Below are positions 1 through 45,719 of a stretch of 45,719 nucleotides of DNA, piece by piece. Both the position numbers and the translations under genes were made by a program. The notes beneath the pieces were generated by a model. That model made no database searches. It worked only from the letters and a program-made list of their open reading frames with translations, and was not told the origin of the DNA. Position 1 is the stretch's first letter; every line of letters starts with the position of its first letter. The DNA is from Desulfobulbaceae bacterium (GTDB lineage Bacteria; Desulfobacterota; Desulfobulbia; Desulfobulbales; SURF-16). The DNA lies in assembly GCA_020444175.1 (NCBI GenBank), contig JAHLLM010000043.1, positions 1 to 45,719 on the forward strand, written 5' to 3'.

Positions 1-434
1 GCTATTTTGCACAATTTCTTCGCTTTTTCCCTCAATTATTTTGATCAGGCTCAATGGTTCCACCTCAATAAAATCGCCTTTTTCTTTGGCTATTTCGATA
101 TCTTCTACAGACAGTGTAAGTAAAATTTTTGCCAACTCTTTAAAGGCCACTAATTCTTTTTTTGATAAGTTCGATTTTTCGTTTTTTGCAAAACGTTTTT
201 TGCAAACCCATGAATAAAAATGGCTCTGTCTTCTTTTTTGAAGCAAATAATGGTTCTTCCGCTACCACTCTTGCCTTGGCCTTCAAATCGAATTCTTTTT
301 TTGTAAATATGCCCACCCAAATTTGCATCAAAATTACCAGCCTCAACTTCCTTCAAAGCTGTGACTAGCCCATTTTCCGAAATTTTCTGTTTTGAAACCC
401 ATTTTGAGAAATGTCTAGTCATTAGCTTTTTCAT
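1..434 (-). pseudogene. RelE/HigB-type toxin gene, frameshifted and running off the window edge
   Basis: The gene starts at an ATG at 434 and reads MKKLMTRHFSKW..., with the LGG, RFEGQGKSGSGRT and AIFIHGFAKN motifs of the RelE/HigB-like toxins (mRNA interferases that act at the ribosome; PF06296-type). After FAKN the frame goes astray and stops at 150-152. The expected C-terminus (SNLSKKELVAFKELAKILL...GDFIEV) is present in another frame from about 178 down to base 1 without a stop. The shift is explained by a 14-bp tandem duplication at 181-208: deleting one unit restores FAKNEKSNLSKKEL. In this family the toxin gene usually precedes its HTH antitoxin gene, which would lie off the left edge. 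A longer in-frame extension exists up to 509 but has no family similarity. I infer an inactivated toxin, since the C-terminal helix is lost. A sequencing error or a switchable slip cannot be excluded. Confidence 0.75.
181..208. repeat. 14-bp tandem duplication inside the toxin gene
   Basis: Two adjacent 14-nt units (181-194 and 195-208) match at 13 of 14 positions. Each has the form gttttttgcaaaNc, where N is a in the first unit and c in the second. The second copy adds 14 nt, which is not a multiple of three, and so causes the frameshift of the toxin gene. Replication slippage between short repeats is the simplest origin. Confidence 0.85.
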
Positions 435-438
435 AATC

Positions 439-465
439 AAACTATAGCACCTAGTGCCATAGTTT
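439..465. promoter_or_regulatory. Palindromic operator-like site upstream of the toxin gene
   Basis: The arms AAACTATAGCAC (439-450) and GTGCCATAGTTT (454-465) are inverted with 11 of 12 matches around a 3-nt spacer. The site sits 5 nt upstream of the toxin start at 434. Toxin-antitoxin operons are usually repressed by the antitoxin binding such a palindrome over the promoter, so this is a plausible autoregulatory operator. The binding protein is not in the window. Confidence 0.5.
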
Positions 466-513
466 TCAACCAAAGCTCGTACAAATAAATAAAAAACACT
501 AGGGTTCAATTAA

Positions 514-550
514 GGAGACTACTGGATTCGAACCTGCGATCATGCTTGTC
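514..550 (-). other. tRNA/tmRNA 3'-end-like remnant, possible attachment-site scar
   Basis: Read on the minus strand this stretch contains GACAAGCATG, then GCAGGTTCGAATCC, then a GTCTCC end. The order resembles the 3' part of tmRNA (AAGCATG segment, T-arm with TTCGA, acceptor CTCC) with the intervening segment deleted. No CCA and no complete cloverleaf are present. Such fragments are left where integrative elements recombine at the 3' end of tRNA or tmRNA genes. The sequence similarity is seen directly; the att interpretation is inference. Confidence 0.35.
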
Positions 551-635
551 TATTAAGGTTTTGCTGGGTGCTTGCAACTAAGTTGCAACAATTAATTTCT
601 TTTTAGATGTCAAAGTTAAGCCTGATTTTTTCTCA

Positions 636-669
636 ACAACAAGAGTCAAGGGCAGATCTGACCCCTTTT
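636..669 (+). repeat. Imperfect inverted repeat, left copy
   Basis: This 34-nt sequence (acaacaagagtcaa...gacccctttt) recurs inverted at 1651-1684 with 29 of 34 matches. The outer 14 and the inner 10 positions are identical, and the differences lie in the middle. The pair flanks the orphan gene at 857-1459. Repeats of the GGGGTCA...TTGACTC type are scattered between genes in many Proteobacteria, but I cannot assign this one to a named family. Confidence 0.7.
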
Positions 670-856
670 CTCACATACCGATGCCCCCCCTAAACGAATA
701 AAAAAAAAATTTTTTGGGACTCCAGCTGGGAAAATGGCCGATCGAAAGCTACTCTATTCTTAGCACCTAGCTACAAATTGCATTTACAAACACCTCGACA
801 TGAAGTGTAATAAATTGTATCATTGCTTGCATCATTATACTTCCAGATGGGAAAAT

Positions 857-1459
857 ATGAAAATGTATAAACTTGCAATAAAATTATCTATGATTTTCAT
901 CCTTTTTTATCCAAGCTTTAGTAATGCTGATAAAGCGATGCAATTAATGCTTGGAGAATTTGATGCTCATTCAAGAAATGAACGAATTGAACTAGCAGTG
1001 GATATTCTGAATTATATTAACAAATTAGCAAACTATCTACCCACTCAGAAACCATCTGAAATAGAATGGGTGAACAAAGAACTAAACTCAATCCATAAAC
1101 TTGATGATAAGGAAGCAGCTTTTTCAAGAATGGTAGATTTACGATTCACGCCAGAATATAGCCACCGAGAGTCGAGCAATCTATTTATGCAAATCAATAA
1201 TGCACTTAAATGCGCAGCAAACAAAGAGTCAGAGATTAAACAGGAAATGTCATGCTGGGCGCTAGCTGGCTTACTTATGAAGAATCCAGAAATCGAAGAT
1301 TCATTAAAAATATTATTAGATAGTGGGAGGATTCCCAAAGATATAGAGAAAAACATGTATGGGGGTGATATTACACGGTTTGCTCAATGGCTTGCAATCT
1401 ACGAAAAAGGGATATATGAATACATCCTTGTTCCATATCTAGCAAACAAGATTCAGTAA
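857..1459 (+). CDS. Secreted protein of unknown function
   Basis: I do not recognise this protein of 200 residues. It begins MKMYKLAIKLSMIFILFYPSFSNA, a good Sec signal peptide (lysines, hydrophobic core, small residues before the likely cut), so the mature protein should be periplasmic or exported. The ORF could be extended upstream to 800, but that would bury the signal peptide behind 19 extra residues, so I chose the internal ATG; 863 is also possible. The mature part is mostly charged and helical with two cysteines (in LKCAANKE and MSCWALAG) that could form a disulfide. No enzymatic motif is visible. Its base composition is much more AT-rich than the biosynthetic genes further on, and it lies alone between two inverted 34-nt repeats. 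These facts suggest acquisition by transfer. It is a believable gene because of the long open frame and signal peptide. Confidence 0.6.
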   Translation: MKMYKLAIKLSMIFILFYPSFSNADKAMQLMLGEFDAHSRNERIELAVDILNYINKLANYLPTQKPSEIEWVNKELNSIHKLDDKEAAFSRMVDLRFTPEYSHRESSNLFMQINNALKCAANKESEIKQEMSCWALAGLLMKNPEIEDSLKILLDSGRIPKDIEKNMYGGDITRFAQWLAIYEKGIYEYILVPYLANKIQ

Positions 1460-1837
1460 TGCAATTTATTTGTAGTTGTTCAGTTCAATCTTGATCATTC
1501 ATTCATGATGGATAGCCAGAAACAGTATAGCAATACCATTTGGTCAACCATTTTGTATTTTTAGATCCATCGACAATCTTAAACGTTTCAGCAAACCCCG
1601 TAAGTCAATACTTCCTGAGTTGCGTCAAGTTTAGTGCAACCTGCTTTGTTAAAAGGGGTCAAGTCGGCTTTTGACTCTTGTTGTAAATGTTACTTACGGA
1701 ACATGCAATTCGGCATTTTACTATTATATCATTTGGTTAACGCAGCCCGCCCCCAAACTGAAACTGTGTTTCACCACGAATGTGTGTGGCTTGGTCCTTA
1801 TGTTTCTGAACCCACGATCTATTAGTTCCTCTAAAAT
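1460..1837. other. Gene-free AT-rich stretch
   Basis: I see no convincing gene here. Short open frames at 1634-1904 lack ribosome sites and any protein-like character. The only structure is the right copy of the inverted repeat (1651-1684) and a small GTTGC/GCAAC inverted pair at about 1619-1640. Confidence 0.5.
1651..1684 (-). repeat. Imperfect inverted repeat, right copy
   Basis: This is the inverted partner of 636-669 (29 of 34 matches). The similarity does not extend inward or outward beyond the 34 nt, so it behaves as a discrete end sequence and not as the edge of a larger duplication. Confidence 0.7.
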
Positions 1838-2347
1838 TTATTCTCTTGATACGGGTAACAATACAATATCAAATTCAAAACTCACATCACCACCTTTGGG
1901 GTAATGTTGAGTGATTAGTTCTTCATGTCCTTGTGCAGTTATTCTCATATGAATATGTGGCAAACGGCTGGCATAGTTAGTCGGACGGTTGCTTTCAAAG
2001 CTGTACTTCCCGTTGTTGTCAGCGATAACGGTTGCCCGATGGGCATCATCATATTCACCATTACTATTTACCAACCAGAATTCAAGCTTTGCCTTGGGAA
2101 GAGGAGCGCACTTATTTGTAGACAACACTCTTCCCTTTAACAAATATCCAGTTCCTACCTTATCTCGTATGGGTGCATTGGGCCGATAAAATGGTCCTAT
2201 CTCATCAAATGAAGTTGGTTCACAATTTTTAGTTATGGAAGTATTTGAAGAATTGTCACAAGAACAGAAGACAAGAATAAACAGACAAAATAAAATGTTA
2301 CTGCCTTGTATTGGGGAATTACGTATCCAGAAAAACTTATTTTTCAA
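1838..2347 (-). CDS. Lipoprotein intradiol ring-cleavage dioxygenase-like protein
   Basis: This 169-residue protein has a membrane-lipoprotein signal: a hydrophobic run ILFCLFILVFCSC with candidate lipobox cysteines near residues 28-30. It is followed by a short intradiol dioxygenase core. The family motifs GPFYRP (about 52-57) and RLPHIHMRI (about 128-136) supply the usual non-heme Fe(III) ligands, two tyrosines (in GPFY and in TNYASR) and the two histidines of HIH. The KGRV, KLEFW and GKYSFES strands match the beta-sandwich. Cytoplasmic family members open catechol or protocatechuate rings. A surface-anchored version in an anaerobe or facultative organism has an unclear substrate, so I name only the fold and likely iron site. 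It is monocistronic, on the minus strand, in the accessory strip. An 11-G run lies about 70 nt upstream of its start. Confidence 0.75.
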   Translation of the reverse strand: MKNKFFWIRNSPIQGSNILFCLFILVFCSCDNSSNTSITKNCEPTSFDEIGPFYRPNAPIRDKVGTGYLLKGRVLSTNKCAPLPKAKLEFWLVNSNGEYDDAHRATVIADNNGKYSFESNRPTNYASRLPHIHMRITAQGHEELITQHYPKGGDVSFEFDIVLLPVSRE

Positions 2348-2417
2348 TTCCTTAACCTCTTCTGATGTGTGAAAAAAAGATCAAGCTGAACGTGAAAGTA
2401 ATCGGCTCATCGGAATC

Positions 2418-2428
2418 GGGGGGGGGGG
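2418..2428. repeat. Poly-G tract of 11 bases
   Basis: Eleven consecutive G residues lie about 70 nt upstream of the dioxygenase start (poly-C on its coding strand). Such tracts slip readily and can tune promoters, but no -10/-35 pair can be placed around it with confidence. Confidence 0.6.
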
Positions 2429-2569
2429 CAGGTATTGAAAAATAAGTTTTCCCAAAATCGCTCATCAGCCTCACCCTTTACAGATTTTGATTGTTATAGG
2501 CAAATTAGTCGTTTATGTCAACTTCTGTTTGATAGGATTTGGGAACGGAAATTCTAACTCTTCTTTGAT

Positions 2570-2602
2570 AAAAAAAGAAAAGCCCTTATTTCTAAGGGCT
2601 TT
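2570..2602 (-). terminator. Rho-independent terminator of the tRNA-Leu gene
   Basis: A 10-bp perfect stem (AAAGCCCTTA / TAAGGGCTTT, 2579-2602) with a 4-nt loop is followed on the minus strand by a T-rich tail (2570-2578). It sits 34 nt past the tRNA-Leu 3' end, in the right orientation to end its transcription. Confidence 0.85.
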
Positions 2603-2635
2603 AAGGACTTATCCGAACATTATCGGACTATATGC

Positions 2636-2722
2636 TGGTGCCGGAGGTCGGAATCGAACCGACACGGAGCGAACTCCGCTGGATTTTGAGTCCAGTGCGT
2701 CTACCAGTTTCACCACTCCGGC
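2636..2722 (-). tRNA. tRNA-Leu, anticodon CAA
   Basis: On the minus strand the acceptor 5' arm GCCGGAG pairs with CTCCGGC, followed by discriminator A and an encoded CCA (2636-2638). The anticodon loop reads CTCAAAA, giving anticodon CAA for UUG codons. A long variable arm (CGGAG TTCG CTCCG) confirms a class II leucine tRNA, and the T-arm has GGTTCGATTCC. The total length of 87 nt is normal. The accessory region lies immediately on its 3' side. Confidence 0.97.
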
Positions 2723-2968
2723 AAATTTTTTGTTTTCGTATTGCAACAATACCTGAAACACTAAAACGCATCGTTGTCACACAGGGTCTAATTATCCTGT
2801 TTCCTTAAATTTTTCAACCAAAATTGATGGATTTTCAAAAAGTTCTGAAGCTGACCATCCTCCAGCGATCACCAAGTTACATGGGTGTCGGGGCGATTGA
2901 GTGTTTTTTTACCCTGAAGGGCATAAAAGTAAAATCGTCAAACCGGAGGGATCTTTAGTCCTCGCCCT

Positions 2969-3466
2969 CTATCTTTCACAAATCCCCCGGAAAATATGAC
3001 GGAGTGTCTTATCATCGAGTTTGGCAGAGAGCTGCTCCTCATACTCGTCAGCAGCGTCAATAAATTCATGCATGGACATGGACTCAGCATCTTCCTCGCC
3101 TTGGCTGTCGACAAAAACAACCTTGCCGGGCTCCAGATTAACCTGGCTGCCCCGCTTGTTATCCAACCAGCGGTCACAGTCATCATGGCTGCCGGCAAAG
3201 AGAAAATAGAGTTCATTGCCTTTCTTGAGACTGATAAGCCTGTAACCGCTTCCCAGATCATATTTAAGACAATTTCTGACCCTGAGTTCTCCATGTTTGG
3301 TCAGCTTGCTTTTCACTTCAAGAGCCGACATTCCGTACTTTGCTATATCGTGGATTATTTTTTCAGCGCGGTCTGCAGCGACGGCAGCCTTTTTATCGGC
3401 TGTCAGCAGGCTTTTAAGCTGCTTATCAAAAAGAGATGTCCGGTATATAAAATGGTCTTTTTCCAT
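2969..3466 (-). CDS. RelE-fold-like protein with acidic C-terminal extension
   Basis: This 165-residue protein begins MEKDHFIYRTSLFDKQLKSLL after an AGGA ribosome site. The first 105 residues look like the RelE/ParE superfamily: an N-terminal helical pair, then LRVRNCLKYDLGSGYRLISL, NELYFLFAGSHDDCDRWL, the strand pattern and H-D-D segment seen in RelE-like ribosome-dependent nucleases. After about residue 115 comes an acidic tail (SQGEEDAESMSMHEFIDAADEYEEQ), which a simple toxin does not have. No antitoxin gene is adjacent: pgsA is upstream and tRNA-Leu downstream. It could therefore be a domesticated RelE-fold protein or a solitary toxin. The fold assignment is by pattern only. Confidence 0.6.
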   Translation of the reverse strand: MEKDHFIYRTSLFDKQLKSLLTADKKAAVAADRAEKIIHDIAKYGMSALEVKSKLTKHGELRVRNCLKYDLGSGYRLISLKKGNELYFLFAGSHDDCDRWLDNKRGSQVNLEPGKVVFVDSQGEEDAESMSMHEFIDAADEYEEQLSAKLDDKTLRHIFRGICER

Positions 3467-3541
3467 AATTCCTGGAAAACGGGCTGCCGGAAAACAGCCA
3501 AAAAAGGCATAGCGCCGTCAGGAAGTTGCCAGGGAAGAGTC

Positions 3542-3571
3542 AGTTTATATCGCTATGAGACGATATAAACT
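3542..3571. repeat. Hairpin over the pgsA stop codon
   Basis: The 11-nt perfect arms AGTTTATATCG (3542-3552) and CGATATAAACT (3561-3571) flank an 8-nt loop containing the pgsA stop codon. There is no T tract on the minus strand, so it is not a classical terminator. A role in mRNA 3'-end stability or in limiting read-through to the next gene is possible. Confidence 0.6.
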
Positions 3572-4119
3572 TTCTTGAAGCGGTAGAAATAATCAATCCC
3601 CGACCAGATCGTTAACAAGAGAGCGATATAAAGAAGCACCAGGCCAATTTGATGGAGATAGGGAATGGGCAATACTCCGGCAGGGAACATGAGGGTGCCA
3701 AGGGCTATAAGCTGAATGACACTTTTCCACTTGCCGAGTTTACTGGCTGATATGACAAGCCCGGAGGAGGCGGCAACACCGCGCAAACCCGTTACAATAA
3801 GCTCGCGGGAGAGGATAACAAAGGCGACCCAGGCGGGCATCCGGCCCAGGGGGATCAACATAACAAGAGCGGCAGCGACCAGCACCTTGTCGGCCAATGG
3901 GTCCATTAATTTGCCAAGAACCGATTCCACCTGATACTTTCTGGCAATATATCCATCGGCAAGATCAGTAAAAGCTGCGGTTGTGTATAAAATAAACCCG
4001 ACAAGCCTTACCCACATCTCAGCTCCGGGATAGAGACAAAAAACAAGCAGAGGTGCAACAAGGAATCTGTAGCCTGTCAGCAAATTGGGAACGTGGGCAA
4101 TCCCTGTCACAAAATACAC
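3553..4119 (-). CDS. pgsA: CDP-diacylglycerol--glycerol-3-phosphate 3-phosphatidyltransferase
   Basis: This 188-residue inner-membrane enzyme makes phosphatidylglycerol phosphate from CDP-diacylglycerol and sn-glycerol 3-phosphate, the committed step to phosphatidylglycerol and cardiolipin. The CDP-alcohol phosphotransferase signature is complete: D-L-A-D-G-Y-I-A-R, then G and D-x3-D in GKLMDPLADKV, whose aspartates bind metal and CMP. About five to six hydrophobic segments and PNLLTGYRF at the N-terminus are typical. The length matches the family. The start at 4119 gives MYFVTGIAHVPNLLTG; a few residues less would also fit. It lies 15 nt downstream of the transglycosylase gene and is probably cotranscribed with it. 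Confidence 0.95.
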   Translation of the reverse strand: MYFVTGIAHVPNLLTGYRFLVAPLLVFCLYPGAEMWVRLVGFILYTTAAFTDLADGYIARKYQVESVLGKLMDPLADKVLVAAALVMLIPLGRMPAWVAFVILSRELIVTGLRGVAASSGLVISASKLGKWKSVIQLIALGTLMFPAGVLPIPYLHQIGLVLLYIALLLTIWSGIDYFYRFKKVYIVS

Positions 4120-4134
4120 CTTTTTCCCTTTATT

Positions 4135-4746
4135 TTAACCGCCTTTCTTGAACACTGCATAAGCCCTGTACCGCCTGTAGTTGCGCAACACTCTGTTAAC
4201 ATAGTTGATAGTTTCCGGAAATTTTGGGATGCGCCCATTTCTTTTTACCTGTTCCGGTCCGGCATTATAAGCAGCAAGCGCGAGTTCCAGATCATTATTA
4301 AAGGTATCGAGCATTTTCCGAAGATAGGTCGTTCCCCCTCGAATGTTCTGCTTTGGGTCAAAAGGGTCTTTCACGTTCATATCTTTGGCCGTGCCGGGCA
4401 TAAGCTGCATCAACCCCTGGGCGCCCTTTTCGGAAATGGCAAGATAATCGAAATTCGATTCTGCTTTAATGACAGCCTTGATCAATAAAGGATCAATTTG
4501 ATAGCGCTCGGCCACAAGCGCGATATAGGGTTCGTATTCTCTGGGGTCGATAACTCGTCCGGACTTGGCCCGAAGAAGTTTTGCACGAAGACGATCAACA
4601 CGAACGTAGCGCCTGTCGTCAGGAACGTTGGAAAAATGCACCCCACCGCGCTCATCTACAAATGTATACATTGCGGCATGGCCGGTAACGGCATAAAGGA
4701 CAGCCGACAGAAACATTGCGAGCCATGCCTTTATTAAAACAGACAT
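4135..4746 (-). CDS. Lytic transglycosylase (SLT domain) with DUF4124-like N-terminus
   Basis: This 203-residue exported protein has a signal peptide to about residue 24 (...AVTGHAA). A short DUF4124-like beta segment follows (MYTFVDERGGVHFSNVP, 26-42), then a soluble-lytic-transglycosylase domain (about 73-190). The catalytic glutamate is E96 in IKAESNFD, and the family motifs GAQGLMQLMPGTA and ALAAYNAGP are intact. The enzyme cleaves the MurNAc-GlcNAc bond of peptidoglycan, leaving 1,6-anhydro ends, in the periplasm. It lies between the aldolase and pgsA genes on the same strand. Confidence 0.92.
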   Translation of the reverse strand: MSVLIKAWLAMFLSAVLYAVTGHAAMYTFVDERGGVHFSNVPDDRRYVRVDRLRAKLLRAKSGRVIDPREYEPYIALVAERYQIDPLLIKAVIKAESNFDYLAISEKGAQGLMQLMPGTAKDMNVKDPFDPKQNIRGGTTYLRKMLDTFNNDLELALAAYNAGPEQVKRNGRIPKFPETINYVNRVLRNYRRYRAYAVFKKGG

Positions 4747-4782
4747 GACTCTATTATAATGTCTAAACGAAAAACCGTCAGC

Positions 4783-5427
4783 TTACTTTTTTCTTTTTTC
4801 CCAATCCGCCAGGAAATTCTCTATGCCGATATCGGTCAAGGGATGTTTCGCCAGCTGGGCAATAACCTTATAAGGGATGGTACAAATATCCGCTCCGATA
4901 AGGGCTGAATCAAGAACATGAACAGGATTGCGAATACTGGCGACAATCACTTCGGTCTGATAGCCGTAGTTATCGTAGATGGTCATAATATCACTGACCA
5001 GGTCCATACCGGTCAAGGAAATGTCATCAAGCCTGCCGACAAAGGGACTGACATAGGAAGCTCCCGCTTTGGCGGCAAGCAGGGCCTGGGAAGCGGAGAA
5101 AACCAGGGTAACATTTGTTTTGATCCCTTCTGAGGCAAACTGCTTCACCGCCTTGAGTCCTTCGGTGATCATCGGCACTTTGATTACGATATTGGGATGC
5201 AGGGCGGCAAGCTCCCTTCCCTCGGCAAGCATGCCTTCTGCTTCAAGGCTGACCACTTCGGCACTGATCGGGCCGTCAACCGTGGCGCAGATTTCTTTTA
5301 AAATTTCTTCAAACGGTTTATCTTCCCTGGCAATCAGCGAAGGGTTTGTCGTCACCCCATCAACCATTCCCATGTCCACGCCTTTCTTGATTTCATCAAT
5401 ATTTGCGGTATCAATAAAAAACTTCAT
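4783..5427 (-). CDS. fsa: Fructose-6-phosphate aldolase / small transaldolase
   Basis: This 214-residue protein is the size of the TalC/MipB/Fsa subfamily of transaldolases. It begins [16 protein letters not shown] and contains [11 protein letters not shown], the Schiff-base lysine in IKVPM (about residue 84), [26 protein letters not shown] and the C-terminal [11 protein letters not shown] block. Members either cleave fructose 6-phosphate to dihydroxyacetone and glyceraldehyde 3-phosphate or act as transaldolase in the pentose phosphate pathway. Sequence reading alone does not separate the two. Its start overlaps the end of the YHS gene by 4 nt (ATGA), showing translational coupling. Confidence 0.93.
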
Positions 5428-5735
5428 TCATTTTCTCCTTCATGTTTGTGTCCCGCTTCCGTGTCATGGACTTTATCTGCTAAGAATTCCTGGCAGCATT
5501 TATTGCTGCAAAAATAATATTTTTTGCCGTTTTTGACTGCAGGTATTGCCTGCTTTTGAGGTACATATGTATGGCAGACCGGGTCTTCAACAAGTATATC
5601 CTGGCTTGTAGAAGACTTGTCAGCAACCGATTTCGGAGGCTGCTGCTCCTGGGTCTTGCTCTTTTTGCCGCCGAAAAGCAACCTGTATAAAAGATAAAAA
5701 AGAACTCCCAGAACAATTAGTTTTACCGGGCTCAT
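5424..5735 (-). CDS. Membrane-anchored YHS-domain protein
   Basis: This 103-residue protein has an N-terminal membrane segment ([18 protein letters not shown], about 5-22), a polar linker and a YHS/TRASH-like domain (about 48-88). That domain holds DPVCHTYVP and [15 protein letters not shown], whose cysteines suggest binding of a metal ion. The tail is rich in His and Glu. YHS domains occur in metal handling and cofactor proteins; no specific partner is indicated. It overlaps folK (5732-5735) and the aldolase gene (5424-5427) by 4 nt each, so the three are one translational unit. Confidence 0.85.
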
Positions 5736-6223
5736 TTTCCCTCCCAGGCGATCTGCCTGCAGGCAGTGGTATCCGCTCTTTTTTCCAGCATCTCTCTTGT
5801 TGTCTGTCCCAAAACAGGATGAATATAATCCGGCGCCACACTCGCCAGCGGCGCCAGCACGAAAAGCCGGTTTTCGATTTCAGGATGCGGAAGGCTGAGG
5901 GCGTGCTTTTTCATCACCACATCATCGTAATAGAGCAGATCAAGGTCAACTGTTCTGTCTTTACCCTTTTGACGGTCCCGGCCCAGAAGCGCTTCAACAG
6001 CCAGCATTTTCTCAAGCAAGACATCCGGGGTCAGCTCTGTTTCCAGAATACCGACTGCATTGGTAAACAAGAAATCACTTTCCATGCCGACCGGCTCGGT
6101 CAGAAATGGAGGTGAAAGAGCCAAAGCAACACCGGCCTCCTCCTGGAGTTTTCGCCAGGCAAGAAGCAGGTTTTGCCGTCCGTCCCCAAGGTTGGAACCA
6201 AGCCCTATAAAGGCACGCGCCAC
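5732..6223 (-). CDS. folK: 2-amino-4-hydroxy-6-hydroxymethyldihydropteridine pyrophosphokinase
   Basis: This 163-residue HPPK transfers pyrophosphate from ATP to 6-hydroxymethyl-7,8-dihydropterin in folate synthesis. The N-terminal FIGLGSNLGDGRQNL, the central NAVGILET, LLGRDRQKGKDRTVDLDLLYY (with the catalytic D-x-D magnesium pair) and the LPHPEIENRLFVLAPL block are all present. Length and order are normal. It follows dapB by about 40 nt and overlaps the YHS gene by 4 nt. No folP is adjacent. Confidence 0.96.
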   Translation of the reverse strand: MARAFIGLGSNLGDGRQNLLLAWRKLQEEAGVALALSPPFLTEPVGMESDFLFTNAVGILETELTPDVLLEKMLAVEALLGRDRQKGKDRTVDLDLLYYDDVVMKKHALSLPHPEIENRLFVLAPLASVAPDYIHPVLGQTTREMLEKRADTTACRQIAWEGK

Positions 6224-6264
6224 TGTTTGATTACCTTTTAATCAGAGATACGTATGCAGGACGA

Positions 6265-7074
6265 CTAAACATCGCCTAAGCCAAGCACGTCAAACATGGA
6301 GTACATGCCGTTTGCCTTGCCGGAAACCCAGGCTGCGGCAACCGCTGCACCACGGGCAAAATTGTCCCTGTTGTGAGCGCGATGGGTCAGCTCGATCCTT
6401 TCGCCGGGACCGGCAAAATAAACCGTATGCTCTCCAACAATATCACCGCCTCTGATGGTCTGTATGCCTATCTCGTCGTCGGTCCGCTCGCCAATGATAC
6501 CATTTCTCTCGTAAACACCTACTTTCTGCAGATCCCGCCCCACGCCAAGAGCCGCCATCTCGCCGAGTTTCAGGGCCGTGCCGCTCGGTGCATCTTTTTT
6601 CATGCGGTGATGGGCTTCGACAATTTCGATGTCATAATCATTGCCGAGAATTTCAGCCACCTTCTGGGTGATTTTGAAAAGAACATTGACACCCACCGCC
6701 ATGTTGGGCGCCTGGACAATGACTATATCCTTTGCAAGCACCTTGAGATCAGCCAGATTTTCCTGGCTCAGTCCAGTGGTTCCAATGACCATTGCTTTTT
6801 TATGGGCTGCGGCTATTTTGGCAAACTTCATGGTTGCTTCGTGAAAGGTGAAATCAATAATCACATCGCCCTGATCGATGATTGATTCCAGTCCGGCAGC
6901 TATAGGAATTCCCTGGTTGCCGTAACCGCCCACATCACCCATATCCTGTCCCACAAACGGACTTCCCTCCTGCTCAAAACCGCCAACGAGATGGAGATCG
7001 CTGTTCTGGGTCACCATATAACCTATACGCCTTCCCATTCGACCGGCAGCGCCGGCCACGATAACTTTTGTCAT
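6265..7074 (-). CDS. dapB: 4-hydroxy-tetrahydrodipicolinate reductase
   Basis: This 269-residue cytoplasmic enzyme reduces 4-hydroxy-tetrahydrodipicolinate with NAD(P)H in the diaminopimelate route to lysine and peptidoglycan. The Rossmann start VIVAGAAGRMGRR, DFTFHEATM, GTTGLS, APNMAVGVN and the signature EAHHRMKKDAPSGTA (with catalytic His and Lys) are intact. It lies downstream of dapA, separated by 118 nt without a clear terminator. Confidence 0.97.
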   Translation of the reverse strand: MTKVIVAGAAGRMGRRIGYMVTQNSDLHLVGGFEQEGSPFVGQDMGDVGGYGNQGIPIAAGLESIIDQGDVIIDFTFHEATMKFAKIAAAHKKAMVIGTTGLSQENLADLKVLAKDIVIVQAPNMAVGVNVLFKITQKVAEILGNDYDIEIVEAHHRMKKDAPSGTALKLGEMAALGVGRDLQKVGVYERNGIIGERTDDEIGIQTIRGGDIVGEHTVYFAGPGERIELTHRAHNRDNFARGAAVAAAWVSGKANGMYSMFDVLGLGDV

Positions 7075-7192
7075 TTTCTTCTCCCTTCGACCCTATCCTT
7101 AGAAAATTCCGGCAGAGCAGCAAATTTGCCATGCCGGAATTCAGATATTTCAGATTCTGTACTGGCTGTCACTTCCGGTCCGGTCTTGCTGG

Positions 7193-8074
7193 TTAGATCA
7201 AACCCTGATCTTTCAAAACCGCAGTCATGCGTTTTAATGGATCCTCACCCATTTTCCACAATGGCTGACGCGGATCACCGGACTTGATTTTACCCATAAG
7301 TTCCAGGGCCTTCTTGGCGGGTACGGGATTCGTATCGAAAAACATGGAACCCATAAGCGGGAAGAGCTTATACTGAATCTCCCTGGCCTTGGCAACATCT
7401 CCGGCCAGGGCAGCGCTCATTAAATCAGACATGTTTTTCGGGCTGACATTGGAAGTAACGGAAATAACGCCGGTACCGCCAAGCAGGACCAGGGACATTG
7501 AAGTAAAATCGTCTCCCGACATGACGGCAAAATCAGCAGGACACTTGCCGATTACGTCACAGGCACGATTCATATCAGCCGTTGCCTCTTTGATACCGAC
7601 AATATTGTCAACCTCTGCACAACGGGCAACAGTGGCTGCCGCCATATCAATTGAGGTTCTGCTCGGCACATTGTACAAAATCATGGGAATGTCCACGGCC
7701 TCGGCCACGGTTTTAAAGTGCTGGTACAAACCTTCCTGGGAAGGCTTGTTGTAATAAGGAGTAATGACCAGGGCTCCGTCGGCACCGGCCTCCTTGGCAT
7801 GTCTGGTCAGCTCAATGGTTTCTGAAGTTGAATTTGAACCGGTTCCGGCCAGGACGGGCACACGGCCATTAACGGTTTCAATGGTCAGTTCCACCACCCT
7901 GTGATGCTCATCATGGCTCAGTGTGGCTGACTCTCCAGTGGTTCCGCAGGGCACAATACCATTGGTGCCATTTGCAATCTGAAACTCAATGAGATCCTTC
8001 AAACCCTGCTCATCCAGTTCTCCATCAATAAACGGGGTAACAATGGCAACAAAGGCTCCTCGAAATGGCGTCAT
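7193..8074 (-). CDS. dapA: 4-hydroxy-tetrahydrodipicolinate synthase
   Basis: This 293-residue TIM-barrel aldolase condenses pyruvate with aspartate 4-semialdehyde. Seen are GTTGESATL near residue 45, the tyrosine of ITPYYNKPSQEG and YNVPSRT, the Schiff-base lysine in VGIKEATAD (about residue 161) and GDD. Length is canonical. It sits between dapF (upstream, gap 232 nt) and dapB. The gap upstream holds only a small CCAAGG-GCGT-CCTTGG hairpin (8187-8202), and I see no lysine riboswitch. Confidence 0.97.
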   Translation of the reverse strand: MTPFRGAFVAIVTPFIDGELDEQGLKDLIEFQIANGTNGIVPCGTTGESATLSHDEHHRVVELTIETVNGRVPVLAGTGSNSTSETIELTRHAKEAGADGALVITPYYNKPSQEGLYQHFKTVAEAVDIPMILYNVPSRTSIDMAAATVARCAEVDNIVGIKEATADMNRACDVIGKCPADFAVMSGDDFTSMSLVLLGGTGVISVTSNVSPKNMSDLMSAALAGDVAKAREIQYKLFPLMGSMFFDTNPVPAKKALELMGKIKSGDPRQPLWKMGEDPLKRMTAVLKDQGLI

Positions 8075-8306
8075 ATCATTCTCCTCTTTTGAAAAACTTG
8101 CTCTTTATATATCTATATCTTGCGATATCTCGTTTATATTGCATCTATCCACTGCTTTTGTCGGGTTTGCCTTGCCTTGCAATCCACCAAGGGCGTCCTT
8201 GGCTAACGGCAAATGTACGCCCCAGACAATATAAAGCTGCCGGCCGACGGTTTACGTCAACCTGCGGTTTCAGAATTCTTAAATTCTCTACGTCTTCCTT
8301 CTGTGA

Positions 8307-9134
8307 TCAAAGTGCCTCTTCCTGCAAATGGCCGTCATAAATGAACTGGGCCGGCCCTTCCAGAAAAACGCCGCTGACTTTCTGCTCTTCCTCCAGGGTG
8401 AAATGAATTTTCAACATCTCCCCTCCAGAGGTTTTAACCTTAACCGGGCCGCTTACCAGGCCAAGCAAACCGCCGATAATAGCCGAAGCAACCGCGCCGG
8501 TGCCGCAGGCCATGGTTTCATCCTCCACCCCGCGTTCATAGGTGCGCACATGCAGGAAATCAGGTCCAAGCACCTCAACAAAATTGGCATTGGAGCCTGC
8601 AGGCTGGTAAAGGTCATGGTAACGGATCGTTGCCCCCCACTGGCATATGGGGGTGTCTTTATTGTCCTCAACAAAACAGACGGCATGGGGCACGCCAGTA
8701 TTCAAGCTGTGAATCAACCATGGAGTATCATCAAGATGAACCTCCTGGTGTAAAATCAGGTTTTCAGGAGGCGTCATCTCAAGCTTGACACTCTCTCCCG
8801 CAACCTCTGCCCGTATTTCTCCTGCTACAGTGAGGAAACGCATCTTTGCCGGGACAATTCCCCGGCTATGGGCAAAACGGGCGGCGCAGCGTGCACCATT
8901 GCCGCACATCTCAGCTTCACTGCCGTCAGCATTGTAAAACTGCCACCTGAAGTCCGCCTTATCTGAGTTTTCAATGAAGATAAGCCCGTCTGCTCCCACG
9001 GAAAACTTTCGGCGGCAGATTGCTTTGGCAAAGCCGGACATTTCTTCCTTGGCAAGAAAGGGCGTGCGGTGGTCAATGATGATAAAATCATTGCCGGTGC
9101 CGCTCATTTTCGTAAATTCTATAGGAAAGTTCAT
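8307..9134 (-). CDS. dapF: Diaminopimelate epimerase
   Basis: This cofactor-independent epimerase interconverts LL- and meso-diaminopimelate. Both catalytic cysteines are present in their motifs, EMCGNGARC and ETMACGTGAVA, and MSGTGNDFIIIDHR is at the N-terminus. The frame is open up to 9182, but homologues begin just before the FTKMSGTGNDF block. I therefore chose the ATG at 9134 (MNFPIEFTKM, 275 residues), preceded by a modest GGAAGA ribosome site; the longer form would add 16 non-conserved residues. It follows lysA by 107 nt, grouping the lysine genes. Confidence 0.95.
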   Translation of the reverse strand: MNFPIEFTKMSGTGNDFIIIDHRTPFLAKEEMSGFAKAICRRKFSVGADGLIFIENSDKADFRWQFYNADGSEAEMCGNGARCAARFAHSRGIVPAKMRFLTVAGEIRAEVAGESVKLEMTPPENLILHQEVHLDDTPWLIHSLNTGVPHAVCFVEDNKDTPICQWGATIRYHDLYQPAGSNANFVEVLGPDFLHVRTYERGVEDETMACGTGAVASAIIGGLLGLVSGPVKVKTSGGEMLKIHFTLEEEQKVSGVFLEGPAQFIYDGHLQEEAL

Positions 9135-9241
9135 AGTATTTTTTATCTTTTCTTCCGTAGATCGGGAACCCTTTCCCGACATTCCTGAGCCGACGGGGTA
9201 TGACCACCTACTGAAAAGCGATCCCTCCTTAGGCCAACTAC

Positions 9242-10480
9242 CTAAGGTATCATTTCTCCGGCAATGAGGCTGTCGTAGGTTTCACGTTTACGGATAACAT
9301 GGAAAACATCGCCTTTCACCAGCACCTCAGCAACTCTTGGTCTGGAGTTATAATTCGAAGACATGGTGAATCCGTATGCCCCGGAACTCATCACGGCCAG
9401 CAGGTCACCGCTCCGGCAGACAGGCACTTCCTTTTCCTTTGCCAGGAAATCGCCGGTTTCACAGATTGGCCCGACCACATCAGCCACTTCCACTGCATCG
9501 TTTTTCCTGTTTACCGCTTTTATGGCGTGATATGCACCATAAAGACTGGGTCGTGCCAGATCATTCATCCCGGCATCAACGATAACAAATTTTTTCCCGC
9601 CCTGCTTTGTAAAGAGAACCTTTGTCACCAGAATACCCGCATTGCCAACTATAACGCGGCCCGGCTCCAGTATCAAGGTGCAGCCCAAATCGTGCATTTC
9701 ACGCTCAAGGGCTTCGGCATAAATCGCGGGAAGCGGAGGTTCCTCATCATTGTAACAGATGCCGACCCCGCCGCCTAAATCAAGGTAGGATATCGTGATA
9801 CCGGCCTGGTTCAGCTTTTCTACAAAGACCTTTACCTTCTGGAGGGACTCCACAAAAGGCGACACGTCCGTGAGCTGGGAACCGATATGACAGCTTACCC
9901 CGATAATCTCGATATGGGACATCTTTTCGGCAGCCTGATAGGAATGCAGTGCCTCCTGGATGGGGATGCCGAATTTATTTTTGGCAAGCCCTGTTGAAAT
10001 ATAGGCATGGGTCTTGGGATCCACATCAGGATTGACCCTGAAAGAAACCGGTGCCGTTATGCCAAGCCCGGCGGCAACTTCCTGCAGCGCCTCAAGTTCC
10101 TGGTGGGACTCCACATTGATCATCAAGATCCCGGACTCCAGGGCAAAACGCATTTCCTCCTTGCTCTTGCCCACGCCGGAATAAACAATTTTTTTTGGAT
10201 CAATGCCTGCCTTCAGAGCCCGGAACAGTTCTCCGCCCGAGACAATGTCCGCCCCCCCGCCAAGCTCTCCGAAAAGATTGAGCACAGCGATATTTGAACA
10301 TGCCTTGGTGGCAAAGCAGGTAATATGGGGATGGCTGAAAGCACCGTCAAAGGCCTTGAAATGCCGGGTCAGCGTTTCAGTGCTGTAAAGATAAAAAGGG
10401 GTGCCTACCTCAGCGGCAATATCAGCTATCGCCACATCTTCACAAAAAAGGATGTCGTCTTTGTATTGGAAATGATTCAT
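9242..10480 (-). CDS. lysA: Diaminopimelate decarboxylase
   Basis: This 412-residue PLP enzyme of the alanine-racemase-like fold decarboxylates meso-diaminopimelate to lysine. The PLP lysine is K59 in CFATKACSN. HIGSQLTDV, the glycine-rich phosphate loop DLGGGVGI, EPGRVIVGNAGIL, and the substrate and active-site cysteine block VGPICETGDF with SSGAYGF are all visible. It is first of the lysine genes in transcription order and lies 55 nt after the FN3 lipoprotein gene. Confidence 0.97.
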   Translation of the reverse strand: MNHFQYKDDILFCEDVAIADIAAEVGTPFYLYSTETLTRHFKAFDGAFSHPHITCFATKACSNIAVLNLFGELGGGADIVSGGELFRALKAGIDPKKIVYSGVGKSKEEMRFALESGILMINVESHQELEALQEVAAGLGITAPVSFRVNPDVDPKTHAYISTGLAKNKFGIPIQEALHSYQAAEKMSHIEIIGVSCHIGSQLTDVSPFVESLQKVKVFVEKLNQAGITISYLDLGGGVGICYNDEEPPLPAIYAEALEREMHDLGCTLILEPGRVIVGNAGILVTKVLFTKQGGKKFVIVDAGMNDLARPSLYGAYHAIKAVNRKNDAVEVADVVGPICETGDFLAKEKEVPVCRSGDLLAVMSSGAYGFTMSSNYNSRPRVAEVLVKGDVFHVIRKRETYDSLIAGEMIP

Positions 10481-10534
10481 TGTATCAGGAAAATTTTATT
10501 TTAAGTGTTAAGTTATGAGTTGGCCGAAAGGGAA

Positions 10535-11575
10535 CTATCTTACCAGCGCAACCTCTTCGGAAAACCCGCTCTCATTGGGAGGAGTTGCTCTGTCAAAGGC
10601 TGTCAGTGCATAATAGAGAGTTGTTTTACCAGCCGGAAGGCTCTTATCGACATAAGAGAAAGATCGCCTGTCCGTTACTCCGACCAGAACATATTCTTTT
10701 TGCCCAGCCCGGCGTCTGTAAATTTTGTACCCGGCAACATCCTTTCCACCCACATCTTCCCACAGGAGTTCTGCCCCTGCGGTTGTTGCCACGACTTCGA
10801 ATCTCTCCGGGACAGGCGGGGGGGACATATCCCGAGGTGTACCGGCAACGATGTCGCTGTCCTCGCCGACCAGGTTCGTGCCGTCCACTTTGTGCAGCGC
10901 CCGAACCTTATAAAAATACTTCTCGCCGTTTCTCAGCCCCTCATCCCTGTAGAAAATGGCACCAACAGGATCGCCGATCCTTTCAAATTTCCCGGCTGCT
11001 CTACGACGAAAAACCTGATACAGAATCGAGCCGGAAACCACTCCCCCATCAGACAGCTCTTGCACAGGCTGCCAATGCAGGGTAAGGCCCTGGTCCGCAA
11101 CATCAAGGACAAGATCGGTCGGAGGTCGCGGCGGATTTTCCCAGGCAAAAGAGATTCTATTTGAATCCCGGCTGACGATATTCCACCCGGCACTGGAAAC
11201 AACCTTGTAATCATAGTGATATCCCGGCTTGAGAGCACTGTCTGTATAGCGCACTCTTGATCCGGGTTTTCCCCTGTCCGCACTGAGCGTGATAAATGGA
11301 TCATACTGAACCGGACATCCGGAGCAGTAATCGTTTTCAACCACTTCACTCTTAAAAAGCTGAAAAGTTCGTATTTTGTCAAGCTCTGCCCCGGATTCGG
11401 CAACCTCAGGATAGGTCCAGCTCAAGGTGACAGACCGGACACTTACCTTCAGGACAAGGTCCTCAATTGGTGCAGGAATAGCCGACTGGGGCGGAATGGG
11501 AGGCGTTTTTATTCCGCAGCCGACAAGACCAAGCAGGACGCAAAGAAAAACTATGGCATGCCGGCGCCTTGACAT
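10535..11575 (-). CDS. Lipoprotein with fibronectin type III repeats
   Basis: This 346-residue protein has a lipoprotein signal: basic start MSRRRHAIV, a hydrophobic core and the lipobox LVGC with Cys20, then a proline-rich spacer (IKTPPIPPQSAIPAP). The rest can be read as about three fibronectin type III domains (roughly 40-150, 150-250, 250-345). Each has the family pattern of an early proline, a tryptophan (LSWTYPE, LHWQPV, LLWEDV) and the Y-x-Y strand (YHYDYKV, KYFYKV, LYYALT). It is expected to be anchored in the inner or outer membrane facing the periplasm. Its gene sits 3 nt after argH, so it is cotranscribed with arginine genes without an obvious functional link. FN3 repeats mediate protein or glycan contacts; the partner is unknown. 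Confidence 0.85.
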   Translation of the reverse strand: MSRRRHAIVFLCVLLGLVGCGIKTPPIPPQSAIPAPIEDLVLKVSVRSVTLSWTYPEVAESGAELDKIRTFQLFKSEVVENDYCSGCPVQYDPFITLSADRGKPGSRVRYTDSALKPGYHYDYKVVSSAGWNIVSRDSNRISFAWENPPRPPTDLVLDVADQGLTLHWQPVQELSDGGVVSGSILYQVFRRRAAGKFERIGDPVGAIFYRDEGLRNGEKYFYKVRALHKVDGTNLVGEDSDIVAGTPRDMSPPPVPERFEVVATTAGAELLWEDVGGKDVAGYKIYRRRAGQKEYVLVGVTDRRSFSYVDKSLPAGKTTLYYALTAFDRATPPNESGFSEEVALVR

Positions 11576-11578
11576 CAG

Positions 11579-12964
11579 CTATATCCCCAGCTCCTCTTCG
11601 GCCTTCTGAAGAGCTTCACTGACCCTGCTCATCGCAGTTCCGCCGATTGATTTCCGGCTGTCAACCGACCCTTGTATTGTCAATACGTGAAAGACATCGT
11701 CTTCAATCACTTTTGAAAATTTGTGCAATTCATCAAGAGAGAGATCGGTTAACTCTTTTCTTTTTTTCACGCAATAGGCCACTGTCTTGCCGACAATGGA
11801 ATGCGCCTCCCGGAAAGGAATGTTTTTCAGGACAAGATAATCAGCCAGATCCGTTGCCGTCATGTAGCCCGTTTTGGTTGCATCTTCCAGCCGGGCGGTA
11901 TTGAACTTCAAGTGAGCCAGCATCTCGGCTGTGATGGCAAGCCCCTGGGACACGGTATCCAGGGTATCAAACACCGGTTCCTTGTCCTCCTGCAGATCCC
12001 TGTTATAGGTAAGGGGCAGGCCCTTCAACAGAGTAATAAGCGACATGAGGTTTCCCACCACCCTGCCGCTTTTCCCTCTGATCAATTCAGGGATATCGGG
12101 ATTCTTCTTCTGGGGCATGATACTGCTGCCGGTGCAGAAACTGTCGGCCAGCTCGACGAAATTGAACTCATCGGTCGACCAGATGACGAGTTCCTCGGAC
12201 AGGCGGCTGAGGTGAAGTTGAATCAGGGTGCAGGCGGCAAGAAACTCCACTGCAAAATCACGATCGCCCACGGTATCCATGCTGTTTGCCGTTACCTTTG
12301 GAAAACCAAGCTCTTTTGCCACAAACTCCCTGTCAATGGGCAGCCCGGTCCCAGCTAAAGCGGCAGCGCCCAGGGGCAGGATATTGATCCTTTTTTTGCA
12401 GTCCAGCAGCCTTTCCTGGTCCCGGCCGAACATTTCAAAATAGGCCAGCATATGATGGGAAACGAGCAGGGGCTGCGCCCTTTGCAGATGGGTATATCCG
12501 GGCATGACAGCACCAAGATAACGTCGGGCGAGCTTGACGAATGAAGTACGCACATCGTCAAGAATTGCCACCAGGCGATCTGTTTCTTCCCGCAGATACA
12601 GACGAATATCAAGATTGACCTGGTCATTCCTGCTGCGGGCCGTATGGAGACGCGCTCCGGCAGGGCCGATCTTGTCCACCAGGGCCTTTTCAATATTCAT
12701 GTGAATATCTTCCAGCTCAGGCTTAAACTCAAAGCGTCCCTCTTCGATCTCCTGTTCGATTTCGGCAAGGCCACCGCGTATCTGCTCGCCTTCCTCGGCG
12801 GTGATGAGCCCCTGTTTTACCAGCATTTTGGCATGGGCCTGGCTTCCGGCGATGTCCTGCTTATACAGCCTGCTGTCGTAATGAATGGAGGCGGTAAAGG
12901 CTTCAACCGATGCGGCGGTTTTTTCAGTAAAACGTCCGCCCCAGAGTTTGGTTTCGTTGGTCAT
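11579..12964 (-). CDS. argH: Argininosuccinate lyase
   Basis: This 461-residue member of the fumarase/aspartase superfamily splits argininosuccinate into arginine and fumarate. The superfamily signature GSSIMPQKKNPD carries the catalytic serine. KLWGGRFTEKT at the N-terminus, HTARSRNDQVNLDIRLY and MPGYTHLQRAQP are all intact. It lies 63 nt after argG; that gap contains three copies of an AATTGGTT motif (12972-13006) but no terminator. It is the last enzyme of the arginine block. Confidence 0.98.
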   Translation of the reverse strand: MTNETKLWGGRFTEKTAASVEAFTASIHYDSRLYKQDIAGSQAHAKMLVKQGLITAEEGEQIRGGLAEIEQEIEEGRFEFKPELEDIHMNIEKALVDKIGPAGARLHTARSRNDQVNLDIRLYLREETDRLVAILDDVRTSFVKLARRYLGAVMPGYTHLQRAQPLLVSHHMLAYFEMFGRDQERLLDCKKRINILPLGAAALAGTGLPIDREFVAKELGFPKVTANSMDTVGDRDFAVEFLAACTLIQLHLSRLSEELVIWSTDEFNFVELADSFCTGSSIMPQKKNPDIPELIRGKSGRVVGNLMSLITLLKGLPLTYNRDLQEDKEPVFDTLDTVSQGLAITAEMLAHLKFNTARLEDATKTGYMTATDLADYLVLKNIPFREAHSIVGKTVAYCVKKRKELTDLSLDELHKFSKVIEDDVFHVLTIQGSVDSRKSIGGTAMSRVSEALQKAEEELGI

Positions 12965-13027
12965 TTTGGCTCAATTGGTTCGTTTGTTCAATTGGTTTAA
13001 TTGGTTCGTTGTTTACAGCTGGAAATC

Positions 13028-14227
13028 TTATTTTCGCAAGGCCTGCATGGTCATTCTCAGGGCGTTTAAGCGGATAAAGCCGCCGGCATCCGCCTGGGTA
13101 TAGACTTCATCTTCCTCAAAGGTGGCAAAACTCTCCTGATAAAGAGACTGTTCCGATTTTCTGCCCACCGGTATACAGTTGCCTTTATAGAGTTTTAAGC
13201 GGACAACGCCATTTACCGTCTCCTGGGCAGTATCCATTGTCTGCTGCATGAGCCGCATCTCCGGCGAAAACCAGAAGCCGTTGTAAATAAGCTCAGAATA
13301 ACGGGGCACAAGACTGTCTCGAATCTTCATCACTTCCCGGTCAAGGGTGATGGTTTCCAGGTCGCGATGAGCAATGCGCAGGATCGTGCCGCCCGGTGTT
13401 TCATAAACCCCGCGGGATTTCATGCCGACAAAACGATTTTCCACCATGTCAAGTCGTCCAATGGCGTTGACTCCGCCCAGTTCATTTAAACGGGCAAGCA
13501 TGTTGGCAGGAGAAAGGGTTTCGCCGTCAAGGGCAACCGGATTTCCCTTCTCAAAGGCCATTTCAATGTAGGTGGCCTTATCAGGGGCCTTTTCCGGTGA
13601 ACGGCTCAGTTTAAACATTGACTCTTCCGGCTCATTCCATGGGTCTTCAAGAATACCGCCCTCAAAGCTGATATGAAGAAGATTCTCATCCGAGCTGTAG
13701 GGTTTTTCCTTGGTCACCGGAATCGGGATATTATGCTTCTCGGCATAGGCCACAAGCTTTGTTCTGGAGTTCAGGTCCCAAATACGCCAGGGAGCAATAA
13801 TGGCAAGTTTCGGATCCAGGCCAAGATAGGCTATCTCAAAACGAACCTGATCATTGCCCTTGCCCGTGGCGCCGTGGCTCAGGGCATCGGCATTCTCTTC
13901 ATGGGCAACTCTGACCTGCTCTTTTGCTATGACGGGGCGGGCAAGAGACGTCCCCAGAAGATAGGAGCCCTCATAGATGGCATTGGCCCGGAAAGCCGGG
14001 AAAACATAATCCCGCACAAACTCCTCTCTCAGGTCGGAAATAACAACCTTTTCGGCACCGGTTGCCATGCCCTTTTCGCGAACCTTATCCCAATCCTCTT
14101 CCTGTCCCACGTCAGCGGCATAGGCCACAACAGGACACTCATATTTCTCTTTCAGCCATTTCAGGATTACTGAGGTATCGAGACCGCCGGAGTATGCAAG
14201 TACTATTTTTTTTATATTTTCAGACAT
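13028..14227 (-). CDS. argG: Argininosuccinate synthase
   Basis: This 399-residue enzyme joins citrulline and aspartate with ATP cleavage to AMP. The PP-motif [10 protein letters not shown] is at residues 11-20. [13 protein letters not shown], the citrulline and aspartate contacts around [10 protein letters not shown], and the C-terminal [13 protein letters not shown] are present. Length is typical. It follows argF by 227 nt, a gap occupied by a MITE-like inverted repeat. Confidence 0.98.
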
Positions 14228-14306
14228 AGCTCTTTTTATTTAAATTTAGGTTTGAAGAGACCGAGCCCATCTGGCTCGATGTTTCTCAATTATGCAATAT
14301 GCTAAT

Positions 14307-14462
14307 AAATTCGAAATAAGAAGCACGAAATTCGAAGCAATTAAACTAACGGCAAATGACCAAAAAGTATGTTTTGGATCGAACCCGTGACCGAGTTTGA
14401 TCTTTTTGTTTTTCTGTTTTTGGATGGTTTGTTTCGAATTCCGATATTCGTATTTCAAATTT
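14307..14462. repeat. MITE-like element with 30-nt imperfect terminal inverted repeats
   Basis: The ends 14307-14336 and 14433-14462 are inverted repeats with 24 of 30 matches, built on TTCGAATT and TTCGTATTTC-like words. The body of about 96 nt is AT-rich and non-coding. The right end runs into the last codons and the TGA stop of argF (14455-14457), so the element may have supplied the present stop codon. Short open frames inside (for example 14246-14458 on the minus strand) look spurious. Confidence 0.55.
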
Positions 14463-15375
14463 CTCCAAGCAGATGCATTTCAAGAATAGCCTTATGAATA
14501 TGCATCTTGTTTTCTGCCTGGTCAAAGGCAACACACTGAGGTCCTTCCAGAACCTCGTCGGTAATTTCCTCATCCCGATGGGCGGGCAGGCAGTGAAGAA
14601 CGGTCATGCCCGGCTTCCCTGCAGCCAACAAGTCTTCATTAACCTGGTAAGGTTGAAAAATCTTCACCCGCTTGTCCTGTTCGTCTTCCTGGCCCATGCT
14701 GGCCCAGACATCACAGTTGACCACATCGGCATCCTTTACCGCCTCCTTTGGATCCCGTACAATGGAAATAGGCTTGACTGCCTCTTTCCTGGCAGCATCA
14801 AGAATAGCAGGATCAGGATCATAGCCCTCGGGGCAGGCAAGAGTCAGCTCAAAACCGATACGGCTGGCAGCTTCTATCCAGGTATTGGCCATATTATTGC
14901 CGTCACCGACCCAGGCGATTTTCAAATCCTCTATGGATCCCTTTACCTCAAGAACCGTCATTATATCACTTAAAATCTGGCAGGGATGATAGAGGTCGGT
15001 CAATGCATTAATAACCGGCACATTGGAATATCGACCCAGCTCCTCAACGACTTCCTGCCCGAATGTCCGCACAACGACCCCGTCTACATAACGGGCCATG
15101 ACGCGGGCCATATCCTTTAAAGGTTCGTTGCGGGCAAGCTGGGTATCACGACCTGAAAGATAAATAACCTGGCCGCCCAATCCGTACATGGCAGATTCAA
15201 AAGAAACCCGGGTACGGGTTGACGGTTTCTCAAAAATCATTCCAATAACCTTGCCGGCCAGCTGCTGATGGCGTGTACCCTCACGACTCTCTTTTTTGAG
15301 TTCAAGGGCTCGCTTGATGTATGAAACAAGCTGTTCCTTTTTAAAATCCCAAAGTCTAAGCAGATGATTTGACAT
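14455..15375 (-). CDS. argF: Ornithine carbamoyltransferase
   Basis: This protein of about 306 residues makes citrulline from ornithine and carbamoyl phosphate. The carbamoyl-phosphate motif FEKPSTRTRVSFE, the VVVRTFGQ region, the HPCQ motif (YHPCQILSD) and HCLPAHRDEE (ornithine side, with the conserved cysteine) are all visible. The open frame extends to 15429, but the conserved start is MSNHLLRLWDFKKEQ at 15375. The upstream 18 codons overlap the intergenic hairpin and are not family-like. The C-terminus (LLGEI) ends within an inverted repeat. Confidence 0.96.
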   Translation of the reverse strand: MSNHLLRLWDFKKEQLVSYIKRALELKKESREGTRHQQLAGKVIGMIFEKPSTRTRVSFESAMYGLGGQVIYLSGRDTQLARNEPLKDMARVMARYVDGVVVRTFGQEVVEELGRYSNVPVINALTDLYHPCQILSDIMTVLEVKGSIEDLKIAWVGDGNNMANTWIEAASRIGFELTLACPEGYDPDPAILDAARKEAVKPISIVRDPKEAVKDADVVNCDVWASMGQEDEQDKRVKIFQPYQVNEDLLAAGKPGMTVLHCLPAHRDEEITDEVLEGPQCVAFDQAENKMHIHKAILEMHLLGEI

Positions 15376-15395
15376 AATTTTCACACAAAACATAT

Positions 15396-15464
15396 GAACC
15401 ACAGAGCCCACAGAGTTTGCAGGATACATACCTCCGTCAACATACTCTGTGGGCTCTGTGGTTC
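15396..15464. repeat. 21-bp perfect inverted repeat between argD and argF
   Basis: The arm 15396-15416 and its exact complement 15444-15464 (core ACCACAGAGCCCACAGAG) flank a 27-nt loop, giving a very stable cruciform or RNA hairpin just upstream of argF. It belongs to the CACAGAG/CTCTGTG type of intergenic repeat. A diverged relative may lie at 44341-44410 between nifK and the NifB-like gene. There is no adjacent T tract. Confidence 0.85.
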
Positions 15465-15586
15465 TATTAAACTGTTGATTAACAGGCCATTAACAACAAG
15501 CCCAAACGATAATCAATACAAAAAAAGTACATCTTTGGGAAGTTTTTTTTCCCTGTATAACATCCTTGTAGCGGTTTGCTCCATTA

Positions 15587-16774
15587 TTAAAGGGTTTCAA
15601 AAACCTCTTTTAATACAATGACCATGTCATCGATCTCCTTTTCGCTGACAACCAGAGGCGGCAGGAAGCGCAACACCGCGCCGGCGGCAAAATTTGCCAG
15701 CACTCCCTTCTGAAAAAGAGCATTGATTATTTCCGCACCACGGGGGACGCCTTTTTCCGTCAAAACAAGCCCCTGGATAAGCCCCATGCCGCGGACGCCA
15801 CTCGCATAATCAGGATAGAGCTCTGCGAGCTTCTGCAGACTTTCAGCAAGATAGGCCCCTTTTTCTTTGACACTATCCAGAAAACCGGCAGAAAGGAGTG
15901 TTTTTAAGACGGCAACAGCAGCAGCACAGGCCACAGGATTGCCGCCAAAGGTGGAAGCATGGTCACCCGGAACAAATGATGCGGCAACCTCTTCCGTGGC
16001 AAACATGGCCCCGATGGGAAGTCCGTTCCCCAGGGCCTTGGCCGAAGTCATGATATCCGGGGTAATGCCGAAATGTTCATGACCGAAAAGGGTGCCTGTT
16101 CTGCCCATCCCCACCTGAACCTCATCAAAGATTAGAACAAGTTTATGCTTGTTGCACAACTCGCGGATTCCCTGCACATACTCCCTGGGCAGGGGACGCA
16201 CGCCGCCTTCGCCCTGCAAAGGCTCACAGAATATGGCGCAGGTTTTATCAGTAATCATCTTTTCAAGGGCCGCAAGATCACCAAAAGGAGCATGGACAAA
16301 GCCTTCAGGCAACGGCTCAAACCCTTTATGAAATTTGACTTGTCCCGTGGCGGCAACCGTTGCCAGTGTACGACCATGGAAAGAACCTTCCAGGGAAATG
16401 ACTTCATATCGGCCCGGCCCACCGTGTTTACGGGCCAGCTTCAGAGCAGCCTCGTTTGCTTCGGCACCACTGTTTGCCAGAAAAATCCGGTCTGCAAAAC
16501 TATTGTCAACCAGCAACTCGGCAAGCCTGGTCTGGGGTTCTGTATAATAAAGATTGGAAACATGCACCAGCTTTTCCGCCTGCCCAACAATAGCCGCCGT
16601 TACCTCGGGGTGACAATGCCCCAGGCTGCAAACGGCTATACCTGACAAAAAATCAAGGTACTCTTTTCCTGTATTGTCTTTCAGATAACATCCTTTGCCC
16701 TCAACCATGACAGCAGGATAGCGGCCATAGGTGTTGACAAAGAGCGCATCACTTTTTTGAATCGTATTTTCCAT
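15587..16774 (-). CDS. argD: Acetylornithine aminotransferase
   Basis: This 395-residue class III PLP aminotransferase exchanges the amino group between N-acetylornithine and 2-oxoglutarate. The motifs DFLSGIAVCSLGHCHP, NSGAEANEAALKLAR, FHGRTLATVAATGQ, the PLP aspartate in LIFDEVQVGMGRTG and the Schiff-base lysine in TSAKALGNGLPIGA are present, as is the HASTFGGNPVACAAA block. It could also accept succinyl-diaminopimelate, as some ArgD proteins do. It lies between argB and argF. Confidence 0.97.
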   Translation of the reverse strand: MENTIQKSDALFVNTYGRYPAVMVEGKGCYLKDNTGKEYLDFLSGIAVCSLGHCHPEVTAAIVGQAEKLVHVSNLYYTEPQTRLAELLVDNSFADRIFLANSGAEANEAALKLARKHGGPGRYEVISLEGSFHGRTLATVAATGQVKFHKGFEPLPEGFVHAPFGDLAALEKMITDKTCAIFCEPLQGEGGVRPLPREYVQGIRELCNKHKLVLIFDEVQVGMGRTGTLFGHEHFGITPDIMTSAKALGNGLPIGAMFATEEVAASFVPGDHASTFGGNPVACAAAVAVLKTLLSAGFLDSVKEKGAYLAESLQKLAELYPDYASGVRGMGLIQGLVLTEKGVPRGAEIINALFQKGVLANFAAGAVLRFLPPLVVSEKEIDDMVIVLKEVFETL

Positions 16775-16826
16775 ACCTCATCCTTTAAATAGAGAGCAGT
16801 GCCATTTCCGAGAAACGGACAACATC

Positions 16827-17708
16827 CTACCGTACTATTTCCGTTCCAATACCCTCCCGGGTAAATATCTCCAGCAAAATTGCATGCTCGATACGCCCAT
16901 CAATTATATGTGCCTTTCCCACGCCATTGGCAATGGCATCCTGGCAGCATTGAATTTTAGGAATCATGCCTCCTGCGGCAGCGCCGGAGGCAATCATTTT
17001 GTTCGCCTCATCGTTGTTCATCGAAGTTATCAGCTTTCCGTCTTCATCAAGCACGCCATCGACATCGGTAAGCAGGACAAGCTTTTCAGCCTTCAGGTGG
17101 GACGCCACGGCACCGGCCACCAAATCGGCATTAATATTGTAGGAACAGCCGTCCTCACCCACTCCGACCGGAGCGATAACCGGGATAAAGTCCTTGCTGT
17201 CCAGAGTAATAAGAACCTCGGGGTTGACATGGGTGACGGCTCCCACCCGGCCAAGGTCAATAAGTTCAGGTGGAGCATTCTCAACCTGGCTTTTCATGAT
17301 CTGCATCTTTTTTGCCTTGATCAAGTCTCCATCACGACCGGAAAGACCGATTGCTTTGCCGCCATGGTAATTAATGAGGCCAACGATTTCCTTGTTGACC
17401 TTTCCCACCAGAACCATCTCAACCACATCCATGGTCTCTCCGTCAGTTACCCGCATTCCCTGGATATAATTGGACTGGATGTTCATTTTTTTCAGAAATT
17501 TATTGATCTGGGGTCCGCCGCCATGGACAATAACGGGATTAATCCCGATATATTTCATCAGAATAATGTCCAGGGCAAAATTTTTCTTCAGCTCCTCATC
17601 AACCATGGCGTGCCCGCCATATTTAATAACAACAGTTTTATCGTAAAATTCCTTGATATACGGCAGGGACTCTATAAGGATATTCGCTTTTTCTATTCCT
17701 TTGTGCAT
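16827..17708 (-). CDS. argB: Acetylglutamate kinase
   Basis: This amino-acid kinase phosphorylates N-acetylglutamate. [10 protein letters not shown] (phosphate loop with Lys), [24 protein letters not shown] and [10 protein letters not shown] match the family. The frame is open to 17777, but homologues begin [18 protein letters not shown], giving a start at 17708 (293 residues); a GTG at 17723 is an alternative. The arginine-inhibited type carries an N-terminal helix like this one, so feedback inhibition by arginine is plausible. It is first in the argB-D-F-G-H series. Confidence 0.96.
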
Positions 17709-17777
17709 TTGCTGTTCCACGTTTTTGAGTTCTGAGTTCTGAGTTTCAATGCTTTGTGTTTCGTATCTATACAGCAC

Positions 17778-17848
17778 AGCGAGAACTCGAAATGGGCCTC
17801 AACTGCATACCGTAACTCTTCAAATCTGAGGCACAGCTGAATAGTTGC
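17778..17848. repeat. Dispersed intergenic repeat, short copy
   Basis: This 71-nt stretch shares the order agcgag...ctcgaaatgggcctcaact, then GTAACTnTTCA, then CTGAATAGTT with the copy at 18810-18952, but lacks that copy's middle insert. It lies upstream of argB. Confidence 0.7.
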
Positions 17849-18133
17849 GGTGTTTCTGAAACAAATACTGTATACAAGGCCCGGAAGCAAAGAAAAATCA
17901 TTCCTTACCGCACAATGCAATTATTAAGCCTTCCCCTTTACTTTCTCTCCATCAGCCGGTATTATTCATTTCATAAAATGAAATATCCTGATAAGAAGTC
18001 GCATACTTCCCCATTCCTTCTGATTTTTCAACAAAAAAGGAAGCAGCCCGGAACAGAGGGAGCGGGTGTTTTTTACAGCACCAGGGTACTACATTATTGT
18101 AAACTTACTCTATGCCGACACTGTTGTTTTTTT

Positions 18134-18156
18134 GCCCAAACTTAATAAGTTTGGGC
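18134..18156. repeat. Perfect palindrome next to a T run
   Basis: GCCCAAACTTA (18134-18144) and TAAGTTTGGGC (18146-18156) are exact inverted repeats around one base. A run of seven T lies immediately on the left. On neither strand does a T tract follow the stem, so it does not fit a standard terminator. It could be an operator or the remnant of a repeat, about 70 nt ahead of lptA. Confidence 0.55.
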
Positions 18157-18228
18157 ACCCCTTGGACTCAATCACCACCTGGACGAGTTCATTACTTAAG
18201 AAAGTAAAGTAACGACTACAGAGATAAT

Positions 18229-18744
18229 ATGAACCGAACCTTTTCCATCTGCCTCCTGTTTTTTCTGGCTATAATGCCGATTAATGCTCTTGGGGCACAA
18301 GGGCTTGATGCAGACGCCCCCATCCACATCGAAGCCAACAAGATGGTTTCCAAACAGAAGGAAAACATCGTGATATTCACCGGCAATGTAGAAGCGGAAC
18401 AGGGCGGACTGGTAATTCACGCCGACGAAATGACGGTGTACCACAAAAGCAACCCCGTCGACACGGACAAGGAACAGGGAAACACGCAAAAAATACAGAA
18501 ACTTTTCGCCATTGGGAATGTAAAAATCATTCAGGAGGGACTGATTGCCACCGGCAATGAGATGGAATTCTTTGCCGACGACAGAAAAGTCCTTATTACA
18601 GGGAACACCAAGGTTTGGCAGGATAAAAACCTGGTGACAGGCGACAAGATCATGCTTGACCTGAATACGGAAACGACAGTCATTGAGCCGGACAAAGAGG
18701 GTGGTGGCCGGGTAAAGGCCTTTTTTTATCCGGAAAAAAACTAA
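18229..18744 (+). CDS. lptA: LPS transport periplasmic protein LptA
   Basis: This 171-residue exported protein has a signal peptide (MNRTFSICLLFFLAIMPINALGA) and an OstA/LptA beta-jellyroll domain. The domain starts PIHIEANKMVSKQKENIVIFTGNVEAEQG and repeats the pattern GNVKIIQEGLIATGNEMEFF and TGNTKVWQDKNLVTGDKIMLDL. LptA strands polymerise into the bridge carrying lipopolysaccharide across the periplasm. Its neighbour lptB supports the call; lptC is not in the window. An LptC-type role is less likely because there is no retained membrane anchor. Confidence 0.9.
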   Translation: MNRTFSICLLFFLAIMPINALGAQGLDADAPIHIEANKMVSKQKENIVIFTGNVEAEQGGLVIHADEMTVYHKSNPVDTDKEQGNTQKIQKLFAIGNVKIIQEGLIATGNEMEFFADDRKVLITGNTKVWQDKNLVTGDKIMLDLNTETTVIEPDKEGGGRVKAFFYPEKN

Positions 18745-18843
18745 GCCATTCGGCAGAGGCTTTTAGTCTGTGGGTGATTACCTGAAGGTTAAAATTAAAG
18801 TATCTATTCAGCGAGGGCTCGAAATGGGCCTCAACTCCAGGCC

Positions 18844-18952
18844 GTAACTATTCAGATGTGCCTTAGATTTGGACAAGCAGGCCTGCGAGGCTATAGCCCG
18901 TCTATGTGAGTAGGCCTGATCGTTCAAAGATGAGGTGCAGCTGAATAGTTAC
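18844..18952. repeat. Dispersed intergenic repeat, long copy with 12-bp terminal inverted repeats
   Basis: The ends GTAACTATTCAG (18844-18855) and CTGAATAGTTAC (18941-18952) are exact inverted repeats. The shared left part with the 17778 copy begins at about 18810. Inside is a second inverted pair around AGGCCTG. It fills the lptA-lptB gap and has no coding capacity, like a MITE. Confidence 0.7.
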
Positions 18953-19005
18953 AAATTAAATTGCATTATCACCCTTAAAGGCCAGGAAGCTGACAAAAAA
19001 AACCA

Positions 19006-19728
19006 ATGTCTGTCCTTGAAACAAAAGATATCGTTAAAGAGTACAAAAACAGGCGGGTCGTTGATGGCATCAACCTCAAGGTTGAAAGCGGAAAAATCAT
19101 CGGCATGCTTGGCCCAAATGGCGCCGGCAAAACAACATCCTTTTATTCCATTGCCGGGTTTGTACGCCCTGACGCAGGCCAGGTATTGCTTGACGGGGAA
19201 GATATTACCGCCTTGCCCATTCATAAACGCGCCCTGAACGGCATATCATACCTGGCCCAGGAGCCGTCAATTTTCAAAAAATTGACGGTCGAAGAAAACG
19301 TACGAATTATCCTGGAGCCCCTTGGGTTGCCGAAAAAAGAAATAAAAAGGCGTATCAGCCAACTTATGGCAGAGTTGAAAATCGAGCATCTGGCTAAAAA
19401 CAAAGGGCACGGCTTGTCAGGAGGAGAAAGACGCAGGGTGGAAATCATGCGCGCCCTGGCAACCAATCCCCAGTTTATTCTGCTTGATGAACCTTTTGCA
19501 GGCATTGACCCCCTGTCCGTTGCTGACCTGCAAATAATCATCAAAGAACTGAAAAATAAAGGACTGGGCGTCTTAATATCAGACCACAATGTCAGGGAAA
19601 CTCTTGCGGTCTGCGACTTTGCGTATATTGTCAGCAATGGCAAGATACTCACAAGCGGCGATGCAGACGAGATCATTAATTCCGAAGAAGCCCGGCGTAT
19701 GTATCTCGGACACGACTTTACATTGTGA
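19006..19728 (+). CDS. lptB: LPS export ABC transporter ATP-binding protein LptB
   Basis: This 240-residue ABC ATPase powers LPS extraction from the inner membrane with LptFG. Walker A is GPNGAGKTTS (about 35-44), the Q-loop is AQEPSIF, the signature LSGGERRR, Walker B FILLDEPFAG and the switch histidine is in LISDHNVRET. These features, including the LDEPFAGIDP and DHNVRETL wording, are typical of LptB. lptA upstream and rpoN downstream form the conserved order. A 261-nt gap with a repeat separates it from lptA. Confidence 0.96.
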   Translation: MSVLETKDIVKEYKNRRVVDGINLKVESGKIIGMLGPNGAGKTTSFYSIAGFVRPDAGQVLLDGEDITALPIHKRALNGISYLAQEPSIFKKLTVEENVRIILEPLGLPKKEIKRRISQLMAELKIEHLAKNKGHGLSGGERRRVEIMRALATNPQFILLDEPFAGIDPLSVADLQIIIKELKNKGLGVLISDHNVRETLAVCDFAYIVSNGKILTSGDADEIINSEEARRMYLGHDFTL

Positions 19729-19925
19729 TAAAAAATAACATGCAGTAGAATGGAATCACTCTAATCCACAAAAGTGGAAGAGGATCAAAAACTTTTATTA
19801 AGATAATGAAAGAGCAAAAACACGCCGCATTGATCATCCGTCCACACAGGTTCAACACGTTTGACTATGTGTCGGCGGCGGTTGAGTGTTTTTTGCATAA
19901 CAACCATAACGCAAACATAAAATAA

Positions 19926-21401
19926 ATGTCTTTTCTGGAACTGAAACAACATCTCAAACTGGCACAGCAACTGGTCATGACGCCTCAGTTGCAGCAGGCG
20001 ATCAAGCTGCTGCAACTTTCCCGACTGGAGCTGGTAGACACCATCCAACAGGAGGTTGAACAAAACCCGCTGCTGGAGGAGGACACCCCCAGCAGCTCTC
20101 AGGATACTGACACCCAGGATCAGTCTCAACAGCCTGAGGCGGTTGCCCCCGATGTTTCAGAAAAAACATCCGAGGTTAATCTTGAGGGGGCCCAAACAAC
20201 CCTGTCCGAGATAAACTGGGATGACTACGCAAACGAATATGAAAGCGGTGGTGCTTACAAGCCAAGGGAAAGCGCCAGCGAAGAGCAGCCTTCCCGTTTT
20301 GACATTCTGACCCAGAAACCCGACCTGCAGAGCCATCTGCGCTGGCAGCTCAATCTGTCCGATGTCGTTGCGGAATCAAAAGAAGAAGAGGTGGCTCTGT
20401 TTATCCTCGGCAATCTGAATCAAGACGGTTTCTTAAAAATAACAGAAGAAGAGATAGCCGAAGAAACAAACGCTGATTCGGAAACTGTTGAAAAGATGAT
20501 AGATTTTATTCAACAGCTGGATCCTGCCGGAGTAGGTGCACGAAATGTAAAAGAGAGTCTTCTCCTGCAACTCAAGCAGCTCAATCTTGGAAACTCCCTG
20601 CCCACCAGAATCGTTGAAAACCACCTTCATTTCCTGGAAACAAAAAACTACAGCGCCATAAGCAAAGCCACACGCCATTCAATGACCGACGTCATTAATG
20701 CCGTCAACATCATCATCGGCCTTGACCCACACCCGGGTCGGGCATACTCGGACGAGACGCCGCACTATATTCTGCCCGATGTTTTCATCCAGAAGGTTGA
20801 CGGAGAGTATGTCATCCTTCTCAACGACGAAGGACTGCCGAGATTAAAAATAAGCAGCTACTATAAAGAGGTCCTGAAAGCCAAAAGAGGCCAACAGGAT
20901 GCAACCAAGGATTATATCCAGGACAAACTGAAATCCGCGGCCTGGCTTATTAAAAGTATCCAACAGCGACAGCGCACCATTTATAAGGTTGTTGAAAGTA
21001 TTCTGAAGTTTCAATACGATTTTTTTGAAAAGGGTGTCGCCCACTTAAAACCACTTGTACTGCGTGATGTTGCCGAAGACATTGAAATGCACGAATCAAC
21101 CATCAGCAGGGTCACCACCAACAAGTATCTCCACAGCCCCCAGGGTACTTTTGAGCTCAAATATTTTTTTACATCCTCCATTTCCCGCAAGGATGGTGAT
21201 GCGCTCTCCTCAGAAAGCATCAAAGAGCGAATCCGCCAGATTGTTCAGTCTGAAAACCCGGACAAACCTTTGAGCGATAAAGCCATTGCGGAAATCTTCC
21301 AGGACGAAGACATTAAACTTGCCAGGCGTACGGTGGCAAAATACCGCGAGCAACTTGGAATTCTTTCCTCCAAATTTCGAAAACGGCCCAGAATGAACTG
21401 A
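19926..21401 (+). CDS. rpoN: RNA polymerase sigma-54 factor
   Basis: This 491-residue protein has all three sigma-54 regions. Region I is glutamine- and leucine-rich (QLVMTPQLQQAIKLLQLSRLEL), where activators act. An acidic linker follows (about 45-115). The core-binding and HTH domains end with the RpoN box ARRTVAKYR that reads the -24 element. It recognises TGGCAC-N5-TTGC promoters and needs AAA+ activators such as the NifA encoded at 37303-38907. Candidate promoters of this class occur upstream of amt, glnB, nifH and nifA in this window. Confidence 0.98.
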   Translation: MSFLELKQHLKLAQQLVMTPQLQQAIKLLQLSRLELVDTIQQEVEQNPLLEEDTPSSSQDTDTQDQSQQPEAVAPDVSEKTSEVNLEGAQTTLSEINWDDYANEYESGGAYKPRESASEEQPSRFDILTQKPDLQSHLRWQLNLSDVVAESKEEEVALFILGNLNQDGFLKITEEEIAEETNADSETVEKMIDFIQQLDPAGVGARNVKESLLLQLKQLNLGNSLPTRIVENHLHFLETKNYSAISKATRHSMTDVINAVNIIIGLDPHPGRAYSDETPHYILPDVFIQKVDGEYVILLNDEGLPRLKISSYYKEVLKAKRGQQDATKDYIQDKLKSAAWLIKSIQQRQRTIYKVVESILKFQYDFFEKGVAHLKPLVLRDVAEDIEMHESTISRVTTNKYLHSPQGTFELKYFFTSSISRKDGDALSSESIKERIRQIVQSENPDKPLSDKAIAEIFQDEDIKLARRTVAKYREQLGILSSKFRKRPRMN

Positions 21402-21416
21402 TCCCGGCATACAATT

Positions 21417-21872
21417 GTGATCCGCAACATAACTGAGAAGAAAATAGCGAGCAACCTGCAGGCCACCAGTAAAAAAGAAGTTCTCCATGAGCTTGCAGAA
21501 CTGCTGCACATCACAACTCCAAATATAAGCAAGGCGAAAATTTTCTCAATTCTCCAGGAAAGAGAGAAAATCGGATCAACAGGAATTGGTGAAGGCATTG
21601 CCATTCCCCACGGCAAGCTTGACAGATTGGATCACATAGAAATCTGTTTTGGCAGGAGCATCAATGGCATCCCCTTTGACGCCACGGACAACAAACCCGT
21701 TCATCTCTTTTTTGTCCTCCTGGCCCCCACCAGGTCTTCCGGTCCCTACCTCAATACCCTGGCCAGCCTTGCCCGCTTTTTAAAAAGTCCACATGTGCGC
21801 TCACAACTCCTAAAAGCCCAAAATGCAAACGACATCGTTTCAATCTTCGGAGCAACAGGTGAATACATCTGA
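21417..21872 (+). CDS. ptsN: PTS IIA-like nitrogen regulatory protein
   Basis: This 151-residue EIIA-fructose/mannitol domain protein starts at GTG 21417 (MIRNITEKKIASNLQA), 15 nt after the rpoN stop. The phospho-acceptor histidine is in GEGIAIPHGKLD (about residue 64). No transporter domain is attached, as expected for EIIA-Ntr, which takes phosphate from the nitrogen PTS chain and regulates metabolism by protein contacts. The usual hpf gene between rpoN and ptsN is missing. Confidence 0.93.
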   Translation: MIRNITEKKIASNLQATSKKEVLHELAELLHITTPNISKAKIFSILQEREKIGSTGIGEGIAIPHGKLDRLDHIEICFGRSINGIPFDATDNKPVHLFFVLLAPTRSSGPYLNTLASLARFLKSPHVRSQLLKAQNANDIVSIFGATGEYI

Positions 21873-22719
21873 AATTAAAACAGTCATTATCACCGGGCTC
21901 GCGGGCTCGGGGAAAAGTACGGCTCTGGCCGCCCTTGAGGATATCGGCTATTACGCCATCGACAATCTGCCAGTTTTTCTCCTTAAGGAACTCCTCACAC
22001 AGGCAGAAGAAGGCAAGCTGCGTAATGATAAACTGGCCCTGGTCATGGATTGCCGCGATCCATTGCTGCTGACATCCTTTGAAACAACCCTCTCGCAAAT
22101 TAAACCCAAGGATCTGCACATTCTCTTTCTCGATGCCGATGTGGCTGTTCTGCTCAGGAGATTCAGTCAGTTACGGCGCAATCACCCTCTGGCTGCAAAT
22201 TGCTCGATCAGAGATGCCATTCTTCGTGAAAAGGAGGCCCTGCAGCCTATACGAAAAATAGCATCCATTGTTGATACCTCCCAGCTGAGTCCCCATGACC
22301 TGGGCAGGCAGCTGCGCAAAATCTTCGGGCAAAGCGACAAGGAGAAGCTGACCGTCAACCTCCTCTCTTTCGGCTTCAAACACGGCCCGCCTCCGGAATC
22401 AGAATCGCTCTGGGACGTGCGCTTTCTGCCGAACCCGTATTTTGTGCCGGAGTTGAAATCCCGCACCGGGCTCGAAAAAGATGTTGCGGGCTATGTTCTG
22501 GATAATGAAATCAGCCGCTATTTTTTCAAATTGCTTGAGCCAATGCTTTTTTTTCTCATCCCCAAATACCAGGAAGAGGGCAAAGTACAGCTGACAATCA
22601 GCATCGGCTGCACAGGCGGCAAGCACCGCTCCGTGGCTGTAACCGAGAAAATCAGGGAACTGCTTTCACGACAGAACGTCAACCTGATAGTTGAGCATCG
22701 GGACATCGACAAAAGCTGA
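21859..22719 (+). CDS. rapZ: RNase adapter / nucleotide-binding protein RapZ
   Basis: The P-loop GLAGSGKSTA lies close to the N-terminus, followed by ALEDIGYYAIDNLP, FLDADVAVLLRRF(S) and the C-terminal GCTGGKHRSVAVTE, all RapZ/YvcJ signatures. I chose GTG 21859 (VNTSEIKTVIITG; 286 residues) because GGAG sits 8 nt upstream; the ATG at 21823 would add 12 unconserved residues. The start overlaps the ptsN end by 14 nt, implying coupling. RapZ binds nucleotides and, in enterobacteria, guides small RNA decay controlling amino-sugar synthesis. The role here is not shown by sequence. Confidence 0.94.
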   Translation: MNTSEIKTVIITGLAGSGKSTALAALEDIGYYAIDNLPVFLLKELLTQAEEGKLRNDKLALVMDCRDPLLLTSFETTLSQIKPKDLHILFLDADVAVLLRRFSQLRRNHPLAANCSIRDAILREKEALQPIRKIASIVDTSQLSPHDLGRQLRKIFGQSDKEKLTVNLLSFGFKHGPPPESESLWDVRFLPNPYFVPELKSRTGLEKDVAGYVLDNEISRYFFKLLEPMLFFLIPKYQEEGKVQLTISIGCTGGKHRSVAVTEKIRELLSRQNVNLIVEHRDIDKS

Positions 22720-22974
22720 ACATCTCGCCTTATCCTCGTTTAGCAGGGCTAAATTCCTGCTCCGCACCTCTGCCTTAACCTTGCAGTTAATCAGGACAAA
22801 TCCAAACCCTTTCCATATAAAGTCTTGCCAACCAGCTCACATTCGGGGTAAATAAACTGGCTGGAGTAACGTATTAAAAAAAGCTTTCTCAACAAATAAA
22901 TTACTTCAGACAATACATTTCATATACTATTTCGAATAGTCCAGTAACAGGAAACAGAAACAGGAAGCCTAAAC

Positions 22975-24792
22975 ATGACAAAATCATTTTCTCATTCCCT
23001 GATTTGCACCCTTCTCTTTTTTCTCTTTTTTTCGGGCCTCACATTTGCCGGAGAGGAAACAGCTCAACAATCCATAGCCATCCTGCCCATTAAGGCAACT
23101 GCCCAAAAAGACATATCATATCTTGAGTCCGGCATCAGACAGATGCTGGCAAGTCGCCTTGCCGCTGAGGCAGGGGCGCGAATCGTTGACCAGAATCAGG
23201 TGGACAAACTGGCTTCTGCAGCACAACCACTGGACCAGCAACAAATCAGTCGGCTGGGCGCAGAGCTCAGGGCCACCCACATTCTTCTCACAACATTAAC
23301 CGCTATCGGGAACAGCTTAAGCCTTGACGCCAAGCTTTATCCCGTCTCCGGCAATCAGCCGGCCCAGACATTTTATTCTTCAGCCTCCACAGAAAATGAT
23401 ATTATCGACGCCGTTGATTCACTCTCCTGGGACATTGCCGAAAAATCATTCGGCAAACAGCGCCCCGGGGCTCCACAATACGCCCCGCAAATGCAACAGG
23501 CGCCAGCTCCGGTTGCCGGGGCTCAACTCTCACCCCGACAGGAACTTCCTCCCGCATTACCGGACAGCCAGGCACAACCCATCCAATCACCGTACACCAC
23601 GGCACATCCGGACCGACAGTTTATGCAAAATCATGCCGGTGCACCATATGGCGGCTCCGCACTGATTCGTCCCACTGCAATAACAGGAGCTTTCGGGTTT
23701 ACAAAAACGCAAAATCTCAGCCTTTCCATACAGGGAATGGATATCGGCGACATAGACGGAGATGGCAACAAAGACGTTGTTGTTGCAGACAAAAACAAAA
23801 TCATTGCCTATCATCTCGTCAACAACCGCCTCATACCTTTCGGGGAAGTTGAAACTCTTGTCCGCTACAAAATTATTTCACTCGGTCTTGCAGACTTAAA
23901 CGGCAACGGCAAAGACGAAATTTATGTGACAAGCGTTGACTGGATCACCCCTGATTCATTCGGCGTCGAATGGCAGGGAAAAGCATTCGACTACGTGTTC
24001 AAAAATGAGCGCTGGTTTGTTAAACCAATGAAAGTTCCCGGACAGGGAATGGTTCTGGCCGGGCAGCGCACGGAAGTCAATGATGCCTTTGCACCCGGTA
24101 TTCATCAACTGCGAGTGACAGACAATATTATCCAGAGTGAAAACATGCTGCCTGTGCCCGACAAGGTCAACCTTTATGACTTTTCCCTGGCTGACCTGGA
24201 TGCGGATGGCAAGGTCGAAGTCATCGCTTTGGACGAGTTTGACAAGCTGATGATTCTGCAATCAAACGGCAAGATGATATGGAAAAGCGATGAAACATAC
24301 GGCGGCACCCTGCGCTATATTGGCGGTGAATCCCCGAAGTACAAAGCCAGCACCTGGGATGAAGGAGATGGAGAAGGAAACAGCTTGAACAAAAACAGGA
24401 TATATATACATTCACGAATCATTATCAAAGATGTCAATAATGACAACCTGCCGGATATTATTGTCAACAAAAACCTGTCCACCGCCTCAAAATACCTGCA
24501 GAACATGAGGAACTATCCAAGTGGCGAAATCCATGGACTTGCCTGGAACGGTATTGGCATGACCCAACTGTGGCGCACCAGAAAAATTGACGGCTACGTC
24601 TCCACCTATCAACTGGAAAACGCCCCGGACAACAAAACCGCAGCCACCCTTTTTGTAGGCCTGGTCATGAACAGCGGCTGGCTTGATGTTTTCTCCGCCA
24701 AGGACAGCAGCGTGCTCATGTACCCCCTTGATTTCAGCGAGGTACAATCTCCCCAGAATACTCCCCAAGGGTTTCAATATATGCAGCAGTAG
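22975..24792 (+). CDS. Secreted FG-GAP/VCBS repeat protein with FlgO/TolB-like N-terminal domain
   Basis: This 605-residue exported protein has a signal peptide (MTKSFSHSLICTLLFFLFFSGLTFA). Residues about 30-160 (SIAILPIKATAQ...YLESGIRQMLASRLAAEAGARIVDQNQVDKL...ATHILLTTLTAIG) look like the nucleotide-binding-protein-like domain found in FlgO and TolB N-termini. A Pro/Gln/Ala-rich linker (about 165-230) follows. The C-terminal half has FG-GAP/VCBS-type repeats with calcium-binding D-x-D-x-D-G loops: DIGDIDGDGNKDVVV, LADLNGNGKDEIYV, LADLDADGKVEVIAL and DVNNDNLPDIIV. These probably form a beta-propeller facing the periplasm or surface. The kinase gene starts 45 nt downstream on the same strand, so a sensing partnership is possible but unproved. 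Confidence 0.85.
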   Translation: MTKSFSHSLICTLLFFLFFSGLTFAGEETAQQSIAILPIKATAQKDISYLESGIRQMLASRLAAEAGARIVDQNQVDKLASAAQPLDQQQISRLGAELRATHILLTTLTAIGNSLSLDAKLYPVSGNQPAQTFYSSASTENDIIDAVDSLSWDIAEKSFGKQRPGAPQYAPQMQQAPAPVAGAQLSPRQELPPALPDSQAQPIQSPYTTAHPDRQFMQNHAGAPYGGSALIRPTAITGAFGFTKTQNLSLSIQGMDIGDIDGDGNKDVVVADKNKIIAYHLVNNRLIPFGEVETLVRYKIISLGLADLNGNGKDEIYVTSVDWITPDSFGVEWQGKAFDYVFKNERWFVKPMKVPGQGMVLAGQRTEVNDAFAPGIHQLRVTDNIIQSENMLPVPDKVNLYDFSLADLDADGKVEVIALDEFDKLMILQSNGKMIWKSDETYGGTLRYIGGESPKYKASTWDEGDGEGNSLNKNRIYIHSRIIIKDVNNDNLPDIIVNKNLSTASKYLQNMRNYPSGEIHGLAWNGIGMTQLWRTRKIDGYVSTYQLENAPDNKTAATLFVGLVMNSGWLDVFSAKDSSVLMYPLDFSEVQSPQNTPQGFQYMQQ

Positions 24793-24837
24793 ACGTTGCC
24801 CTGGTTACCCAAGGATTCAAATTGAAAACACCTCTTG

Positions 24838-27800
24838 ATGATGATCTTTAAACGGCAGCATCTGGACGGTTTCCAGAAACCCCTCCTCCTTTTCCTGGGA
24901 GGGGTCTCCTGTTTTGTACTGGCAGCCTTCGTCTTTGCCACCTATTTAATACAACAATCCCATAACGACGAATCCGTTGCCAGACAACTGGAAAGCGTTC
25001 AACAGCTTTTCAACCAACAACTGCACCTTGAATCAGAACATATTACAAGTCTTCTCGAGTACACAGAAAGTGACCCGGTCATCCAGGCAGCTTTTCTGGC
25101 CCGCTCCCGACCTGAACTCCTGCAGGCCGCACAACCTCTTTTTGACTCCCTCAACACCAAGCATAATATAACTCATTTTTATTTCATCAACCTCGACCAA
25201 ACCTGCTTTTTACGCATCCACAGGCCATCAAGCTATGGCGATTTCATCAATCGCTATACGATGAAACAGGCCGCACAAACAGGAAATGTTTCATCAGGAA
25301 TCGAACTCGGCCCCTTTGGAACTTTTTCCCTGCGCATTGTCAAGCCTTGGGTTATTGACGGCAAGCGTGCAGGATACATTGAGCTGGCCAAAGAAATACA
25401 CCATATTACCCCGCAACTAAAAAAGACTCTCTCCCTTGAACTCTTTTTTATGGTCGACAATCACTTCCTGACAAAGGACGCCTGGCAGAAAGGCCATGAA
25501 ACAGGAAGCTGGGATGAAATTCCCGGCTATGTCATTGTGGACAGAACCCTTCCCGAGCTCCCCGCTGATATTCTGCCCTTTTTAAAAAAGCCACATGGCG
25601 AAAATGAAGATCCCTTTTTTAAAGTTTCCATGGGAAATTCCAAGTATCGCGGCGGATTCGTGCCCCTTGTCGATGCCGGCGGCAACAATCTCGGTAAAAT
25701 TATTGTTCTCAGTAACGCCACCAAGGAGATCTCCGCCCTCAGTGTTGCAGGCATGATGCTGATTACAGGCATCTTTATCGGAACCATCATCCTTTTGCTT
25801 TTCGCAACCTACACAAAACGCCTTGAAAGCGGCCTTTTCCAGGCATTAGAAGACTTAAAAACCGAAATCCTGGCCCGGAAAGACACAGAGCTCAAGCTGC
25901 ACCAACACGAGGTGAATCTGGAAAAAATAGTCCTGGACCGCACGGCAAAACTTGAAAAATCAAACGCCCTGCTTGAAAAAGAAATCCAGGAGAAACTCTA
26001 CGCAGAGGCGCTTCTCCTTGAAAGGGAATCTCTCCTCAAAAAAACCGAGGAAATTGCTCACATAGGCAGTTGGTCACTTGATTTCGAGACCGATGAGCTC
26101 ATTTGGTCTGACGAAGTTTACCGAATTTTCGGACTCTCCCCCCAGAATTTCCGCCCCACCAAAGAAAATTTTTTAGAGGCGATTCATCCCCAGGACAGGG
26201 AAATGGTTGTAGCGGAGTTCCGTGATGCCATTGAACACATGACGCCTTTTAATCTTGTCCACCGAATCCTGCGCCCCGACGGGACAGTCCGCATTGTTCA
26301 TGAAAAATCAGAAGAACTCTTTGACAGTTCAGGAGAGGTAATTGCCTCAAGCGGCATGATCCATGACATCACGGAACAGGCCCAGGCCGAAAAAGCCCTG
26401 CAGGAAAGCGACGAACAACTCCGCCTACTCATCCAGAGCTCGGAAGATATGATCTCTCTGCATGACTTTGACGGCACCTACACTTACTACAACGGACCTT
26501 CCAGATACTCATCCAGACCGGAAGATATTGTCGGCAAGACACCTTATGATTTTTTCAGCAGGGAAACAGCCGAAAAACTCGTCAAATTGATCCAGGAAAC
26601 TGCCGCCACCGGTAAAAGCCGGACATACGAAATACAACTTGACTGGTTCGGTGAAAAAATCTGGTTTTCTGAATACATCTATCCTGTTTTTGAAGAAGAC
26701 GGAACCATCACCAAGGTTGCAAAGATTCGTCGCAATATAAACGAACTGAAAATAGCTGAGGAGGAAATTCAGACATCCCAACAGAATCTGCTGACAAGAA
26801 AGGAAGCGGAAAGAAAAATCCGACATGCCTACAGCGAACTTGATCAGATATTTAACGCAGCTGTGCCGCTCAGCGTGACAAAGGACTACAAACTTGTAAA
26901 AGTCAACAAGGCCTTCTGCTCATATTTTGGCGTTACAGAGCAGGAAATAACCGGGAAATATTGTCACGATCTCTGGGACCATGATTTTTGCGAATCAAGC
27001 GTTTGTCCCGTAAAGAATATCTTTGATGGAGCCGAAACCTTCCAACGCTCCATTGACAGACTTGTCAATGGCCGTCACATTACCTGCTCCATCCGGGCTG
27101 TTCCCTATAAAGACGAACACGGCCAACTCCTAGGTGTTGTGAGCACTTTTTTTGACATGTCTGCCCACAAAAAAGCAGAAGACAATCTCCAAAAAGCGCA
27201 AAATCAACTTCTCCATGCAGAAAAATTAAGCGCTGTCGGTCAGCTATCCGCCTCAATCGCCCACGAATTCAACAATCCTCTCCAGGGAGTTATGGCGGTT
27301 TTGAGTGGTGTAAAAAGAAGAGTTTCCCTGGACACAGACAACGCGAAACTTGTTGACCTTGCCCTCACCGAATGCAACAGAATGAAATCACTCATAAAAG
27401 ACTTGCAGGACTTTTACCGTCCAACCACAGGCATTATTGCCCCCATGGACCTCCACGATGCAATCGATACCATCCTGCTCATATCCAAGAAAAACCTAAG
27501 AGGTAAACGCATCCGCATCAAGAAAAAATACACCCCTGATCTGCCGCATATCGAAGCCGTTTCCGACCAGATCAAACAGGTAATCCTGAATTTGGTCAAC
27601 AACGCTTCCTATTCCTGTGGAGACGACGGCACAATAGAGATCTCAACAAAAACTCTGGAAGATAAAATCGCCCTGTCCATTAAAGATTCGGGCAAAGGAA
27701 TCAAACCGGATAATCTGAAGCATATCTTTGAACCGTTTTACACAACCAAGCCAGCCGTTAAAGGAACAGGTCTCGGTTTATCCGTCAGTTACGGAATTGT

Positions 27801-27948
27801 AAAAAAACATGGGGGGAATATCCAGGTGGAAAGTGAACCGGATAAGGGGGCAACATTTACGGTTACCCTGCCCATCAAAGCAGTAAGGCCAGAGGAAGCT
27901 GAACAAACATCTTCTGCTCAGCCTCTCCCCGGCCCAAGGAAAAATTAA
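24838..27948 (+). CDS. Membrane sensor histidine kinase with three PAS domains
   Basis: This protein of about 1036 residues has TM1 (about 16-39), a 260-residue periplasmic sensor that looks CACHE-like, and TM2 (about 300-326). A coiled coil (330-395) and three PAS regions follow (about 397-520, 523-645, 665-785); the third contains a cysteine cluster (CHDLWDHDFCESSVCPVKN). Then come the HisKA phospho-acceptor H810 in IAHEFNNPLQG and a HATPase with the N box NLVNNAS, DSGKGI and GTGLGLSV. It ends shortly after the ATPase without a receiver domain, so a separate response regulator must exist; none is adjacent. The start is one of three consecutive codons (TTG 24835, ATG 24838, ATG 24841). It is likely coexpressed with the FG-GAP protein gene upstream. 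The signal is unknown. Confidence 0.92.
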   Translation: MMIFKRQHLDGFQKPLLLFLGGVSCFVLAAFVFATYLIQQSHNDESVARQLESVQQLFNQQLHLESEHITSLLEYTESDPVIQAAFLARSRPELLQAAQPLFDSLNTKHNITHFYFINLDQTCFLRIHRPSSYGDFINRYTMKQAAQTGNVSSGIELGPFGTFSLRIVKPWVIDGKRAGYIELAKEIHHITPQLKKTLSLELFFMVDNHFLTKDAWQKGHETGSWDEIPGYVIVDRTLPELPADILPFLKKPHGENEDPFFKVSMGNSKYRGGFVPLVDAGGNNLGKIIVLSNATKEISALSVAGMMLITGIFIGTIILLLFATYTKRLESGLFQALEDLKTEILARKDTELKLHQHEVNLEKIVLDRTAKLEKSNALLEKEIQEKLYAEALLLERESLLKKTEEIAHIGSWSLDFETDELIWSDEVYRIFGLSPQNFRPTKENFLEAIHPQDREMVVAEFRDAIEHMTPFNLVHRILRPDGTVRIVHEKSEELFDSSGEVIASSGMIHDITEQAQAEKALQESDEQLRLLIQSSEDMISLHDFDGTYTYYNGPSRYSSRPEDIVGKTPYDFFSRETAEKLVKLIQETAATGKSRTYEIQLDWFGEKIWFSEYIYPVFEEDGTITKVAKIRRNINELKIAEEEIQTSQQNLLTRKEAERKIRHAYSELDQIFNAAVPLSVTKDYKLVKVNKAFCSYFGVTEQEITGKYCHDLWDHDFCESSVCPVKNIFDGAETFQRSIDRLVNGRHITCSIRAVPYKDEHGQLLGVVSTFFDMSAHKKAEDNLQKAQNQLLHAEKLSAVGQLSASIAHEFNNPLQGVMAVLSGVKRRVSLDTDNAKLVDLALTECNRMKSLIKDLQDFYRPTTGIIAPMDLHDAIDTILLISKKNLRGKRIRIKKKYTPDLPHIEAVSDQIKQVILNLVNNASYSCGDDGTIEISTKTLEDKIALSIKDSGKGIKPDNLKHIFEPFYTTKPAVKGTGLGLSVSYGIVKKHGGNIQVESEPDKGATFTVTLPIKAVRPEEAEQTSSAQPLPGPRKN

Positions 27949-27983
27949 GTGGAAAGGGTCAAAGAGTTCAGCCCCTCCCCCCT

Positions 27984-29198
27984 TTAAAGAGTATAGCCAA
28001 TCTCACTGTGCTGCGTAATATCAAGGCCCTGCACCTCGTCATCGGTGTTAACCCGCAAGCCAACGACAATATCAATTACCTTCAGGATTATAAATGTAAC
28101 GATCAACGAGTAGGCAATGGTAATACCGGCATCCATGGCCTGGATGGCAAACAGTTTCGGATTTCCAAAGAAAAGGCCATCAGCACCACCAGGATTAACG
28201 GCCGTAGAGGCAAAAAGTCCCGTGGCAAGTGCGCCCCACAACCCACCGACCCCATGGACACCGACCACGTCCAGCGAGTCATCATAACCAAGTTTTGCTT
28301 TGGCAATCACAGCTATATAACAGATCACGCCGGCCACCAGGCCAATAATGACTGCCGAAACAGGACCGACAAAACCGCAGCCCGGAGTAATGGCAACCAG
28401 ACCGGCAACAGCACCGGAGGCGGCACCGAGGGTGGTTGGTTTGCCCTGTATAACCCACTCAGCAATAATCCAGGAAAGAGCGGCAGCGCCGGCGGCAACC
28501 TGGGTGACAAAAAGGGCATTGGTTGCAATGCCGTCGGCAGCAAGGGCACTTCCTGCATTAAAACCGAACCAACCGAACCAGAGCATGCCTGCACCGAGGA
28601 CGGTCATGGAAACATTATGGGGATGGATGGCGTCTTTTCCCCAGCCTTTTCGTTTTCCAAGCATGAGCGCAGCCACCAGAGCAGCAGCACCGGAGTTAAT
28701 ATGGATAACAGTACCGCCGGCAAAATCCAGCCCGCCATGACCGCTGATCCAGCCACCGCCCCATACCCAGTGACAGACGGGGAAATAAACAAGGGTACTC
28801 CACAAAACAGCAAAGATAAGGAAAGCGGAAAATTTGATACGCTCAGCAAAGGCACCGGTAATCAGAGCCGGTGTAATAACGGCAAACATAAGCTGAAAGG
28901 CGCTGAAAAGAAGGTGGGGGATGGTATCACTGTAAGGTCCGGGTTCGAGACCGACGCCGGCAAGTCCGGCAAAATCAAGATTCCCGACAAAACCGCCAAC
29001 GTCAGGCCCAAAGGCTAGAGAATAACCATAGAGCACCCATACTATAGAAATAAGCCCCAGACAGATAAAACTTTGCAAAATTGTGCTCAGTACATTTTTT
29101 GAACGAACCATGCCTCCGTAAAAGAGAGCAAGGCCCGGGGTCATCAACATGACCATGGCAGTTGCTACCAGCATAAAAGCTGTATCACCAGTATTCAT
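27984..29198 (-). CDS. amt: Ammonium transporter
   Basis: This protein of about 404 residues has eleven predicted membrane segments of the Amt/Mep/Rh family. FYGGMVRSKNVLST, the pore region HWVWGGGWI, the twin histidines in VIHINSGAAAL and VVGVHGVGGLWG, and the cytoplasmic tail that docks PII proteins are visible. There is no signal peptide, unlike the second Amt at 30119. AGGAG lies at the correct distance from ATG 29198, so I preferred that start over the GTG at 29207. A strong sigma-54 promoter lies about 59 nt upstream, pointing to nitrogen-limited expression. It is convergent with the kinase gene (35-nt gap without a clear terminator). Confidence 0.96.
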   Translation of the reverse strand: MNTGDTAFMLVATAMVMLMTPGLALFYGGMVRSKNVLSTILQSFICLGLISIVWVLYGYSLAFGPDVGGFVGNLDFAGLAGVGLEPGPYSDTIPHLLFSAFQLMFAVITPALITGAFAERIKFSAFLIFAVLWSTLVYFPVCHWVWGGGWISGHGGLDFAGGTVIHINSGAAALVAALMLGKRKGWGKDAIHPHNVSMTVLGAGMLWFGWFGFNAGSALAADGIATNALFVTQVAAGAAALSWIIAEWVIQGKPTTLGAASGAVAGLVAITPGCGFVGPVSAVIIGLVAGVICYIAVIAKAKLGYDDSLDVVGVHGVGGLWGALATGLFASTAVNPGGADGLFFGNPKLFAIQAMDAGITIAYSLIVTFIILKVIDIVVGLRVNTDDEVQGLDITQHSEIGYTL

Positions 29199-29256
29199 TG
29201 CAATCACTCCTTTCGTTTTATTGAAATATTCAGTTTCACGTCACATGAGCATTTTA

Positions 29257-29272
29257 AGCAATAGGTGTGCCA
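29257..29272 (-). promoter_or_regulatory. Sigma-54 promoter of amt
   Basis: On the minus strand TGGCACACCTATTGCT matches the -24/-12 consensus TGGCAC-N5-TTGCW at every key base. It lies 59 nt before the amt start, leaving room for a short leader. An activator site was not identified with confidence. Confidence 0.85.
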
Positions 29273-29631
29273 ATAATCCCCCCACACACATATCCTACGC
29301 CAGCAAAGGGATTAGCTTCTATGAGCAATTCTCAGGATTAAATTTAATAACATTTTTGTAATATATTTATCCCCCTATTTTACAAAAAAGGACACCTTCG
29401 CAATGACAGCCAAGCAGCGCAAAAGCGAACAACCTCCTTCCTCTTTTCGCCTTTTCTCCACCTGAACCCCAAACAAAACAACAACGATACACTTTTGAAC
29501 ATTACAAAAATCAATATTTAACAAAAATGTTATAAATCTATTTTCACCGAACAAGGCTCCGCCGCCGTATATTTTTTTATATTCTAATAAAATTAGCAAC
29601 ATAGAGAAATTTATACTTCCCAAAATCCCTT

Positions 29632-29647
29632 TGGCACGCATTTAGCT
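29632..29647 (+). promoter_or_regulatory. Sigma-54 promoter of the glnB-amt-porin unit
   Basis: TGGCACGCATTTAGCT matches the sigma-54 consensus with GG and GC at the required spacing. The only departure is A for T in the TTGC part. It lies 49 nt before the glnB start. The remaining 29273-29631 between the two divergent promoters is AT-rich and has no supported gene; it presumably carries activator sites. Confidence 0.78.
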
Positions 29648-29671
29648 ATAATGAGAAACCAAAGAAATTAA

Positions 29672-30034
<363 letters not shown>

Positions 30035-30118
30035 CCGAAGATTACAAAAAGGAAGAAGCCGCTCAACTAAAAACAGCTTGAAAAAACAAGGGATAAATAA
30101 CATATAGAGGAATTAACC

Positions 30119-31432
30119 ATGAAAAAAATTATACTTACAACAGCTTTGCTAGCCATCCCGGCTCTGGCCTGGGGTGAAGGGGAAGCGCCAACCGCTTTAA
30201 GTAACGCCGACGCCATTGCGCTGGTTCAGGACCATGCAAATTACCTGTGGACACTTGTTGCCGCCGCCCTTGTTTTCTTCATGCAGGCGGGTTTTGCAAT
30301 GGTCGAATCAGGCTTTACCAGGGCAAAAAGCGCAGTCAACATTATGATGAAAAACATGATGGACTTCTCCATGGGTTCCATCGCCTTCTGGGCCATTGGT
30401 TTCGGTCTCATGTTCGGTGCTTCCAGCACCGGCTGGTTTGGCACAACAGACTTTTTTCTGAGCGGCTGGACCCCTGACGGCGACCCATGGGTCCTTGCCT
30501 TCTGGATGTTTCAGTGTGTTTTTGCCGGTACCGCAGCAACTATTGTATCCGGCGCCATGGCAGAAAGAACAAAATTCACCAGCTATCTCATATACAGCGC
30601 TTTCCTTTGCGCCATCATCTATCCGATCTTCGGCAGCTGGGCATGGGGCAGCCTGCTCAACGGTAACGGCTGGCTTGAAAAACTTGGTTTTATTGACTTT
30701 GCAGGCTCCACCGTTGTCCACTCAGTCGGCGGCTGGGCAGCCCTTGCCGGCGCTATTGTCCTTGGTCCCCGGATCGGCAAATACGGTCCTGCAGGTGAAG
30801 TTCGCGCCATCCCCGGCCACAACATCCCCATGGCCGCGCTCGGTGTCTTCATTCTCTGGCTTGGCTGGTTCGGTTTCAACCCCGGATCCACCACAACTGC
30901 GGACAAAAGCATTGCCATGATCTTTGTTAACACCAACCTGGCGGCCGCTGCAGGTGCAGTACTGGCCATGGTCACCTCTTGGGTTATGTTCAAAAAACCT
31001 GATGTGGGTATGACCTTAAACGGCGCCTTGGCAGGACTTGTCGGTATCACAGCAGGCTGCGCCAATGTCAGCCCGACAAGCTCAATCATCATCGGTGCCA
31101 TCGCAGGCGTCCTGGTTGTCCTTTCAGTTGTTACCATTGACAAAATGCATATTGACGATCCGGTCGGCGCTGTATCCGTACATGGCGTCTGTGGCGCCTG
31201 GGGCACCCTGGCAGCCGGACTCTTCAACATGGGCGGCACTACCATGAAAATTATGACCACACAGCTTATCGGAATCGGAGCAGCCTTTGTCTGGGCCTTT
31301 GGGGCTGCATTCATTCTCTTCAAGACCATTGACATAGTCGTCGGTCTTCGCGTATCCGAAGAAGAAGAAATGCAGGGCGTGGACATCTGCGAGCACGGAG
31401 CAAATGCCTATAACGATTTCCAGGTACACTAA
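30119..31432 (+). CDS. amt: Ammonium transporter with cleavable signal peptide
   Basis: This 437-residue AmtB-type channel begins with a signal peptide (MKKIILTTALLAIPALAWG), as in AmtB of enterobacteria. It then has ALVFFMQAGFAMVESGFTRAKSAVN, WAWGSLL, the twin-histidine sites STVVHSVGGWAALAG and VSVHGVCGAWGTLA, and the tail EEMQGVDICEHGANAY. It is cotranscribed with glnB, the usual PII-Amt pair. It is only distantly similar to the Amt at 27984, so the two are not a recent duplication. Confidence 0.97.
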   Translation: MKKIILTTALLAIPALAWGEGEAPTALSNADAIALVQDHANYLWTLVAAALVFFMQAGFAMVESGFTRAKSAVNIMMKNMMDFSMGSIAFWAIGFGLMFGASSTGWFGTTDFFLSGWTPDGDPWVLAFWMFQCVFAGTAATIVSGAMAERTKFTSYLIYSAFLCAIIYPIFGSWAWGSLLNGNGWLEKLGFIDFAGSTVVHSVGGWAALAGAIVLGPRIGKYGPAGEVRAIPGHNIPMAALGVFILWLGWFGFNPGSTTTADKSIAMIFVNTNLAAAAGAVLAMVTSWVMFKKPDVGMTLNGALAGLVGITAGCANVSPTSSIIIGAIAGVLVVLSVVTIDKMHIDDPVGAVSVHGVCGAWGTLAAGLFNMGGTTMKIMTTQLIGIGAAFVWAFGAAFILFKTIDIVVGLRVSEEEEMQGVDICEHGANAYNDFQVH

Positions 31433-31440
31433 TTTACCAA

Positions 31441-31462
31441 GCTCCGGGCATCAGCCCGGAGC
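31441..31462 (+). repeat. GC-rich hairpin between amt and porin
   Basis: GCTCCGGGC and GCCCGGAGC form a perfect 9-bp stem with an ATCA loop, 8 nt after the amt stop. No T tract follows, so it more likely moderates read-through or protects the upstream mRNA end than terminates fully. Confidence 0.75.
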
Positions 31463-31505
31463 GCAACATCAACATTCAATTATCATTTCAAAGGGAGAAA
31501 GAGAA

Positions 31506-32306
31506 ATGAAAAAAGGAATCAAAAAAATCGGCGGAATAGCCCTTGCGGGCGTTTTATTAACAGGTATTGCAGCATCATCTGCCTGGGCCGAAGAAGAAAA
31601 ACCAACAGCAGATCTGAGCGTTTCATTTTTAAGCAAATACGTATGGCGCGGCTGGGAGTTCAGCAAAGACAGCATGGTTATCGAACCTTCCATGACTGTC
31701 GGCTACAAAGGATTTGCCTTTAACATCTGGGGCAACCTTGATACCGATGAGCATGAATTTCTTGGCGGAGTAGACGAAGATTCAAGCAGCTGGAATGAAA
31801 CCGACCTCACCCTCTCCTATGACGCATCCTGCGATTTTGCTGATTACGGAGTAGGCCTCATCTACTATGCCGTGGATGGCTTTGAGGACACCCAGGAGCT
31901 TTATGTTACCGCCAGCCTGAAAACGATTCTGGCCCCCACTCTGACCATCTATCGCGACTACGATGTTGCCGACAGCTGGTACGTAACCTTCGACATCTCT
32001 CATTCATTTGCCATCAACGAGACAATGAGTCTGGATCTCGGAGCCAAGGTTTCCTACTATGACTATGACGACGAAGACGACCTTGCTGATCCGGATGATG
32101 CGAGTGATGCCTACAGCGCCTTCCATGACGGTGTCATCTCAGCTTCTATGACATTCCCCATCGGAGACTACATGTCACTTACTCCGGAACTTTACTACTC
32201 ATTTCCTCTGAGCAGCGAAGCTGAGGATGTTATTGAAGCAGGAAGCGCCAACGGAGACGACAGCGACTTCGTTTACGGTGGCCTCACTTTCAGTATGAGC
32301 TTCTAG
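31506..32306 (+). CDS. Outer-membrane beta-barrel protein, TorF-family putative porin
   Basis: This 266-residue exported protein has a signal peptide (MKKGIKKIGGIALAGVLLTGIAASSAWA). Alternating hydrophobic/aromatic strands follow (DLSVSFLSKYVWRGWEFSKD, FAFNIWGNLDT, LTLSYDA, GVGLIYYAVDGF and so on), ending in a strand with terminal phenylalanine (YGGLTFSMSF), the usual BAM recognition signal. Acidic loops are prominent. The YVWRGWEFS opening is typical of the TorF/TIGR02001 group. I chose ATG 31506 after GGGAG; the longer open frame from 31404 would run through the hairpin. Its place 73 nt after amt suggests it serves passage of nitrogen compounds through the outer membrane, which is inference. 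Confidence 0.85.
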   Translation: MKKGIKKIGGIALAGVLLTGIAASSAWAEEEKPTADLSVSFLSKYVWRGWEFSKDSMVIEPSMTVGYKGFAFNIWGNLDTDEHEFLGGVDEDSSSWNETDLTLSYDASCDFADYGVGLIYYAVDGFEDTQELYVTASLKTILAPTLTIYRDYDVADSWYVTFDISHSFAINETMSLDLGAKVSYYDYDDEDDLADPDDASDAYSAFHDGVISASMTFPIGDYMSLTPELYYSFPLSSEAEDVIEAGSANGDDSDFVYGGLTFSMSF

Positions 32307-32338
32307 GTTTTTTTTGCAGCACTGTTGTTCCACCCCGG

Positions 32339-32385
32339 CGGCACAGAGCCTTGTCTCCCCCACTCAACTCTCTGTGCCGTTTTTT
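32339..32385 (+). terminator. Rho-independent terminator after the porin gene
   Basis: CGGCACAGAG (32339-32348) pairs with CTCTGTGCCG (32370-32379), immediately followed by six T. It ends the glnB-amt-porin unit. Confidence 0.88.
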
Positions 32386-32566
32386 ATAGTAAAAACATTC
32401 AGTTAACAATTTTACCCGCTGTTTTTCCTCAAAACACACAACTGATGAAACCACAGGAAGGCACAACGCAACCCACCCGCCCTTGTAATGCCAACAAGAC
32501 ACATGAATGCCGGCGGCGGTTAAACATGTTTTACAAACCCGTCAAACTTTGACTCCCCATTAAGCC

Positions 32567-33307
32567 ATGAAAAAAAATATTGCTGTTTTCCAACACGTCA
32601 GCTGGGAAGGCCCGGGTCAATTTCTTCTTGATGCAGCAGATCGCTGCAACACGCAACTTAATATCATCAAGGTCTGGCAGGAGGAGATTCCGGACCTTTC
32701 AGCATATGACGGACTTATTGTTCTCGGCGGCAGCCCCAATATAGACCAGGAAGACGAATATCCCTTTCTGCGCAACGAGAAACAGGCAATCCGCTCCTGG
32801 CTGGCAATCGACAAACCGTGCCTCGGCATCTGCCTTGGCCATCAACTTGTAGCGGACGCCCTGGGTGCCCGGATTGCCCCGAATTTTTGCTACAGTTTCG
32901 GTTTTACCGAGGGACACCTGACACATGACGGGCGAAACCATCCTGTTTTCAAGGGATCAGACATTCGTTTTCCTCTTTACAAGTGGCACGGATATGCCGT
33001 AATCCCCCCAGTTCCAAGTCATTTCCACATCCTGGTAACCTCTACGGAATGCCAGGTTGAATCGTTTACAGTAAAAAATCGTGAGCACATTATCGGTGTT
33101 CAGTTTGACAACCACGCCGCATCACCCAGTGATGTTGTCGGGTGGCTCAAAGAAAACGCAGACTGGCTCGCATCTGTTGAAGAAAATTTTGATCCCCAAA
33201 AAATAATTGCCCAAGCTGAAAGACATCAGGCAAAGACAAAAGAACATTTTCTACAATTTTTTGAAAATTTTATTAATATGACGGATAGAAACAGCTTCAT
33301 CCACTAA
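32567..33307 (+). CDS. Class I glutamine amidotransferase-like protein with an altered triad
   Basis: This 246-residue protein has the class I GATase fold. GLIVLGGSPN, the nucleophile motif LGICLGHQLVADALGA and the WHGYAV strand align with GuaA-like stand-alone amidotransferases. The third segment, which should read GVQFHPE with the catalytic His and Glu, reads GVQFDNH, so both partners of the cysteine are replaced. A C-terminal tail of about 50 residues (DPQKIIAQAERHQAKTKEHFLQFF) is helical. With no synthetase partner adjacent, it may be a binding protein or use different chemistry. It lies between the porin and the nifV operon on the same strand, so a nitrogen link is plausible only by position. 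Confidence 0.85.
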   Translation: MKKNIAVFQHVSWEGPGQFLLDAADRCNTQLNIIKVWQEEIPDLSAYDGLIVLGGSPNIDQEDEYPFLRNEKQAIRSWLAIDKPCLGICLGHQLVADALGARIAPNFCYSFGFTEGHLTHDGRNHPVFKGSDIRFPLYKWHGYAVIPPVPSHFHILVTSTECQVESFTVKNREHIIGVQFDNHAASPSDVVGWLKENADWLASVEENFDPQKIIAQAERHQAKTKEHFLQFFENFINMTDRNSFIH

Positions 33308-33405
33308 TTACTTTTTAAAAAAATCTTAACCGAAAAAAAATTTACTAACCCGCATTTAGCATATCGAAATTTAATACAATTTTACATTTTTCAGCACGCG
33401 ATAAA

Positions 33406-34713
33406 ATGAATCAAAAACATCAAGAAAACATATTCCTCCTTCTCGACCAGGATGGACCTTTTGCCACATCCGGCTCCCCTTTGCCCGAAAGCCCCTTTTC
33501 AAAGGAAGCAAAAAAAATGGCAAAGCTTCTTGGCCGCGGCGAAGAGGCAACAAAACATCGTATTATTCGTAATCAGATTTTCGAGTTTCTTGATGTCAAC
33601 TCATTTGCTGAAATAAAAAAACTCCTCACCGACCGTAAACGGCGTGAGGAAATTGACCGAAGGGCTTATGCTCTGCTGGGCAACATGTTCGGCATAGACG
33701 GCAACGAAAGGGAAATTGTCTCCAGAGTAAACAACTATTCACGCACCGCCGACGGCGTGATACGCTACCTGCGCAATAAAGTCCTGAACAATTACAGCTC
33801 TCACATCGAGATGACCAATGAAATCGATGCATTGAGCAGCCCTGCCGAACTCCTGCTTATTGTTTTTGACGACAATTACCACATAAAGGCCCGCTTTGAA
33901 GCAAAACGCAAACTGATTCTCATGAACCTGGCAGGGTCAATTGACCAGAGGGAGCGAGAAACCAATATTGAAAACAAGTTTACAAATTTTCTCAGCTTTT
34001 TAAACGATCATGTCTGGAGCAAGAGAACAAAAATAGGGGAACTGGAAGTCGTCTATCTCCTCAGCAGCCACGAGAAAGAGAACTTCACCTGCACCAAATT
34101 TGCAATTATCAGCAGAGACAAGGCTGAAAAAATAAAACTTAAACCCGGCCAGAAACTGACACTTATCAAGCGCAGGCGCTTTTCCGCCAATGGCCGTGAA
34201 ATTCCAATTTATGTATCAATCCGCAAAAAACCGCCCGAGGCCAAGGTCCTGAAACTGCTGCGCAAGGGCGAAACAAACCCTGCTGTTGCGGTTGATGACG
34301 AACTGGGACTCATGGGCGTCCTTGAGTCCCCCCTTGACATAAAAGTCTTCCAGCGCCATTTGACGAGCAGCGCCATTAAAGCCGACTCATTCATGGCCCT
34401 GGAAGATATTTCCGACTCGCTGACCGGCGGCAAAAGAGTCACCAAAAACACCGGCAGCTCATCCAAGACCTCCATGTTCAAGTTTTTTGCACGTTTAGGG
34501 GGCATGAGGGTGGAATTTATCGTCCACACCTATGAAAGTTACCTGAACTACATCTACCAGAGGGATGTATCCCACGATGAATACGAGGTAAAAAGAATTT
34601 TTGATACAGGAGTTGCCGAGCTTCTCTTCCCCCAAAGCATTTACTTTCTCGACATGAAGAAATTAAGAGACCTGCAGCTTCGCTGGTTTCGGCGCCAGAT
34701 TGAGGAATTTTAA
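33406..34713 (+). CDS. Conserved-looking cytoplasmic protein of unknown function
   Basis: I do not recognise this 435-residue protein. It has no signal peptide or membrane segment. The N-terminal 130 residues are helical and charged (ATKHRIIRNQIFEFLDVNSF, EIDRRAYALLGNMFGIDG). The middle (about 140-300) mixes helices with strands such as LEVVYLLSSHEKENFTCTKFAIIS and a lysine-rich KLTLIKRRRFS. The C-terminal part ends with an aromatic, acidic block (YESYLNYIYQRDVSHDEYEVKRIFDTG). Coding quality (even composition, good codons, long frame) argues that it is real. It is followed after 1 nt by a membrane protein gene and then nifV, so the three form an operon. A regulatory or cofactor-related task in nitrogen fixation is possible. 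Confidence 0.7.
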   Translation: MNQKHQENIFLLLDQDGPFATSGSPLPESPFSKEAKKMAKLLGRGEEATKHRIIRNQIFEFLDVNSFAEIKKLLTDRKRREEIDRRAYALLGNMFGIDGNEREIVSRVNNYSRTADGVIRYLRNKVLNNYSSHIEMTNEIDALSSPAELLLIVFDDNYHIKARFEAKRKLILMNLAGSIDQRERETNIENKFTNFLSFLNDHVWSKRTKIGELEVVYLLSSHEKENFTCTKFAIISRDKAEKIKLKPGQKLTLIKRRRFSANGREIPIYVSIRKKPPEAKVLKLLRKGETNPAVAVDDELGLMGVLESPLDIKVFQRHLTSSAIKADSFMALEDISDSLTGGKRVTKNTGSSSKTSMFKFFARLGGMRVEFIVHTYESYLNYIYQRDVSHDEYEVKRIFDTGVAELLFPQSIYFLDMKKLRDLQLRWFRRQIEEF

Positions 34714-34714
34714 C

Positions 34715-35095
34715 ATGAAAAATTCGCCACACACACTGCCGGCGGCAGTTATCAATACTTTTTTTGTCGTCGGACTCATATCCGCCCTTTCCTTCCGCAG
34801 CCTTATGGCTTTAAAAGACTTGCAGCCGGAGATGTTCCGCCTCGTCTGGTATGTGGGACTGATCGGCTATCTCCTTTTCTTTGCCTTCCGGTATACCATT
34901 TCCATTAAGCGCAAAAGGGCAATTGCAGATTACAACCTCATACCCAAACTGCAAGAGGGGGCGCCTCTTTCTGCCGATGACCGCCAGGTGGTGAGCTACC
35001 TGCTTTCGTCTCTGCAGAAATCACGGGAAAACCTGAATTACCTCTTTATATTTGCAACCTCAGGTCTGGCTATTGTGCTTGACATCCTCTTATAG
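34715..35095 (+). CDS. Small membrane protein of unknown function, coupled to nifV
   Basis: This protein of 126 residues has three hydrophobic segments: AAVINTFFVVGLISALSF (about 10-27), LVWYVGLIGYLLFFAFRYTI (about 43-62) and YLFIFATSGLAIVLDILL (C-terminal). A basic, soluble helical stretch separates the second and third (KRKRAIADYNLIPKLQEG...SLQKSREN). The ATG at 34715 follows the stop of the preceding gene by one base; earlier in-frame codons lie inside that gene. It ends 12 nt before nifV. No family is recognised. Confidence 0.75.
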   Translation: MKNSPHTLPAAVINTFFVVGLISALSFRSLMALKDLQPEMFRLVWYVGLIGYLLFFAFRYTISIKRKRAIADYNLIPKLQEGAPLSADDRQVVSYLLSSLQKSRENLNYLFIFATSGLAIVLDILL

Positions 35096-35107
35096 GAGAG
35101 TTGCGCC

Positions 35108-36211
35108 ATGAAAGGACTCATCGACAGCACCCTGCGGGAAGGAGAGCAGACACCCGGCGTTTTCTTTTCTCTGCCCGACAAAATTAAAATTGCCACCCTG
35201 CTGAGCAAAGTCGGCATCGAGGAAATCGAGCTGGGCATAGCCACACCATATAACACCGATCTCCCCCAACTCATCAAATCCTGCCGCTCACTGCCGGCAC
35301 CGCCACGCCTTGCCCTCTGGTGCAGATGCACAGCACCCGACATCATGCACGCCGCAGCACTTGGGCCTGACGTGCTTTCGCTTTCCATCCCGGCCTCGGA
35401 TCTTCACATTATCCAAAAGCTGGAGCGATCCCGAACCTGGGCGGCAAACACACTGTCAGAGTCCGTCAGACTGGCGATCTCTTTAGGAATAAAAAACATT
35501 TCCGTCGGCCTGGAAGACGCCACCCGCTCAGACAGCAGCTTTCTGACTAAACTCATCAAAACGGCTGAAAATGCCGGAGCCCGGAGAATCAGGCTTGCCG
35601 ACACGGTGGGAATTGCCAGCCCATCGACAACAAGCCGCCTGATTTCAGAAGCCAAGTCAAGCTGCTCCCTCGAGATAGGCATTCACTCCCACAACGACTT
35701 CGGCATGGCCACAGCGAACAGCATTGCCGCCCTGGAAGCCGGCGCACACTGGGCCGACGCTACGGTTCTCGGTATAGGGGAGCGCGCAGGCAACAGTCGG
35801 CTTGAAGAGATGGCGGGCTTTCTCAGCCTGAACCACAAGCGCCCCTACAAGATAGAACACCTGCGCGCCCTCTGTCACACTGCGGCACAGGCCGCAAATC
35901 ATCCCATTGCAGACAATCACCCCCTGGTAGGAGATGCCATCTTCACCTGTGAAACCGGCCTGCACCTGCAGGGACTTTTCAAAAACCCCGCAACATACGA
36001 GCCCTATGCCCCGGAACTGGTTGGAGGATCACGAAAACTTCTGATTGGAGCAAAAACAGGAAAAAAAGCGCTGATTGAGCACATCAAGGCCATGGGGCGA
36101 TCTCTCCCTGAAGAGAAAACAAAACAGGCAATATCCATTGTCCGCAGTCTGGCCCTCAAAAACAAAAGGGCGTTGAACGATGAGGAGATACTGGCCATAG
36201 TCAATTGCTGA
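35108..36211 (+). CDS. nifV: Homocitrate synthase (NifV-like)
   Basis: This 367-residue DRE-TIM metallolyase has the N-terminal signature DSTLREGEQTPGVFFS and the downstream motifs LEDATRSD, RLADTVGIASPSTTS, the metal ligands of GIHSHNDFGMATANS and a GIGERAGNSRLEE block. Its C-terminal part is short (FTCETGLHLQGLFKNPATYEPY), as in NifV, and lacks the leucine-regulatory domain of isopropylmalate synthase. NifV condenses acetyl-CoA and 2-oxoglutarate to homocitrate, the organic ligand of FeMo-co. Its position 3 kb from the nif genes supports this role over citramalate or lysine-pathway relatives. It is preceded by GGAGAG. Confidence 0.9.
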   Translation: MKGLIDSTLREGEQTPGVFFSLPDKIKIATLLSKVGIEEIELGIATPYNTDLPQLIKSCRSLPAPPRLALWCRCTAPDIMHAAALGPDVLSLSIPASDLHIIQKLERSRTWAANTLSESVRLAISLGIKNISVGLEDATRSDSSFLTKLIKTAENAGARRIRLADTVGIASPSTTSRLISEAKSSCSLEIGIHSHNDFGMATANSIAALEAGAHWADATVLGIGERAGNSRLEEMAGFLSLNHKRPYKIEHLRALCHTAAQAANHPIADNHPLVGDAIFTCETGLHLQGLFKNPATYEPYAPELVGGSRKLLIGAKTGKKALIEHIKAMGRSLPEEKTKQAISIVRSLALKNKRALNDEEILAIVNC

Positions 36212-36258
36212 GATGAACAGCCTGTCGCAATCTCCTCCAAAGCTGACCTGCCCTCTAA

Positions 36259-36398
36259 CAGGCTGTTGAAAAATGTAGCGAGCGTAGCGGAGACAAGGAA
36301 AAATGAGGCGAAAAAGCACAGTTTACATGGAGTAAATGAGCATTTTGAGCCGAATTTTGACGCAGTATCAGCAAGCGCAGTAGTTTTTCAACAGCCTG
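36259..36398. repeat. MITE-like element with 15-bp terminal inverted repeats
   Basis: The termini caggctgttgaaaaa (36259-36273) and its exact complement (36384-36398) enclose 110 nt of non-coding sequence with words such as agcgagcgtagcggag and gagcattttgagccgaattttgac. The CAGGCTGTTGAAAAA end is a known style of intergenic repeat in Desulfobacterota. It lies just past nifV, where it would form a long hairpin in the transcript. Confidence 0.8.
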
Positions 36399-36410
36399 CT
36401 AAACTTCCAG

Positions 36411-36458
36411 TAAAAAAATAATAAAAACGCCGGAGCACCTTTGCAGGTTCCTCCGGCG
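36411..36458 (-). terminator. Rho-independent terminator for the small minus-strand genes
   Basis: CGCCGGAG (36428-36435) pairs with CTCCGGCG (36451-36458), with further inner pairing CACCT/AGGT. On the minus strand it is followed by a T-rich tract (36411-36427). It lies about 100 nt after the zinc-ribbon gene. Confidence 0.8.
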
Positions 36459-36556
36459 AAAACCTCGTAAAAACGGGTTAAAGACGAGTTCAAAGAACGC
36501 TTTCACAGAGACATCCTCGCGTATTACCGACGAGCAACTACCCCACGGCAAAACAC

Positions 36557-36751
36557 TCAGTGACACTCTTTGCCCTTTGAAATTTCATCACATTTCGGAC
36601 AATTTTTCTTGTCGCTTTCTGTCAACTTAACATATACTTCCCGACCGCACCTGCCGCAGAGCACATGTTCTTCTTCATTCGGGATAAAATCATGAAGAAA
36701 ATCATCCTGCAGCAACTCCTGAAAGCATTCGGGACATTGCACAGTAGGCAT
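36557..36751 (-). CDS. Small zinc-ribbon protein
   Basis: This 64-residue protein has three C-x2-C pairs: CPEC near residue 6, CGRC near 32 and CPKC near 52. It ends KGKECH. This arrangement should bind one or two zinc ions (or possibly iron) as a rubredoxin-like or zinc-ribbon knuckle. The ATG at 36751 is preceded by GGAGG. It lies between nifV and nifA with its own terminator, and downstream of another small gene on the same strand. Function is unknown. Confidence 0.7.
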   Translation of the reverse strand: MPTVQCPECFQELLQDDFLHDFIPNEEEHVLCGRCGREVYVKLTESDKKNCPKCDEISKGKECH

Positions 36752-36885
36752 AACTTCCCTCCTTATTGTTTGACGGCTTCATATTTATACTCCGTGATTG
36801 CCCCCCCAAACCGCTGTTGACACGAATACAACTTATCTCAATCAGGTTGGCGAATGGTCAGCTCCAGAGCTTTTTTACGAATCCA

Positions 36886-37182
36886 TCAATGTTTGATGTT
36901 TTTATATTGAAAATATATATCGTGTATCCTGCTCCGCAGATCTCTTATCCTGCCGGAGTCCTCCTTGTTGACCCAACGAGGCTCACTGATTGAATAAACC
37001 AATTTAGCCAATTCATCCAGAACCCCTTCCACAGAAGCACACCACTCATCAGTACAAATTTCTATCATTTCACCGGCCTCATCAATATCTTTTTCCAGAA
37101 GGCCTATGGACTTTTCCAGATTTGCCATGAATTCATGGTGAGCCAGGGCCATGCCTTGCTCCATTTCCATTTGTCTTTGCAT
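36886..37182 (-). CDS. Small helical protein of unknown function next to nifA
   Basis: This protein of 98 residues starts MQRQMEMEQGMALAHHEF. A perfect AAGGAGG lies 8 nt before ATG 37182, so that start is preferred over the GTG at 37191. It is acidic and almost entirely helical (FMANLEKSIGLLEKDIDEAGEMIEICTDEWCASVEGVLDELAKLVYS), with two cysteines, C47 and C52 (C-x4-C), and a basic tail. No family is recognised. It lies 120 nt downstream of nifA on the same strand and may be cotranscribed with it. Confidence 0.65.
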   Translation of the reverse strand: MQRQMEMEQGMALAHHEFMANLEKSIGLLEKDIDEAGEMIEICTDEWCASVEGVLDELAKLVYSISEPRWVNKEDSGRIRDLRSRIHDIYFQYKNIKH

Positions 37183-37302
37183 ATTGCACACCTCCTTCTA
37201 CCGATGGAACGCTTATATAATAACAGTTACCATTATTTGCAGCCTGTCAACTCGTAATCCCACAGGCAGAAAAGATATGTATGCGCAAAATCAAATATAC
37301 TG

Positions 37303-38907
37303 TCACGAATATGAATCCGAACGTTGCAGGTTATATTTCTTTACCTTGTAACCTATCTGCCGCTGCGTCAAGCCAAGCTCCCTGGCGGCCCTGGCCTGAA
37401 CCCATCCATTGCGTTTAAGAGCAGCTTCAACCTCTTCTTTTTCCATTTCCTTGAGCACGCGGCTACGCCTGTTTACAATCGGAACATCCGGCACCACGGA
37501 AGGGCCGGGAGGCGAAGGCTTCCGTCCGCTTTCGCTCCGAGCGGAAAACATATGGTCAGGCAGATCAGCAACCTGCAGCCAGCCGCTGTCACTGAGAATA
37601 ACCAGGCGCTCCATCAAATTCTGCATCTCCCTTACATTTCCAGGCCAGTCATAGGCAGTAAGAAAATCAAGAAATTCCCTGGTCAGCTTCACCTTCTTCT
37701 CATTTCTCTTATTGCTTGAGCGCAGAAAATGATCAAGCAGCAGCGGTATATCGTCACGCCTCTCACGAACCGGAGGCAAAACAAGAGGCACAACATTGAG
37801 ACGGTAAAAAAGATCATTTCGAAATGTACCGGAAGCCACAGCATCCTCAAGACTGACATTGGTTGCAGCAATAATCCGAACATCAACCTTAATTGTCTTG
37901 GTCCCTCCAAGTCTCTCGAACTGTCGTTCCTGAAGCACGCGGAGCAGTTTTGCCTGCAGAGGAAGCGGCAACTCTCCTATTTCGTCGAGAAAAAGCGTGC
38001 CGCCGTCCGCCAACTCAAAACGACCCGGCTTTGCGGCCTGGGCACCAGTGAAAGCCCCTTTTTCATGGCCAAGCAGCTCACTCTCAAGAAGATTCTCAGG
38101 CAAGGCGGCACAGTTTACCTTTATAAAGGTCTTATCGCTGCGCTTACTGGCCTGATGAATGGCCCTCGCCACCAGCTCCTTACCCGTTCCGGATTCCCCC
38201 AGAAGAAGAACCGTTGCCCTGCTTGGCGCAACTTTTTCAATACTCCAGAATATTGCCTGCATGGGCTTACTCTGCCCAATCATATAATGACGGTTATATC
38301 GGCCATGCAACTCCGCCTTCAGAGTTTTATTTTCTTCGACAAGAACCGCCTCCTTTTGAATGATTGCCCGATGCAGATTGAGAAACTGAGCGATCAGCGT
38401 TGCCAGAACACTCAGAAACCGGATGTCTTCTTCAAAGGAGACATCTTTCCCGAAAAGCCGGTCAACACTCAACACGCCCACCGGCTTCTGGGCGAGGATG
38501 ACCGGGACCCCGATAAAAGAAAGTCTTTCCTTTTTGATCTCTGAACGGGACTTTGTCCTGTTCAGAAAAAGAGGTTCACTGTGAACGTCAGGCACAACAA
38601 AAGGTGAACACGTCTGGAAAATCTGGCCGCTCACACCTTCATCGAGGTTATACACTCCCCGCTGCTCCTCTTTGACCGTCAGCCCGTAAGAGGCACGAAT
38701 GGAAAGATGCTCTCCCGTCCTGTCAACAAGAACAAGAGTGGCCCTTTCCATCCGAAGTATGTCATGGAGAATGCGAAGAATTTTAGACAGCGTTGTATCC
38801 AGGTGAACAGCAGAGCCTATAAGCTTGCATATCTCGCTTAATGCCTGCAGCTCCAAAGCTTCTATGGTTGGCTTACTGGAATGCAGCAGCGCTCCTGTAG
38901 TTGTCAT
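37303..38907 (-). CDS. nifA: Nif-specific sigma-54 activator NifA
   Basis: This 534-residue protein has an N-terminal GAF domain (about 25-175), an AAA+ sigma-54 activation domain (about 205-435) and a C-terminal Fis-type HTH ([34 protein letters not shown]). The AAA+ domain has Walker [10 protein letters not shown], the sigma-contact loop [20 protein letters not shown] and the arginine-finger region. GGGAG precedes the start. Only three cysteines are present, and the oxygen-sensing cysteine cluster between AAA+ and HTH of the rhizobial NifA type is absent, so it resembles the Klebsiella/Azotobacter type. nifL is not adjacent, so the GAF domain itself may carry the nitrogen or redox signal. 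It is divergent from nifH across 606 nt. Confidence 0.95.
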
Positions 38908-38973
38908 GAAAGTACTCCCTTATTAATTTAAAAAATAGCAATGGGACCTAAAGCCTTTGATTCCTTAATTAAA

Positions 38974-38989
38974 TGCAAAATACATTCCA
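38974..38989 (-). promoter_or_regulatory. Possible sigma-54 promoter of nifA
   Basis: On the minus strand TGGAATGTATTTTGCA has GG and GC at the correct spacing and a perfect TTGCA -12 part, but a weak -24 part (AAT instead of CAC). It lies about 67 nt before nifA. If real, nifA would be activated by another NtrC-type protein or by itself. Confidence 0.45.
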
Positions 38990-39193
38990 CCACCCAAAAG
39001 CGACAGCATTAACACCTCAACAACCTGATATAAAAGAAGAAAATAAAGCAACTTGCGACATTCACCCCTTTAAGCAAAAATATAAAATTACAAAAAAGTA
39101 ATTTATAGCATCCCGGCACACTACTTTTCTGTCACATAAATTTCCAGCGGAAGGCGTGCATCGTCCTACAAAAATGAAAAAACTCTTCTTTTT

Positions 39194-39209
39194 TGTCGCC
39201 TTTTCGACA
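39194..39209. promoter_or_regulatory. NifA upstream activating sequence
   Basis: TGTCGCCTTTTCGACA fits TGT-N10-ACA exactly. It is embedded in a longer perfect inverted repeat, TTTTGTCG / CGACAAAA. It lies 100 nt upstream of the nifH -24 element, the usual distance, and about 205 nt from the putative nifA promoter, so it may serve both. The rest of 38908-39513 is AT-rich with no supported gene; open frames there on the minus strand overlap these control sites. Confidence 0.82.
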
Positions 39210-39308
39210 AAACAACAACGTACCATCTCTTTTTTGTAGCCCCGACAATCTCCCCACTCCCCCACACAACAAATTGATATAACACACATTTAAAACATTT
39301 ATTCACTT

Positions 39309-39324
39309 TGGCACACCTTTTGTA
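39309..39324 (+). promoter_or_regulatory. Sigma-54 promoter of nifH
   Basis: TGGCACACCTTTTGTA matches the -24 part exactly and the -12 part except T for C in TTGC. It lies 190 nt before the nifH ATG, giving an unusually long leader of about 175 nt. No better site is closer to the gene. Confidence 0.75.
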
Positions 39325-39468
39325 ACTAGAGAAATCAAACGCACAAACTTGAACGCCATCAAAACCGAGAACAGAAAATGTGGCAACACGAGCCAAACAA
39401 GAACGAGCCATTGTCTCAAAAAAGAAAACTGACAAAATTGTAACCAAAAACACATCGTCAATGAATGA

Positions 39469-40344
<876 letters not shown>

Positions 40345-40354
40345 ACCTCACTTC

Positions 40355-40379
40355 AGGACTGAGGACTGAGGACTGAGGA
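40355..40379 (+). repeat. 7-bp tandem repeat between nifH and nifI1
   Basis: AGGACTG is repeated three times (40355-40375) and followed by a partial fourth unit (AGGA). It starts 11 nt after the nifH stop, in the 88-nt gap. Copy number could vary by slippage; it does not change any reading frame. Confidence 0.85.
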
Positions 40380-40432
40380 AATATTACATTTTTTTATGAC
40401 TATCAGGAAATAACAACTTTGGAGAATATATT

Positions 40433-40789
40433 ATGTTGACAATGATCAGAGCAATTATCAGGCCGGAGAAGGCGGACTCCATTCTTGCCGCACTTATGGA
40501 TGCAGGCTTCCCTGCGGTAACCAAGTACTCTGTGGCCGGCCGCGGTAAACAACGCGGTATTAAAATCGGCGAGGTTACCTACGATGAAATCCCCAAAACC
40601 ATGCTCATGAGCGTGGTCAAAGCCGAGGAAAAGGATTTTGTCATCGATACCATTATGTCAAACGCAAGGTCCGGAGACAAAGGCGCCTTTGGTGATGGTA
40701 AGATTTTCGTCACTGACGTGGAAGAATCCTACACCATCAGTTCAGGAGTCAAGGAAAATGGCGAACCAGCTGAGGAGGCTGCGGCATGA
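40433..40789 (+). CDS. nifI1: PII-family nitrogenase regulator NifI1
   Basis: This 118-residue PII-like protein (MLTMIRAIIRPEKADSILAALMDAGFPAVTKYSV) has the B-loop SGDKGAFGDGKIFV. Its T-loop (GKQRGIKIGEVTYDEIPKTML) differs from GlnB and lacks the uridylylated tyrosine context. NifI1 and NifI2 form a complex that inhibits dinitrogenase by direct contact when 2-oxoglutarate falls (ammonium switch-off in methanogens). The place between nifH and nifD is diagnostic. Its stop overlaps the nifI2 start by 4 nt. Confidence 0.95.
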   Translation: MLTMIRAIIRPEKADSILAALMDAGFPAVTKYSVAGRGKQRGIKIGEVTYDEIPKTMLMSVVKAEEKDFVIDTIMSNARSGDKGAFGDGKIFVTDVEESYTISSGVKENGEPAEEAAA

Positions 40790-41160
40790 AAGAGGTAATT
40801 GCAGTAGTACGCATAAACATGATGAACCAGACCAAGCAAGCCCTGACCGATGCAGGCATTGACGCTTTTTTCGCTCATGAAGCCCATGGGCGCGGGAAAG
40901 GGTTCGTCAACCCTGCAATTCTCGAGGGAGCGCAGCAAGGTTACGAGGAAGCGGCCGCTCTGCTTGGCGAGAAAGGCAAACTCTACGCCAAACGTATGGT
41001 AACGGCAGTGGTCAAGGATGATCTGGTTGACGAGGTAGTCCAGGCGATTATCAAAACCAATCAAACCGGCATGGCCGGTGACGGCAAAATTTTTGTCGTT
41101 CCTGTGGCTGATGCCATCAGGGTCCGAACTGGCGAAACCGGCGCAAAGTCAATCGCCTAA
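40786..41160 (+). CDS. nifI2: PII-family nitrogenase regulator NifI2
   Basis: This 124-residue partner of NifI1 begins MKEVIAVVRINMMNQTKQALTDAGI. It has a long insert-bearing T-loop region (HEAHGRGKGFVNPAILEGAQQGYEEAAALLGEKG), the B-loop NQTGMAGDGKIFV and the C-terminal RVRTGETG. The T-loop of NifI2 is thought to contact NifDK. It overlaps nifI1 by 4 nt and ends 17 nt before nifD, so expression is coupled in stoichiometry. Confidence 0.95.
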   Translation: MKEVIAVVRINMMNQTKQALTDAGIDAFFAHEAHGRGKGFVNPAILEGAQQGYEEAAALLGEKGKLYAKRMVTAVVKDDLVDEVVQAIIKTNQTGMAGDGKIFVVPVADAIRVRTGETGAKSIA

Positions 41161-41177
41161 TTTAAGGAGTAAACACA

Positions 41178-42818
41178 ATGGCAACAACGACAAAGAAAAA
41201 AATGGTGCAGTGGGATCCTGCCGACGTAAAAGCGGAGCTTCTTTCGAAGTATCCCCCAAAGGTAGCCCGCAAACGCGCCAAACAGATAATGATCAACGAG
41301 GCCCTGGAGAATGAAACTCCACAGATTTCGGCCAATGTACGAACCACTCCAGGCATCATCACCATGCGCGGCTGTACATATGCAGGCTGCAAAGGCGTTA
41401 TCATGGGTCCGACCCGTGATATCGTCAACCTTGTCCACGGCCCAATCGGCTGTAGCTTTTACGCCTGGCTGACCAGGCGTAATCAGACAGATGCAGGAGA
41501 TGACGGTGCAAACTTCATGAATTACTGCTTTTCTACGGATATGCAGGATTCAGATATCATTTTCGGAGGAGAAAAAAAACTGAAACAGGCCATTCAGGAG
41601 GCCTATGACCTGTTCCATCCGAAATCAATTGCTGTCTTTGCCACCTGTCCTGTTGGACTTATCGGCGACGATATCCATACGGTTTCAAAACAGATGAAAG
41701 AAAAATTCGGCGATTGCAACGTCTACGCCTTCAGTTGCGAGGGCTACAAAGGTGTCAGCCAGTCTGCAGGACACCACATCGCCAACAACCAGGTCTTCAG
41801 ACACATTGTCGGCGAAAACGACGAGGTCAAGCCGGGGAAATACAAAATCAACCTGCTTGGTGAATACAATATTGGCGGCGACGGATTTGAGATCGACCGT
41901 ATCTTTAAAAAATGCGGTATCACCAATATTGCAACCTTTTCAGGAAACTCCACCTATGATCAGTTTGCTTCAGCCCACACCGCCGATCTGAACGCGGTCA
42001 TGTGCCATCGCTCCATTAACTATGTGGCCGACATGCTGGAAACCAAATACGGTATCCCGTGGATCAAAGTGAACTTCATCGGTGCCGACTCGACGGCCAA
42101 GTCCCTCCGCAAGATCGCCCAGTACTTTGACGATCAGGAATTGACTGCCAAAGTAGAAGAAGTCATTGCCGAGGAGATGCCTGAAGTTGAGGCCTCAAGA
42201 GCGGATGTTATGCCCAGAACTGAAGGCAAAACCGCCATGATGTTTGTCGGTGGTTCCCGTGCCCATCATTATCAGGATCTTTTTAACGAAATGGGTATGA
42301 AGACGATTTCAGCAGGCTATGAATTTGCCCACCGCGACGACTATGAGGGACGCCAAGTTCTTCCCACTCTCAAGGTAGATGCCGACAGCCGCAACATTGA
42401 AGAGATCGAAGTGGAAGCTGATGAAACTCGCTATAGCCCGCGCAAGACACCGGAAGAACTGCAGGCCCTTGAAGATGCGGGATTGAAGTTCAAACATTAC
42501 GATGGTCTGGCTCCCGACATGCAGAACGGAACTCTTATCATCGACGACCTCAATCAGTACGAGGCTGAAAAACTTGTGGAACTCATGAAGCCGGATATTT
42601 TCTGCGCCGGTATCAAGGAAAAATTTTCCATCCAGAAGCTTGGCGTGCCCATGAAGCAGCTTCACAGCTACGACTCTGGCGGCCCATACGCCGGCTTCAA
42701 GGGAGCAATTAATTTTTATAATGAAATTGATCGCCTTGTGAACAGCCGAGTCTGGAGCTACATGAAGGCTCCATGGCAGGAAAACCCACAACTTTCAGCC
42801 ACTTACGGCTGGGAATAA
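41178..42818 (+). CDS. nifD: Nitrogenase molybdenum-iron protein alpha chain
   Basis: This 546-residue subunit holds FeMo-co. P-cluster ligands are C66 (MRGCTYAG), C92 (GPIGCSFY) and C157 (FATCPVGLIGDD). FeMo-co ligands are C276 (AVMCHRSINY) and H496 (LHSYD, equivalent to Azotobacter His442). The active-site Q/H pair is in GVSQSAGHHIAN, and the arginines in WLTRRNQ and GGSRAHH are kept. An insertion of about 50 residues (DADSRNIEEIEVEADE...) makes it longer than the Azotobacter protein, as in Clostridium and archaeal types. The ligand set argues for a Mo enzyme and against AnfD or VnfD, and no nifG-like delta gene (anfG/vnfG) is present. Confidence 0.98.
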   Translation: MATTTKKKMVQWDPADVKAELLSKYPPKVARKRAKQIMINEALENETPQISANVRTTPGIITMRGCTYAGCKGVIMGPTRDIVNLVHGPIGCSFYAWLTRRNQTDAGDDGANFMNYCFSTDMQDSDIIFGGEKKLKQAIQEAYDLFHPKSIAVFATCPVGLIGDDIHTVSKQMKEKFGDCNVYAFSCEGYKGVSQSAGHHIANNQVFRHIVGENDEVKPGKYKINLLGEYNIGGDGFEIDRIFKKCGITNIATFSGNSTYDQFASAHTADLNAVMCHRSINYVADMLETKYGIPWIKVNFIGADSTAKSLRKIAQYFDDQELTAKVEEVIAEEMPEVEASRADVMPRTEGKTAMMFVGGSRAHHYQDLFNEMGMKTISAGYEFAHRDDYEGRQVLPTLKVDADSRNIEEIEVEADETRYSPRKTPEELQALEDAGLKFKHYDGLAPDMQNGTLIIDDLNQYEAEKLVELMKPDIFCAGIKEKFSIQKLGVPMKQLHSYDSGGPYAGFKGAINFYNEIDRLVNSRVWSYMKAPWQENPQLSATYGWE

Positions 42819-42843
42819 ACCATTTGAACAAAGTCTGGAGTAC

Positions 42844-42886
42844 GGCATTTGCAGTGGGTGGTTTACCAACCCCCACTTCAAATGCC
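42844..42886 (+). repeat. Strong hairpin between nifD and nifK
   Basis: GGCATTTG (42844-42851) pairs with CAAATGCC (42879-42886). After a single mismatch, AGTGGG (42853-42858) pairs with CCCACT (42872-42877). The loop is about 13 nt. No T tract follows, so it is a candidate processing or stability element adjusting NifD:NifK output. Confidence 0.8.
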
Positions 42887-42930
42887 CGGCTCGCAACTTC
42901 ACATAGAGAGTGAATAAAAGAGGCAAAAAA

Positions 42931-44304
42931 ATGTTACTACGACATACACCCAAGGAAATTACCGAGCGTAGCGCCTTGACCATTAATCCGGCCAAGACCT
43001 GCCAGCCCATCGGTGCCATGTATGCATCTTTGGGCATCCACGGATGCCTGCCCCACAGCCATGGCTCCCAGGGTTGCTGCGCTTACCACAGAAGTACGCT
43101 GACCCGGCACTACAAAGAGCCGATTTCAGCGGCAACCAGCTCATTTACGGAAGGCGCTTCTGTTTTCGGCGGCTCTGCGAACATGATGCAGGCCATTACC
43201 AATATTTTTACGGTTTATGATCCCGAGATCATAGCCGTTCATACCACCTGTCTCTCTGAAACAATCGGAGATGACCTGAAGCAGATTAAAAAGAAGGCCC
43301 AGAAGGAAGGCAAAATTCCTGAAGGCAAAGATATGATCAGTGCCTCCACCCCGAGTTACGTGGGTTCCCATGTAACCGGATTCTCCAACATGGTTACATC
43401 CATGGCCGGACTTGCGGAGAGCACCGGTAAAAAGAACGGCAAGGTGAATATCATTCCCGGCTGGGTCGAACCCTGCGACATGGAAGAGATCAAGCGCGTT
43501 TCCAAATTGATAGGCGTCAAATCAATTGTTTTTCCGGACACATCCGGAGTACTGAATGGCCCTCTTTCCGGTGAGTACAAAATGTTTCCGGAAGGGGGAA
43601 CGACCGTTGCCGAGCTCAAATCAAGCGGGGATTCCACCGGAACCCTGGCTCTTGGCGAATGGTGTTCTGCAGATGCAGCCCGATTCCTTGACAAAACGCA
43701 TAAGGTCCCCTGCAAGGTCCTTGATATGCCTTTCGGCCTCAAGGCCACTGACCGCTTCATCGATGCGCTTCGCACCATTGCCGGGGTCACGGTTCCTGAT
43801 GAGTTAGCCAATGAACGCGGACAGCTTGTGGATCTTATTTCAGATATGCATCAGTACCTTTACCACAAGAAAGTGGCACTGGTCGGTGATCCTGATCAGC
43901 TGATCAGTATGACCGAATTCCTGGTCTCCATTGATATGTGTCCTGTTCATATTGTTACCGGCACAATGGGCAAAAAATTTGAAAAACGCATCAGGGAAAT
44001 CACCAAGGATATGCCGTTTGAGGTCAATGTTAAAGCAAAAGGCGACATGTTCCTCCTGCATCAGTGGATCAAAAACGAGCCCGTGGATCTCATCATCGGC
44101 AATACCTACTGCAAGTACATTGCCCGCGATGAAGACATTCCATATGTACGCTGGGGATTTCCAATTCTTGACCGCCAGGGGCATCAGTATTTCCCCACTG
44201 TCTGCTACAAGGGCGGCCTCAGACTCCTGGAAAAAATTCTGGGTGTCATAATGGACCGCCAAGACAGGGACGCGACAGAGCAGAAATTCGAACTTGTTCT
44301 TTAA
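42931..44304 (+). CDS. nifK: Nitrogenase molybdenum-iron protein beta chain
   Basis: This 457-residue subunit shares the P-cluster with NifD. C24 (TCQPIGAM), C49 (GSQGCCAYH) and C107 (VHTTCLSETIGDD) are the ligands, and the EGASVFGG and VNIIPGW regions are typical. The N-terminus is short compared with the 520-residue Azotobacter type, as in anaerobes. I chose ATG 42931, preceded by AGAGG; the GTG at 42910 would add seven residues that include the ribosome site. The gap to nifD is 112 nt. Confidence 0.97.
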   Translation: MLLRHTPKEITERSALTINPAKTCQPIGAMYASLGIHGCLPHSHGSQGCCAYHRSTLTRHYKEPISAATSSFTEGASVFGGSANMMQAITNIFTVYDPEIIAVHTTCLSETIGDDLKQIKKKAQKEGKIPEGKDMISASTPSYVGSHVTGFSNMVTSMAGLAESTGKKNGKVNIIPGWVEPCDMEEIKRVSKLIGVKSIVFPDTSGVLNGPLSGEYKMFPEGGTTVAELKSSGDSTGTLALGEWCSADAARFLDKTHKVPCKVLDMPFGLKATDRFIDALRTIAGVTVPDELANERGQLVDLISDMHQYLYHKKVALVGDPDQLISMTEFLVSIDMCPVHIVTGTMGKKFEKRIREITKDMPFEVNVKAKGDMFLLHQWIKNEPVDLIIGNTYCKYIARDEDIPYVRWGFPILDRQGHQYFPTVCYKGGLRLLEKILGVIMDRQDRDATEQKFELVL

Positions 44305-44340
44305 AAAAGCACAGTTCCATTAAAGCAACGTGATTTCAGT

Positions 44341-44410
44341 GCCACGGAAACCAAGGAACACATGGAATTTTTTTCCTTAAATTTCTTTGTTCTTCCAAGG
44401 TCTCCGTGGC
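44341..44410. repeat. Inverted repeat between nifK and the NifB-like gene
   Basis: The left arm from 44341 (gccacggaaacc...ggaa) and the complement of the right arm ending at 44410 (gccacggagacc...ggaa) agree at 15 of the first 18 positions. They flank an AT-rich centre. It resembles the CCACGGAGA/CACAGAG group of intergenic repeats and could stabilise the nifK 3' end or reduce read-through. Confidence 0.65.
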
Positions 44411-44461
44411 CCAACCCATAAATCAACGTCATTCATTCAACACTTAAAAAGAAGAAAAGCC

Positions 44462-45646
44462 ATGAAAGTCGTGCCTATCTCAACAGCTCGTAATTATTCG
44501 GGAATCGCTGCCTGCAAGCAGATGGGGCGGCTTCATCTTCCAGTGGCCCCACGCGCAAATTACAGAATCCGCTTTTCTTCCACAGAAAAATCCCCTCTGG
44601 CCATGATGCCCGAAGAGGCCCTGGTCTGGCTGGACAGCATAATTAAACAGAATATCAATGTTGAAATGGTTTGCATCAACGGTCCGGGAGACCCTCTTTC
44701 ACATCTGGAATCAACCGAAAAGACGCTGGAACTGGTACGCGCCAAGTACCCGGAAATGCTTCTGTGCATCACAACAGCGGGACTGAGCGGAGAAGAGCAC
44801 GTTGCAATGCTGGCTGAAAAAGGCGTTGCCCACGCCAATCTGCTTGTGGAAGCGGTTGACCCGGAGATAGCTAAAAAAATCTATGCCTGGATACGACCCG
44901 GCACAAAAACAATTCCATTAGCCAAAGCCGTTACCCTTCTCACGTCTGAACAGAAAAAAACAGTAACAGCATTCAAAAATGCAGGGATAAAAGTACAGAT
45001 CTGCACGACAATTTATCCGGGATACAATGACACCCATGTCGAGGAGATTGCCAGGACAATGGCCGACCTCGGCGCGGACTCCATGAGTTTGACTCCCTAC
45101 AAAAAGCCCATTGACGGCGAGTGCGAGCCTTCCCTTTCAGAGCCAAGCATTGAAGCAATGATCGGCTTAAGCAATATCGCATCCCGCTATATTAAAATAG
45201 AAAAAAAATTCGAAGAGCAGCCAAGCGCCCCCCTGAAGGAATCTTCCTGCGGAGGATGCTGCAGCCCTTCACCAATGGATCATCTCCCCAAACCCACGAA
45301 AGAGAGACCCAATGTTGCCGTTGTCAGCTCGAACGGCATGGATATCGATCTCCATCTCGGGCAAGCCATAAAGGCCCTGATTTACGGCCCCCGCGAAGAC
45401 GGCCTCGCCTGCCTGCTTGGAACTCGATTTCTTCCTGAACCCGGAGGCGGAAACACGCGGTGGGAAACCTTAGCCGACACGTTACAGGACTGCTTTGTCC
45501 TGCTTGCCGCCAGTGCGGGAGAGACCCCGAAAAAAATTCTCAGCGAAAAAGGCATCAGGATCATTATTACTGATGACAATGTGGAAGGAACCGTCGATGT
45601 GCTCTACGGCGGCGGCAAAAAGCAGAAAAAGGCACGAAACAAATAA
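44462..45646 (+). CDS. NifB-like protein lacking the radical-SAM cysteine motif, with NifX-like C-terminal domain
   Basis: This protein of 394 residues follows NifB over its whole length. GRLHLPVAPR (22-31), NGPGDPLSHLESTEKTLELVRAKYP, LLCITTAGL, VDPEIAKKIYAWIRPG and YPGYNDTHVEEIA follow the NifB scaffold. A NifX/NafY-type domain follows (about 285-385; VAVVSSNGMDIDLHLGQA...PGGGNTRWETLADTLQDC). However, where NifB has VAPRCNIQCNFC, this protein has VAPRANYRIRFS: A32, I36 and S39 replace all three [4Fe-4S] cysteines. A linker C-G-G-C-C cluster (SCGGCCSPS, about 261-269) remains. It therefore cannot bind the SAM cluster in the normal way. It may carry or insert a cofactor precursor. I chose ATG 44462; the longer frame from 44387 runs through the repeat. 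A true nifB should exist elsewhere. Confidence 0.9.
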   Translation: MKVVPISTARNYSGIAACKQMGRLHLPVAPRANYRIRFSSTEKSPLAMMPEEALVWLDSIIKQNINVEMVCINGPGDPLSHLESTEKTLELVRAKYPEMLLCITTAGLSGEEHVAMLAEKGVAHANLLVEAVDPEIAKKIYAWIRPGTKTIPLAKAVTLLTSEQKKTVTAFKNAGIKVQICTTIYPGYNDTHVEEIARTMADLGADSMSLTPYKKPIDGECEPSLSEPSIEAMIGLSNIASRYIKIEKKFEEQPSAPLKESSCGGCCSPSPMDHLPKPTKERPNVAVVSSNGMDIDLHLGQAIKALIYGPREDGLACLLGTRFLPEPGGGNTRWETLADTLQDCFVLLAASAGETPKKILSEKGIRIIITDDNVEGTVDVLYGGGKKQKKARNK

Positions 45647-45719
45647 AACATAACACTTACGTATCTTATAGTTGTTCCAAAAGGAAAAAGTAAATGATTA
45701 CTGTTTAAAATTATAAGAA
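45647..45719. other. Window end after the NifB-like gene
   Basis: The last 73 nt are AT-rich. An ATG at about 45694 after AAGGAAAAAG reads only four codons before TAA, so no further gene start is supported here. Confidence 0.4.

Follow-up and report, generated by a model that had tools for sequence, protein, structure and literature searches.

A435, a protein of 435 residues encoded among the nitrogen genes of a Desulfobulbaceae genome, may be a divergent enzyme of the alarmone-synthetase fold that is made under nitrogen control; to this joint statement, which leans on a structural model, we assign a probability of about 0.5. Its components differ in strength: going by the modelled structure, a RelA/SpoT-type synthetase fold is highly probable, a role in nitrogen physiology is probable, and enzymatic activity, as judged from the model, is somewhat less so but still favored. 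A435 constitutes a separate family, which, judged by its predicted fold and conserved residues, most likely functions as RSH synthetases do. The original prediction had joined A435 and a 126-residue protein, here TM126, both packed against nifV, as a possible membrane-linked module acting with homocitrate supply or nitrogenase control. In our analysis A435 alone is the finding, and neither the homocitrate nor the membrane link is supported.

The window, i.e., the whole stretch of 45,719 nucleotides that was analyzed, contains both ORFs with the predicted sizes and strand, and a gap of 1 nt separates A435 from TM126 and one of 12 nt TM126 from the NifV-like ORF, all exact to the base on checking the ORFs and the sequence (Table 1). 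A GAGG lies 10-13 nt 5' of the TM126 ATG and an AGGAG 10-14 nt 5' of the nifV ATG, and we infer from the sequence that A435, TM126 and nifV could share a transcript. A hydrophobicity scan bears out the predicted three-segment character of TM126 (segments at about 4-36, 39-65 and 106-126), while A435 has no segment over the threshold used. Both are real genes: there are 151 distinct full-length copies of A435 in the loci read, and relatives of TM126 in 52 of the 257 genomes of the order. The ORFs at 29696 and 30119 are presumably glnB and amt, having been named by recognizing their sequences. Downstream of the NifV-like gene lie a nifA-type gene on the opposite strand and then nifH, nifI1, nifI2, nifD and nifK; NifV and nifD were identified by family search and the others are taken to be such by recognition. 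The score of the NifV-like protein may be read against the presence of TIGR02660 matches over the cut-off in only two of the 257 genomes of the order. An Rfam scan of 28000-40500 gave no match at gathering scores.

Table 1. Features of the A435 gene row in the window. Residue pairings with RelSeq are from threading; R327 of RelSeq is numbered by our own count from E323.
Feature	Position	Strand	Remarks
Sigma-54-like site before glnB	29632..29647	+	1 mismatch
GlnB/PII, head of row	29696..30034	+	ORF; position recurs in relatives
Amt-type ammonium transporter	30119..31432	+	ORF; position recurs in relatives
Porin-like protein	31404..32306	+	weak Gcw_chp match, 16.6 bits, below cut-off 24; position recurs in relatives
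Class-I glutamine amidotransferase	32567..33307	+	Pfam PF00117
A435	33406..34713	+	435 aa, TAA stop; soluble
Codons of R273-x-K275-x7-K283	34222..34254	+	thread onto RelSeq ATP-site R241, K243, K251
Codon of D298	34297..34299	+	threads onto RelSeq catalytic D264, loop before beta strand
Codons of E370 to H374	34513..34527	+	thread onto RelSeq E323...R327 (syn4); Arg replaced by His
TM126	34715..35095	+	ATG at 34715; 126 aa; three hydrophobic segments
NifV-like homocitrate synthase	35108..36211	+	TIGR02660 362.8 bits, below 462.9 cut-off

Predicted fold and candidate active site of A435

Consistent with the expectation that neither protein resembles a known nif accessory factor, no curated family from Pfam, NCBIfam, PHROGs or PADLOC was recovered over its cut-off. 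For A435, neither Pfam nor NCBIfam yielded a family, TIGR01693 (GlnD) included, and the scattered Pfam matches of its relatives, each in one or two members and with a best E of 0.013, are not credible; the best PHROGs match had an E of 0.35, PADLOC gave none and the PDB sequences nothing credible. TM126 matched only DUF4931_C, at E 0.058 and below the cut-off, in Pfam and NCBIfam. A search with PF04607 of the genome encoding A435, at E 10, retrieved three other loci and not A435, and hhalign comparisons with alignments of Rel, and with two RSH proteins taken singly, reached probabilities of 0.1-0.3 with an A435 profile that is itself shallow (Neff ~2). As the sequence-based test for the RelA_SpoT domain thus failed, A435 is not filed as an RSH.

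Of the profile and structure searches that had been proposed as a check, the former returned no sequence family for A435 and the Foldseek search with its model led to RelA/SpoT-type enzymes. The AlphaFold2 model, built from 41 homologues, has a mean pLDDT of 86.9 and a pTM of 0.85, and predicts a helical N-terminal part (residues ~1-204) followed by an α/β domain resembling the RelA/SpoT synthetase (~205-435). In the Foldseek comparison with the PDB, RelA/SpoT, CapRel or small alarmone synthetases occupy rows 1-30 and 33 of the best 34 (row 24 being presumably of this type), with a best E of 2.7e-3 at probability 1.00 and none below 0.001. Similarly, VIA placed RelA/SpoT-type structures in rows 1-28, including B. 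subtilis Rel (8acu_B; Z 11.1 over 132 residues at 3.0 Å) and SAS2 (6fgk_A; Z 11.1 over 153 residues at 3.8 Å), its matches spanning residues ~173-435, and the first other families, polymerase-beta-type folds, appear at Z 6.7. Among the viral proteins of BFVD, phage RelA/SpoT proteins stand in rows 2, 4 and 5 at probability 1.00, row 1 being unnamed and none falling below E 0.001. When the N-terminal 206 residues were modelled separately (pLDDT 82.3), no fold match exceeded Z 3.9. The HD hydrolase domain that long RSH proteins carry at their N terminus was not among the matches listed, although one may be present.

The fold and the order of strands and helices predicted for A435 are those of the RSH/SAS synthetase domain (RelP/SAS2, 6ewz and 6fgk; B. 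subtilis Rel, 8acu). Additionally, by threading, A435 appears to share with these proteins the R-x-K-x7-K arrangement, an Asp before the central strand, a Glu on the last strand and a His about 20 residues further on. The residue pairing comes from threading on secondary structure rather than from superposed coordinates, and in it R273-x-K275-x3-A279-x3-K283 falls at the equivalent strand end and helix. The last strand carries E370, which H390 follows at a distance of twenty residues, and D297 and D298 precede a strand of the model rather than lying on it. R273, K275, K283, D298, E370, H374 and H390 are invariant in all 151 full-length copies, which are all distinct and come from 151 of the 153 loci, the remaining two being too short (L184 at a contig end and L202 a remnant). 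The loop at 338-357, which reads NTGSSSKT in the window, contains the invariant G350 and S351. In Rel, catalysis requires D264 on a mobile loop and E323 on a strand, adenine is held by R241 and R269, Y308 stacks on guanine, and the pppGpp-binding residues include K243, S247 and K251, as described in PMC7983052 and PMC13299517. An RSH-type pattern of the form RxK-x7-K...D...E-x3-[RH]...H matched 136/136 A435 proteins, 22/28 Rel-like proteins, 0/2 other RSH proteins and 1/1461 other proteins in the fetched loci; this supports the pairing but does not prove it, since the limits of the pattern were set with A435 in view.

Unlike the RSH/SAS domains, A435 lacks a PF04607 match, sequence similarity and the NxYxSLH guanine motif, has Met303 in place of R269 and His374 in place of R327, and carries an unmatched helical N-terminal region of ~200 residues. 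The position threading onto R269 is Met in 144 and Leu in 7 of the 151 copies, and at the one threading onto the Rel Ser, residue 279, 144 copies have Ala, six have Thr and one has Asp. For R269, S247, Y308 and SxH of Rel no clear counterpart is seen in threaded A435, and the guanine-binding Tyr, the SxH (syn3) and the NxYxSLH motif are absent from the threaded alignment, where an unseen equivalent is possible. The want of clear counterparts for the guanine-stacking Tyr, the adenine-sandwiching R269 and the ATP-site Ser could be accommodated if A435 were catalytically dead and bound a nucleotide (ATP or an alarmone) as a sensor, acting for example via PII, NifA or the amidotransferase. Against this stands the invariance, in 151/151 copies, of the residues that thread onto both catalytic carboxylates and onto the ATP-site Arg and Lys; dead enzymes seldom retain invariant catalytic residues, and we hold a dead sensor to be unlikely, if not negligibly so.

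If A435 is instead an active enzyme, as preferred here, its acceptor may be of adenosine type or another, given that its syn2 (M303) and syn4 (V373-H374) resemble those of the Apk2 adenosine 3'-pyrophosphokinases of MuF toxins; by this analogy the assignment is a fair guess, no more. As reported in PMC12226406, the (p)ppApp synthetase Apk2 has RYT at syn2 where RSH proteins have AVR, and YH at syn4 where they have IR, and thus likewise lacks the syn2 Arg and has a His for the syn4 Arg; the corresponding syn4 residues of A435 are VH. The same source reports that altering these motifs of Apk2 left the acceptor unchanged. A435 differs from Apk2 in that no toxin context was seen (no PADLOC match), in being spread over a single order and frequently located next to nitrogen genes, and in that the syn3 GxN of Apk2 was not recognized in it.

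Distribution of A435 and co-occurrence with nifD

A435 is present in 173 of 257 Desulfobulbales genomes (118 of the 148 of good quality) and in 57 of 69 genera. Among 395 genomes sampled from the phylum it was found in 12, all within the order of the window, and the profile gave outside the order only two short matches (E 0.014 and 0.317), which are taken as chance. A scan of one genome per species over 84,980 species, capable of finding close relatives of A435, complemented the profile search confined to the phylum, and the contigs with such relatives belong to Desulfobulbaceae, Desulfurivibrio, Desulfobulbus and Ca. Desulfatifera. Thus, in the searches made, i.e., the 395 phylum genomes and the close-relative scan of 84,980 species, A435 was seen solely in Desulfobulbales, an order of sulfate reducers that fix N2 in sediments.

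With TIGR01282 at E up to 0.001 as the marker, nifD was detected in 168 of the 257 genomes, 143 of them over the cut-off. Both A435 and nifD occur in 138 genomes, nifD only in 30, neither in 54 and A435 only in 35, the last count being an upper bound in that it includes G484, although on the contig of this genome (locus L009) A435 is accompanied by nifV, nifA and a partial nifH. As draft incompleteness and kinship could fake such co-occurrence, the comparison was restricted to good genomes and stratified by genus. The 148 good genomes comprise 94 with both, 24 with A435 only, 14 with nifD only and 16 with neither (Fisher p 9e-4), and the association persists within genera, six of which were informative (Cochran-Mantel-Haenszel z 4.2, p 2.4e-5). 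None of 20,000 within-genus permutations was as concordant, also when remnants were counted as absent, a result to be taken as a guide because the genomes within one genus are not independent. Of the good genomes in genus g4, six have both, two A435 only, none nifD only and six neither; the corresponding numbers for g8 are seven, one, one and two.

Exceptions occur in both directions: nifD is found without A435 in all five g270 and all eight g271 genomes, three of these being single contigs, and A435 without detected nifD in G505, a single contig that is 97% complete. The places of A435 and nifD are both listed for 107 genomes; the two genes are on different contigs in 76 of these and on the same one in 31, with at most 50 kb between them in 25. 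The distance exceeds 1 Mb in four genomes (G575, G514, G515 and G516), and in G195 it is 2.7 Mb in linear coordinates but about 0.4 Mb if the contig is circular. In G218, which has no nifD, approximately the last 81 residues of A435 remain, which looks like decay.

TM126 was found by profile search in 52 of the 257 genomes, in one of them at E 0.0097 only. It adjoins A435 in 11 of these 52 among the places listed, and on this ground a fixed A435-TM126 pair was rejected; the two as a membrane-linked module of general occurrence are not supported. In the 12 other TM126 loci that were read, the neighbors recur among close relatives only, and three of the 12 lie beside glnB/amt or nifA/nifH. TM126 is best read as a passenger or accessory local to its lineage, and not as a partner that A435 requires.

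Gene neighborhoods and promoter signals

Neighbors were surveyed in genomes with a listed place for A435; 154 loci were taken and A435 was found in 153 (L103 being dropped), the survey leaving out L013-L020, L022 and L023, whose contigs match surveyed ones in length, and the fragment L024, and counting G631 twice. In the 83 loci flanked by at least 5 kb on each side, a glnB, amt, nif or amidotransferase gene lies within 5 kb in 48, a number that falls to 46 without the nifA-like matches, as these may be other sigma-54 activators, and to 32 if only nifV, nifH, nifI, nifD and nifK are counted. Over all 153 loci, a relative of the amidotransferase is immediately 5' of A435 in 45, and 37 have glnB upstream in the same orientation; NifV is immediately 3' in 23, behind TM126 in 8 and immediately 5' in 9, and NifA is immediately 5' in 13. 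Altogether 70 loci have an amidotransferase, NifV or NifA in the direct position listed. As a rough control, a nitrogen gene lies near 1/32 RSH loci, with short flanks, versus 69/127 A435 loci within 1.4 kb; the true flanks of the control are the shorter because each RSH locus is centered on a domain that is itself part of a gene ~2.2 kb long.

The narrower idea that A435, TM126 and NifV form a membrane-linked module for homocitrate supply draws on the 1-nt and 12-nt gaps and on the recurrence of the three-gene order. The pair does go with nif in the lineage of the window itself, where nifD is present in 9 of the 11 genomes with adjacent A435 and TM126 and NifV comes next in 8 of the 11 loci. 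This order is, however, confined to 8 of the 153 A435 loci, the window counted, and is therefore a local arrangement: apart from the rarity of the pair noted above, NifV follows A435 without TM126 in the 23 loci just mentioned and precedes it in nine, it is within 5 kb in only 44 of 153, and A435 occurs in up to 35 of the 257 genomes without detected nifD. A homocitrate module is accordingly extremely improbable. The proposed check on whether the genes track nifV had a divided outcome: of the 173 genomes with A435, 138 carry nifD, but in most cases A435 does not adjoin nifV. Three loci of one family in which nifD was not detected (L065, L067 and L068) keep the glnB-amt-porin-amidotransferase-A435 row without nifV, and therefore the older partners of A435 may be the ammonium and PII genes, not nifV.

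The varied settings also bear on the possibility that A435 is an order-specific gene unrelated to nitrogen, its nif neighborhood being a gene order inherited in some families. The absence of a nitrogen gene within 5 kb in 35 of the 83 well-flanked loci, whose neighbors (e.g., in g278, g282 and g284) are lineage-specific and unrelated, would fit this, as would the persistence of A435 where nifD was not detected, as in G505, and its separation from nifD by more than 1 Mb in the four genomes given above. However, the presence of A435 follows nifD within genera, and diverse nitrogen settings recur, with A435 following the amidotransferase or nifA, standing on either side of nifV, or located beside amt/glnB; an unrelated gene is thus rather improbable. 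The predicted tie to nitrogenase is in this respect retained for A435, which tracks nifD within genera and has nif and nitrogen-regulation neighbors, but not for A435 and TM126 as a general membrane-linked module.

A nitrogen role of A435 is further suggested by promoter-like sequences. A scan for the sigma-54 consensus TGGCAC-N5-TTGCW found only three sites in the window with at most one mismatch, at 29257 on the minus strand ahead of an amt gene, at 29632 on the plus strand ahead of glnB, and at 39309 on the plus strand ahead of nifH; the matches with at most two mismatches are at chance over the window (27 versus 28.6 expected). In the relatives, a site with at most one mismatch precedes the glnB of the row in 18 of 37 rows, with 0.3 expected from shuffles, the 37 including two rows (L082 and L098) that were miscut at contig ends and scored as misses. 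By comparison, no such site lies within 300 nt 5' of A435 itself in any of 149 loci (0.55 expected). With a site ahead of glnB and none before A435, a nitrogen-controlled transcript extending from the glnB rows to A435 is likely, as far as the sequences tell. For NifA sites, sigma-70 promoters and terminators, scanning with consensus sequences gave results close to chance.

Nitrogen signaling and the comparison with RSH and GlnD

In the mechanism that we propose, A435 would be a specialized Rel-like enzyme in or near the glnB-amt row, beside a glutamine amidotransferase and nif genes, and would be made within the sigma-54/PII nitrogen regulon. Its acceptor, bound unlike GTP in Rel, would probably receive a pyrophosphate or a different portion of ATP, and the output of A435 may report or act on nitrogen shortage or N2 fixation. 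For A435 we infer an active enzyme, a product, a transcription that follows nitrogen and a responder. A more specific version would have A435 signal nitrogen status in Desulfobulbales through an alarmone outside the canonical set, such as adenosine-based (pp)pApp or a different pyrophosphorylated metabolite, with the amidotransferase possibly as the glutamine sensor, and so help to time the making or running of nitrogenase. This version is speculative and, taken as a whole, quite unlikely.

Couplings between alarmones and nitrogen are known from other bacteria. Under nitrogen starvation of E. coli, NtrC and sigma-54 turn on relA according to PMC4066584; relA is reported to be up in diazotrophic Klebsiella oxytoca (PMC8381380); and a lack of glutamine leads to more (p)ppGpp in Caulobacter by way of PTS-Ntr and SpoT, as presented in PMC4848567. 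The E. coli relA described in PMC4066584 is likewise a Rel-type gene with control by nitrogen starvation, but it is a long RSH with a sigma-54 promoter of its own, while A435 is at most behind the promoter of glnB. The E. coli and Caulobacter couplings both run through the general Rel/SpoT enzyme, and with a separate Rel-like enzyme that travels with nifD and glnB/amt, alarmone signaling would have a branch dedicated to nitrogen. Among the papers listed in searches of the open-licence PMC literature, none names A435 or its gene order. For this unnamed protein there are now specific residues to mutate and an assay to apply.

The neighborhood could alternatively be explained if A435 belonged, as a nucleotidyltransferase, to the wider superfamily and modified a nitrogen protein, e.g., PII, instead of GlnD, which is itself a nucleotidyltransferase-type enzyme acting on PII. 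The gene for the target of GlnD, glnB, often neighbors A435, being 5' on the same strand in the 37 loci noted above, and polymerase-beta-type folds rank next in the structure comparison, with Z up to 6.7. However, Rel-type structures stand well above these folds in the ranking, D297 and D298 precede the strand, A435 has no match to GlnD, and within the same group 21 of 24 genomes have a separate GlnD gene over the curated cut-off. A435 as a replacement of GlnD is thus disfavored, and a modifier of PII is very unlikely. The three genomes without GlnD over the cut-off are two incomplete drafts with partial matches and G195, a single contig that has A435 and a weak, partial GlnD match (E 2.6e-13), a case that would suit such a modifier. 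A RelA_SpoT-domain protein is over the cut-off in all 24 genomes tested and strong (E <1e-30) in 23; with these proteins and GlnD so widely retained, the preferred Rel-like enzyme A435 seems to replace neither GlnD nor RSH.

Apparent decay and absence of A435 within the order

In one genome of Desulfobulbales (G218, locus L202), which is 1.7 Mb in size with a listed completeness of 100%, A435, the soluble protein with a predicted RelA/SpoT-type synthetase fold, is reduced to approximately 81 C-terminal residues, and nifD was not detected in this genome. This fragment is apparently a decaying remnant of the protein. Further, two genera (g270 and g271; genomes G459-G471) possess nifD and lack A435 in all 13 of their genomes, three of which are assembled as a single contig.

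Genes and repeats around the nitrogen row

The porin-like gene of the nitrogen row remains a flanking gene of A435 at some loci (L089, L129, L130 and L196) that have no other nitrogen genes within 5 kb. The NifV-like protein scores 362.8 bits against the NifV family model TIGR02660, below its cut-off of 462.9, and matches above this cut-off are confined to two of the 257 genomes of the order; hence, it would go unnoticed in annotation based on this model. The element directly 3' of nifV has 48 matches in its own genome, 25 of which cover at least 140 of 151 bases. In view of these matches, it appears to be a miniature transposable element.

Sigma-54-like sites and additional RelA_SpoT domains

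In the window, the three sigma-54-like sites that come closest to TGGCAC-N5-TTGCW lie one each ahead of the genes listed below. Additionally, the genome encodes a normal Rel (contig C54), and two further proteins carry weak RelA_SpoT domains.

Features of the window and of its own genome
Feature	Location	Strand	Description
Sigma-54-like site	29257-29272	-	ahead of amt gene
Sigma-54-like site	29632-29647	+	ahead of glnB
Porin-like protein	31404-32306		between amt and amidotransferase genes; weak Gcw_chp match
NifV-like protein	35108-36211	+	
Repeat element	36256-36401		~147 bp; inverted ends of 18 nt
Sigma-54-like site	39309-39324	+	ahead of nifH
377-aa protein	L205, contig C20		weak RelA_SpoT domain, 47 bits
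~760-aa protein	L206, contig C85		weak RelA_SpoT domain, 47 bits
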